This document shows, one piece after another, positions 1-34,058 of a stretch of DNA of 34,058 bases. The notes beneath the pieces are model-generated. The model saw only the letters and a list, made by a program, of their open reading frames with translations. It did not search any database and was not told where the DNA came from. This DNA comes from Bacteroidales bacterium (GTDB lineage Bacteria; Bacteroidota; Bacteroidia; Bacteroidales; WCHB1-69): the NCBI GenBank assembly GCA_024400785.1, contig JAKSME010000009.1, positions 1 to 34,058 of the forward strand, given 5' to 3'. The position numbers and the translations under genes were made by a program. The stretch's first letter is position 1. Each line of letters begins with the position of its first letter.

Positions 1-1075
1 TGATAAGTTGATCGTTTTGGTAGATTCGGTTATGGTTGTCGCTGCGCCAGTCGGCGTTAAAGAAGTTGCCACGGTAGGAAAAGCTGAGGGTGTTGACGGA
101 GTCGATGTAGCAGTCGGCGGCGACATTGGCACCATGGGCGCCAAAAATGCTGTTACTGCTCCAAATTTCGTCGGCCAGCTCGTTCGTGGTTTGCCGAATC
201 ACATCGCCGTTGATGGTGGAAGCGAGGAACTGGTCATGCCCCGCTTTGGAGTTATTATACATATAATAATAATTGCCGTTGAGCACCCACTTCCCCACCC
301 TGCCTGTCAGGTTGAAGCCTTCGTTGGTTCCCCAACATCCGTGATAGTCAACCCCAGCCCACACCGATCCGTTGATTCCGTTGGTGCGTACATGCTTGGT
401 TACCAAGTTGATAATGCCGGCAGTTCCCGCAGCGTCGTATCGGGCGGACGGATTTTTCATCACCTCCACCCTGTCAATCATGGTGGCGGGCATGCTCTTC
501 AGGAAGTTTGTCAGGTCGTCGCCGCTGAGATGCGGGTCCTTGTCGTCTATCAGCACCAAAACTCCGGATTTCCCTTGCAAAGATATGTTGTCGCTGTTAT
601 CCACCACCACGCCGGGCATCTTACGAAGCAATTCCAACACATTGTCGCCCGCCGCACTCGGCTGCGACTCCACATTCATCACCGTTTTCCCCAGCTTCTG
701 CTCAAACAAGGGTTTCTTATAAACAATGTCCACCATCTGCAACTGTTCCGCTTCCGGACTCAAAACCACCTCATCCAGCTGCACATCTTGCTTTGACACA
801 ACGATTTCCCGGCTCACCCATTCTTTATAGCCCACAAAATAAATCTTGATGATGTACTTTCCCGCACCCACACCACTAATGAGGAAGTTGCCCTCCTTAT
901 CCGTCATTTCCGACTTTACCACCGCGGAATCTGCGGCCTTGAGTAGACCGACACTGGCAAACGCCACCGGAGATTTTTTTTCCTGCTCCACAACACGGCC
1001 AGTAATGCTTACATTTTGCGCAAAAATCCGACCGATAAAGCATAATGACAGGATAAGGGTGACAACTTTCTTCAT
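1..1075 (-). CDS. TonB-dependent outer-membrane receptor, N-terminal part (runs off the window)
   Basis: The frame is open from the ATG at 1075 down to base 1, about 358 codons, with no stop, so the gene continues outside the window. Order: signal peptide ending near FAQ (about residue 20), a carboxypeptidase-like regulatory beta domain (about 22-105, with GNFLISGVGAGKY), then a plug domain with LRKMPGVVVD, a short lysine/aspartate stretch around VLIDDK, and RVEVMKNPSARYDAAGTAG followed by INLVTK. This is typical of Bacteroidota outer-membrane beta-barrel receptors of the OMP_b-brl_3 type. The barrel begins after about residue 225 and is incomplete here. The substrate cannot be told from the sequence; no SusD-like partner is visible. 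It lies 59 bases downstream of the peptide gene at 1135-1218 with no convincing terminator between, so read-through from the ABC operon is possible. Confidence 0.88.
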   Translation of the reverse strand, partial: MKKVVTLILSLCFIGRIFAQNVSITGRVVEQEKKSPVAFASVGLLKAADSAVVKSEMTDKEGNFLISGVGAGKYIIKIYFVGYKEWVSREIVVSKQDVQLDEVVLSPEAEQLQMVDIVYKKPLFEQKLGKTVMNVESQPSAAGDNVLELLRKMPGVVVDNSDNISLQGKSGVLVLIDDKDPHLSGDDLTNFLKSMPATMIDRVEVMKNPSARYDAAGTAGIINLVTKHVRTNGINGSVWAGVDYHGCWGTNEGFNLTGRVGKWVLNGNYYYMYNNSKAGHDQFLASTINGDVIRQTTNELADEIWSSNSIFGAHGANVAADCYIDSVNTLSFSYRGNFFNADWRSDNHNRIYQNDQLI

Positions 1076-1134
1076 AATAATAATGTTTAATGGGTTAAAA
1101 AGTGTATCGTCAAGACGCAGTTTTTTACAAAAAA

Positions 1135-1218
1135 CTACACTAAAAAGAAAAGGACGATATTGACCAAAAGGAAAACGGCAATCGCAATCATCATAATTAC
1201 ATTGGTATATTTTTTCAT
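1135..1218 (-). CDS. 27-residue single-pass membrane peptide
   Basis: A small frame starts with ATG at 1218, ten bases after the stop of the GntR gene, and ends at TAG 1137-1135. It begins MKKYTN and then has about 20 almost entirely hydrophobic residues (ending VLFFLV), that is, a basic N-terminus plus one transmembrane helix. The position right behind the GntR regulator on the same strand suggests co-transcription and perhaps translational coupling. I do not recognise a family. A role as a small partner of the upstream ABC permease is an inference from position only. It could be a chance frame, but hydrophobic codons continue up to the stop. Confidence 0.5.
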   Translation of the reverse strand: MKKYTNVIMMIAIAVFLLVNIVLFFLV

Positions 1219-1228
1219 TGTAATAAAA

Positions 1229-1582
1229 TTATAAAGATTGATAAATAGAGATGATTTCCTCTTCAGAAATCTGCAATAATTTGGCCTTTTTCAACAACAA
1301 AGGCAACTCTTGATGCAGAAATTCCTGCCGATGGGATTCACGGATGACGGCGGTGGCATCGGCAGCAATAAAGAAACCAATACCACGCTTGTTTTCAATA
1401 ACTTGTTTGTCAGAAAGTTCAGTGTAGGCACGCATTACCGTGTTGGGGTTCACCTCCAGCGAGGAGGCCAATTCGCGCACCGAACACATCTTTTCTCCCT
1501 CAATCCACCGGCCCGACAAAATCTGCTCGCAGACATACTCTTCAATCTGCAAATAAATGGCTTTTTCGTCTCTGAAATTCAT
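1229..1582 (-). CDS. GntR-family transcriptional regulator, YtrA subfamily
   Basis: 117 residues. An N-terminal winged helix (about 5-75) shows the GntR pattern: IYLQIEEYV, then SVRELASSLEVNPNTVMRAY as the recognition helix-turn-helix, then the wing ENKRGIGFF. The short C-terminal tail (about 45 residues, two helices) is too small for a ligand domain, which is the mark of the YtrA subgroup; these usually repress the ABC transporter operon they sit in. The start is one base after the permease stop (TAG T ATG). The perfect inverted repeat at 3207-3226, in front of the operon, has the GTATTA/TAATAC arms expected of a YtrA-type operator, so autorepression is likely. The inducer is unknown. Confidence 0.9.
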   Translation of the reverse strand: MNFRDEKAIYLQIEEYVCEQILSGRWIEGEKMCSVRELASSLEVNPNTVMRAYTELSDKQVIENKRGIGFFIAADATAVIRESHRQEFLHQELPLLLKKAKLLQISEEEIISIYQSL

Positions 1583-1583
1583 A

Positions 1584-2285
1584 CTAAACCTCCGTTTCTC
1601 TTAATCGCAACCAGGTCATAAACCAGAAAAACAAAGTCGCAACACTCAATATCACATAATAGAGAATTTTAAGTGTTTTTGTGGTAATGTCATCGAAATA
1701 ATGATAGCTACATGTATGAAAATTCATAATGGCACTCAATGCCAAAGTCAACACGACAAAAAGAGCCAAAGCCACCAAACCAGTTTTCAAGATGGCGAAT
1801 TTTTTGAAATATACCGAGCCAAACAGCAAAACGGAAATTCCAGCCGTTAATCCCATAATAATTGTCCCCAAATCCGCGGTGATAATTTTAGCAGGGCACA
1901 TCTCCGGAATGCCGATGGTGTGAAGCGCAGGATTCAACAAAATAGCCAAGCCGAAACCGAGAAGGCCTGCGGCCACCATCAATACAACATAATAAATATT
2001 GACATAGAAAATAGCAGTCAACGTTTTTTCCAACGTGCTGGCGGGCATCATCATATAAGAAATTGCGGAAGGTTGGTTGCCCAAACGTTTGAAGGTACTT
2101 CCGGCAATGTAAAGCAGAACAGCGACAATCGGGAAATTAATGGGGAAATAAAAACCGTTAAATGCATGCAAAACGGCCAATACACCCATCACACAAAGGA
2201 AAATACGTAGATCTTTTTTCCAATTTTGAATGAAAACGGTCCGTATCAACAAACCTAATCTCTGAAAAGAAAATTTATCGTTCAT
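1584..2285 (-). CDS. ABC transporter permease-like membrane protein
   Basis: 233 residues with about six hydrophobic segments (near 26-46, 50-66, 90-115, 136-158, 165-186 and 209-228) and a basic, aromatic N-terminus. It starts five bases after the stop of the ATPase gene and is followed after one base by the YtrA-type regulator, the usual order for ATPase-permease-GntR units. The sequence itself is weakly conserved. I call it the membrane partner of the ATPase because of topology and operon position, not because of a recognised motif. The substrate is unknown; such units in other bacteria often respond to cell-envelope stress. Confidence 0.75.
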   Translation of the reverse strand: MNDKFSFQRLGLLIRTVFIQNWKKDLRIFLCVMGVLAVLHAFNGFYFPINFPIVAVLLYIAGSTFKRLGNQPSAISYMMMPASTLEKTLTAIFYVNIYYVVLMVAAGLLGFGLAILLNPALHTIGIPEMCPAKIITADLGTIIMGLTAGISVLLFGSVYFKKFAILKTGLVALALFVVLTLALSAIMNFHTCSYHYFDDITTKTLKILYYVILSVATLFFWFMTWLRLRETEV

Positions 2286-2290
2286 GGCTA

Positions 2291-3139
2291 CTATTTTTTA
2301 AGGTTGAAAATTTCTTTAACTCTCTGTTTTTCACACAAAACCGCATTGAAAAGCAATTCCATATCCAACTTGTTTTCAAGATGTTCCGTATTTTCAAAAA
2401 CAGAATAAATGCCGCGGAGCGTGTCTTCGGAATAAAGCGCGCCTTGGGCCTCTTCGATGCTGTCCACCACTTTGAACAACAACTTTTCCGTAATTTCTTC
2501 GGTGGATGAATTGAGCAAAATTTCTCCGCCATCCAAAATGATAATGCTGTCAATCAAGCTGTAAAGGTCGCGAACCTGGTGCGTGGAGATGACAAACAGA
2601 CGGTCGTCATCTGCGGCCGAAATCATCACCTTGCGGAACATGCTCTTGGAGGGAATGTCCAATCCGTTGGTCGGCTCATCCATGAAAATTATCTTCGTAT
2701 TGGTGGCTAACGCGAACGAAATCAGCACTTTCTTTTTCTGACCGTGCGACATTTTCGACATATTCTGCGCCATGTCCGTCATTTCAAATTGATGCAAATA
2801 ATCTTGCATTTTTTCCAAACTGAAATTCGGATAAAAAGGAGCGAAAGCTTTGATATAAGCATCGATGCTGACCGCGGGAACATACATTTCTTCTGAAAGG
2901 AAGTAAATGTCTTTCAGCATGTTAGGATTACGAAACGGAGCTGGGAAGCCCATCGTTTCAATGCTTCCACTTTGGGCAAATCGCAAGCCGCTCATCAGCT
3001 TCATCAGCGTGGTTTTGCCTTCGCCGTTTTTACCCAGCAGTCCGTAAATATGACCGCTGTTCAATTCCAAACTCAAATCCTTGAAGATCGGAGCTTTTTT
3101 CTTCGAATAACCGAAGGTGATGTCTTTTACTGAAATCAT
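2291..3139 (-). CDS. ABC transporter ATP-binding protein
   Basis: 282 residues. Walker A is GKNGEGKTT at 36-44, the signature is MSHGQ at 130-134 (a variant of LSGGQ), and Walker B is IIFMDEP near 150-156, followed by the D-loop NGLD and the H-loop STHQ. The last 70 or so residues form an extension without a clear motif, ending in a lysine pair. It is the first gene of the ATPase-permease-GntR-peptide unit and would energise the membrane protein encoded next. Expression is probably set by the promoter at 3232-3239 and the operator at 3207-3226. The His in the signature (SHGQ in place of SGGQ) also occurs in other ABC-2 type ATPases and need not mean loss of function. Confidence 0.92.
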   Translation of the reverse strand: MISVKDITFGYSKKKAPIFKDLSLELNSGHIYGLLGKNGEGKTTLMKLMSGLRFAQSGSIETMGFPAPFRNPNMLKDIYFLSEEMYVPAVSIDAYIKAFAPFYPNFSLEKMQDYLHQFEMTDMAQNMSKMSHGQKKKVLISFALATNTKIIFMDEPTNGLDIPSKSMFRKVMISAADDDRLFVISTHQVRDLYSLIDSIIILDGGEILLNSSTEEITEKLLFKVVDSIEEAQGALYSEDTLRGIYSVFENTEHLENKLDMELLFNAVLCEKQRVKEIFNLKK

Positions 3140-3206
3140 GATGTTTTTAATAAAGGGTTATTTAATGAATGGATTATCATGGTTGTTTTCCGTTCTACTG
3201 TTTTAG

Positions 3207-3226
3207 TGTATTACTCAACTAATACA
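3207..3226. promoter_or_regulatory. Inverted-repeat operator, likely site of the YtrA-type GntR regulator
   Basis: Perfect 7-base arms TGTATTA (3207-3213) and TAATACA (3220-3226) are separated by six bases. The arms match the TGTAnTA/TAnTACA style of YtrA-family operators known from other bacteria. The site begins six bases downstream of the -7 box at 3232-3239 on the minus strand, so it covers the expected transcription start and bound regulator would block initiation. Confidence 0.7.
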
Positions 3227-3231
3227 GCGTG

Positions 3232-3239
3232 CAAAAGTA
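3232..3239 (-). promoter_or_regulatory. -7 box of the ABC/GntR operon promoter
   Basis: On the minus strand the bases read TACTTTTG followed by C, matching the Bacteroidota -7 consensus TAnnTTTG. It lies 93 bases before the ATPase start codon. A TTTG that could serve as a -33 element (3255-3252) sits closer than the usual 19-21 bases, so only the -7 box is claimed. Confidence 0.6.
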
Positions 3240-3380
3240 TACGTTTTCATCCAAAGTTGATAAGAAAAATAAAAAAAATTATTTTCCTGTAAATCAATAT
3301 ATTACAATTCATCTTCCAAAAAAAAACAATAAAAACATCATTTTTTTAGAAGAAAAAAAGGAAGAATGTGATGCAGAAAA

Positions 3381-4904
3381 TTACTTTTTGCGGAGAGAGA
3401 TTCGCATGGTGGTACCTTTTCCGAGCGCGGAGTTTTTCACGAATAGTTTTCCTTTGTGATATTCCTTAATGATGCGTTTGGCGAGGGTGAGACCGAGGCC
3501 CCAACCGCGGCTTTTGGAAGTGTAGCCCGGATTGAAGATGGTTTTCTGTTTTTTGGGTGGTATGCCTTTCCCAGTATCGGAAATATCAATGTGTATAAAT
3601 TTCTGTTCTTGGATTATCTCAATGGTTATCAAACCGTTGCCATCCATTGCATCTACTGAATTTTTGCAGAGGTTTTCAATCACCCATTCAAAAAGGTATC
3701 GGTTGATAGGTTGGATGATGGGGGCATATTTTTCGGCGGGGAAGTCGATGGTGACTTTGGAGGAGATTCGGGTACGGAGGTAGGCGGTAAAGTCGCGAAT
3801 CACCTCAACAATATTTTCCTCATGCAGTTCGGGCACCGAGCCAATTTTGGAAAATCGTTGTGCGATGGTTTCCAGTCGCTTAACGTCTTTGTTCATCTCT
3901 TCCACCATGTCGGCATCGACCTCGCTGTCGCGCAGGATTTCGGTCCATGCCATCAGGGAAGAAATCGGTGTGCCGAGTTGGTGAGCGGTTTCTTTCGACA
4001 TGCCGACCCAGACGCGGTTCTGTTCCGAGCGGCGGGCAAAACTAAACAGCAAATAGGCGACCACCACAAAAATCAGGATGATAAACAGTTGTATGTAAGG
4101 GAAATAGCGAAGTCGGAGCAACACGGGTGACTCTTCGTAGTACACATAGCACGGGCCATGATCAGGGAGAATCACTTCAATGGGGCGGTTGGCATTGCTC
4201 ATCCGGTCGAGCAGTTGCGCGAGGCCGGCACCACCCACCAATTCGGCAGAGTCGATGTTGCCAGAGATGATGACCTTGTCTTTGGCTTCGTTGGTCACAA
4301 CAACGGGGAGTGACACATTATTGGAGACAATCTCCTGGAAGAAAGAGCTTTGCAAAGTATCTAACGCGGACTTCAGGTCGGTATAGACTTGAGACTGTTT
4401 AAAATAAATGGTAACGTAGCAGGTGATATCGGCCGGGTCATAGTGAAGGATTAGCGAATCGTAATCGGAAATGTGAGTTCCCAATTCGGAGACGTTTCGC
4501 ATAGCTGCGACTTCTGGAATCTCGTTGGCGGTGTAGGAGATGTCGCCGTTCTCGGCCGCCAGAATCAGCGGAAAGCGGTTGTTTTTTTTATTATTTTCAA
4601 TTTCAGCAAGATATGCATTCAACTCCGCGCTTGTTGATGCCTCGTTCAGTTTCTGAAAAACCTGTGCAAATTGTTGGGCGCGCTTTCCTTCTTCTTTTTT
4701 TATCTCATTAAAAAACTTATTGGTAGAATTTACCAATTCCGCCTTGTGTTTCAAAGCATTAGCCCAAAGTTCGACCTTGTTTCGTTCTTCTTTGGCGATA
4801 TCGGTCAACAATATATTTGAGTAATAAAGGATGGCGATGAAGGCCACCAGGGCGGCAACGAAGAGCAGCCATTTCCAATATCTTTTCTGTGAATTGAGAT
4901 TCAT
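3381..4904 (-). CDS. Membrane-bound sensor histidine kinase
   Basis: 507 residues from the ATG at 4904. Order: transmembrane helix 1 (about 11-33), a periplasmic region of about 220 residues rich in predicted helix at first, transmembrane helix 2 (about LFIILIFVVVAYLLFSF), then the kinase core. The H-box is AHQLGTPISSL with His308; further on come the N-box ENLCKNSVDAM, G1 DTGKGIPP and G2 GWGLGLTLAKR. All catalytic motifs are intact. The frame could be extended upstream to a TTG at 4973, but that would run through the terminator of the previous gene and the promoter box at 4923-4930, so the ATG is preferred. No response regulator lies nearby, so this is an orphan kinase. The sensed signal is unknown. 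Confidence 0.92.
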   Translation of the reverse strand: MNLNSQKRYWKWLLFVAALVAFIAILYYSNILLTDIAKEERNKVELWANALKHKAELVNSTNKFFNEIKKEEGKRAQQFAQVFQKLNEASTSAELNAYLAEIENNKKNNRFPLILAAENGDISYTANEIPEVAAMRNVSELGTHISDYDSLILHYDPADITCYVTIYFKQSQVYTDLKSALDTLQSSFFQEIVSNNVSLPVVVTNEAKDKVIISGNIDSAELVGGAGLAQLLDRMSNANRPIEVILPDHGPCYVYYEESPVLLRLRYFPYIQLFIILIFVVVAYLLFSFARRSEQNRVWVGMSKETAHQLGTPISSLMAWTEILRDSEVDADMVEEMNKDVKRLETIAQRFSKIGSVPELHEENIVEVIRDFTAYLRTRISSKVTIDFPAEKYAPIIQPINRYLFEWVIENLCKNSVDAMDGNGLITIEIIQEQKFIHIDISDTGKGIPPKKQKTIFNPGYTSKSRGWGLGLTLAKRIIKEYHKGKLFVKNSALGKGTTMRISLRKK

Positions 4905-4922
4905 TTTTGCAAATTGGGACGG

Positions 4923-4930
4923 CAAAAATA
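4923..4930 (-). promoter_or_regulatory. -7 box for the histidine kinase gene
   Basis: Minus strand reads TATTTTTG then CC, fitting TAnnTTTG. It is separated by a single G from the T-tract of the terminator at 4931-4966. The start codon lies only 18 bases downstream of the box, so the leader would be very short. Confidence 0.6.
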
Positions 4931-4966
4931 CAAAAAAAATGGCAGACCGACGGCCTGCCATTTTAG
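4931..4966 (-). terminator. Rho-independent terminator of the outer-membrane barrel gene / surA operon
   Basis: On the minus strand AAAATGGCAG and CTGCCATTTT (4964-4955 and 4945-4936) form a perfect 10-bp stem with a 9-base loop, followed by a run of eight T. It begins 17 bases after the stop codon of the barrel gene. Confidence 0.9.
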
Positions 4967-4982
4967 ATACCAAAAGGGACGA

Positions 4983-5651
4983 TTAGAAATGGAATCCCAA
5001 TTTGAATGCCATCGCACCCATTTTCATTTTGTGAGGAACGACGTAGGTTTCATCGTAGGTAACGCCATCAACTTTGATGCTTTGTTTGCCCAACCAATAG
5101 TAGTGGACACCGATGCTGATAAGGTCGATGAAGGTAATACCGGCACCGACTTCAGCGCCGAAAGCGGCATTCATTTTATAGCTGAGCGTATTGTTGTTCC
5201 AGCCCTCGGTGGTTTTGTAGAAAAGATTGGCACCGAGACCAGCTTCAGCCCAAACGTCAACGATGTCGCTGAAATCGGTCACGTAGTTAACACCCACCAT
5301 GATCGGAACATCAACATACATGGGTTTCGTGCAAGAAACATTGTCGTACTGGTCGCGAATGTTTTTGTTCAAAGCATTCCACATCAGGTCGGCGGAAACA
5401 AATACGCCGAGTCCGAAATCGAAAACATAGTTGTATTTCAAACCGAGGGAAGCACCAAACATGGCGCAACCATTGTTACCCAGGCCGTTAACGCCGGGAA
5501 GAACGTAAGATTGAGAGGCGCTGAAATCCTGCAAAGGCAGAATGCCGCCAAGTTGAACAGAAATTCCGTGATGGTCTCTTTGCTGTGCAGAAACCGTGAA
5601 CATGCCACCGAGTAAAAGGGCGACAACGAGAATAAGTCTAAATTTCTTCAT
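4983..5651 (-). CDS. Outer-membrane beta-barrel protein (porin-like)
   Basis: 222 residues with a signal peptide (MKKFRLILVV...SAQ, about 22 residues). The mature part alternates short hydrophobic/aromatic strands with Gly and Asn turns and ends in a terminal Phe (KLGFHF), the usual C-terminal signal for barrel assembly by BAM. Predicted strand number is about eight, similar to the OmpW/PorT-like small barrels common in Bacteroidota. No ligand-specific motif is visible. It starts 35 bases after the Nudix gene with no promoter box that I can see, so it may be the last gene of the surA-moxR-holB-nudix operon. A strong terminator follows. The precise function is unknown. Confidence 0.82.
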   Translation of the reverse strand: MKKFRLILVVALLLGGMFTVSAQQRDHHGISVQLGGILPLQDFSASQSYVLPGVNGLGNNGCAMFGASLGLKYNYVFDFGLGVFVSADLMWNALNKNIRDQYDNVSCTKPMYVDVPIMVGVNYVTDFSDIVDVWAEAGLGANLFYKTTEGWNNNTLSYKMNAAFGAEVGAGITFIDLISIGVHYYWLGKQSIKVDGVTYDETYVVPHKMKMGAMAFKLGFHF

Positions 5652-5686
5652 AAGTTTTTAAATTTTAACTGGTTAACAATAAATTT

Positions 5687-6181
5687 CTATATGGATTGGA
5701 AATCTCCCCAAAGATATTGCAAGGACGGGAATGATTCACGAAGCAGTTCGGAAACTTGATTGCGCGGCACCCACTGTACCTGCGCGATGTCTTCTTCGGT
5801 TTGTGGCACGGTTTGCTGACCGGGGAGTGCCTTCATATCGAACCACACTGTTTCTTTCAGCATCGGTGTGCCGTAGGTGTCGTAGGTATGCCACACGGAA
5901 AAAGGTTTTTTCCCAATAATTTCAGCTTTGATGCCTGTTTCTTCTTCCACCTCGCGCAGCGCGGCAAACTCCACGCTTTCACCGGTTTCCACCTTGCCCT
6001 TCGGCAGGTCCCAGCAGCCGCGACGGTAAATCATCAATATGTTTCCCGCTTCGTCGTTCACAATCCCCCCCGCCGCTTGTATATAGGTAAAATACTGTAA
6101 CAAAGCCATATACGCATCAGCAGTTTTCACCTCTTGGAAATCGGTTGATGAAAAGACTCTAATGGGCAGTTGGGGAATCAT
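5687..6181 (-). CDS. NUDIX hydrolase
   Basis: 164 residues with one Nudix fold. The Nudix box is complete at 62-84 (G62, E68, R76, E77, E80, E81, G83), so metal-dependent hydrolysis of a nucleoside diphosphate-linked substrate is expected. The short N-terminal part (1-35) precedes the fold start FTYIQAAGGIV. Which substrate is used (oxidised dNTP, sugar nucleotide, diadenosine polyphosphate) cannot be read from the sequence. The start codon is two bases from the holB stop, so the two are probably co-transcribed; a house-cleaning role beside a replication gene is possible but unproven. Confidence 0.92.
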   Translation of the reverse strand: MIPQLPIRVFSSTDFQEVKTADAYMALLQYFTYIQAAGGIVNDEAGNILMIYRRGCWDLPKGKVETGESVEFAALREVEEETGIKAEIIGKKPFSVWHTYDTYGTPMLKETVWFDMKALPGQQTVPQTEEDIAQVQWVPRNQVSELLRESFPSLQYLWGDFQSI

Positions 6182-6183
6182 GG

Positions 6184-7347
6184 TTATCTGTTTAAAAAAT
6201 CTGCCAGCAGTTTGAAATACAGATCGGCAAAGACGATGCTGGCATTGGCATTACGTTCCAAATGATAAAGTGCTGTGTCGCAATTATTCAACAAAGATGT
6301 TGCATTTTTTACGGTAAACAGCAGCCGGTATTCGTCCAACACCTTCCATTCTTCTGCGGTTGCCTTAACCAGCGCGCTGGCACCGGTATTGAGCAAAATT
6401 TCGTTTCTGATCATGCGCAACAGGTATTGGACATAAGTTTTCTGTGCATCGCGGCCATCTTTCACCAAAGAGGAAAACATATCCTGCACATTCAGGTAGC
6501 CGATACGAACCAAATCGTTGGCGTTTTGGAGGTGGGAATGCAGACTTCTCATCAAAATGTTGTAATTGGTGAGCAGATGGTGCAATTCTGCATTTTCCTG
6601 GCAGAGCGTCAGGGCCTTTACATAGCTACCCTCGGCGATAGCGGCGGCATCAGCGGCGATATTTTCCGACACGCCCGCGTCTGCAACCAAATGTTGTTTG
6701 ATGACCTCCGGTTTGAGAGGCGGAATCTTCACCATTTGGGTTCGAGAAAGAATGGTGGGCAACATCTGGTCGCTGCTTTCGGCCAAGAGGATGAACAGAG
6801 ACTTGCTCTCGGGTTCCTCCAAGGTTTTCAGCAACTTGTTGGCGGCGGCAATCTGAATCTTGTCCGCCATCCACAGAATGTAAATTTTGTAACCGTTTTC
6901 GTAGGCGCGGATGCTGTTTTTGGCCACGATGTTGGCGCAGTCGCGAATGTTGATGGTGACCTGCTTGTTATCGCTTTTCAGAATTTTGGTCCACTCGTTA
7001 TAGTTGATATGATAATTGCAATCGAAGACATAATCGCGAAAGTAGTTGGCCAGTTTTTGGGAGTCCGGGTCTTTTTTCACTTCTCCGAAGTTGCAATTGG
7101 GGAAGATGAGGTGGAGGTCGGGATGTTGCAATTTTTCAAACATGACGCAGGAGTGGCAATGGCCGCAGGAGTCACCGTCGTGGCGGTCGGTACAGCAGAT
7201 GTACTGAGCGAAAGCGATGGCGAGAGCGAAGTTGTGGCTTCCGTTCTTGCCCAGAAAGAGCTGAGCGTGGCTGATGCGATTTTCATCGACCAGGCTCACC
7301 AGCTGCTTTTTCAGTTCTTCGTCTACCAGTACATTTTTGAATTGCAT
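6184..7347 (-). CDS. holB: DNA polymerase III delta-prime subunit (clamp loader)
   Basis: 387 residues. The N-terminal AAA+ domain begins with RISHAQLFLGKNGSHNFALA, a degenerate Walker A as expected for delta-prime, which does not hydrolyse ATP. A four-cysteine zinc module follows (C-C...CGHCHSC, about 51-67), then NKLLKTLEEPE and LSRTQMVKIPPL (sensor/SRC-like region). The C-terminal half is helical, as in the collar domain. It is part of the clamp loader that opens and places the beta clamp on primed DNA. It lies two bases from moxR upstream and from the Nudix gene downstream, in an apparent operon. Confidence 0.92.
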   Translation of the reverse strand: MQFKNVLVDEELKKQLVSLVDENRISHAQLFLGKNGSHNFALAIAFAQYICCTDRHDGDSCGHCHSCVMFEKLQHPDLHLIFPNCNFGEVKKDPDSQKLANYFRDYVFDCNYHINYNEWTKILKSDNKQVTINIRDCANIVAKNSIRAYENGYKIYILWMADKIQIAAANKLLKTLEEPESKSLFILLAESSDQMLPTILSRTQMVKIPPLKPEVIKQHLVADAGVSENIAADAAAIAEGSYVKALTLCQENAELHHLLTNYNILMRSLHSHLQNANDLVRIGYLNVQDMFSSLVKDGRDAQKTYVQYLLRMIRNEILLNTGASALVKATAEEWKVLDEYRLLFTVKNATSLLNNCDTALYHLERNANASIVFADLYFKLLADFLNR

Positions 7348-7349
7348 AA

Positions 7350-8327
7350 CTATGCGTGCATGAGTTTGTTGATGATATCTTCAATAGAGATGCCTTCAGC
7401 CTCGGCCTTGTAGTTTTTGATGATACGATGGCGGAGGATGTTGATAGCGACGGCGCGGACATCTTCGATATCGGGGGAGTACTTGCCGCTGAGGACGGCA
7501 TGGGTACGAGCGCCGATGATGAGGAATTGGGAAGCACGTGGTCCCGCGCCCCAGGCGAGGTAGTCGTTAGCCCACGGATGCGCTTTCGGGGTGTGCGGGC
7601 GCGTCATCGTTGCAAGGTTCACTGCATATTGATATACATTGTCGGAAATCGGAATCTTCTGTAACAGTTTTTGATAGAAGATGATTTCTTCCATGGAAAG
7701 CACCTGGTTGGGTTCTACCATGGCACCATGGATGGTGGACTTCACGATGTTCACTTCGTCATCAAATTCAGGATAATCGAGCATGATGTTGAACATGAAA
7801 CGGTCTTGCTGGGCCTCGGGCAGCGGATAGGTACCTTCCTGTTCAATCGGGTTTTGGGTGGCGAGAACAAAAAACGGTTCCGGCAGTTGGTAGGTAACGC
7901 CGTTCATACTGACGGAGCGTTCCTGCATGGCTTCCAACAAAGCGGACTGGGTTTTGGGCGGGGTACGGTTGATTTCGTCAGCCAGAACGATATTGGAAAC
8001 GATGGGGCCCTTCACGAATTTGAACTTGCGGCTCTCATCGAGAATCTCGGTACCCATAATGTCCGACGGCATCAAGTCGGGCGTAAACTGAATACGGTTG
8101 TATGTCAAGTTGATAGTTTTCGCTATCGTAGTAATCATCAATGTTTTAGCCAATCCGGGGACACCGATCAGCAGTGCGTGGCTGCGGCTAAACATTACCA
8201 TAAGGATATTCTTGATGATTTCGTCCTGTCCAACGATGACCTTGCCAATTTCTTTACGCAGTTCGGCATATTTTTCCACGAACGCCTCAATGGCTTCTAC
8301 ATCATCCTTGAAATTCAAATCTGCCAT
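7350..8327 (-). CDS. MoxR-family AAA+ ATPase
   Basis: 325 residues. Walker A GVPGLAKT at 55-62, Walker B IVLADE at 113-118 followed by INRTPPKTQSALLEAMQE, sensor 1 ATQNP at 156-160, and the PEAQQDRF motif at 170-177 are all intact. MoxR ATPases usually act as chaperone-like machines together with VWA or DUF58 proteins, but none is encoded next to it here. It follows the SurA-like gene by 12 bases and precedes holB by two. A link to envelope protein maturation is suggested only by the SurA neighbour. Confidence 0.93.
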   Translation of the reverse strand: MADLNFKDDVEAIEAFVEKYAELRKEIGKVIVGQDEIIKNILMVMFSRSHALLIGVPGLAKTLMITTIAKTINLTYNRIQFTPDLMPSDIMGTEILDESRKFKFVKGPIVSNIVLADEINRTPPKTQSALLEAMQERSVSMNGVTYQLPEPFFVLATQNPIEQEGTYPLPEAQQDRFMFNIMLDYPEFDDEVNIVKSTIHGAMVEPNQVLSMEEIIFYQKLLQKIPISDNVYQYAVNLATMTRPHTPKAHPWANDYLAWGAGPRASQFLIIGARTHAVLSGKYSPDIEDVRAVAINILRHRIIKNYKAEAEGISIEDIINKLMHA

Positions 8328-8339
8328 AGTAATAAAAGT

Positions 8340-9692
8340 TTATTGTGTGATGCCCCATTCTTTCACGAAAGAGCAGTCACGGTATTTTTCATTGATTTTT
8401 ATGTTGGTGACCTTCACCTTTTCGATGAGCCAGTCATTGACCAATTTTTGTTTTTTGTCTTCCAAAGCGGCATTTTTTATCAAGTCGTAATCTTCACGGA
8501 GGTTAGGTTTGTGAGCTGCTACTTTGTTTCGGAGGTAGATGATTCGGTAGGTCATTTTACCATCTTCATTGACGTAGGCGATGGGTTGTGAGTATTCGCC
8601 GGGGATGAGTTTGCTGACGGTGGCGAAAGTGGAGGTTTCGATAGCTTCTTTTTCAAAGCGGTAGGAATTGTCGTACGGGTTAACGCACCAGCCGCCGCTA
8701 TTTTTATTCATGTCATCGGAGAATTTCTTGGCGGCCGCGCTGAACTCGATCTTTTCACTGAGGATGACCTGACGGACGCTGTCGAGATACTCTATAGCTT
8801 TAACTTGCTCATCTGTAGATGGTTTCGGTTGAAGAAGGATGTGAGCCACATTGATTTTGTCGCCGCGGCGTTCAATCATTTGGATGATGTGATAACCGGC
8901 TTTTGTTTTGACAATTTGGGAGACCTCGCCGCTTTTCAGGTTGAAGGCTACGGCTTCGAATTCCGGATACAGGGTGCCACGTTCCACGAAGCCGAGTTCT
9001 CCGCCCTCCGATGCGGAGCCGGGGTCATCGGAGTACAGGCGGGCCAGCATCGAAAACTTCTCCCCTCTCAACACGCGTTCGCGAAATTCGTTGAGGCGAG
9101 TTTTGATGGCTTCCACCTCTTCATCACTCACCGGCGGTATTTTCACGATATGGCCGAACTCGTAGGTCGGCTGAATCATCGGCAGACTGTCGTACGGAAT
9201 GCGGTCGAAAAACTTCTTCACTTCGGAGGGGGTAATGGTGACATTGGCGGTGATGTCTTGCTGGATGCGTTCACTGATCATCTGATTTTTAACCACATCA
9301 CGCATATCCTTCTTTATTTCATCCATCGTTTTATGATAGGCCTCTTCCAATACCCGGCTGTTGCCGCCGACCTGTGACAACCAATAGTTGAGCTGGTAGT
9401 TGACACGCGCGTCTACCTCTTGCTCGGTAAATTCGATACTGTCGAGATCCGCCTGATGGATGTACAACTTTTGGCGCATCATGTGTTCGAGAATCAGCTC
9501 GCGGGCCTCATCCTCATTGTCCATAGAATTATACTGGGCGGCATAGGTGGCATATTCCGCTTCCAAATCGGATTTCGTGATAATCTCCTTTCCCACGATG
9601 GCGATAATTTCGTCAATGGTGTTTGAAGATTGAGCGGAAGCAAATTGCAAACAGCTGACAATAAAAAGAATGGCGACAAAAAACCTTCTCAT
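8340..9692 (-). CDS. surA: SurA-like periplasmic peptidyl-prolyl isomerase/chaperone
   Basis: 450 residues with a signal peptide (MRRFFVAILFIV...FASAQ). An N-terminal helical SurA-like chaperone segment (about 22-165) starts DEIIAIVGKEIITKSDLEAE. It is followed by a first parvulin domain (about 175-275) with LARLYSDDPGSASEGGELGF and KTKAGYHIIQM, and a second, more divergent one (about 278-385) with NVAHILLQP and FSDDMNKNSGGW. The role is folding and escort of outer-membrane proteins in the periplasm. It is the first gene of the likely operon surA-moxR-holB-nudix. A box close to the promoter consensus lies at 9715-9722, just after the rpmH terminator. Confidence 0.9.
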   Translation of the reverse strand: MRRFFVAILFIVSCLQFASAQSSNTIDEIIAIVGKEIITKSDLEAEYATYAAQYNSMDNEDEARELILEHMMRQKLYIHQADLDSIEFTEQEVDARVNYQLNYWLSQVGGNSRVLEEAYHKTMDEIKKDMRDVVKNQMISERIQQDITANVTITPSEVKKFFDRIPYDSLPMIQPTYEFGHIVKIPPVSDEEVEAIKTRLNEFRERVLRGEKFSMLARLYSDDPGSASEGGELGFVERGTLYPEFEAVAFNLKSGEVSQIVKTKAGYHIIQMIERRGDKINVAHILLQPKPSTDEQVKAIEYLDSVRQVILSEKIEFSAAAKKFSDDMNKNSGGWCVNPYDNSYRFEKEAIETSTFATVSKLIPGEYSQPIAYVNEDGKMTYRIIYLRNKVAAHKPNLREDYDLIKNAALEDKKQKLVNDWLIEKVKVTNIKINEKYRDCSFVKEWGITQ

Positions 9693-9714
9693 TCCAATTT
9701 CTGATTTGAGGGTG

Positions 9715-9722
9715 CGAAATTA
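9715..9722 (-). promoter_or_regulatory. Probable -7 box for surA operon
   Basis: Minus strand TAATTTCG then C, one mismatch from TAnnTTTG. It is joined through a single G to the T-tract of the rpmH terminator and lies 22 bases before the surA start codon. Confidence 0.45.
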
Positions 9723-9752
9723 CAAAAAAAAAGAAGACAACCTTTGTCTTCT
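9723..9752 (-). terminator. Rho-independent terminator of rpmH
   Basis: Stem AGAAGACAA/TTGTCTTCT (9732-9740 and 9744-9752, loop of three bases) followed on the minus strand by nine T. It lies 28 bases after the rpmH stop codon. Confidence 0.88.
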
Positions 9753-9780
9753 CTCTTTTTAACAAAGAAATTTTTTCTTG

Positions 9781-9939
9781 TTATTTTCTACCCATGCTTT
9801 CGTCAGAAACGGTGAGTTTTTTTCTACCTTTTGCACGACGAGCTGCCAACACGCGACGGCCGTTTGCGGTAGCCATTCTTTCTCTGAAACCATGTTTGTT
9901 TTTGCGTCTTCTATTAGACGGTTGGAATGTTCTTTTCAT
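9781..9939 (-). CDS. rpmH: 50S ribosomal protein L34
   Basis: 52 residues beginning [18 protein letters not shown] and containing [22 protein letters not shown], the highly conserved L34 pattern (about 25 percent Arg/Lys). Compared with the usual 44-47 residues it has a slightly longer tail ending in ESMGRK, as is common in Bacteroidota. It is a single-gene unit with its own promoter box at 9978-9985 and a terminator at 9723-9752. The usual neighbours rnpA and dnaA are not here. Confidence 0.97.
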
Positions 9940-9977
9940 CTTATTATGATTTTTTTATTTCGTAAAATTTGGGGGTG

Positions 9978-9985
9978 CAAAAATA
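9978..9985 (-). promoter_or_regulatory. -7 box for rpmH
   Basis: Minus strand TATTTTTG followed by CAC, matching TAnnTTTG; 38 bases before the L34 start codon. Confidence 0.65.
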
Positions 9986-10079
9986 CAACTTTTTTTGAAA
10001 TGCGCAACCCTCTTTAAAAAATTGTTTTCAACCTTAAAAAAAACTTCTTTTCGCATCCTTTCAAATCCTAACTTTTTCG

Positions 10080-10087
10080 TACTTTTG
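10080..10087 (+). promoter_or_regulatory. -7 box for the DRTGG/PHP/GHKL unit
   Basis: TACTTTTG followed by CGC fits TAnnTTTG. It lies 46 bases before the start of the DRTGG gene. A TTTC at 10059-10062 could be a weak -33 element. Confidence 0.6.
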
Positions 10088-10133
10088 CGCCTAATTTTTA
10101 TACAATATATTTTTATAACAAAAAAAGAAAAAA

Positions 10134-10469
10134 ATGACTGTTCAAGAATTAGTTGACATCCTGGGCTTGACCGTTTTTTGCGGAAAAGAAAATCTGAATC
10201 GCGAAATCAAAGGCGGTTACACATCAGATTTGCTGAGTGATGTGATGGGGCACGCCAAAGAAGGCATGATTTGGATTACGCTTCAAACCCATAAAAATGT
10301 GCTCGCCATCGCCTCCCTCAAGGAACTTTCCGCCATCTTGCTTGTAAAAGACAGCAAGCCTGAAGACGACATGCTCGAACAGGCACGGGAAGAAGGGATT
10401 CCCGTTCTCGGCACCAGTGAACAGACTTTTGAAACCACTGGCAAAGTTTACCAACTCATTCACAAATAA
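10134..10469 (+). CDS. Stand-alone DRTGG-domain protein
   Basis: 111 residues. The protein is essentially one DRTGG-like domain: LVDILGLTVFCGKENLNREIKG at the start, GGYTSDLLSDVMGHAKEGMIWIT in the middle and a final GIPVLGTSEQTFETTGKVYQL. This is the fold also found in the middle of pyrimidine-regulated CBS/phosphotransacetylase proteins, where it is thought to bind a ligand or partner. No catalytic residues are evident. It is the first gene of a three-gene run: the PHP gene's GTG start is two bases after its stop. The function is unknown; a sensory or regulatory role next to the GHKL ATPase is inferred from context only. Confidence 0.8.
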   Translation: MTVQELVDILGLTVFCGKENLNREIKGGYTSDLLSDVMGHAKEGMIWITLQTHKNVLAIASLKELSAILLVKDSKPEDDMLEQAREEGIPVLGTSEQTFETTGKVYQLIHK

Positions 10470-10471
10470 AC

Positions 10472-11209
10472 GTGCAAACCTTTAAAGCAGATTTACACAA
10501 CCACACTCTGTTGTCGCCCTGCGGTGACCTGGACATGACGCCAGACTTCATCATCGAAGAGGCGCTCAAGAAGGGTGTTGACATCATCGGCATTACCGAC
10601 CACAACTGCACGCGGCACTGCCGGTTGGCGGAACATTATTCGCACAACCGTGACATTTTCGTACTCTGCGGCGCCGAAGTGACCACAAAGGAAGAGGCAC
10701 ACTGCATCGCTTTCTTTGAAACCCACGAAACCCTCGACCTCTTTCAGAAATTCCTGGACGAACATCTTCCCGACATCCCCAACGTCCCCGATATTTTCGG
10801 CGACCAGGTGCAAATCAACGAGGAGTTTGAAATAGTTTACGAAGAGCCCAAACTTCTCACCTCCGGTCTCGATGTCAACATCGAAGGCATCGCCGCCAAA
10901 GTGATGGAACTCGGCGGAATCTTCATCCCCGCCCACATCGACAAGATGAAAAACAGTGTCATCTCCCAACTCGGTTTCATCCCCTTCGACCTGCCCTACG
11001 ACGCGGTGGAACTTTCCAAACACGGTGACAAAGAGAAGATTCTCCAAGAGCACCCCTACCTCAAAAATAAAATGTTCACCCGCGCTTCCGACGCACATCA
11101 ACCCGACACCATCGCCACCGCACCCTGCTACTTCGAACTCGAAACACGCTCCTTCGCCGAAATCAGAAAAGCACTCCACGGCGAGGAAGGACGGCTTGTT
11201 AAACTGTAA
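10472..11209 (+). CDS. PHP-domain phosphoesterase
   Basis: 245 residues from a GTG start. Metal-binding motifs of the PHP fold are present: DLHNHTLLSPCGD (D7, H9, H11), GITDHN (D43, H44), the region around the conserved Glu in LCGAEVTTKEEAHC, PAHIDK and SDAHQPD near the end. These supply ligands for a two- or three-metal phosphoesterase site (compare YciV/TrpH-like enzymes). The substrate is not known; in this family it can be a nucleotide 3',5'-bisphosphate or a short RNA. It is sandwiched between the DRTGG and GHKL genes with spacings of 2 and 13 bases, so the three are probably one transcript. Confidence 0.88.
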   Translation: MQTFKADLHNHTLLSPCGDLDMTPDFIIEEALKKGVDIIGITDHNCTRHCRLAEHYSHNRDIFVLCGAEVTTKEEAHCIAFFETHETLDLFQKFLDEHLPDIPNVPDIFGDQVQINEEFEIVYEEPKLLTSGLDVNIEGIAAKVMELGGIFIPAHIDKMKNSVISQLGFIPFDLPYDAVELSKHGDKEKILQEHPYLKNKMFTRASDAHQPDTIATAPCYFELETRSFAEIRKALHGEEGRLVKL

Positions 11210-11222
11210 TTTGAAAATTGAA

Positions 11223-11753
11223 ATGAAAGATCTTTCAATGCACATCATGGACATTTTGCAGAACTCCACCCGCGCCGGTGCCAAAGACGTGACGCTGGAA
11301 GTGCTGGAAGACGCCGCTGCCGACACCCTCACCCTCCGCTTCATCGACAATGGCTGCGGCATGGATGCCGACACAGTGCAAAAAGTCATCAACCCGTTTT
11401 TCACCACACGAACCACCCGCAAAGTCGGCCTCGGCCTGCCTCTGCTGAAACAAAATACCGAACAAACCGGCGGAAGCCTCGACATCCAGTCGGAAGTGGG
11501 AAAAGGCACCACCGTCAGCGCTGTTTTCGGCCTTTCCCACCTCGACCGTCCCCCCATGGGCGACTTGGCCGGAACCGTCGTCCTTACCGCCTCCGCCTAC
11601 CCCGACATCCATTTCATCTTCCATTATAAAAACGAAAAAGTGGACTACACTTTCGACACAGACGAAGTCAATGAAGCCCTCGACGGCATGTCGATTCAAG
11701 AGCCCGAAATCATTCAATACCTTATTGAAATGGTACGGGAGAATATAAATTGA
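11223..11753 (+). CDS. Stand-alone GHKL (histidine-kinase-like) ATP-binding protein
   Basis: 176 residues from the ATG at 11223. The N-box is MHIMDILQNSTRAGA (N14), G1 is DNGCGMD at 42-48 and G2 is VGLGLPLLKQ at 68-77, ending with GKGTTVSAVF. There is no dimerisation/H-box domain, no transmembrane helix and no signal peptide, so it is not a complete histidine kinase. About 70 residues follow the ATPase fold (from near 105), with a Phe/Tyr-rich strand pattern and no motif I know. Such proteins include anti-sigma kinases (SpoIIAB/RsbW type). A longer frame reaching back to 10956 overlaps the PHP gene and is not used. Confidence 0.85.
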   Translation: MKDLSMHIMDILQNSTRAGAKDVTLEVLEDAAADTLTLRFIDNGCGMDADTVQKVINPFFTTRTTRKVGLGLPLLKQNTEQTGGSLDIQSEVGKGTTVSAVFGLSHLDRPPMGDLAGTVVLTASAYPDIHFIFHYKNEKVDYTFDTDEVNEALDGMSIQEPEIIQYLIEMVRENIN

Positions 11754-11782
11754 AAACTGAAAATTATAAATCAACAAAATAA

Positions 11783-13834
11783 ATGAAACAAATCATCACA
11801 ACTTTAATGTTGGCGGCACTTTGCACCGCCAACATCTGGGCACAGGATACTTTATATGTAAAGCCCAATTCGGCAAGCACGGCATGGAACGACCGAACAT
11901 CTGTCTATACCAACTTGCAAGATGCCATTGATGCGGCAGTCAGCGGAGACCAAATTTGGGTTGCCGAAGGAACCTACACTCCGACCGCCACTCTTTCCAA
12001 CGGTACAGACAACCGCTGCAAAGCCTTCATGCTCAAAAGCGGAATTTCCCTCTACGGTGGATTCGCCGGCACAGAGGCCTCCGTCACCGAGCGCGACAAT
12101 GAAGCTGACCTTTGGGATTTCGCCACTCCCACCATTTTGAGCGGTGATGTCGCCCAAACGCCGGACGTCAACACCGACAACAGTTACCACGTAATTTACG
12201 GTACTGATTTGCAAGACATTGTCATTGACGGTTTCATCATCACAGGGGGCTACGGCAACCGCACCTCATACAACGAAGAGCAAAAGGGTGCCGGCATCTT
12301 TTTGGGAGTTTCCAACCACGGCTGCACCAACTGCGAAATCCGCAACTGCGAAATTTATGATAACATGGCGCAGCTCAACGGTGGCGCGGCCTATCTGCCC
12401 AAAACCTGTACCCTTAACGGTTGTTACATTCACAACAACAGCACTTTGGCGGCCAACTCCAGCGGCGGCGGTGTCTATTGGGAAAATTTCAGCTTTCCCA
12501 CAGACGTGGCGGTAGAATGCGTGTTCGAGAACAACATTTGTCCGGCGACACAGAGCTATAGTCCCAGCAGCCGTTACGGCGGCGGTGCCGTGAGCGCGGG
12601 CAGCAACTGCCAATTCTATCACTGTACCTTCGTCAACAATTCATCCACAGACCCCGGCGGCGCGGCTTATGCCAACGCTGGCAACCAGTTCAAACACTGC
12701 TTTTTCGCAGGGAACCAAGCTTCCGAAGGCGGGTGCATTTTCGGTGGCTCTTCTGCCAGTCTGCTCGTCTCCAACTGTCTGTTTGCCAACAATGCAGCTA
12801 CCAACAACGGCGGTTGTATCTCCACCACCGGAAGCAGCTGCCGCAGCGTCAATTGCACATTCGTTGGCAACACAGCGGCTACCAATACCGTCATCAATGC
12901 GGGCAGCGGCTTCACTCTTTTCAATTCCATTCTTTGGAATAATGGCGACAACACCGACAACTTCTTCAATACCAACCTCAACTGCCAAAATACTGCGGTA
13001 GAAGGTTTGCTCGCCAGCGGCAACAACAACCTCAATGTCGATTTGGCGGCTTTGCATTTTGTGGCCTCCAGCACTCTGGTCGGCGTGCCGACTAACGAAA
13101 ACGAATGGGAGGAAATTTTAGATGCCGATTACAGTTTTACCGGCCAATCGGTTTGTAAAGATGCGGGCAGCTTGGCCACGATTTCCCTCTCCGGCTACCA
13201 ATTTCCCGATGAAGACCTTAACGGCGAGGCACGCGTTAACGGCAGCGCCATCGACCTCGGTTGCTTCGAAACCCAGTGCGCAGAGGAAGCGCCCATCCTC
13301 AACTTCACCTTCCTTGATACAACCTACATGGAAGATCAGCCGGGCATGGGCTTCATTACCGTGTTGGCTTCCATCGAAAATTGTAATGAGGACTATACTT
13401 ACTCTATCAACCATGACGTGACAAGCATGATGAACTATTTCGAAAATTGCGAATACACCTTTGAACTCTTTTTCCCGTGCAACAACCCCATTCGCGTCAG
13501 TCAGGTGGATGGCAACGAATGCGCACGCATAACCGACACCACCATCGTTGTTGACTCTCTGTTCAACACGGTTGGCATCGCCGAAAACAAAGTTCCAATG
13601 CTGGAAATTTTCCCGAATCCGACAAGTGATTTCTGCACCATCCACCACACCATGAATCTCTCACAAGACACCCAAGTGGAAATTTATGATGTGAACGGGA
13701 AGTTGGTAGCCGTCCAAAATGTGGCAGAAAATGACACAAAAATCAATCTTACCAATTGCAAATCAGGTGTTTACATTATTAAACTCGTCAACAACGGCCA
13801 ATTAGTCGCCACCTCCAGAATCATCAAAAAATAA
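11783..13834 (+). CDS. Secreted parallel beta-helix protein with T9SS type A sorting domain
   Basis: 683 residues. A signal peptide (MKQIITTLML...IWAQ, 21 residues) is followed by TLYVKPNSASTAW and the sequence pattern of right-handed beta-helix (pectin-lyase-like, choice-of-anchor Q) proteins: LQDAIDAAVSGDQIWVAEGT, YGGFAGTEAS, then repeated turns with NNxA, GGxxY and C-N-xT pairs up to NGSAIDLGCFE (about 490). After a linker the last 75 or so residues (LEIFPNPTSDF...GVYIIKLVNN) form a T9SS type A C-terminal domain, which directs export across the outer membrane and is normally cut off by PorU. No active-site residues of a lyase were recognised, so it may be adhesive/structural. It sits 29 bases after the GHKL gene with no promoter box seen. 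Confidence 0.9.
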   Translation: MKQIITTLMLAALCTANIWAQDTLYVKPNSASTAWNDRTSVYTNLQDAIDAAVSGDQIWVAEGTYTPTATLSNGTDNRCKAFMLKSGISLYGGFAGTEASVTERDNEADLWDFATPTILSGDVAQTPDVNTDNSYHVIYGTDLQDIVIDGFIITGGYGNRTSYNEEQKGAGIFLGVSNHGCTNCEIRNCEIYDNMAQLNGGAAYLPKTCTLNGCYIHNNSTLAANSSGGGVYWENFSFPTDVAVECVFENNICPATQSYSPSSRYGGGAVSAGSNCQFYHCTFVNNSSTDPGGAAYANAGNQFKHCFFAGNQASEGGCIFGGSSASLLVSNCLFANNAATNNGGCISTTGSSCRSVNCTFVGNTAATNTVINAGSGFTLFNSILWNNGDNTDNFFNTNLNCQNTAVEGLLASGNNNLNVDLAALHFVASSTLVGVPTNENEWEEILDADYSFTGQSVCKDAGSLATISLSGYQFPDEDLNGEARVNGSAIDLGCFETQCAEEAPILNFTFLDTTYMEDQPGMGFITVLASIENCNEDYTYSINHDVTSMMNYFENCEYTFELFFPCNNPIRVSQVDGNECARITDTTIVVDSLFNTVGIAENKVPMLEIFPNPTSDFCTIHHTMNLSQDTQVEIYDVNGKLVAVQNVAENDTKINLTNCKSGVYIIKLVNNGQLVATSRIIKK

Positions 13835-13892
13835 CTTTTCCCCACGCCTCCTCTCCCCTTCCACTATTAACCCATTAACCCATTCCCCCAAC

Positions 13893-14228
13893 ATGGATAC
13901 AATCAGACAACAGAAAACCTCCAACCTCATCAAGAAAGAACTTGCGGAAATTTTCCTTTTCGACGGACCGAACATTTACGACTGCATGATTACCGTCACC
14001 AAAACCACAGTAACGAAAGACCTTTCCATCGCCCGTTCCTATCTAAGCATTTTCAATGCGGAAGACAACGATGTGGTTATCAATACGGTACGTGCGAACA
14101 CGAAAGACATCCGCTTCCGTTTGGGACAAAAAATCCACAACCAAGTACGTGTAATTCCGCAACTCGAATTTTTCATTGATGACTCGTTGGATTACATTGA
14201 AAACATTGAACGTTTGTTGAAAGAGTAG
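13893..14228 (+). CDS. rbfA: Ribosome-binding factor A
   Basis: 111 residues, the usual RbfA length. RQQKTSNLIKKELAEIF at the start, then TVTKTTVTKDLSIARSYLSIF and the KH-like end RFRLGQKIHNQVRVIPQLEFFIDDSLDYI are characteristic. RbfA binds the 30S subunit near the 16S 5' end and assists late maturation and cold adaptation. It is 58 bases after the beta-helix gene and 91 bases before the LolC/E-type permease gene, with a heptameric repeat between (14236-14282). Confidence 0.93.
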   Translation: MDTIRQQKTSNLIKKELAEIFLFDGPNIYDCMITVTKTTVTKDLSIARSYLSIFNAEDNDVVINTVRANTKDIRFRLGQKIHNQVRVIPQLEFFIDDSLDYIENIERLLKE

Positions 14229-14235
14229 ACTCAAC

Positions 14236-14282
14236 AATGCGTAATGCGTAATGCATAATTCATAATGCATAATGCATAATTA
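14236..14282 (+). repeat. Heptameric tandem repeat (RTAATKC)n
   Basis: After a partial unit AATGC, six consecutive 7-base units follow without phase break: GTAATGC, GTAATGC, ATAATTC, ATAATGC, ATAATGC, ATAATTA. It fills most of the spacer between rbfA and the permease gene. Confidence 0.85.
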
Positions 14283-14319
14283 TTGATTGGGATTCGTTGT
14301 AAACTGAAAACATAAGAAA

Positions 14320-15594
14320 TTGAAATTCAATAGATTTAGAACGGCATTTTTTATTGCGTGGCGGCATCTTTTTTCCAAGAAGAAGCACAGCTTGGTGAAC
14401 ATCATTGCCATTATTTCGGCGGTGGGAGTGATGTCGGGAGCCGCGGCACTTATCATCGTTCTTTCTGTTTATAACGGACTGGAAGACTTAGTTTCCAATT
14501 CTTTCAACAATTTCAATCCCGACTTCAAAATCACCGCTACCGAAGGGAAGTCCTTTGACCTCAGCACGTTTCCTATGGAAAAGCTGAAAAGTGTCAGCGG
14601 GGTTCGCTCTGCCGAAGAGGTAGTTTCGGATTTGGTGCTGATTGACTACAACGACCACCAGTATCTCATTGAATTGAAAGGGGTTGAAAGCAGCTATGTT
14701 GATCAGCTCACCCGCCGCAAAAAAGGTTTGTTGATTGATGGCAGTTTTGATTTTAAGGGCAAGAATGGCAATTATGACGAAGAACAGGGAGCGATGTGGG
14801 GCGAAGGCGACTTCGGAGTGATGGGCTCGCGCGCCGCAGGAATGCTCCGACTGAATCTCAACAGTCAGGAACTCATTAAGTTGTACTACCCTCAGCGCAA
14901 GCACAGAGCGTTGGCGCGAGAAAAAGACCTCATCAAAAAATACCTCGTCCCCGGCGGTGTCTTCGAATCACAAACGGAATACGATGACCGTTTCCTTTTC
15001 TGTTCCATCGACTTCGCCCGCAGTTTGATGAGTTACGAAGGTGAAGCCACCGCCGTGGAAGTCTTCCTCAGCGACCCAGAACAATTAGAAAAAATACAGC
15101 CCAAACTGCAAGAGATTGTAGGTGAGAAATTTACCGTTAAAAATCGCTACGAACAGGAACCTATCCTTTTCAAAACAATGAAAACGGAAAAAATCATCAT
15201 TTTCGTCATTCTCGCCTTCATACTCCTTATTGCCATCTTCAACATCATCGGCACTTTGGCGATGATTATCATTGAAAAACAAGAAGACACACAAGTTCTC
15301 ACCTACCTCGGCGCCGACAAATCGCTCATCCGAAATGTCTTTATGTTGGAAGGAATGATTGTCTCTTTCCTCGGAGGCTTGGTCGGTATGATTGTGGGAT
15401 GGTTTGTCTGCTTCCTGCAACAAACTTTTCACCTTATCGCCTTCGGAAACGGAGGAAGTTATGTTATTAGTTACTACCCAGTTAGAATGGCACCGATGGA
15501 CTTCATTCTCGTTTTCCTCACCGTTTTCTTCATCAGTCTTCTCGTATCTTTCATTCCCACACATCAATTACAGTTTCACAAAAATAATGAATAA
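14320..15594 (+). CDS. LolC/LolE-type FtsX-like permease
   Basis: 424 residues. An N-terminal AWRHLFSKKKHSLVNIIAIISAVGV and the first transmembrane helix are followed by a periplasmic MacB/PCD-like domain (about 60-270) and three C-terminal transmembrane helices (about 285-310, 330-355, 385-410), the FtsX-fold topology of lipoprotein-releasing permeases. The frame needs a TTG start at 14320: an in-frame TGA at 14305 blocks any longer form, and the next Met lies inside the first helix. No LolD ATPase is next to it. The stop overlaps the porZ start (TAATG), which points to translational coupling. Its likely job is moving lipoproteins, or another envelope substrate, from the inner membrane. Confidence 0.87.
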   Translation: MKFNRFRTAFFIAWRHLFSKKKHSLVNIIAIISAVGVMSGAAALIIVLSVYNGLEDLVSNSFNNFNPDFKITATEGKSFDLSTFPMEKLKSVSGVRSAEEVVSDLVLIDYNDHQYLIELKGVESSYVDQLTRRKKGLLIDGSFDFKGKNGNYDEEQGAMWGEGDFGVMGSRAAGMLRLNLNSQELIKLYYPQRKHRALAREKDLIKKYLVPGGVFESQTEYDDRFLFCSIDFARSLMSYEGEATAVEVFLSDPEQLEKIQPKLQEIVGEKFTVKNRYEQEPILFKTMKTEKIIIFVILAFILLIAIFNIIGTLAMIIIEKQEDTQVLTYLGADKSLIRNVFMLEGMIVSFLGGLVGMIVGWFVCFLQQTFHLIAFGNGGSYVISYYPVRMAPMDFILVFLTVFFISLLVSFIPTHQLQFHKNNE

Positions 15595-17906
15595 TGGGGC
15601 GTAAGACATTCCATCCACTCGCACTTTTAATTCCGCTGATGCTGCTTTGCAACAGCGTAATGGCTCAGATTCCGGTCGGAGCGTTCCGCACGCACCTTTC
15701 CTATTATGGTGTGCATTCTGTGGCAGCCACGCCCAACACGGTGTACGCCGCTACCGATAACGCCCTCGTCCATTACGACCGCGCCACAGCCAACGTCGGG
15801 ACATGGAGCAAGGTGGAAGGCCTCACCGAAACCGGCATCGATGGCATTTACTACGACAAAGCATCCGACTATCTCATCGTGGTTTACAATAATGCCAACA
15901 TCGACTTGATTCGAGAAGAAACGCTCGTCAACCTCCCCGATATCAAGAACAAAGCCATGTCGGGCGATAAACACGTCAACAACATTCTGTCGCACAACGG
16001 TTTGCTGTACCTTTCCTGTACCTTCGGCATCGTTATCATCGACCCGGCCACAAGGCTCATTCGCGATACTTGGTACACGCAGCTGGGTACCACTCCCTTG
16101 GCCGTTAATTCTATACAAATATTTAATAATCAGTATTTTATTTGCACAAACGCGGGCATTTTCCACACACCCGTTCAATCAAATGCGGTGGCGGATTTTT
16201 CCACTTGGCAACGCGTAAGCGATATTTCCAACGGACACTACTCACACAGTTGCCTCTTTAACAACCGTTTGTATGCCGTTAGACACGTAAATGACGACAT
16301 CGACACACTCTACGTGTTCGACGGTGACGAATGGTCGGTTTCGAATATCGCCGTCTCTCCCATCCGCGCTTTAGATGCTAAAGACGACCTGATGCTCGTG
16401 GCAAGCTGGGCATTTGTACAAACCTACGACACCAACGAAGTCCTACTGAACTTTTACAATTATGAAGCCCCTTATCAATGGCAGAACATTCAGGATGCCT
16501 GCCTTGACAACAACACCGTTTGGGTGGCAGACGACAATAACGGCCTGGCACAAATCGCCCTCGACTGGAGTATCAATCACCTACATGTTTTGGACGGCCC
16601 CTACGCAGAATCTTCCTTCAAAATGGATTACTCAAACGGCATTTTGGCCTTAGTGCCTGGAGGAATCACCTCCACATGGGGTAAGGCTTACACCCCCGCC
16701 AACTTCGCCTATTTTTCTAATGAACAATGGATTAACATTATACAAGCCGACTGCCCCCCATTGTACGGCCTTTCCGATTTGACTTGTACCGCCATTAACC
16801 CTCGCAATTCGAAAGAAATTTACGCTGGAATTTTCTGCGGAGGTCTGGCTAAATACAACGAATGGAAGGTTGACACCGTTTTCAACAGTTCCAACAGCCC
16901 GCTTCAGGCTTTTGACACGAGCGAAGCTTACATAGGTGGACTGCGCTACGACGACTATGGGAATCTGTGGATGTCTTGTTGCTACTCTTCCCGGCCTTTG
17001 GCTGTATTAAAAACCGATGGAACTTGGAAAACATTCACTCTATCATCCTATGTATCAGGATTTACCACATCCTTTGGCAATATTTTAATCGATTCAAGGG
17101 GTTGGAAATGGATTATCATGCCCCGCGCAAACAACATCGTGGTTTTCAACGACAACCACACCATTGACAATATTTCCGACGACCAAACCACCTCGGTAAA
17201 TATCAATGCGGCCGCCAACATTGAAACCTCTACCATCAATTGCATGGTGGAAGATAAAAAAGGCGAGATTTGGATTGGCTGCAACCTGGGTATCAAGATA
17301 ATTTATACGCCCGGACAGATTTTCAACGGAGGTGTCTATCCACAAAACGTATTGGTAAAACAAGGGAATTACGTTCAAAATCTATTTGAGTTTGAAGAAG
17401 TTACATGTATGGCGGTAGATGATGCCAACCGAAAATGGGTGGGCACGGCAAAGTCGGGCGTCTTTCTGATTTCCGAAAACGGAGACAAAGAACTTCTACA
17501 TTTGACCACCGACAATTCGCCACTTCTCTCCAACAGAATCAACGACATCTGCATCCAGCGACAAACGGGCGAGGTTTTCTTTGCCACCAACGAGGGGCTG
17601 ATTTCCTATCGTGGCACGGCAACCGAAGGCGCGGAAGAGTACAATGATGTGAAAGTGTTCCCGAATCCGGTTCGTGACACGTACCACGGGATCATCACGG
17701 TGAGCGGGTTGAAAGAGAACTCGTTCTGCAAGGTGGCCGATGCGGCGGGGAATCTGGTTTGGCAAGGCTTTGCCAATGGCGGTACGCTGACCTGGGACGG
17801 CAAAGATTTTTATGGAAATCGGCCCGCAACTGGTGTCTACTTCGTCTTTTCTTCCGACAAAGACGGGAAAAAGAAAAATGTTGCGAAAATCCTTTTCATT
17901 CATTAA
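15594..17906 (+). CDS. porZ: T9SS attachment-complex protein PorZ
   Basis: 770 residues. A signal peptide (MGRKTFHPLA...SVMAQ) is followed by IPVGAFRTHLSYYGVHSVA, the start typical for PorZ. Two beta-propeller lobes follow, with repeated segments such as GLTETGIDGIYYDK, VWVADDNNGLAQI, LWMSCCYSS, GEIWIGCNLGIKII and KWVGTAKSGVFL (two-component-regulator propeller repeats). The C-terminal 85 residues (KVFPNPVRDTYHG to LFIH) are a T9SS-type domain. In Porphyromonas gingivalis PorZ is at the cell surface and helps deliver anionic LPS to the sortase PorU. Length and domain order fit. Its start overlaps the permease stop by one base. A short 8-bp hairpin overlaps its stop. Confidence 0.87.
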   Translation: MGRKTFHPLALLIPLMLLCNSVMAQIPVGAFRTHLSYYGVHSVAATPNTVYAATDNALVHYDRATANVGTWSKVEGLTETGIDGIYYDKASDYLIVVYNNANIDLIREETLVNLPDIKNKAMSGDKHVNNILSHNGLLYLSCTFGIVIIDPATRLIRDTWYTQLGTTPLAVNSIQIFNNQYFICTNAGIFHTPVQSNAVADFSTWQRVSDISNGHYSHSCLFNNRLYAVRHVNDDIDTLYVFDGDEWSVSNIAVSPIRALDAKDDLMLVASWAFVQTYDTNEVLLNFYNYEAPYQWQNIQDACLDNNTVWVADDNNGLAQIALDWSINHLHVLDGPYAESSFKMDYSNGILALVPGGITSTWGKAYTPANFAYFSNEQWINIIQADCPPLYGLSDLTCTAINPRNSKEIYAGIFCGGLAKYNEWKVDTVFNSSNSPLQAFDTSEAYIGGLRYDDYGNLWMSCCYSSRPLAVLKTDGTWKTFTLSSYVSGFTTSFGNILIDSRGWKWIIMPRANNIVVFNDNHTIDNISDDQTTSVNINAAANIETSTINCMVEDKKGEIWIGCNLGIKIIYTPGQIFNGGVYPQNVLVKQGNYVQNLFEFEEVTCMAVDDANRKWVGTAKSGVFLISENGDKELLHLTTDNSPLLSNRINDICIQRQTGEVFFATNEGLISYRGTATEGAEEYNDVKVFPNPVRDTYHGIITVSGLKENSFCKVADAAGNLVWQGFANGGTLTWDGKDFYGNRPATGVYFVFSSDKDGKKKNVAKILFIH

Positions 17907-17923
17907 TGAACCAATTTCATTAA
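17903..17923. terminator. Weak hairpin between convergent porZ and glycosyltransferase genes
   Basis: TTAATGAA/TTCATTAA arms with a five-base loop; each stop codon lies within an arm. No T-run follows on either strand, so activity as a terminator is uncertain. Confidence 0.3.
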
Positions 17924-18810
17924 CGAACCTTTTCACACAAATACCCCAATTTGTAAAAATCGAAACAGCGCATACTGGGTTTGATAGAGTATAGATTTTT
18001 TTCTATCATCTTTTTAAAAATAGAATAAAACAAACGATAGAAACCCACCAAATGCCACGACTTCAATTTATGATAAGTACTTAATAATGTGATGGATTGA
18101 ATAAATCCCTCGCGGTCATCAACGCGCTCCAACAAAGCCAACAAATTGTCAATCCCATTTTGTGTTTGTTGCAAAAATTGCTTGGTCGGGCCGATACCTT
18201 CATGCCGCAAAGCATTATCAATATGTTGGATGGAAATATGCTGTTTTTGCAGTTCAATACCAAAAAGCGTATCTTCGTGACCATATCCTTGGACCTTTTC
18301 ATCGAATTTCACCTTAGTAAATATCTTCTTTTGTATCAAGAAGTTAAATGGAGTAAAAGAACGATTGGGGGCCAAATTGCGCTTTTCGGCAGGTACTTCT
18401 TCGCGCGCACATCCGTAAGCCCAACGCAAAACACTATCCTTTTTGGGCCGCCGTTTGCGATACTCGCAACCTCCCACCACCACCTGCGCGGGAAGTACGG
18501 ACAAGTATTTTTTCAAAAAATCCTTTTTTGTTACTTTGGCATCGCAGTCAATAAATAGCAAATATTCATATTTGGCGTTGGCTGCCAGCGTATTACGGGC
18601 AATTGAGCGGCCCAAATTAACGTAAGTTTGAAGATAAGTGACATTTTCTTCAAAATCCAAACAGGCATTTTTCAGTTGGAAGTCATACTCGGAAGCATCG
18701 TCAAGCAGGAGGATTTCATAGGGAACAGACAACTTGGCAGCCTGAGTTTGCAGGTCGCGCACCAGTTGATTTACGTCCCAATTATGAATGGCTATGCAGA
18801 TAGAGAGCAT
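17920..18810 (-). CDS. Family 2 glycosyltransferase
   Basis: 296 residues. The GT-A fold start MLSICIAIHN, the LLLDDAS strand (36-40) and the metal/nucleotide-binding DCD (88-90, in LLFIDCDAKV) are present, as is YGHEDTLFGIELQK, the ED acceptor motif seen in GT2 enzymes. The last 60 residues contain amphipathic segments with basic residues, perhaps for membrane association. It has no predicted transmembrane helices of its own. The sugar and acceptor are unknown. It begins one base after the ftsE stop and is probably the last gene of the gyrB-ftsE-GT unit. It is convergent with porZ. Confidence 0.9.
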   Translation of the reverse strand: MLSICIAIHNWDVNQLVRDLQTQAAKLSVPYEILLLDDASEYDFQLKNACLDFEENVTYLQTYVNLGRSIARNTLAANAKYEYLLFIDCDAKVTKKDFLKKYLSVLPAQVVVGGCEYRKRRPKKDSVLRWAYGCAREEVPAEKRNLAPNRSFTPFNFLIQKKIFTKVKFDEKVQGYGHEDTLFGIELQKQHISIQHIDNALRHEGIGPTKQFLQQTQNGIDNLLALLERVDDREGFIQSITLLSTYHKLKSWHLVGFYRLFYSIFKKMIEKNLYSIKPSMRCFDFYKLGYLCEKVR

Positions 18811-18811
18811 A

Positions 18812-19621
18812 TTAGAGCATCGTGTCGAGTAATTTCCCGTCTTCGATACAGATGGTGCGAGAGGGGAACTTGTCGAGCATGGTGAAATTATGGGTGCTCA
18901 TCAGCACAGTTGTACCTTGTTTTTCGTTGATGTCGTGAAGCAGTTGGAAAATTTCTTCCGCAGAAAACGGGTCCAAATTTCCGGTGGGTTCATCGGCCAA
19001 AATGAGGTTGGGCCGATTGATGAGTGCTCGCGCGATGCACACACGTTGTTGTTCGCCGCCAGAAAGTTGATGCGGGTACTTAAAATCCTTAGTCTCCAAA
19101 TGTACCAACGTAAGTACCTCTTTCACACGGGTTTCCATCTGACTTTTATCTTTCCACCCAGTCGCTTTCATGGCGGACATCAGGTTTTCGGCCACGGTCT
19201 TGTCTGACAACAATTGATAATCTTGGAAAACGACACCAAACTCGCGACGCAAATACGGGATTTTTTTAGTTTTAATGGTTTTAAGATTGTAACCGACACA
19301 CATGGCCTCGCCGTCTTTGAGCGGAAGTTCAGCCATCAACAATTTAATGATGGATGATTTTCCGGTACCCGTTTTCCCAACCAGGTACACATATTCACCT
19401 TTGTTAATGGTGAATGATACTTTGGACAATACCAAAATCTTTTTTTGGTAGATGTCAACATCTTGCAAAACAATCATCGGCTCAGCGGTGTGGGGTTCCT
19501 CTGCCGGCTGACTGGTTTCTGCAATGGGAGAATCGGACTGAAGTGCGGTATCGGTCAAAATATCACCAGGTTGCGCACCATTTTGGGGCATAAAAATATC
19601 TTCGTTGGGCATGGTGTTCAA
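18812..19621 (-). CDS. ftsE: FtsE-like ABC ATPase with N-terminal extension
   Basis: 269 residues. The ATPase core starts at about residue 49 ([10 protein letters not shown]). Walker A is GKTGTGKS at 82-89, followed by the Q-loop [18 protein letters not shown], the signature LSGGEQQRV, Walker [13 protein letters not shown], and the H-loop STHN. The core length fits FtsE, which pairs with FtsX to control peptidoglycan hydrolysis at the septum. The first 48 residues (rich in Pro, Glu, Gln, Ala) are unusual for FtsE. If translation starts at the ATG at 19477 the extension disappears; the one at 19621 is two bases after the gyrB stop, which favours the long form. No FtsX gene is adjacent. Confidence 0.85.
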
Positions 19622-19623
19622 TA

Positions 19624-21600
19624 TTAGATGTCGATATTGGCGTAACGGGCGTTCTTTTCAATAAATTCACGGCGCGGGGGAACTTCGTCACCCATGAGCA
19701 TGGAGAAGATATAGTCGGCCTCCATAGCATTTTCGATGGTGACTTGGCGCAAGGTACGGCGTGCCGGGTCCATGGTGGCGGCCCAGAGTTGTTCTTCGTT
19801 CATTTCACCCAAACCTTTGTAGCGTTGTACGTGCAGACCGGCTTCGTTGGCACCGTTGTTGGTCATTTCTGCCATAGCGCCGTCACGTTCTTCATCCGTC
19901 CAGGCGTAACGCTCGTTATTACCCTTCTTTACCAAATACAACGGCGGGGTTGCGATATAGACATGCCCGCGTTCGATCAACTCACGCATGTGGCGGAAGA
20001 AGAAGGTAAGAATCAAAGTCGCGATGTGGCTGCCGTCCACGTCGGCATCGGTCATGATGATAACCTTGTGATAACGCAACTTTTCCATATTCAGTGCTTT
20101 GTGGTCTTCATCGGTACCGATGGAAACGCCGAGGGCAGTGTATATATTCTTGATTTCCTCGCTGTCGAGCACGCGATGTTGCGGAGCTTTCTCTACATTT
20201 AATATCTTTCCTCGCAATGGCAAAATGGCTTGGAAGTGCGCATCACGGCCCTGTTTTGCCGTACCGCCTGCTGAATCACCCTCGACGAGGTACAATTCGC
20301 AATCTTCTGCAATTTTGGAAGAGCAATCCGACAATTTGCCGGGAAGTCCGCCGCCGCTGAAAGCGCTTTTGCGTTGGACACTCTCACGCGCCTTACGAGC
20401 CGCATGACGTGCTGTTGCTGCCAAAACAACTTTGGCCACAATTTCCTTCGCATCGCGGGGATGTTCCTCCAAATAATTCTCAAGCATATCGCTAACCGCC
20501 TGACTAACAACGCCTTCAATCTCACTATTTCCCAATTTCGTCTTCGTTTGGCCTTCGAATTGCGGCTCTGCGACCTTCACTGAAATGATGGCTGTCAAGC
20601 CCTGGCGGAAGTCATCACCGGAAATTTCAATTTTGTCTTTTTCCAACTTGTCCAGCATCTTATTATTGCTGGCATATTTTTTCAAAGTGTTCGTCAGCGC
20701 ACGACGGAAACCAGTAAGGTGCGTACCGCCTTCTATCGTATTGATATTGTTGACATAGGAATGGATGTTTTCATTCCATCCGTCATTGTACTGCATAACC
20801 ACTTCAATCGGAACGCTGCCCTTTTCTGTTTCAATATAGATGGGCATTTCCATGATTTTGGTACGACCGCTGTCAAGGAATTTTATAAAATCCTTCAATC
20901 CCTCTTCGGAGTAGAAAACTTCAGATTTATACTCACCGTTGTCTTCTTTTTCGCGTTGGTCGATGAGGGTGATTTTGATTTTTTTATTCAAGAAGGCCAA
21001 TTCTTTCAAACGGCTGGCCAAAATGTCATATTTGTAAACAGAGACATTAAAGATGCTGTCATCGGGGAGGAAAGTGATACGCGTTCCGCGATAGTCGGTT
21101 TTGCCGACCTCTTTCACCGAGTAGAGTGGTTTGCCGTAAGCGAATTCCTGAACGTAATGGATGCCATTACGATACACATCTGCCTGAAGGTGTTTGGACA
21201 ATGCATTGACGCAGGAGACGCCGACACCGTGCAAACCTCCGGAAACCTTATAAGAATCCTTGTTGAACTTACCGCCGGCATGCAACACGGTCAGAACGAC
21301 CTCCAAAGCGGAACGATGTTCTTTTTCGTGCATGTCGGTAGGGATGCCGCGGCCGTTGTCCAAAACCGAAATCGAGTTGTCCTCATATATTGTAACCTCG
21401 ATGTTGTTACAGTGTCCGGCCAACGCTTCATCGATGGAATTATCCACCACTTCGTACACCAAATGGTGCAATCCGCGCTCTCCGATATCACCGATGTACA
21501 TAGCGGGACGTTTCCGCACGGCCTCCAATCCCTCCAACACCTGGATATGGTCGGCATTATAATCTTCAACATGCAAATTCTTTTCTTCTAATTCGCTCAT
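19624..21600 (-). CDS. gyrB: DNA gyrase subunit B
   Basis: 658 residues from the ATG at 21600 (a TTG nine bases upstream would add three residues and is less likely). GHKL ATPase: VDNSIDEALAG, DNGRGIPTDMH and GGLHGVGVSCVNALS. Next come the transducer domain, then the TOPRIM motifs VEGDSAGGTAKQGRD and TDADVDGSHI, and the C-terminal QRYKGLGEMNEEQLWAATMDP. It introduces negative supercoils together with GyrA, which is not here. The promoter box is at 21633-21640. It is followed after two bases by the FtsE-like gene. Confidence 0.97.
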   Translation of the reverse strand: MSELEEKNLHVEDYNADHIQVLEGLEAVRKRPAMYIGDIGERGLHHLVYEVVDNSIDEALAGHCNNIEVTIYEDNSISVLDNGRGIPTDMHEKEHRSALEVVLTVLHAGGKFNKDSYKVSGGLHGVGVSCVNALSKHLQADVYRNGIHYVQEFAYGKPLYSVKEVGKTDYRGTRITFLPDDSIFNVSVYKYDILASRLKELAFLNKKIKITLIDQREKEDNGEYKSEVFYSEEGLKDFIKFLDSGRTKIMEMPIYIETEKGSVPIEVVMQYNDGWNENIHSYVNNINTIEGGTHLTGFRRALTNTLKKYASNNKMLDKLEKDKIEISGDDFRQGLTAIISVKVAEPQFEGQTKTKLGNSEIEGVVSQAVSDMLENYLEEHPRDAKEIVAKVVLAATARHAARKARESVQRKSAFSGGGLPGKLSDCSSKIAEDCELYLVEGDSAGGTAKQGRDAHFQAILPLRGKILNVEKAPQHRVLDSEEIKNIYTALGVSIGTDEDHKALNMEKLRYHKVIIMTDADVDGSHIATLILTFFFRHMRELIERGHVYIATPPLYLVKKGNNERYAWTDEERDGAMAEMTNNGANEAGLHVQRYKGLGEMNEEQLWAATMDPARRTLRQVTIENAMEADYIFSMLMGDEVPPRREFIEKNARYANIDI

Positions 21601-21632
21601 AATCAACAATATAGATTTTTATTATAACACTG

Positions 21633-21640
21633 CAAATTTA
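21633..21640 (-). promoter_or_regulatory. -7 box for gyrB
   Basis: Minus strand TAAATTTG then CAG, matching TAnnTTTG, 33 bases before the gyrB start. It is joined through one G to the T-tract of the recQ terminator. Confidence 0.62.
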
Positions 21641-21641
21641 C

Positions 21642-21694
21642 AAAAAAAATCTCACTTTTTTGCTCTTTTCAGGGAAAAAAAGTGAGATTTTTTC
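21642..21694 (-). terminator. Rho-independent terminator of recQ
   Basis: Long AT-rich stem: AAAAAATCTCACTTTTTT on one side (21693-21676 region) pairs with AAAAAAGTGAGATTTTTT on the other, around a loop of about 13 bases, and the 3' end on the minus strand is a run of eight T. It starts about 20 bases past the end of the second recQ segment. Confidence 0.87.
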
Positions 21695-21713
21695 GAGGCA
21701 GAAATGCCCGGTA

Positions 21714-22169
21714 TCAATTGCCCAAATCGGACATGAATTTGATCTTCATAATGCGAATTTCTTCCATTGAATATTCGTCCTCACCAAGCTCGGCAAGCGC
21801 GTCTTCGACGGAGTCGGATTCCGCATTGGCGAAGTAGTCGAGGATGTCTTCCTGATGGTAGGGTTCGATGTATTCTTCGATATAGTAGTCAATATCCAGC
21901 TTGGTACCGGAAGACCCGATGCTTTCGATTTCAGTCAGCAGCTCATCCATGTCCAAGCCCTTGGCGATGGCAATGTCCTCAAAATTGAGTTTTCTGTCGA
22001 TATTCTGGATGATATAAACCTTCAGAGCGGATTTATTGATGACGGACTTAACCACAAAGTCCTGCGGACGTTCGATTTCGTTATCTTCGACATATTTTTT
22101 GATGAGTTCGATAAACGGTTGTCCATACTTTTGTGCTTTTCCTGCTCCGACACCGCTGATATGCGTCAT
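21714..22169 (-). CDS. recQ: RecQ C-terminal segment (second half of HRDC plus tail), after an in-frame TAA
   Basis: 151 codons starting with ATG immediately after the stop of the main recQ frame and in the same frame. THISGVGAGKAQKYGQPFIELIKKY is the second half of the HRDC domain, with the helix-hairpin GVGAGKA; VKSVINKSALKVYIIQNIDRK, LDMDELLTEIESI and GTKLDIDYYI follow as in the C-terminal tail of complete Bacteroidota RecQ proteins. Joined, the two parts give about 731 residues, the expected length. It may be a separate polypeptide made by re-initiation, a dead remnant, or the result of one wrong base in the assembly. The absence of other stops or frameshifts argues that the break is recent or erroneous. 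Confidence 0.75.
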   Translation of the reverse strand: MTHISGVGAGKAQKYGQPFIELIKKYVEDNEIERPQDFVVKSVINKSALKVYIIQNIDRKLNFEDIAIAKGLDMDELLTEIESIGSSGTKLDIDYYIEEYIEPYHQEDILDYFANAESDSVEDALAELGEDEYSMEEIRIMKIKFMSDLGN

Positions 22170-23909
22170 TTACTCTATCGTGGTCGGATATTGCGTACAC
22201 ATATCTTCCAAGGACGGGTCCTGGAAAATGACGAATGGTGGAATGTTTTCGCGTTGCGCGATGGTTTTCCGCAAATCTTTCAACAAAGAGAACAGTATGT
22301 TGTCGATAGCCTCGCCCTTGTTGGGTACGATTTCCTCATCCACGTCGTCATCTTGCTCTTCACTCACCGGTTTTGCAATCTGGATGGCATACGGATTGCG
22401 CAAATAACGTTCACCTTTCTTCGTGATTTTCAACAGTCCGTAATTCTCCACATCCTTCACCACCAATTCATCAAAAATGGCCAAACGAATGACATTAGAC
22501 CAGAATTTGGCATCAAATTCCTCTCCCTCTCCAAACTGTTTCAGCTCATGGTGTTTGAATTTCTTGACAGAAGTGGTTTTGTTCCCGGTTAAAATGTCAA
22601 CTATGTGGTCTTCTTTGAACTGTTGTTTTACAGTCTGAATGACTTCAATGGCCAGTTGGATTTGTTCTGAAGCGTTCATTTTAGGTTTCGGATGACAGCA
22701 GTTATCGCAATTGTGGCAGTTCTCTTCCTCGTAATTTTCTCCGAAATAGTGTAATAGGTGCTTGCGGCGGCAGCTGGTGGATTCTGCGTAAGCGGCAGTT
22801 TCTGCAAGTAACTGTTTGACAATTTCCTGCTCTGCAACGGCTTTTTTTGTAGAGAATTTCTCCAGTTTGTATAGGTCTTTATAGTCATAAAAAGCAATAC
22901 ATTTGCCTTCGCCATCATCGCGACCGGCGCGACCGGTTTCCTGATAGTAACCTTCCAAGCTCTTGGGCATGTCATAGTGGATGACGAATCGGACATCGGG
23001 CTTGTCGATGCCCATGCCGAAAGCGATGGTAGCGACTATGACTTCAGCTTTTTCCATCAAAAATGCGTCTTGATTTTCCACACGGGTTTTAGAATCAAGG
23101 CCGGCGTGATAAGGTAGTGCACGGATCTTGTTCACTTGCAAAAAGCTGGCGAATTCTTCCACCTTCTTTCGGCTCAAACAATAAATAATGCCGGATTTTC
23201 CGGGATTGTCCTTGATGAATTTCACGATTTCCTTGTCCACGTCTTTGGTCTTTTCGCGAATCTCATAATAGAGGTTGGGACGGTTGAACGAGGAAATGAA
23301 CACCTCCGCATTGTCCATGCCCAAATTCTTCTGAATATCGTTTTGGACCTTAGGAGTTGCGGTGGCAGTCAGCGCAATAACGGGCACTTTGGTGCCGATG
23401 GCATCTATGATGGACCGAATGCGCCGATATTCCGGACGGAAGTCATGGCCCCATTCAGAAATACAATGGGCCTCATCGATGGCGTAGAATGAAATGTTGA
23501 TGGCTTTGAAGAAGTCTACGTTTTCCTCCTTGGTAAGGGACTCGGGCGCCACATAGAGCAGCTTGGTTTTTCCGCTCAGCAAGTCTTCACGCACCGTGTT
23601 GATTTCAGCTTTTGAAAGTGAGGAATTCAGGAAGTGGGCCACACCGCTTTCAGTACTGTAATTGCGGATGGCGTCGACTTGGTTTTTCATCAATGCGATG
23701 AGGGGGGAAATGATGATGGCCGTTCCCTCACTCATCAATGCGGGCAGCTGGTAGCACATGGATTTTCCTCCGCCTGTGGGCATGATGACAAAACAATCTT
23801 TCCCATTCAATAATGCTTTAATAATCTCCAACTGGTTGCCTTTGAACTGACTAAAGCCGAAGATTTTTTTCAACATCTTCTTGATGTCCTTTTCCGTGAA
23901 CTTCTGCAT
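22170..23909 (-). CDS. recQ: ATP-dependent DNA helicase RecQ, cut within HRDC by an in-frame TAA
   Basis: 579 residues. Walker A is MPTGGGKS at 43-50, the DEAH box lies at 145-148, motif VI is QETGRAGRD, and the zinc-binding cysteines are in CRRKHLLHYF and NCHNCDNCC. The winged-helix RQC region follows (about 405-500), then the first part of the HRDC domain (LLKDLRKTIAQRENIPPF, DPSLEDMCTQYPTTIE). The frame ends at TAA 22172-22170, where homologues continue with an acidic residue and the rest of HRDC. Helicase and RQC domains are complete, so the shortened protein could still unwind DNA. The promoter box is at 23984-23991, and a 13-bp hairpin (23944-23973) lies in the leader. Confidence 0.88.
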   Translation of the reverse strand: MQKFTEKDIKKMLKKIFGFSQFKGNQLEIIKALLNGKDCFVIMPTGGGKSMCYQLPALMSEGTAIIISPLIALMKNQVDAIRNYSTESGVAHFLNSSLSKAEINTVREDLLSGKTKLLYVAPESLTKEENVDFFKAINISFYAIDEAHCISEWGHDFRPEYRRIRSIIDAIGTKVPVIALTATATPKVQNDIQKNLGMDNAEVFISSFNRPNLYYEIREKTKDVDKEIVKFIKDNPGKSGIIYCLSRKKVEEFASFLQVNKIRALPYHAGLDSKTRVENQDAFLMEKAEVIVATIAFGMGIDKPDVRFVIHYDMPKSLEGYYQETGRAGRDDGEGKCIAFYDYKDLYKLEKFSTKKAVAEQEIVKQLLAETAAYAESTSCRRKHLLHYFGENYEEENCHNCDNCCHPKPKMNASEQIQLAIEVIQTVKQQFKEDHIVDILTGNKTTSVKKFKHHELKQFGEGEEFDAKFWSNVIRLAIFDELVVKDVENYGLLKITKKGERYLRNPYAIQIAKPVSEEQDDDVDEEIVPNKGEAIDNILFSLLKDLRKTIAQRENIPPFVIFQDPSLEDMCTQYPTTIE

Positions 23910-23943
23910 TAGAATATAATTTGATTAACTCAAATAGATAAGT

Positions 23944-23973
23944 GTGTGAAATGAAACATTTTTCATTTCACAC
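23944..23973. repeat. Perfect 13-bp inverted repeat in the recQ leader
   Basis: Arms GTGTGAAATGAAA (23944-23956) and TTTCATTTCACAC (23961-23973) with a 4-base loop. It lies between the recQ -7 box and its start codon, so it would form at the 5' end of the mRNA. On the minus strand no T-run follows, so it does not look like a terminator for hldD. Confidence 0.8.
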
Positions 23974-23983
23974 GACTGAATTA

Positions 23984-23991
23984 CAAAGGTA
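23984..23991 (-). promoter_or_regulatory. -7 box for recQ
   Basis: Minus strand TACCTTTG matches TAnnTTTG; 74 bases before the recQ start codon and 11 bases before the hairpin. Confidence 0.55.
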
Positions 23992-24032
23992 TAAATATTT
24001 CTGGGAATGAGTGACTTTTTTTTTCAAAAAAA

Positions 24033-24998
24033 TCAAAAAATTTCATTCTTCATTAAATAGTTTGATACATAATCACTTACGCCGTCTTCCAGTGAATAAA
24101 AGTCATGTTTCACCGCCGTTTTATTCATTTTTTGCATATCGGCTTCCGTAAAATATTGATACTTGTCCCTAATATCTTCAGGAATATCAACAAATTCTAT
24201 CACTGGAGCTTTTCCCATGGCATGGAAAGTCGCCGTTGCCAAATCCAAGAAGGTGCGCGCTTTTCCGGTTCCCAGGTTGAAAATACCATTCGGGTGTGGG
24301 TGGCGACAGAACCAATATAAGACATTTACGACATCTTTCACATAGACAAAGTCGCGGATTTGTTTGCCATCCACATATTCCGGGCGGTGTGAGCGGAAAA
24401 GTTTGACTTTGCCGGTAGCGTTAATCTGATTGAAGGAGTGAAAAATCACGGAGGCCATGCGTCCTTTATGGTATTCATTGGGACCGAAGACGTTGAAGAA
24501 CTTAAATCCGGCCCAGAGTGGAGGCATAGTGCCTTGCTTCAGAATCCACTTATCGATTTCATTTTTTGACCGTCCATAAGGGTTCAAGGGTTGCAAACGC
24601 TCAATGATGCCTTCATCGTCCACATATCCCAACGCGCCATCGCCGTATGTTGCTGCTGATGAAGCGTATAGCAACGGGATGCGATATTGGGTGGCCAAAC
24701 TCCACAGTTGTTGGGTAAAACCGACAGTCAGGCGCTCAAAGACAGAATAGTCCATCTCCGTGGTATCGGTGCGAGCGCCGAGATGCACGATACAATCGAT
24801 ATATTTGGCATTTTGTGAGAGCCAGGCAAAAAAAACATCCCTTTGGATTTTATCGGTATAATGCTTATTTTCCCAATTGCGTTTTTTCTGTTCTTTGGTA
24901 AAATCATCAACAAGGACCAGGTCGGTAAGACCTTCTTCATTGAATTTTTGGACCATGCAACTGCCGATGAATCCTGCGGCACCTGTTATTACTATCAT
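24033..24998 (-). CDS. hldD: ADP-L-glycero-D-manno-heptose 6-epimerase
   Basis: 321 residues from the ATG at 24998 (MIVITGAAGFIGSCMV). The short-chain dehydrogenase/epimerase fold has GxxGxxG as GAAGFIG, a HLGARTDTTE segment, the catalytic pair in YGRSK and substrate-specific KFFNVFGPNEYHKGRMASV, typical for HldD/RfaD. It flips the C6 configuration of ADP-heptose for LPS core synthesis and binds NADP. A longer frame to 25070 would begin with 24 residues unrelated to the family and is rejected. A 14-bp palindrome lies between it and gldJ. Confidence 0.93.
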   Translation of the reverse strand: MIVITGAAGFIGSCMVQKFNEEGLTDLVLVDDFTKEQKKRNWENKHYTDKIQRDVFFAWLSQNAKYIDCIVHLGARTDTTEMDYSVFERLTVGFTQQLWSLATQYRIPLLYASSAATYGDGALGYVDDEGIIERLQPLNPYGRSKNEIDKWILKQGTMPPLWAGFKFFNVFGPNEYHKGRMASVIFHSFNQINATGKVKLFRSHRPEYVDGKQIRDFVYVKDVVNVLYWFCRHPHPNGIFNLGTGKARTFLDLATATFHAMGKAPVIEFVDIPEDIRDKYQYFTEADMQKMNKTAVKHDFYSLEDGVSDYVSNYLMKNEIF

Positions 24999-25054
24999 TA
25001 TTGGAAGAGGGGGAAAGGGGGTGGATAATAAGAATGTTATATATTTAAAAATAT

Positions 25055-25084
25055 AGTAGAGACGTTTCAAGAAACGTCTCTACT
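25055..25084. repeat. Perfect 14-bp-arm palindrome (AGTAGAGACGTTTC family)
   Basis: AGTAGAGACGTTTC (25055-25068) and GAAACGTCTCTACT (25071-25084) with a 2-base loop, between gldJ stop and hldD start. On the minus strand it is followed by TATATTTTTAAATATA, so it may also act as a terminator. Related GTAGAGACG palindromes are, as far as I recall, scattered in many Bacteroidota genomes. Confidence 0.85.
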
Positions 25085-25105
25085 GAAAATAAGGTTCAAA
25101 AACAA

Positions 25106-26608
25106 TTATCGGGTAATTCCACCGCCTGAAGGAGTTCCCAAGCGAGCCATTGCGCAACGGAATCCGATGTATTTAGTAGATTCATCTTCTTCGAGATAAC
25201 GGCGATGGCCGGGAGCGGCATAGTATTGAGGATCAATCCAAGAGCCACCTTTGTAAACTCTTGAGTGGTCGCCAACCATTGAATATTCATAATTGGTACC
25301 GGTTTCCTTCGGGTACATGGTTGTGGTAGCGTCGCTGGAGGTTTTCGTCCAGTCTTCGGTATTCAGCTGTGATGCCCAATCGCCATCGAGATAGTTGATG
25401 TTGTCTGCAGAGCGGTAGTTTCTTCTTCTGTCGTTTTTGAAGTCTGAAACGGGAACCATTGGGATTTTACCCACGCTGTCACGGTCTTCAACCATACCAG
25501 AACCATCATCCAAAAGTTTCATGGTTTCATAGTAGTTGCCACGGAACGGGTTGAATTCGTATACATCGTCATGAGAGGTTTGTCTGTAAACGTCCATTAC
25601 CCATTCAGCCACGTTGCCGCCCATGTTGTAGAGGCCAAAGTCATTCGGCCAATATGAGTTAACGGGGGCTGGTATATCGGAAGCGTCGTTGAGGTAACCG
25701 GCAACACCCATGAGGTCACCACGACCGCGGCGGGTATTGGCTACAAAGTCGCCATAGTAGTGTTTGTCATCGGTACGTGTATAGTGGCCGTTCCAAGGAT
25801 AAAGTTTTCTTTCCAAAACACGTTCGTTGAGGGTATTGCCAATCAAAGCGTAAGCGGCATATTCCCATTCAGCTTCCGTGGGGAGGCGGTAACGCGGCAG
25901 AAGGATACCATCTTCCATCTTCACGTTACGATAGTCACCGGTAGAAATATTGGTAAGGCGGTTGTCGGTTTCCATTTCGTATGAGTCATACACGAGGTAG
26001 GCATCGGTGCTGAAATAGAGTTCCGGTGACGGGTCAGGATTCCAATCAATGAAGCCCATATCCACCAAAATCTGTTCATTCACACGGTCGGTACGCCATG
26101 CAGCGTAGTTGGCAGCCTGCAACCAATTAACACCAACAACCGGATAATGGTTGTATGCGGGATATCTGAAATAGTATTCCACCTGAGGTTCCGCGTACGT
26201 CAATTTTTCACGCCAAACGTTTTCATCGGGGCGGGCCTCGTCAACGATGGTTGTAAGGTCAGCGGGCAGGAAGACGCGTTCCAACCAATACAGATACTCA
26301 CGATAATCAAGATTGCTGATTTCACATTCGTCCATGTAAAATGAGGAAATAGTCACAAGACGAGCATTGTTACCCCATTCATACATAACATCTTCTTCAA
26401 CACGGCCGAAAGTGAATGTTCCACCTTCTATCAAAACAAGGCCAGGACCGGTGGCTTGTTCCACAAATGGATAAACTTCAAAACCGCCATTTTCTGCATT
26501 GTTATATTCCCAGCCCGTAGTGCTTGAATATTCTTTTTTACAGGAAGAAAAAAGCAATGCAACTGCAGCAACCAGCATCAAACCGGAAATTCTTGTCATC
26601 TTCTTCAT
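25106..26608 (-). CDS. gldJ: T9SS/gliding lipoprotein GldJ
   Basis: 500 residues. A lipoprotein signal peptide ends in LLFSSCKK (lipidated Cys near 23). Then SSTTGWEYN, GGFEVYPFVEQATGPGLVLIEGGTFTFGRVEEDVMYEW and SFYMDECEISNLDYREYL lead into the SUMF1/formylglycine-generating-enzyme-like fold; RLPTEAEWEYAA, NDFGLYNMGGNVAEWV and VYKGGSWIDPQYY are hallmark segments. The pattern GPGLVLIEGGTFTFG with the long insertion fits GldJ better than GldK/PorK. GldJ acts in the periplasm with the GldK/L/M/N motor and is needed to stabilise GldK. Active-site cysteines of true FGE enzymes are not present in the usual place, so it is structural. A PorP/SprF-type gene precedes it by 50 bases. Confidence 0.9.
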   Translation of the reverse strand: MKKMTRISGLMLVAAVALLFSSCKKEYSSTTGWEYNNAENGGFEVYPFVEQATGPGLVLIEGGTFTFGRVEEDVMYEWGNNARLVTISSFYMDECEISNLDYREYLYWLERVFLPADLTTIVDEARPDENVWREKLTYAEPQVEYYFRYPAYNHYPVVGVNWLQAANYAAWRTDRVNEQILVDMGFIDWNPDPSPELYFSTDAYLVYDSYEMETDNRLTNISTGDYRNVKMEDGILLPRYRLPTEAEWEYAAYALIGNTLNERVLERKLYPWNGHYTRTDDKHYYGDFVANTRRGRGDLMGVAGYLNDASDIPAPVNSYWPNDFGLYNMGGNVAEWVMDVYRQTSHDDVYEFNPFRGNYYETMKLLDDGSGMVEDRDSVGKIPMVPVSDFKNDRRRNYRSADNINYLDGDWASQLNTEDWTKTSSDATTTMYPKETGTNYEYSMVGDHSRVYKGGSWIDPQYYAAPGHRRYLEEDESTKYIGFRCAMARLGTPSGGGITR

Positions 26609-26658
26609 CTTGGTAAAATTTATAGTTGTTAACGTGGTTTTTTCAATATTATTTTAGA

Positions 26659-27645
26659 TTAGAATGAAGGACATTGTAAGTCTTTCATCACACGGTGTCT
26701 TTCAGGACAAGGCAGCATCACTTGCAGGGAGACTTCGTGAGCGCCGCCAGAAAGGTTGGCCAGCTTGGAAACCGTGAGGTCGTAGGAATATGCCAAACGG
26801 ACTCTTTCGTGCTGCAAACCGAACATAAACACAACGGCATCCGGATTTCTCAGGTTCTGACGGAACCAAACACCCAAAACGAATGGGTAGTAGTTCAAGT
26901 AGAGACCATAGTTGAAATAATGGAATTCCATCTGGTGTTGGTAAATAATATTCGGGCTGATGGAGATATCGCCGAAGGAACGGCTTTTACGGCTACGGCG
27001 TTTGATGTCGAAATAACCACCAACGTGGGCAGTCCATTTAATAGGCAGACGGCTTACTGAAATGAAACCTTCATAGGGACGAGTCACGTGGTTGGCGGCG
27101 AAGCCGAAATAGAAATTCTTGGTATAGCCAATGAAACCGGCAGAGAAGTCTGCAATAGCTTTGGACTGTTTATCGGGAGCAGTTTCATTGGTTTCATATA
27201 CGAAACCGTACTTCGGGTCAATCATATCGCCAAAGGTGAGTTTGCTCCAATTCAAACTTTTCTGTTGGAAAGTGGCCTGCAATGCGAATCGCATGCTGAA
27301 TTTGCGAGAGACTTTCAATTTATAAGAATAAATCAAACTTGCGGAATAGGTGTTGATTGTACCTTGACCTTGGCGGTCTCCCATGAAAAGAACTCCGATA
27401 CCACCGGCCAGCTTGTCGAAATGCTGGTCGTAAGATGCGGAATAAGTAACGAATGTGCCATGAACATTGGGCCATTGGTCGCGAAAATGTGCCGTAATAC
27501 GCGGGCAGACATTAGTACCAGCGAAGGCGGGATTCAGGTACAATGGGTTAGCATAAAATTGGGAAAAGTGAGGATCTTGTGCAGAAACATTCATACTGCT
27601 CAACATCAGCAGCAAAAGTCCCCATACGCAAATGATCTTTTTCAT
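26659..27645 (-). CDS. PorP/SprF-family outer-membrane protein
   Basis: 328 residues. Signal peptide ends MNVSAQ, followed directly by DPHFSQFYANPLYLNPAFAG, the family signature, and LTFGDMIDPKYGF and further strands of a 12-14-stranded barrel of the PorP/SprF type. These proteins cooperate with the T9SS; some members bind the PorE or the sorting domain of cargo (type B) at the outer membrane. Many paralogues exist in a genome, so calling it PorP itself would need a comparison. It has its own -7 box (27682-27689) and lies back-to-back with porU. Confidence 0.88.
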   Translation of the reverse strand: MKKIICVWGLLLLMLSSMNVSAQDPHFSQFYANPLYLNPAFAGTNVCPRITAHFRDQWPNVHGTFVTYSASYDQHFDKLAGGIGVLFMGDRQGQGTINTYSASLIYSYKLKVSRKFSMRFALQATFQQKSLNWSKLTFGDMIDPKYGFVYETNETAPDKQSKAIADFSAGFIGYTKNFYFGFAANHVTRPYEGFISVSRLPIKWTAHVGGYFDIKRRSRKSRSFGDISISPNIIYQHQMEFHYFNYGLYLNYYPFVLGVWFRQNLRNPDAVVFMFGLQHERVRLAYSYDLTVSKLANLSGGAHEVSLQVMLPCPERHRVMKDLQCPSF

Positions 27646-27681
27646 ATCCTTTGTTTTTATCCTTAAAATCTATGAAGTGTG

Positions 27682-27689
27682 CAAAAATA
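27682..27689 (-). promoter_or_regulatory. -7 box for the PorP/SprF-gldJ unit
   Basis: Minus strand TATTTTTG followed by CAC, matching TAnnTTTG, 37 bases before the start codon at 27645. Confidence 0.6.
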
Positions 27690-27811
27690 CGATTTTATAA
27701 TGACTCTTTACGTTATTTTTTATAAAAAGTTATCAACATTTTTCGTTTTTTGCAATTTTATATTTTACAATTCGTTTATCAAGTGTTTTTCGCAACTCTA
27801 AATAACGAAAC

Positions 27812-30800
27812 ATGAAACGATTTTCTTGGGTGATTTTTTCCACTTTTTTGATATTTTTTTTTCAACATACTGATAATCAAGCACAAAATATTCAAAAAAA
27901 CATCAATATTCACTGGCTTTCTAATCTAATTTACGAAGAAAGCGAAGATGAGAAAACAGAATATTTATTTTTTGAAGGAGCTGTTGGCGATGAGCAATTC
28001 CCCAGTCTGCCCTCCTTTTACACCCATTTTCCAGTCAATTCTGATTTTTCCGCCTACGATGTCAAAATTGCCAATGCGGTTTTCGAGCCCATGACCGAGC
28101 AAGAAGTGACACTTATTCCGCAAAGCTTCTCTCCAAACGAACTCGAGATTACAACCCAAACGGTTTATGAAAAGAAGAAACCCTATCTCGCTATTTCCTT
28201 TATTCCCATTAGAAAAAACGGTGTGAAATTCGAGAAATTGACCTCTGTCACGCTCGAAATCACAGGTAAAGATGCACGCAAATCTCCCGCCGCGCCTAAG
28301 TCTTACGCCACTCATTCCGCGCTTCAAAACGGAAGCTGGTATCGCATAACCGTTTCACAAACAGGTGTTTATAAAGTAACTTACGATGACTTGAACCGTC
28401 TGGGAATGCCCGTCTCCAGTCTATCCTCCGACAACCTTTCTATCTTCGGAAATGGTGGTGGCATGTTGCCGGAAGCCAACGCAGAGTTCCGCTACGACGA
28501 CATCCAGGAATTGCCCATCGAAATGCACGATGGCGGTGACCACAGTTTCGATGCCGGCGACTATTTTCTTTTTTATGCAGAAGGTCCGCATAGTTGGACC
28601 TACATTCCTTCCGATCAGAATTTCACCCACAACTTCAACCTCTATGCGACGACGGCTTCCTATTTCATCACGGCAACGCCCAATGTGGGTTCTAAACTGC
28701 GCATTACCACAGAAGACAATTCGACTTTAACCGCCACATCTGTTGCCACAACTTACACTGATTATGGATTTTTCGAAGAAGACAAATTCAATTTGGGAGA
28801 GGGCGGCCGAGCATGGTTTGGCGACAAATTTGATGCCACCACTGCCAAAAATTACACAATTTCGCTTCCTGCCTTCCCCGTTTCCCCTTTGCGCCTAACT
28901 ACCAGTGTAGGAGCTACTTCTGCAAGATATTCATCTTTTTCAATAAATATCAATGGACAAAATGTTGGTTCAATATCCGTTGATGCGTCTGGTGACTATT
29001 TGGCCAAAACCAACTCCCGCGAATTTTCTTTCAACACCACAGGCGGGAATGTAGCCATTTCCCTCAGCTATTCAAAACCCCTTTCTTCCTCGGTGGGCTA
29101 CCTCAACTTCTTAGAATGGCAGGTGGATGCTCAATTGCGGGCCGGTAGTGGGCAAACTCCTTTCTGCAATACGCAAACCATTGGTAACAATAGAGTTACA
29201 CAGTTCGACATTGCCAACTTTTCCAATGGCATGAAGGTTTGGGATGTAACTTCCATTCCAAACGTAAAACAAATGAACGGCACTCTTTCCGGTGGCACCT
29301 TCTCTTTCAAAGCTGCTACCGATTCTTTACGCAAATTCTTGATTTTCAAAGATGTTAACGCAATGTCTGTTACTCCGGTCGGGAAAATCAACAATCAAGA
29401 TTTGCACGGCAGCAGTTTGGCAGACATGGTCATCATTTCCCATCCCGACTTTTTACCGCAAGCGGAAAGGCTGGCTGAATTTCGCCGCAACCACGACGGA
29501 TTGAGTGTGAAAATCGTTACTCCGCAGCAAGTTTATAACGAATTTTCAAGTGGCGAACAAGACGTTTGCGCCATTCGCGACTACATGCGTATGATTTACG
29601 ACAAAACCAACGGACAACAACCCAAATACCTCCTGCTTTTCGGCCGGCCGTCGTACGATTACCGTCAGATTGAGGGGAAATGCAAACTATATGTACCCAA
29701 TTATCAATGCTATACAAACATCAAGACTGATAATTTCAAAGCGAACGATGACTTTTTCGGACTTTTAGATGAAGATGAGGGTAACAGCTGCATTGGCAGA
29801 ACGGTTGATATTGCCATCGGACGATTTCCCGTCAGCAATGGCAGCCAGGCTCAAATTGCAGTTGATAAGACCATTAACTATGCTTCTACCGCCATTTTAG
29901 GTGCCAACACCCAAACCTGCAACTACGGAGACTGGAAAAACACGGCTGCTTTCGTTGCCGATGACGAGAACTGGAATTGCCACGTCAACACAGCGGAAGC
30001 GACCACAAATATTGCTCAAAATGAGAATACAAATCTCAACATTGAGAAAATCTACTTAGATGCCTACCAACAGATAACTTACTCTTCTTCAGCTCGTTAT
30101 CCGGAAGTCACCACAGCCATCAACAACCGTATGAACAAAGGGTGTCTGCTTTTTACCTACATTGGCCATGGTGGGAAATACGGTTGGGCACACGAAAGAA
30201 TTGTCGAACTCACCGACATCAACCGATGGAGCAACAAGTACAATCTACCCTGGATGTTCACGATGACCTGTGAATTTGGTTGGTGCGACCGTTCCTTTGA
30301 TTCCCCGGCCGAACTAGTATTTTTGAATGCCAACGGTGGTGCGGCAGGCATGGTCAGCACCATGCGAACCGCCTTTACCGTCGGCAACCACAACTACATT
30401 ACTGGCTTGTATAACAACATTTTCCGAACCGAAAACGGAAATGTGAAACGCTTAGGCGAGACACACCGTTTGGCCAAAAACGCTGGCGGCGGCAACTGCG
30501 GGGATTACAACATGATTTATGTCATCGGAGACCCTGCAATGTCTCTGGCCCTGCCCCGTTATGTGGTAGTAACCGACTCCATCAACGGAACCGCTGCAGA
30601 TGAATTTTCCGACACGCTGAAGGCACTTTCTCGCGTGCATGTCTGCGGACACATTGAAGATGGAAACGGCACGATATTGGATGATTTTTCTGGAGGAATT
30701 TATCCTTCTATTTATGATAAAAAAGTGATTAACAACACTTTACAAAATGACGAAGAAAGTTTATACCTTGAATTTGAAGTCCAAAAAAACATTCTTTTCA

Positions 30801-31630
30801 AAGGAAATGTTACGGTAAACAACGGTCATTTCAACTACTCATTCATTTTGCCAAAAGACATCAATTATGCCTACGGACTTGGTAAAATGAGCTACTATGC
30901 AAACAGCGACAATGCCGATGCCGCCGGAACGTACAATCGAGCCATCATCGGGGGAATGAGCGATGATAGCATCACCGATACTCATGGCCCTGACATTGAA
31001 TTGTTTATGAACGATGAAAAATTTGTCAACGGAGGAACCGTGAACCCCTTCCCCACCCTTTTGGTGAAATTGAAAGATGAATATGGGATTAACACAACGG
31101 GCAACGGCATCGGACACGACTTGGTAGCCATTTTAGATGATGGCCACCAAATCATCTTAAACAATTACTACGAAGCAGAACGTGACAGTTTTAACTGCGG
31201 AACCGTCCGCTATCCATTTGAAAATCTATCACTTGGACAGCACAAACTCAAAGTGAGAGGATGGGATATTTTGAATAATGTTTCCGAGAGCGAATTGGAA
31301 TTTGTGGTTGTCTCCGATGAAGGTTTGGCATTGGACCACGTTCTCAACTATCCTAATCCGTTCACCACACACACTTCTTTTTACTTCGAACACAACCGCC
31401 CAGGCGAAGCCCTCGACATCCTGGTCACCGTTTACACCATTTCAGGGAAAGTGGTTCGCACACTTGAATCGCACCAATGCAACCAAGGTTTCAGAAGTGA
31501 TCCGATAGAGTGGGACGGATTGGATGATTTTGGCGACAAAATCGGCAAAGGCACCTACCTTTACCGCTTGCGCGTTCGAACGGCGAACGGCGAACAATCG
31601 GAAAAAATAGAAAAGATTGTAATTCTGTAA
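27812..31630 (+). CDS. porU: T9SS C-terminal signal sortase PorU
   Basis: 1272 residues. A signal peptide (first about 25) is followed by a long beta-rich N-terminal region, then the C25 gingipain-like peptidase domain (about 530-910). It has DMVIISHPDFL, QPKYLLLFGRPSYDYR, TYIGHGGKYGWAHERI with catalytic His786 and TMTCEFGWCD with Cys820. The C-terminal 95 residues (YPNPFTTHTSFYFEHN to IVIL) are a T9SS-type domain. PorU removes the sorting domain of exported proteins and joins them to anionic LPS at the cell surface. The His/Cys pair is intact. It lies divergent from PorP/SprF-gldJ and converges with asd at one base distance. porV, often beside porU, is not next to it. Confidence 0.93.
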   Translation: MKRFSWVIFSTFLIFFFQHTDNQAQNIQKNINIHWLSNLIYEESEDEKTEYLFFEGAVGDEQFPSLPSFYTHFPVNSDFSAYDVKIANAVFEPMTEQEVTLIPQSFSPNELEITTQTVYEKKKPYLAISFIPIRKNGVKFEKLTSVTLEITGKDARKSPAAPKSYATHSALQNGSWYRITVSQTGVYKVTYDDLNRLGMPVSSLSSDNLSIFGNGGGMLPEANAEFRYDDIQELPIEMHDGGDHSFDAGDYFLFYAEGPHSWTYIPSDQNFTHNFNLYATTASYFITATPNVGSKLRITTEDNSTLTATSVATTYTDYGFFEEDKFNLGEGGRAWFGDKFDATTAKNYTISLPAFPVSPLRLTTSVGATSARYSSFSININGQNVGSISVDASGDYLAKTNSREFSFNTTGGNVAISLSYSKPLSSSVGYLNFLEWQVDAQLRAGSGQTPFCNTQTIGNNRVTQFDIANFSNGMKVWDVTSIPNVKQMNGTLSGGTFSFKAATDSLRKFLIFKDVNAMSVTPVGKINNQDLHGSSLADMVIISHPDFLPQAERLAEFRRNHDGLSVKIVTPQQVYNEFSSGEQDVCAIRDYMRMIYDKTNGQQPKYLLLFGRPSYDYRQIEGKCKLYVPNYQCYTNIKTDNFKANDDFFGLLDEDEGNSCIGRTVDIAIGRFPVSNGSQAQIAVDKTINYASTAILGANTQTCNYGDWKNTAAFVADDENWNCHVNTAEATTNIAQNENTNLNIEKIYLDAYQQITYSSSARYPEVTTAINNRMNKGCLLFTYIGHGGKYGWAHERIVELTDINRWSNKYNLPWMFTMTCEFGWCDRSFDSPAELVFLNANGGAAGMVSTMRTAFTVGNHNYITGLYNNIFRTENGNVKRLGETHRLAKNAGGGNCGDYNMIYVIGDPAMSLALPRYVVVTDSINGTAADEFSDTLKALSRVHVCGHIEDGNGTILDDFSGGIYPSIYDKKVINNTLQNDEESLYLEFEVQKNILFKGNVTVNNGHFNYSFILPKDINYAYGLGKMSYYANSDNADAAGTYNRAIIGGMSDDSITDTHGPDIELFMNDEKFVNGGTVNPFPTLLVKLKDEYGINTTGNGIGHDLVAILDDGHQIILNNYYEAERDSFNCGTVRYPFENLSLGQHKLKVRGWDILNNVSESELEFVVVSDEGLALDHVLNYPNPFTTHTSFYFEHNRPGEALDILVTVYTISGKVVRTLESHQCNQGFRSDPIEWDGLDDFGDKIGKGTYLYRLRVRTANGEQSEKIEKIVIL

Positions 31631-31631
31631 C

Positions 31632-32615
31632 TTATCGAGTTTCAATCAGTTTCTGCATGATTTGGATGGCGTTTGTTGCTGCTCCCTTGCGCAAATTATC
31701 GGCTACCACCCACATATTAAGCGTTTTCGGTTGTGAAAAATCACGACGGATTCTTCCCACAAAAACTTCATCTTTGTCTTTGGCAAAACGAGGCATTGGA
31801 TATTCGTTCTTGTCTGGGTTGTCAAGGACCGTAATTCCCGGCATATCAGACAATAGGCGGTAAACATCTGCCAAATCAAAGTCGTTTTCAAATTCCACAT
31901 TGACCGCTTCTGAGTGACCGCCGAAAACGGGAACTCGAACCACAGTGGCTGTGATTTGTATATCTTTATCTCTCAAAATTTTACGCGTTTCATTCACCAA
32001 TTTGGTTTCTTCCGTGGTATAGCCATTGGGCTCAAAACTTCCGCCATGGGGCAAAACATTCAAATCTATTTCGTATGGATATGCCTTTTCACACGGTTCG
32101 CCGGCACGTTCGGAATTGAGCTGCTTCACCGCTTTCACACCCGTACCTGTAACAGACTGATAGGTAGATATGACCAGACGACGGATTTTGTATTTTGCAT
32201 GCAGCGGAGCTAAAGCGAGCACCATCTGAATGGTGGAACAATTCGGATTGGCGATAATGCGGTCGTCAGGGCGGACGACATCAATGTTGATTTCCGGAAC
32301 CACGAGCGGAATATGCTCATAGTTTCTCCACGCGGAGGAATTGTCGATAACCGTAGTACCAACTTCGGCAAACTGGGGAGCATATTGCAACGAAGCGGCA
32401 CCGCCGGCGGAAAAGATGGCATACTGTGGCTTTTGCGCGATGGCCTCTCCAACAGAAACCACCTTCACCTGCCGCCCTGCAAAAGTCACTTCTTTTCCGA
32501 CGGAGCGTTCCGAGGCCGCAGGTATCAATTCACAATTACCAAAACCTCTCTCTTCCAATACTTTAAGCATAACATTGCCGACCAAACCTGTCGCACCAAC
32601 TAACGCAATTTTCAT
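31632..32615 (-). CDS. asd: Aspartate-semialdehyde dehydrogenase
   Basis: 327 residues. GATGLVG at 7-13 binds NADP, SAGGAAS at 69-75 binds substrate phosphate, and the nucleophile Cys126 sits in NPNCST; GGHSEAVNVEFE carries the catalytic His. The length fits the family. It makes aspartate-semialdehyde from aspartyl phosphate for lysine/diaminopimelate, threonine and methionine. It is a single gene with the promoter box at 32666-32673, divergent from the lamin-tail gene, and its stop is one base away from the porU stop. Confidence 0.95.
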   Translation of the reverse strand: MKIALVGATGLVGNVMLKVLEERGFGNCELIPAASERSVGKEVTFAGRQVKVVSVGEAIAQKPQYAIFSAGGAASLQYAPQFAEVGTTVIDNSSAWRNYEHIPLVVPEINIDVVRPDDRIIANPNCSTIQMVLALAPLHAKYKIRRLVISTYQSVTGTGVKAVKQLNSERAGEPCEKAYPYEIDLNVLPHGGSFEPNGYTTEETKLVNETRKILRDKDIQITATVVRVPVFGGHSEAVNVEFENDFDLADVYRLLSDMPGITVLDNPDKNEYPMPRFAKDKDEVFVGRIRRDFSQPKTLNMWVVADNLRKGAATNAIQIMQKLIETR

Positions 32616-32665
32616 ATTTCTAAAAATTTTCTTAAAATTTTATTAATTTACTACTTTTCCGTTTG

Positions 32666-32673
32666 CAAAAATA
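32666..32673 (-). promoter_or_regulatory. -7 box for asd
   Basis: Minus strand TATTTTTG followed by C matches TAnnTTTG. It is only one base away from the opposite-facing box at 32675-32682. Confidence 0.6.
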
Positions 32674-32674
32674 G

Positions 32675-32682
32675 TAAATTTG
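32675..32682 (+). promoter_or_regulatory. -7 box for the lamin-tail-domain gene
   Basis: TAAATTTG followed by CCG matches TAnnTTTG, 42 bases before the start codon at 32725. Confidence 0.58.
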
Positions 32683-32724
32683 CCGCAATTCTCACGGGGA
32701 AATCCGCTAAAACTAAAAATAAAA

Positions 32725-34058
32725 ATGAAAAAGTTCAAATTACTCATTATCACCATTTTACTAATTGCTGGGAATAAAGTTACCTGTCAGATTTATGATG
32801 ATTTTTCGGATGGAAATTTCTCCGAAAATCCGACTTGGGAAGGTGATACGGCCTCTTTTATCATCAATCCGCAATTTCAATTGCAGCTGAATGCCGACAA
32901 CGAAAGTACAGCCTCTCTTACAGTAGATGGGAGTTTTTTAGGAGAAGAAATGGAGTGGCGGATGGCTGTCAAACTGGCTTTTGCGCCATCGGGCAGCAAT
33001 TTCGCACGGATATATTTGGAGGGAGACAGCAGCGGCACATCCAATTCAATTCGCAAGGGATACTTCCTACAACTTGGAGAAGCGGGAAACAATGATGTAA
33101 TGGAATTGTTTTACGGTGAAGGCGAAAACATGGTATCAATATGCCGGGGAAGAACATCCATCGCCAGCAGCTTCTACTATAATATTAAGGTAACGAAAAG
33201 TGCTGACAATCTGTGGACTTTATACTGCGACAGTTTGCGAAATGGCCTTTATGTGGAAGAATGTAGCGGGTACGGTCGCGACGAACCTCCTTTCAGCGGC
33301 GGTTTCAGTGTTTATTGCAAATTTACAAGCGGAAATCGGACGAAATTCACTTTCGATGATTTCTACTTGGGACCGCCACTGATTGACTCATTGCCTCCCA
33401 AAATATCAAATTTCGTTTTTCAATATCCTGACATTGTGAAGATTACATTTTCAGAAGCGATGAACGACTCATCTGCACTTTCCCCTTCGGACTACTTGAT
33501 TTTGGAAGACGGCCAAACACCGGCACTGTGCGAATTAGAGAATGAAAATCTGCTTTCCGTCACACTCTATTTTGCAGAACCGCTGATGGAAAGACAAAAC
33601 TATCATTTAAGCATCAGGAATGCCACCGACATAGCAGGAAACGCAATGAATGACACACTCCTCTCTCTGTTTTACTGCCTTCCCAAACGCAACGAGGTTT
33701 TGATAACGGAAATCATGGCAGATCCGACACCGCCAGTACAATTGCCAGAGTGTGAATATGTGGAGCTACACAACACGTTGGAATACAATATCATACTAAA
33801 AAATTGGCAGTTGCAAATCGGGAACAACCGGCGGACTCTGCCTGAAATCAGCATGGCTCCACACGGCTATACAACGATAATCGCAGAGTCTTCGCTGCCT
33901 CTTTTCACAGAAGACGGAACCGTGGCAACAATCTCATCATTGACACTGACCGATGACGGACAGAGATTGGTATTACTCAATGAGAGCGACGACGTGATTC
34001 ACACGGTAAATTATAACAAAAACTGGCACAAGAATGCGCTGAAGCGAGATGGGGGCTG
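32725..34058 (+). CDS. Secreted lamin-tail-domain protein, N-terminal part (runs off the window)
   Basis: Open for 444 codons from the ATG at 32725 to the end, without stop. A signal peptide (MKKFKLLIITILLIAGNKVTCQ) is followed by a concanavalin-like jelly roll (about 24-215, beginning IYDDFSDGNFSENPTW and ending FDDFYLGPP). Next comes an SbsA-type Ig-like domain (about 220-310: PPKISNFVFQYPDIVKITFSEAMNDSSALS up to AGNAMNDTL), then a lamin-tail domain (about 320-440: VLITEIMADPTPPV, CEYVELHNTLEYNIILKNW, LTDDGQRLVLL). In Bacteroidota this combination usually ends in a T9SS sorting domain, which would lie outside the window. It is likely a cell-surface or secreted protein of unknown target. Confidence 0.82.
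   Translation, partial: MKKFKLLIITILLIAGNKVTCQIYDDFSDGNFSENPTWEGDTASFIINPQFQLQLNADNESTASLTVDGSFLGEEMEWRMAVKLAFAPSGSNFARIYLEGDSSGTSNSIRKGYFLQLGEAGNNDVMELFYGEGENMVSICRGRTSIASSFYYNIKVTKSADNLWTLYCDSLRNGLYVEECSGYGRDEPPFSGGFSVYCKFTSGNRTKFTFDDFYLGPPLIDSLPPKISNFVFQYPDIVKITFSEAMNDSSALSPSDYLILEDGQTPALCELENENLLSVTLYFAEPLMERQNYHLSIRNATDIAGNAMNDTLLSLFYCLPKRNEVLITEIMADPTPPVQLPECEYVELHNTLEYNIILKNWQLQIGNNRRTLPEISMAPHGYTTIIAESSLPLFTEDGTVATISSLTLTDDGQRLVLLNESDDVIHTVNYNKNWHKNALKRDGG

Follow-up and report, generated by a model that had tools for sequence, protein, structure and literature searches.

A detached DRTGG-PHP-GHKL gene trio in a Bacteroidales genome and the cassette that accompanies NADH-linked electron-bifurcating enzymes

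A 34,058-nucleotide stretch of the genome of a rumen Bacteroidales bacterium (contig JAKSME010000009.1 of assembly GCA_024400785.1; hereafter the window) encodes three adjacent proteins: a DRTGG-domain protein, a PHP-domain metallo-phosphoesterase and a stand-alone GHKL ATPase. Comparison of gene content and sequence slightly favours the reading that this trio is one half, now separated, of a cassette, DRTGG'-RsbW-[HydS]-DRTGG-PHP-GHKL, which accompanies NADH-linked electron-bifurcating complexes of the Bfu/HydABC type, and that in this genome it would act in trans, together with DRTGG'-RsbW-HydS of contig C114, on the HydDBAC hydrogenase of contig C117. An earlier note, made from the sequence of the window alone, had proposed that the three genes form a regulatory module. 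Their regulatory appearance and their association with [FeFe]-hydrogenase genes are upheld by co-occurrence and linkage, but the module is larger than the trio and is not specific to hydrogenases. The larger module adds a second DRTGG protein (DRTGG'), an RsbW/SpoIIAB-like kinase (RsbW) and usually HydS.

All three genes lie on the forward strand. The DRTGG gene (111 aa; 10134-10469) ends 2 bases before the GTG start codon of the PHP gene (245 aa; 10472-11209), whose stop is separated by 13 bases from the ATG start of the GHKL gene (176 aa; 11223-11753). Both the positions and the gaps had been read correctly in the earlier note, and its family assignments are sound (Pfam DRTGG, 9.7e-10; PHP, 4.2e-7; HATPase_c, 3.6e-16, residues 8-102). 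A pattern search finds a promoter-like -7 box, TACTTTTGC, on the same strand at 10080-10088, ~46 bases upstream of the first start codon, that of DRTGG. The proposal of a single promoter box ahead of the trio is borne out as to its fit to the Bacteroidota consensus TANNTTTG, but the box is weak evidence because the window holds 12 matches to this type of pattern against 5.9 expected. Where calculable, dN/dS between the window copy and its relatives L122 and L126, and for GHKL also L124, is ~0.05-0.10 for all three genes, with some dS values saturated, indicating strong purifying selection. In the closest relative, a Bacteroidales genome from the water-buffalo rumen (JAFZWE010000005.1; L122:10737-12312), two genes missing from the window copy are inserted between PHP and GHKL, one DNA methyltransferase-like and the other restriction-endonuclease-like (translations judged by eye).

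The source genome (2.1 Mb in 179 contigs, 89% complete) carries [FeFe]-hydrogenase genes on two contigs, and the trio is linked to neither locus. Contig C117 encodes HydD (2Fe-2S)-HydB-HydA-HydC, with a HydB/HydC diaphorase of the clade that accompanies the trio elsewhere. Contig C114 encodes DRTGG' and a 136-aa RsbW/SpoIIAB-like ATPase (L003:7132-7898) as well as HydS, and the genome also encodes the HydF maturase. The statement in the earlier note that no hydrogenase is present is therefore true of the window but not of the genome, which has HydDBAC and HydS on other contigs. HydS is a 456-aa hydrogenase-like protein that keeps all H-cluster cysteines in its SFCPA, SPCAAK and ACDESCAGG motifs. 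A ferredoxin region lies at its N-terminus and an FeS domain at its C-terminus, with no PAS domain; the protein thereby combines the complete set of H-cluster cysteines with the two accessory Fe-S domains of an H2-sensing HydS. This layout fits that described for group D (M2e) HydS (PMC8163306; PMC13104023), and the protein is classed as a group D-like sensory [FeFe]-hydrogenase.

The distribution of the cassette was followed in 149 genomes of the order, drafts and MAGs that mostly represent each family by one or two members; the Fisher tests reported here are uncorrected for phylogeny. Orthologues were accepted at E <= 1e-40 for PHP, E <= 1e-45 for RsbW, E <= 1e-98 for HydS (with a clear gap beyond) and at least 64% identity for the HydB clade. 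Co-occurrence beyond chance in other Bacteroidota, on which the earlier proposal had been staked beforehand, is clear. PHP is present in 47 of the 149 genomes, mostly of different families, and its presence follows the HydB clade: 47 of the 60 genomes with this clade have PHP, versus none of the 89 without it (Fisher 3e-27). All 43 genomes with HydS have PHP (Fisher 3e-33). RsbW is found in 46 of the 47 PHP genomes and in none outside them (Fisher 7e-38), the one miss (G218) being a contig-end cut. Each set encloses the next: the HydB clade contains all genomes with PHP, and these contain all genomes with HydS and all with RsbW. Within the HydB clade, HydS occurs in 43 of 47 genomes with the trio versus 0 of 13 without it (Fisher 5e-10). 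Proteins matching PF02906 in general are more widespread, occurring in 101 of the 149 genomes, including all 47 with PHP. The enzyme can do without the trio, which is missing from 13 of the 60 HydB-clade genomes. The sensing of H2 is not fixed in the module either: besides G218, with its cut contig, three trio genomes (G180, G292 and G236) seem to be without HydS.

PHP is nearly always flanked by DRTGG and GHKL, and the grouping of the trio is far beyond chance. Genome G177 (L075) has HydS-DRTGG-PHP with no adjoining GHKL gene. In two genomes, G216 (L262) and G291 (L261), RsbW is 45% identical and extended at its N-terminus, and PHP and GHKL are absent; a DRTGG'-like gene and a HydS-like protein (27-30%) lie near HydC-HydB, and G291 also has a NuoG-like molybdopterin protein there. 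Genome G149 was considered as a natural experiment, with trio and HydS but no HydA, and was rejected: its HydB, 89% identical, is cut off by the end of a contig (C75:9-1463), and a gap in the assembly probably accounts for the missing HydA.

The usual gene order is DRTGG'-RsbW-HydS-DRTGG-PHP-GHKL-HydD-HydB-HydA-HydC, and in 41 of the 47 genomes the trio directly adjoins HydS and/or HydD-HydB(-HydA). The exceptions are the source genome, two members of its family (G149 and G266), G294, G243 (a 5-kb contig) and G180, where RsbW adjoins the trio and HydDBAC is on a separate contig. In the family of the source genome the trio is detached but intact, in the order DRTGG-PHP-GHKL (L122-L126) or PHP-DRTGG-GHKL (L127-L140, some of these loci being cut by contig ends), and in two relatives (L130 and L132) DRTGG'-RsbW-HydS still stands ahead of it. 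Because the genes remain adjacent even where they have been detached and reordered, the trio is well supported as a functional unit. The association with [FeFe]-hydrogenases that the earlier note had named for Clostridia and Thermotogae is very strong in Bacteroidota; among Firmicutes it is seen in a single Subdoligranulum record (L203), where DRTGG'-RsbW-HydS-DRTGG-PHP diverges from HydC-GHKL-HydD-HydB-HydA.

Several records raise questions of assignment. A 375-kb Parabacteroides distasonis 'plasmid 34' (NZ_OY725779.1; L202) that carries the cassette is probably a misassigned piece of chromosome, because gyrA and a Clp protease ATPase gene are aboard, and the Subdoligranulum 'plasmid 8' (OY725842.1) may be misassigned chromosome as well. 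Three MAGs titled Spirochaetales or unnamed bacterium (L184, L186 and L192) have a Bacteroidales-like cassette (54%) in the order GHKL-HydC-HydD-HydB-HydA, a possible case of transfer or misnaming.

The catalytic partner of the cassette varies. In one genome, G236, the alpha subunit of formate dehydrogenase (FdhA; L109:12746-15460) takes the place of HydA between HydB and HydC, directly downstream of DRTGG-PHP-GHKL and with no HydS. This FdhA has a NuoG-like front and scores 901 bits with TIGR01591 against a cutoff of 666. In another class of the phylum, PHP is present in 11 of 149 genomes from eight families, and there the cassette lies in NADH-linked Hdr operons; an HdrA-type partner is found in ~10 genomes, at least one of which also has [NiFe]-hydrogenase genes. 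One such locus (L254) reads HdrB, the front part of HdrA, DRTGG', RsbW, HydS, DRTGG, PHP, GHKL, NuoE, 2Fe-2S and NuoF, followed by NuoG/HdrA, radical SAM, VhuG and VhuA. In G637, HdrB and Vhu-type [NiFe]-hydrogenase genes flank the cassette. G504 and G643 have no HydS in the cassette, and their last subunit is a fusion of NuoG and HdrA, 1.1 kaa long; the whole genome of G504 contained no PF02906 protein. The order in G330, at a contig end, is the same as in these two. The identity of HdrA is given by direct PDB or NCBIfam matches in G448, G504 and G643, and by a matching Fer2/Fer4 Pfam pattern in G637 (with Hdr genes nearby) and G656; in the other genomes of this class it rests on an equally low score with the HydA model and on position, the contig of G604 ending before the gene. 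The same Pfam and PDB scans, by revealing FdhA and HdrA, ruled out that all neighbouring HydA-like genes are hydrogenases. With HydA, FdhA and HdrA as alternatives beside it, the NuoE/NuoF-like diaphorase is therefore the constant companion of the cassette, and because it is constant while the catalytic subunit varies, the module is not hydrogenase-specific. What is new here is that the cassette can have partners other than an [FeFe]-hydrogenase: it is independent of the catalytic subunit, and in the source family it stands in trans. In three of the Hdr-linked cassettes, those of G330, G504 and G643 (L216:8710-9639, L207:2548-3480 and L258:8466-9464), RsbW carries two CBS domains fused to its N-terminus, a hint that adenine nucleotides may exert control.

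In the DRTGG protein, ten residues are invariant among 28 sequences (Y29, D32, L34, S35, V37, W47, T49, H53, N55 and A60), within and around a conserved core, YxSDLLSDVMG...WITLQTHKN, of which the SDL(L/M)SDV motif is common to DRTGG and DRTGG'. Y29, D32, S35, W47, T49, H53 and N55 might serve as phospho-acceptor or ligand residues, and the protein matches parts of the HPr kinase and phosphotransacetylase models. In PHP, the alignment places invariant residues at every metal ligand (D7, H9, H11, D43, H44, E69, H77, H155, D207 and H209), so that the site is complete, and the AF2 model (pLDDT 91.6) has the PHP fold; the protein thus unites the fold and the H/D/E metal-binding set of a PHP phosphoesterase. 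Its best PDB match is EndoQ (5zb8, TMq 0.75), followed by RNase AM, BAD_1165 and TM0559. The predicted structure is accordingly closer to phosphoesterases of nucleic acids and nucleotides than to known protein phosphatases, including the PHP protein-tyrosine phosphatases. Pfam and NCBIfam scans assigned it to no CpsB/YwqE-type protein phosphatase family, and every NCBIfam score is far under cutoff. A simple protein-phosphatase reading finds no support in the fold search, and the idea that PHP reverses a phosphorylation is so far unsupported: the metal site is complete, yet the closest matches in fold are to EndoQ and RNase AM. Like the PHP domains of EndoQ, RNase AM and TrlF/Ppl, the window protein keeps the fold and the metal ligands; it differs from them in being a stand-alone protein of 245 aa that forms its own clade and is tied to redox operons.

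The GHKL protein has an N-box (HIMDILQNS), a G1 box (DNGCGM) and a G2 box (TTRTTRKVGLG), with D10, N14, D42, G44, G46, G69 and G71 invariant in 56 sequences, all of which match HATPase_c. That it lacks an H-box, as the earlier note had stated, is confirmed by the Pfam scan, which gave HATPase_c and no HisKA/DHp domain, so the protein does not qualify as a histidine kinase; a conserved histidine, H7, precedes the N-box asparagine and is no H-box. The AF2 model (mean pLDDT 93.9) was built from an alignment that omits two rows taken from plasmid records; its fold matches are histidine kinases, branched-chain dehydrogenase kinase, MutL/PMS2 and TopoVI-B. The C-terminal extension of ~70 residues that had been pointed out is real (residues 105-176; 11535-11750, forward strand). 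It is conserved in the 56 homologues, with D108 and G113 invariant and D114 and N174 nearly so, and is predicted to be ordered (pLDDT >90), with a helix at 115-125, strands at 130-136 and 141-145, and helices at 146-153 and 161-175. It matched no Pfam family and has no named relative.

For the signalling role of the cassette, the kinase activity, its substrate and the direction of control, we infer the following scheme as the most likely. HydS would sense H2, and the DRTGG proteins, some homologues of which carry CBS domains, would sense a ligand that is either a nucleotide or redox-related. RsbW, paired with DRTGG', and GHKL, paired with DRTGG, would act as switches, either through phosphorylation or through binding that depends on ATP; their targets would be their DRTGG partners and/or the diaphorase complex. 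PHP would remove the phosphoryl or nucleotidyl mark. The activity or synthesis of the bifurcating enzyme would in this way be tuned to H2 and to NADH/ferredoxin load. A phosphorylation cycle is plausible; the cassette has no recognisable gene for a DNA-binding output. In T. saccharolyticum, adhE expression and ethanol yield both change when hfsB, which encodes a HydS homologue, is deleted (PMC5707799), and in R. albus co-transcription of a sensory hydrogenase with ethanol and H2 genes has been proposed (PMC6776011); these reports make a metabolic output plausible. More tentatively, and as a possibility short of an even chance, DRTGG-PHP-GHKL with DRTGG'-RsbW may be a general control of NADH-linked (Bfu-type) bifurcation, independent of the catalytic subunit. 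It would act on the NuoE/NuoF diaphorase as a switch based on phosphoryl groups or nucleotides, for [FeFe]-hydrogenase, formate dehydrogenase or Hdr partners, with HydS as an optional H2 sensor, and could act in trans after breakup of the operon.

The constancy of the diaphorase, whatever the catalytic subunit, would also suit a cassette for assembly or repair, in which GHKL is an ATP-driven chaperone or switch that inserts FMN, Fe-S clusters or subunits into NuoE/NuoF, PHP clears a nucleotide by-product or damaged cofactor, and DRTGG is an adaptor. The GHKL family includes ATP-clamp proteins, MutL and TopoVI-B being among the fold matches, PHP is like nucleotide and nucleic-acid phosphoesterases, and the available text of PMC3315566 lists assembly as one option for the kinase-like HydE. 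Such a role keeps an appreciable probability but is unlikely, given that 13 HydB-clade genomes lack the trio, that the cassette is tied exclusively to the signalling-like proteins RsbW and HydS, and that the CBS-fused RsbW points to ligand-controlled regulation. The CBS domains would equally serve signalling by a small molecule, with PHP making or destroying a nucleotide signal that is bound by DRTGG and CBS and read by GHKL/RsbW, and with GHKL phosphorylating no protein. The nucleotide or nucleic-acid substrates of the fold neighbours of PHP and the DRTGG matches to HPr kinase and phosphotransacetylase models agree with this, but the intact ATPase motifs of GHKL lead one to expect ATP turnover or transfer, and we hold this reading to be quite unlikely. 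It is highly improbable that the trio is the leftover of a broken operon, its role in the source genome unrelated or lost: the separation from hydrogenases there and in most of the family and the restriction-modification-like pair within the trio of the closest relative fit such decay, but the continued purifying selection on all three genes, their retention together in two orders across the family and the co-retention of RsbW, HydS, HydDBAC and HydF speak against it.

The cassette reading has partial precedents. The hyd operon of Acetobacterium woodii encodes HydE (Awo_c27000), a histidine-kinase-like ATPase that is no part of the purified enzyme (PMC3315566, available text). The likeness, drawn from description, is that of a kinase-like ATPase with no hydrogenase similarity inside a bifurcating-hydrogenase operon, comparable to the GHKL gene between HydC and HydD-HydB-HydA in L203; the hydA-E operon differs in being described there with no DRTGG or PHP, whereas the window gene is unlinked. 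HydS gene sets (TamHydS, PMC8163306; R. albus, PMC6776011; hfsB, PMC5707799), in the parts of these papers available, resemble the present loci in having HydS beside kinase-like ATPase or phosphatase genes, and genetic evidence of altered fermentation is given for HydS homologues of these sets. DRTGG-PHP-GHKL is not described in those parts, and here the cassette can also lack HydS and accompany enzymes other than hydrogenases. In the Bfu family, as here, HydB/HydC-like BfuBC has exchangeable catalytic partners (hydrogenase, Fdh and others), and the terms kinase, phosphatase, PHP and DRTGG are absent from the main text of that paper (PMC9304861). A small GHKL kinase adjoining a small partner protein recalls the RsbW/SpoIIAB partner switch, and the cassette RsbW scores highest with SpoIIAB, under the cutoff. 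The cassette differs from that switch in having DRTGG instead of STAS as partner and PHP instead of PP2C as phosphoesterase; no sigma factor was recognised in the loci examined. In the open-access literature no paper came up on DRTGG, a PHP domain and hydrogenase together, and one came up on DRTGG and hydrogenase, with each term occurring once; the cassette is described in none of the papers found.

The signalling partners of HydS have only been proposed in the literature consulted. The gene set described here names likely ones: two ATPases, two DRTGG proteins and one PHP enzyme, which track the diaphorase and not the hydrogenase. The family of the source genome and P. distasonis show that the module is separable, and it could be deleted there with the enzyme operon left intact. 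The gene set is widespread and normally lies inside operons for NADH-linked H2, formate or reductant enzymes, and this pattern makes the target of the cassette testable. At stake is the control of bifurcating hydrogenases in fermenting bacteria of the gut and rumen, and hence the supply of H2 to methanogens.

Follow-up and report, generated by a model that had tools for sequence, protein, structure and literature searches.

The recQ gene on a contig from the draft genome of a gut-type Bacteroidales bacterium is broken by one in-frame stop codon, and the codon that follows it in the same frame is an ATG. This raises the question of whether the cell makes RecQ as two chains, carries a recently truncated helicase, or possesses an ordinary full-length gene in which a single base has been wrongly called. 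The window analysed here is the whole contig (C169; 34,058 nucleotides, without any N), the second longest among the 25 contigs sampled from its assembly. That assembly comprises 2,135,303 bases in 179 contigs and is 88.83% complete. Its nearest named relatives (the best 80 of 117 were retained) are Bacteroidales genomes assembled from metagenomes, and those ranked first bear isolate names that include horse feces and yak, sheep or buffalo rumen; the genome is therefore itself probably a metagenome-assembled one.

Architecture of the interrupted gene

recQ lies on the minus strand at 23909-21714, and inspection of the open reading frames and codons reveals that this frame is open apart from a single TAA (codon 580; 22172-22170) within the region encoding the HRDC domain. 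The head ORF (23909-22170, of which 23909-22173 are sense codons) encodes 579 amino acids and ends in the codons ATA GAG TAA. An ATG (22169-22167) follows directly in the same frame, forming the motif TAAATG with a distance of 0 between stop and start, and belongs to a tail of 151 codons (22169-21714) that is terminated by a TGA ending at 21714. With an X placed at the stop, the frame comprises 731 residues.

In a profile search, the read-through protein contains, in order, the DEAD, Helicase_C, RecQ_Zn_bind, RQC, HRDC and RecQ-1-like_HTH domains. HRDC occupies residues 539-603 (22295-22101, with the stop inside) and covers profile positions 4-68 of 68; it is thus complete. The RecQ-1-like_HTH domain (PF21220) is found at residues 627-677, C-terminal to HRDC. 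Structure matches agree with this layout: 1wud, an HRDC structure, aligns to residues 533-611, and 3iuo, a solved chain of 122 residues, aligns to the C-terminal domain at residues 609-731. The initial annotation had placed the TAA inside HRDC with the ATG next to it, and had read the 151 codons of the tail as the rest of HRDC and of RecQ. The ORF, codon and domain data confirm the first statement, while the second is borne out by the complete HRDC domain of the read-through frame and by relatives that align to it from end to end.

Taken separately, the two pieces fare differently. The head, with the helicase core, zinc-binding and RQC domains, scores 656.1 bits against TIGR01389, above the curated cut-off of 640.2, although its HRDC match reaches only profile position 44 of 68, so that about the first two thirds of the domain are kept. 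The tail, which carries the remainder of HRDC and the HTH domain, gives no HRDC match by itself in the domain profile search. As assembled, no single chain combines the helicase core, the zinc-binding and RQC domains and a complete HRDC, as a TIGR01389 protein does. Compared with bacterial RecQ of this type (TIGR01389; E. coli RecQ, 1oyw, and its HRDC, 1wud), the read-through frame has all domains in the same order, but differs in the TAA at codon 580 and in the RecQ-1-like HTH (PF21220) after HRDC, which is matched by a separate PDB chain, 3iuo.

The ORF downstream of recQ (21609-19624) is one we take to be gyrB, and those at 25106-31630 resemble what are presumably genes of the gliding and type IX secretion group (GldJ/K-like, PorP/SprF-like and PorU-like).

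recQ in related genomes

A search of 41 genomes (this one and 40 others) returned a strong recQ match in 38, and an internal stop was present only in the genome under study, none of the other 37 having one. Within the genus, 12 of 13 genomes were matched with the same outcome. The read-through frame aligns end to end with recQ of relatives in the genus, with up to 94% identity, and its reality is thus far beyond chance. This alignment extends over all 731 residues; a frameshift is therefore ruled out as the cause and the site is a substitution. One relative's locus (L095) that appeared to be a frameshifted recQ was rejected as such, as it contains a gap of four N, with GAG at the stop column behind the gap. 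No second genome of the same species is present among the relatives compared, and a search of a plasmid and distant collection with recQ gave 71 records with partial matches, none of them over 80% of the query.

For the comparison of codons, 109 recQ loci were fetched from two collections and 12 identical copies were dropped, leaving 97 distinct loci. At the stop column these have GAA in 53 cases and GAG in 44; Glu is thus encoded in 97/97, which fits an origin of the TAA by one base change from a Glu codon; the initial annotation had proposed one base change, for example from GAA or CAA. As the alignments show, no relative in the comparison shares the stop. The residue after the stop column is Met in 41 loci and Leu in 56, and the ATG is therefore better regarded as an ordinary inherited residue of the family than as an evolved start. 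In the bases before the ATG, compared by eye with six relatives, nothing start-like is new except the stop itself.

Residues of the gene that are absent from all relatives were scored against 96 of them (L095 excluded) at columns covered by more than 60. There are two, the stop and V665G. The latter (codon 665; 21917-21915) is GGG in this genome, whereas relatives have GTN (Val) in 93 cases and ATT or ATC (Ile) in three; it lies within the HTH domain, 85 codons from the stop. The claim that no other lesion is present thus stands for stops and frameshifts, but it does not extend to this missense change. When 14 recQ genes were each set against the others in turn (leave-one-out), this gene had two private changes at invariant columns, each of them radical, while the other 13 had between 0 and 18, with radical ones numbering 0 to 4. 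Judged by this comparison, its number of private changes is not unusual; it is the stop that is unusual.

In comparisons with the two closest relatives dN is low, at 0.036 in both cases for the head; for the tail it amounts to 0.027 and 0.043, and both parts appear to have been under constraint in the past. Full or nearly full saturation of synonymous sites, even against the nearest relative, prevents dN/dS from dating the stop. As regards several lesions or relaxed constraint behind the stop, which a genuine pseudogene would be expected to show, the tail presents these dN values, with synonymous sites at or close to saturation, and one private missense change, V665G.

Internal stops elsewhere in the assembly

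Further lesions were sought in 249,106 bases of the same assembly (the window and 24 other stretches). Lesions were chosen by eye, so that the three now known, recQ included, are a minimum and give no unbiased rate. A list of same-frame ORF pairs and a codon-usage score were too noisy for counting lesions, and the score missed the recQ and ATPase sites. Homology confirmed two further genes that are intact but for one in-frame stop, namely a RelA/SpoT gene and a gene for an AAA ATPase. A candidate nonsense lesion on L124 was rejected, as the sequence is not a gene.

The RelA/SpoT gene (rel; L116, G000:C3, 5541-3292, minus strand; TIGR00691, 611.9 bits) has a TAA at codon 55, where the ten relatives that cover the site have Lys (nine) or Arg (one). 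Close to the stop are I61F, H63Q, L65R and I70V, all departures of this gene at columns that are identical in those ten relatives. These four, out of eight private changes of rel at invariant columns, fall in one 16-codon stretch (binomial ~1e-5, for a stretch chosen post hoc); the stop at codon 55 is left out of these eight, its column not being invariant. Right behind rel (L116, ~3290-3200, minus strand) is an 18-base tandem repeat of about three copies, encoding SRLNG followed by a stop. In another genome of the genus, G011, rel (L165, G011:C129:144-2384) has a different TAA, at codon 170, in a column that is Lys in the other copies covering it; isolated stops thus also occur in another draft of the group.

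The ATPase gene (AAA_14; L115, G000:C2, 13174-14241, plus strand) is interrupted by a TAG at codon 129. Between it and the copy in genome G002, 12 of 1068 bases differ, five of which lie in codons 129-137. The tight clusters of private changes around the rel and ATPase stops look like local base errors in the consensus, going by the aligned sequences, and the rel lesion is probably a patch of such errors. The near-identity of the ATPase gene to the G002 copy contrasts with the ~64-88% DNA identity of longer stretches between the two genomes; a recent transfer or a misplaced contig may be offered as readings of this similarity.

Control alignments indicate how widespread such lesions are. Genes of the assembly were aligned with homologues from G002 and G005 in 48 alignments (20,989 codons), and an internal stop was found in three, namely recQ, rel and the ATPase gene; as the rel and ATPase loci entered the control because of their stops, three of 48 is not an unbiased figure. 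Three stretches taken for their length (L114, L132 and L133) gave 31 alignments and 13,882 codons with zero stops. Within the window, eight alignments (17.9-31.6 kb) contained a stop in recQ only, the other seven genes being clean. If the stops are errors, these are thus not dense, as long stretches and the other genes of the window lack them. In the reverse comparison, the 44 alignments of G002 are free of internal stops, and the 38 of G005 contain one, which is found at column 7, next to an alignment edge. No frameshift-type split was seen among the control alignments.

Stretches of about 25-34 bases on the three long pieces (L132:11093-11126, L114:345-369 and L133:13598-13630) have counterparts, mostly at above 85% identity, on numerous contigs of both G002 and G005, and may represent a short repeat interspersed in genomes of this genus.

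Origin of the stop codon

In-frame nonsense artefacts are a known kind of fault in draft metagenome assemblies. The recQ stop resembles them in being a single substitution, private to one draft, in an assembly with further lesions. It is on balance probable that a consensus base error explains the TAA. The cell's gene would then encode an ordinary full-length RecQ of ~731 amino acids, and one wrong base in the consensus of a fragmented assembly would make a conserved Glu codon read as a stop, presumably through the same base-level error process as the rel and ATPase lesions. This explanation is favoured because the same assembly carries those two lesions amid clustered private changes; further private nonsense codons or clustered changes are what it leads one to expect, and both genes display them. 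Also in its favour are the Glu codon at all 97 loci, the 37 other genomes without an internal stop, the low dN of head and tail, the different stop in rel of G011, and the reverse comparison with G002 and G005. Two observations count against it. Unlike the rel and ATPase stops, that in recQ has no cluster of odd residues beside it, the sole other private residue being 85 codons away. In addition, the 34 kb contig contains no N, and the seven other genes of the window and the 31 alignments of the long stretches are free of stops.

The same absence of an adjoining error cluster, and the same 31 clean alignments, are in favour of a real and recent nonsense mutation, either fixed or segregating in the sampled population. 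This is a distinct possibility, though a less likely one. RecQ would keep its helicase, zinc-binding and RQC domains, with HRDC broken and the HTH domain lost, and the tail would perhaps be drifting. One base change from GAA suffices for such a mutation, and both private residues, the stop and V665G, are located at or behind the stop. Loss of RecQ looks tolerable in this group, since genomes G001 and G022 (estimated to be 97% and 98% complete) display only RecQ-like genes at 38-47% identity and no close orthologue of recQ, and since the genome under study has a second RecQ-like gene, in an open frame, on C67. A third genome without a strong recQ match, G034, reaches a completeness of only 61%, and residues 8-608 are matched there at 41% identity. 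Deletion of HRDC from E. coli RecQ is reported not to abolish the unwinding of DNA, the rate of which HRDC suppresses (PMC4464074), and by analogy a truncated RecQ could keep activity. On the other hand, a real mutation in recQ requires recent nonsense mutations to coexist in rel and the ATPase gene, both amid clustered private changes, and the single missense change of the tail indicates decay only weakly.

Much less probable is a natural two-chain RecQ, in which translation would terminate at the TAA and restart at the adjacent ATG, making the remainder of HRDC and the HTH domain as a separate chain, in the first step of a gene fission. The arrangement does resemble termination-reinitiation coupling in that stop and start are side by side, and reinitiation is reported to need an overlap or a very short distance (PMC10666635; PMC6728339). 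Residues 609-731 have a counterpart in 3iuo, whose solved chain is 122 residues long, and this domain may therefore fold alone. However, the commonest coupled spacings given in PMC10666635 are -4 and -1, while here the distance is 0. Compared with the coupling described in these papers (PMC6728339; PMC10666635), recQ has no overlap, its split is not conserved, and its start is an inherited internal residue. The split is found in none of the relatives compared, neither in the 37 genomes nor at any of the 97 loci with Glu, and Met or Leu occupies the position of the ATG throughout these loci. The cut also falls inside HRDC, itself a small domain, and V665G affects the HTH domain of the tail. In the literature on RecQ and HRDC, no title among the matches listed concerns a bacterial HRDC that is split, an absence of little weight.

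That TAA, or stops generally, are read through or reassigned in this organism was considered because three conserved genes of a single genome have in-frame stops, and was rejected as extremely improbable. Within the 249 kb, frames that span at least 350 codons (counted from stop to stop, and possibly including a few antisense frames) end in TAA 59 times, TGA 14 times and TAG eight times, making TAA the main terminator. Moreover, the replaced residues differ (Glu, Lys and Leu), and the stops are not all of one kind, one being TAG.

The initial annotation had left open a recent nonsense mutation, an assembly error and a natural split at TAAATG. The first two remain, whereas the comparisons lend the third no support, as the split is absent from the relatives compared and the ATG is inherited. 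Intact frames in all close relatives, together with no product from the tail, had been named beforehand as an argument against it and, as far as the frame is concerned, recQ is intact everywhere compared. The split is thus most likely not a biological feature of this recQ, but an ordinary assembly slip or a very recent mutation.

A lone stop in a conserved gene of a draft genome should therefore be checked against relatives, and against other genes of the same assembly, before it is given a biological reading. If the recQ stop is real, it would mean that RecQ was recently truncated within HRDC and that this is tolerated and, if both chains were made, the locus would be a natural experiment on whether the function of HRDC is separable.
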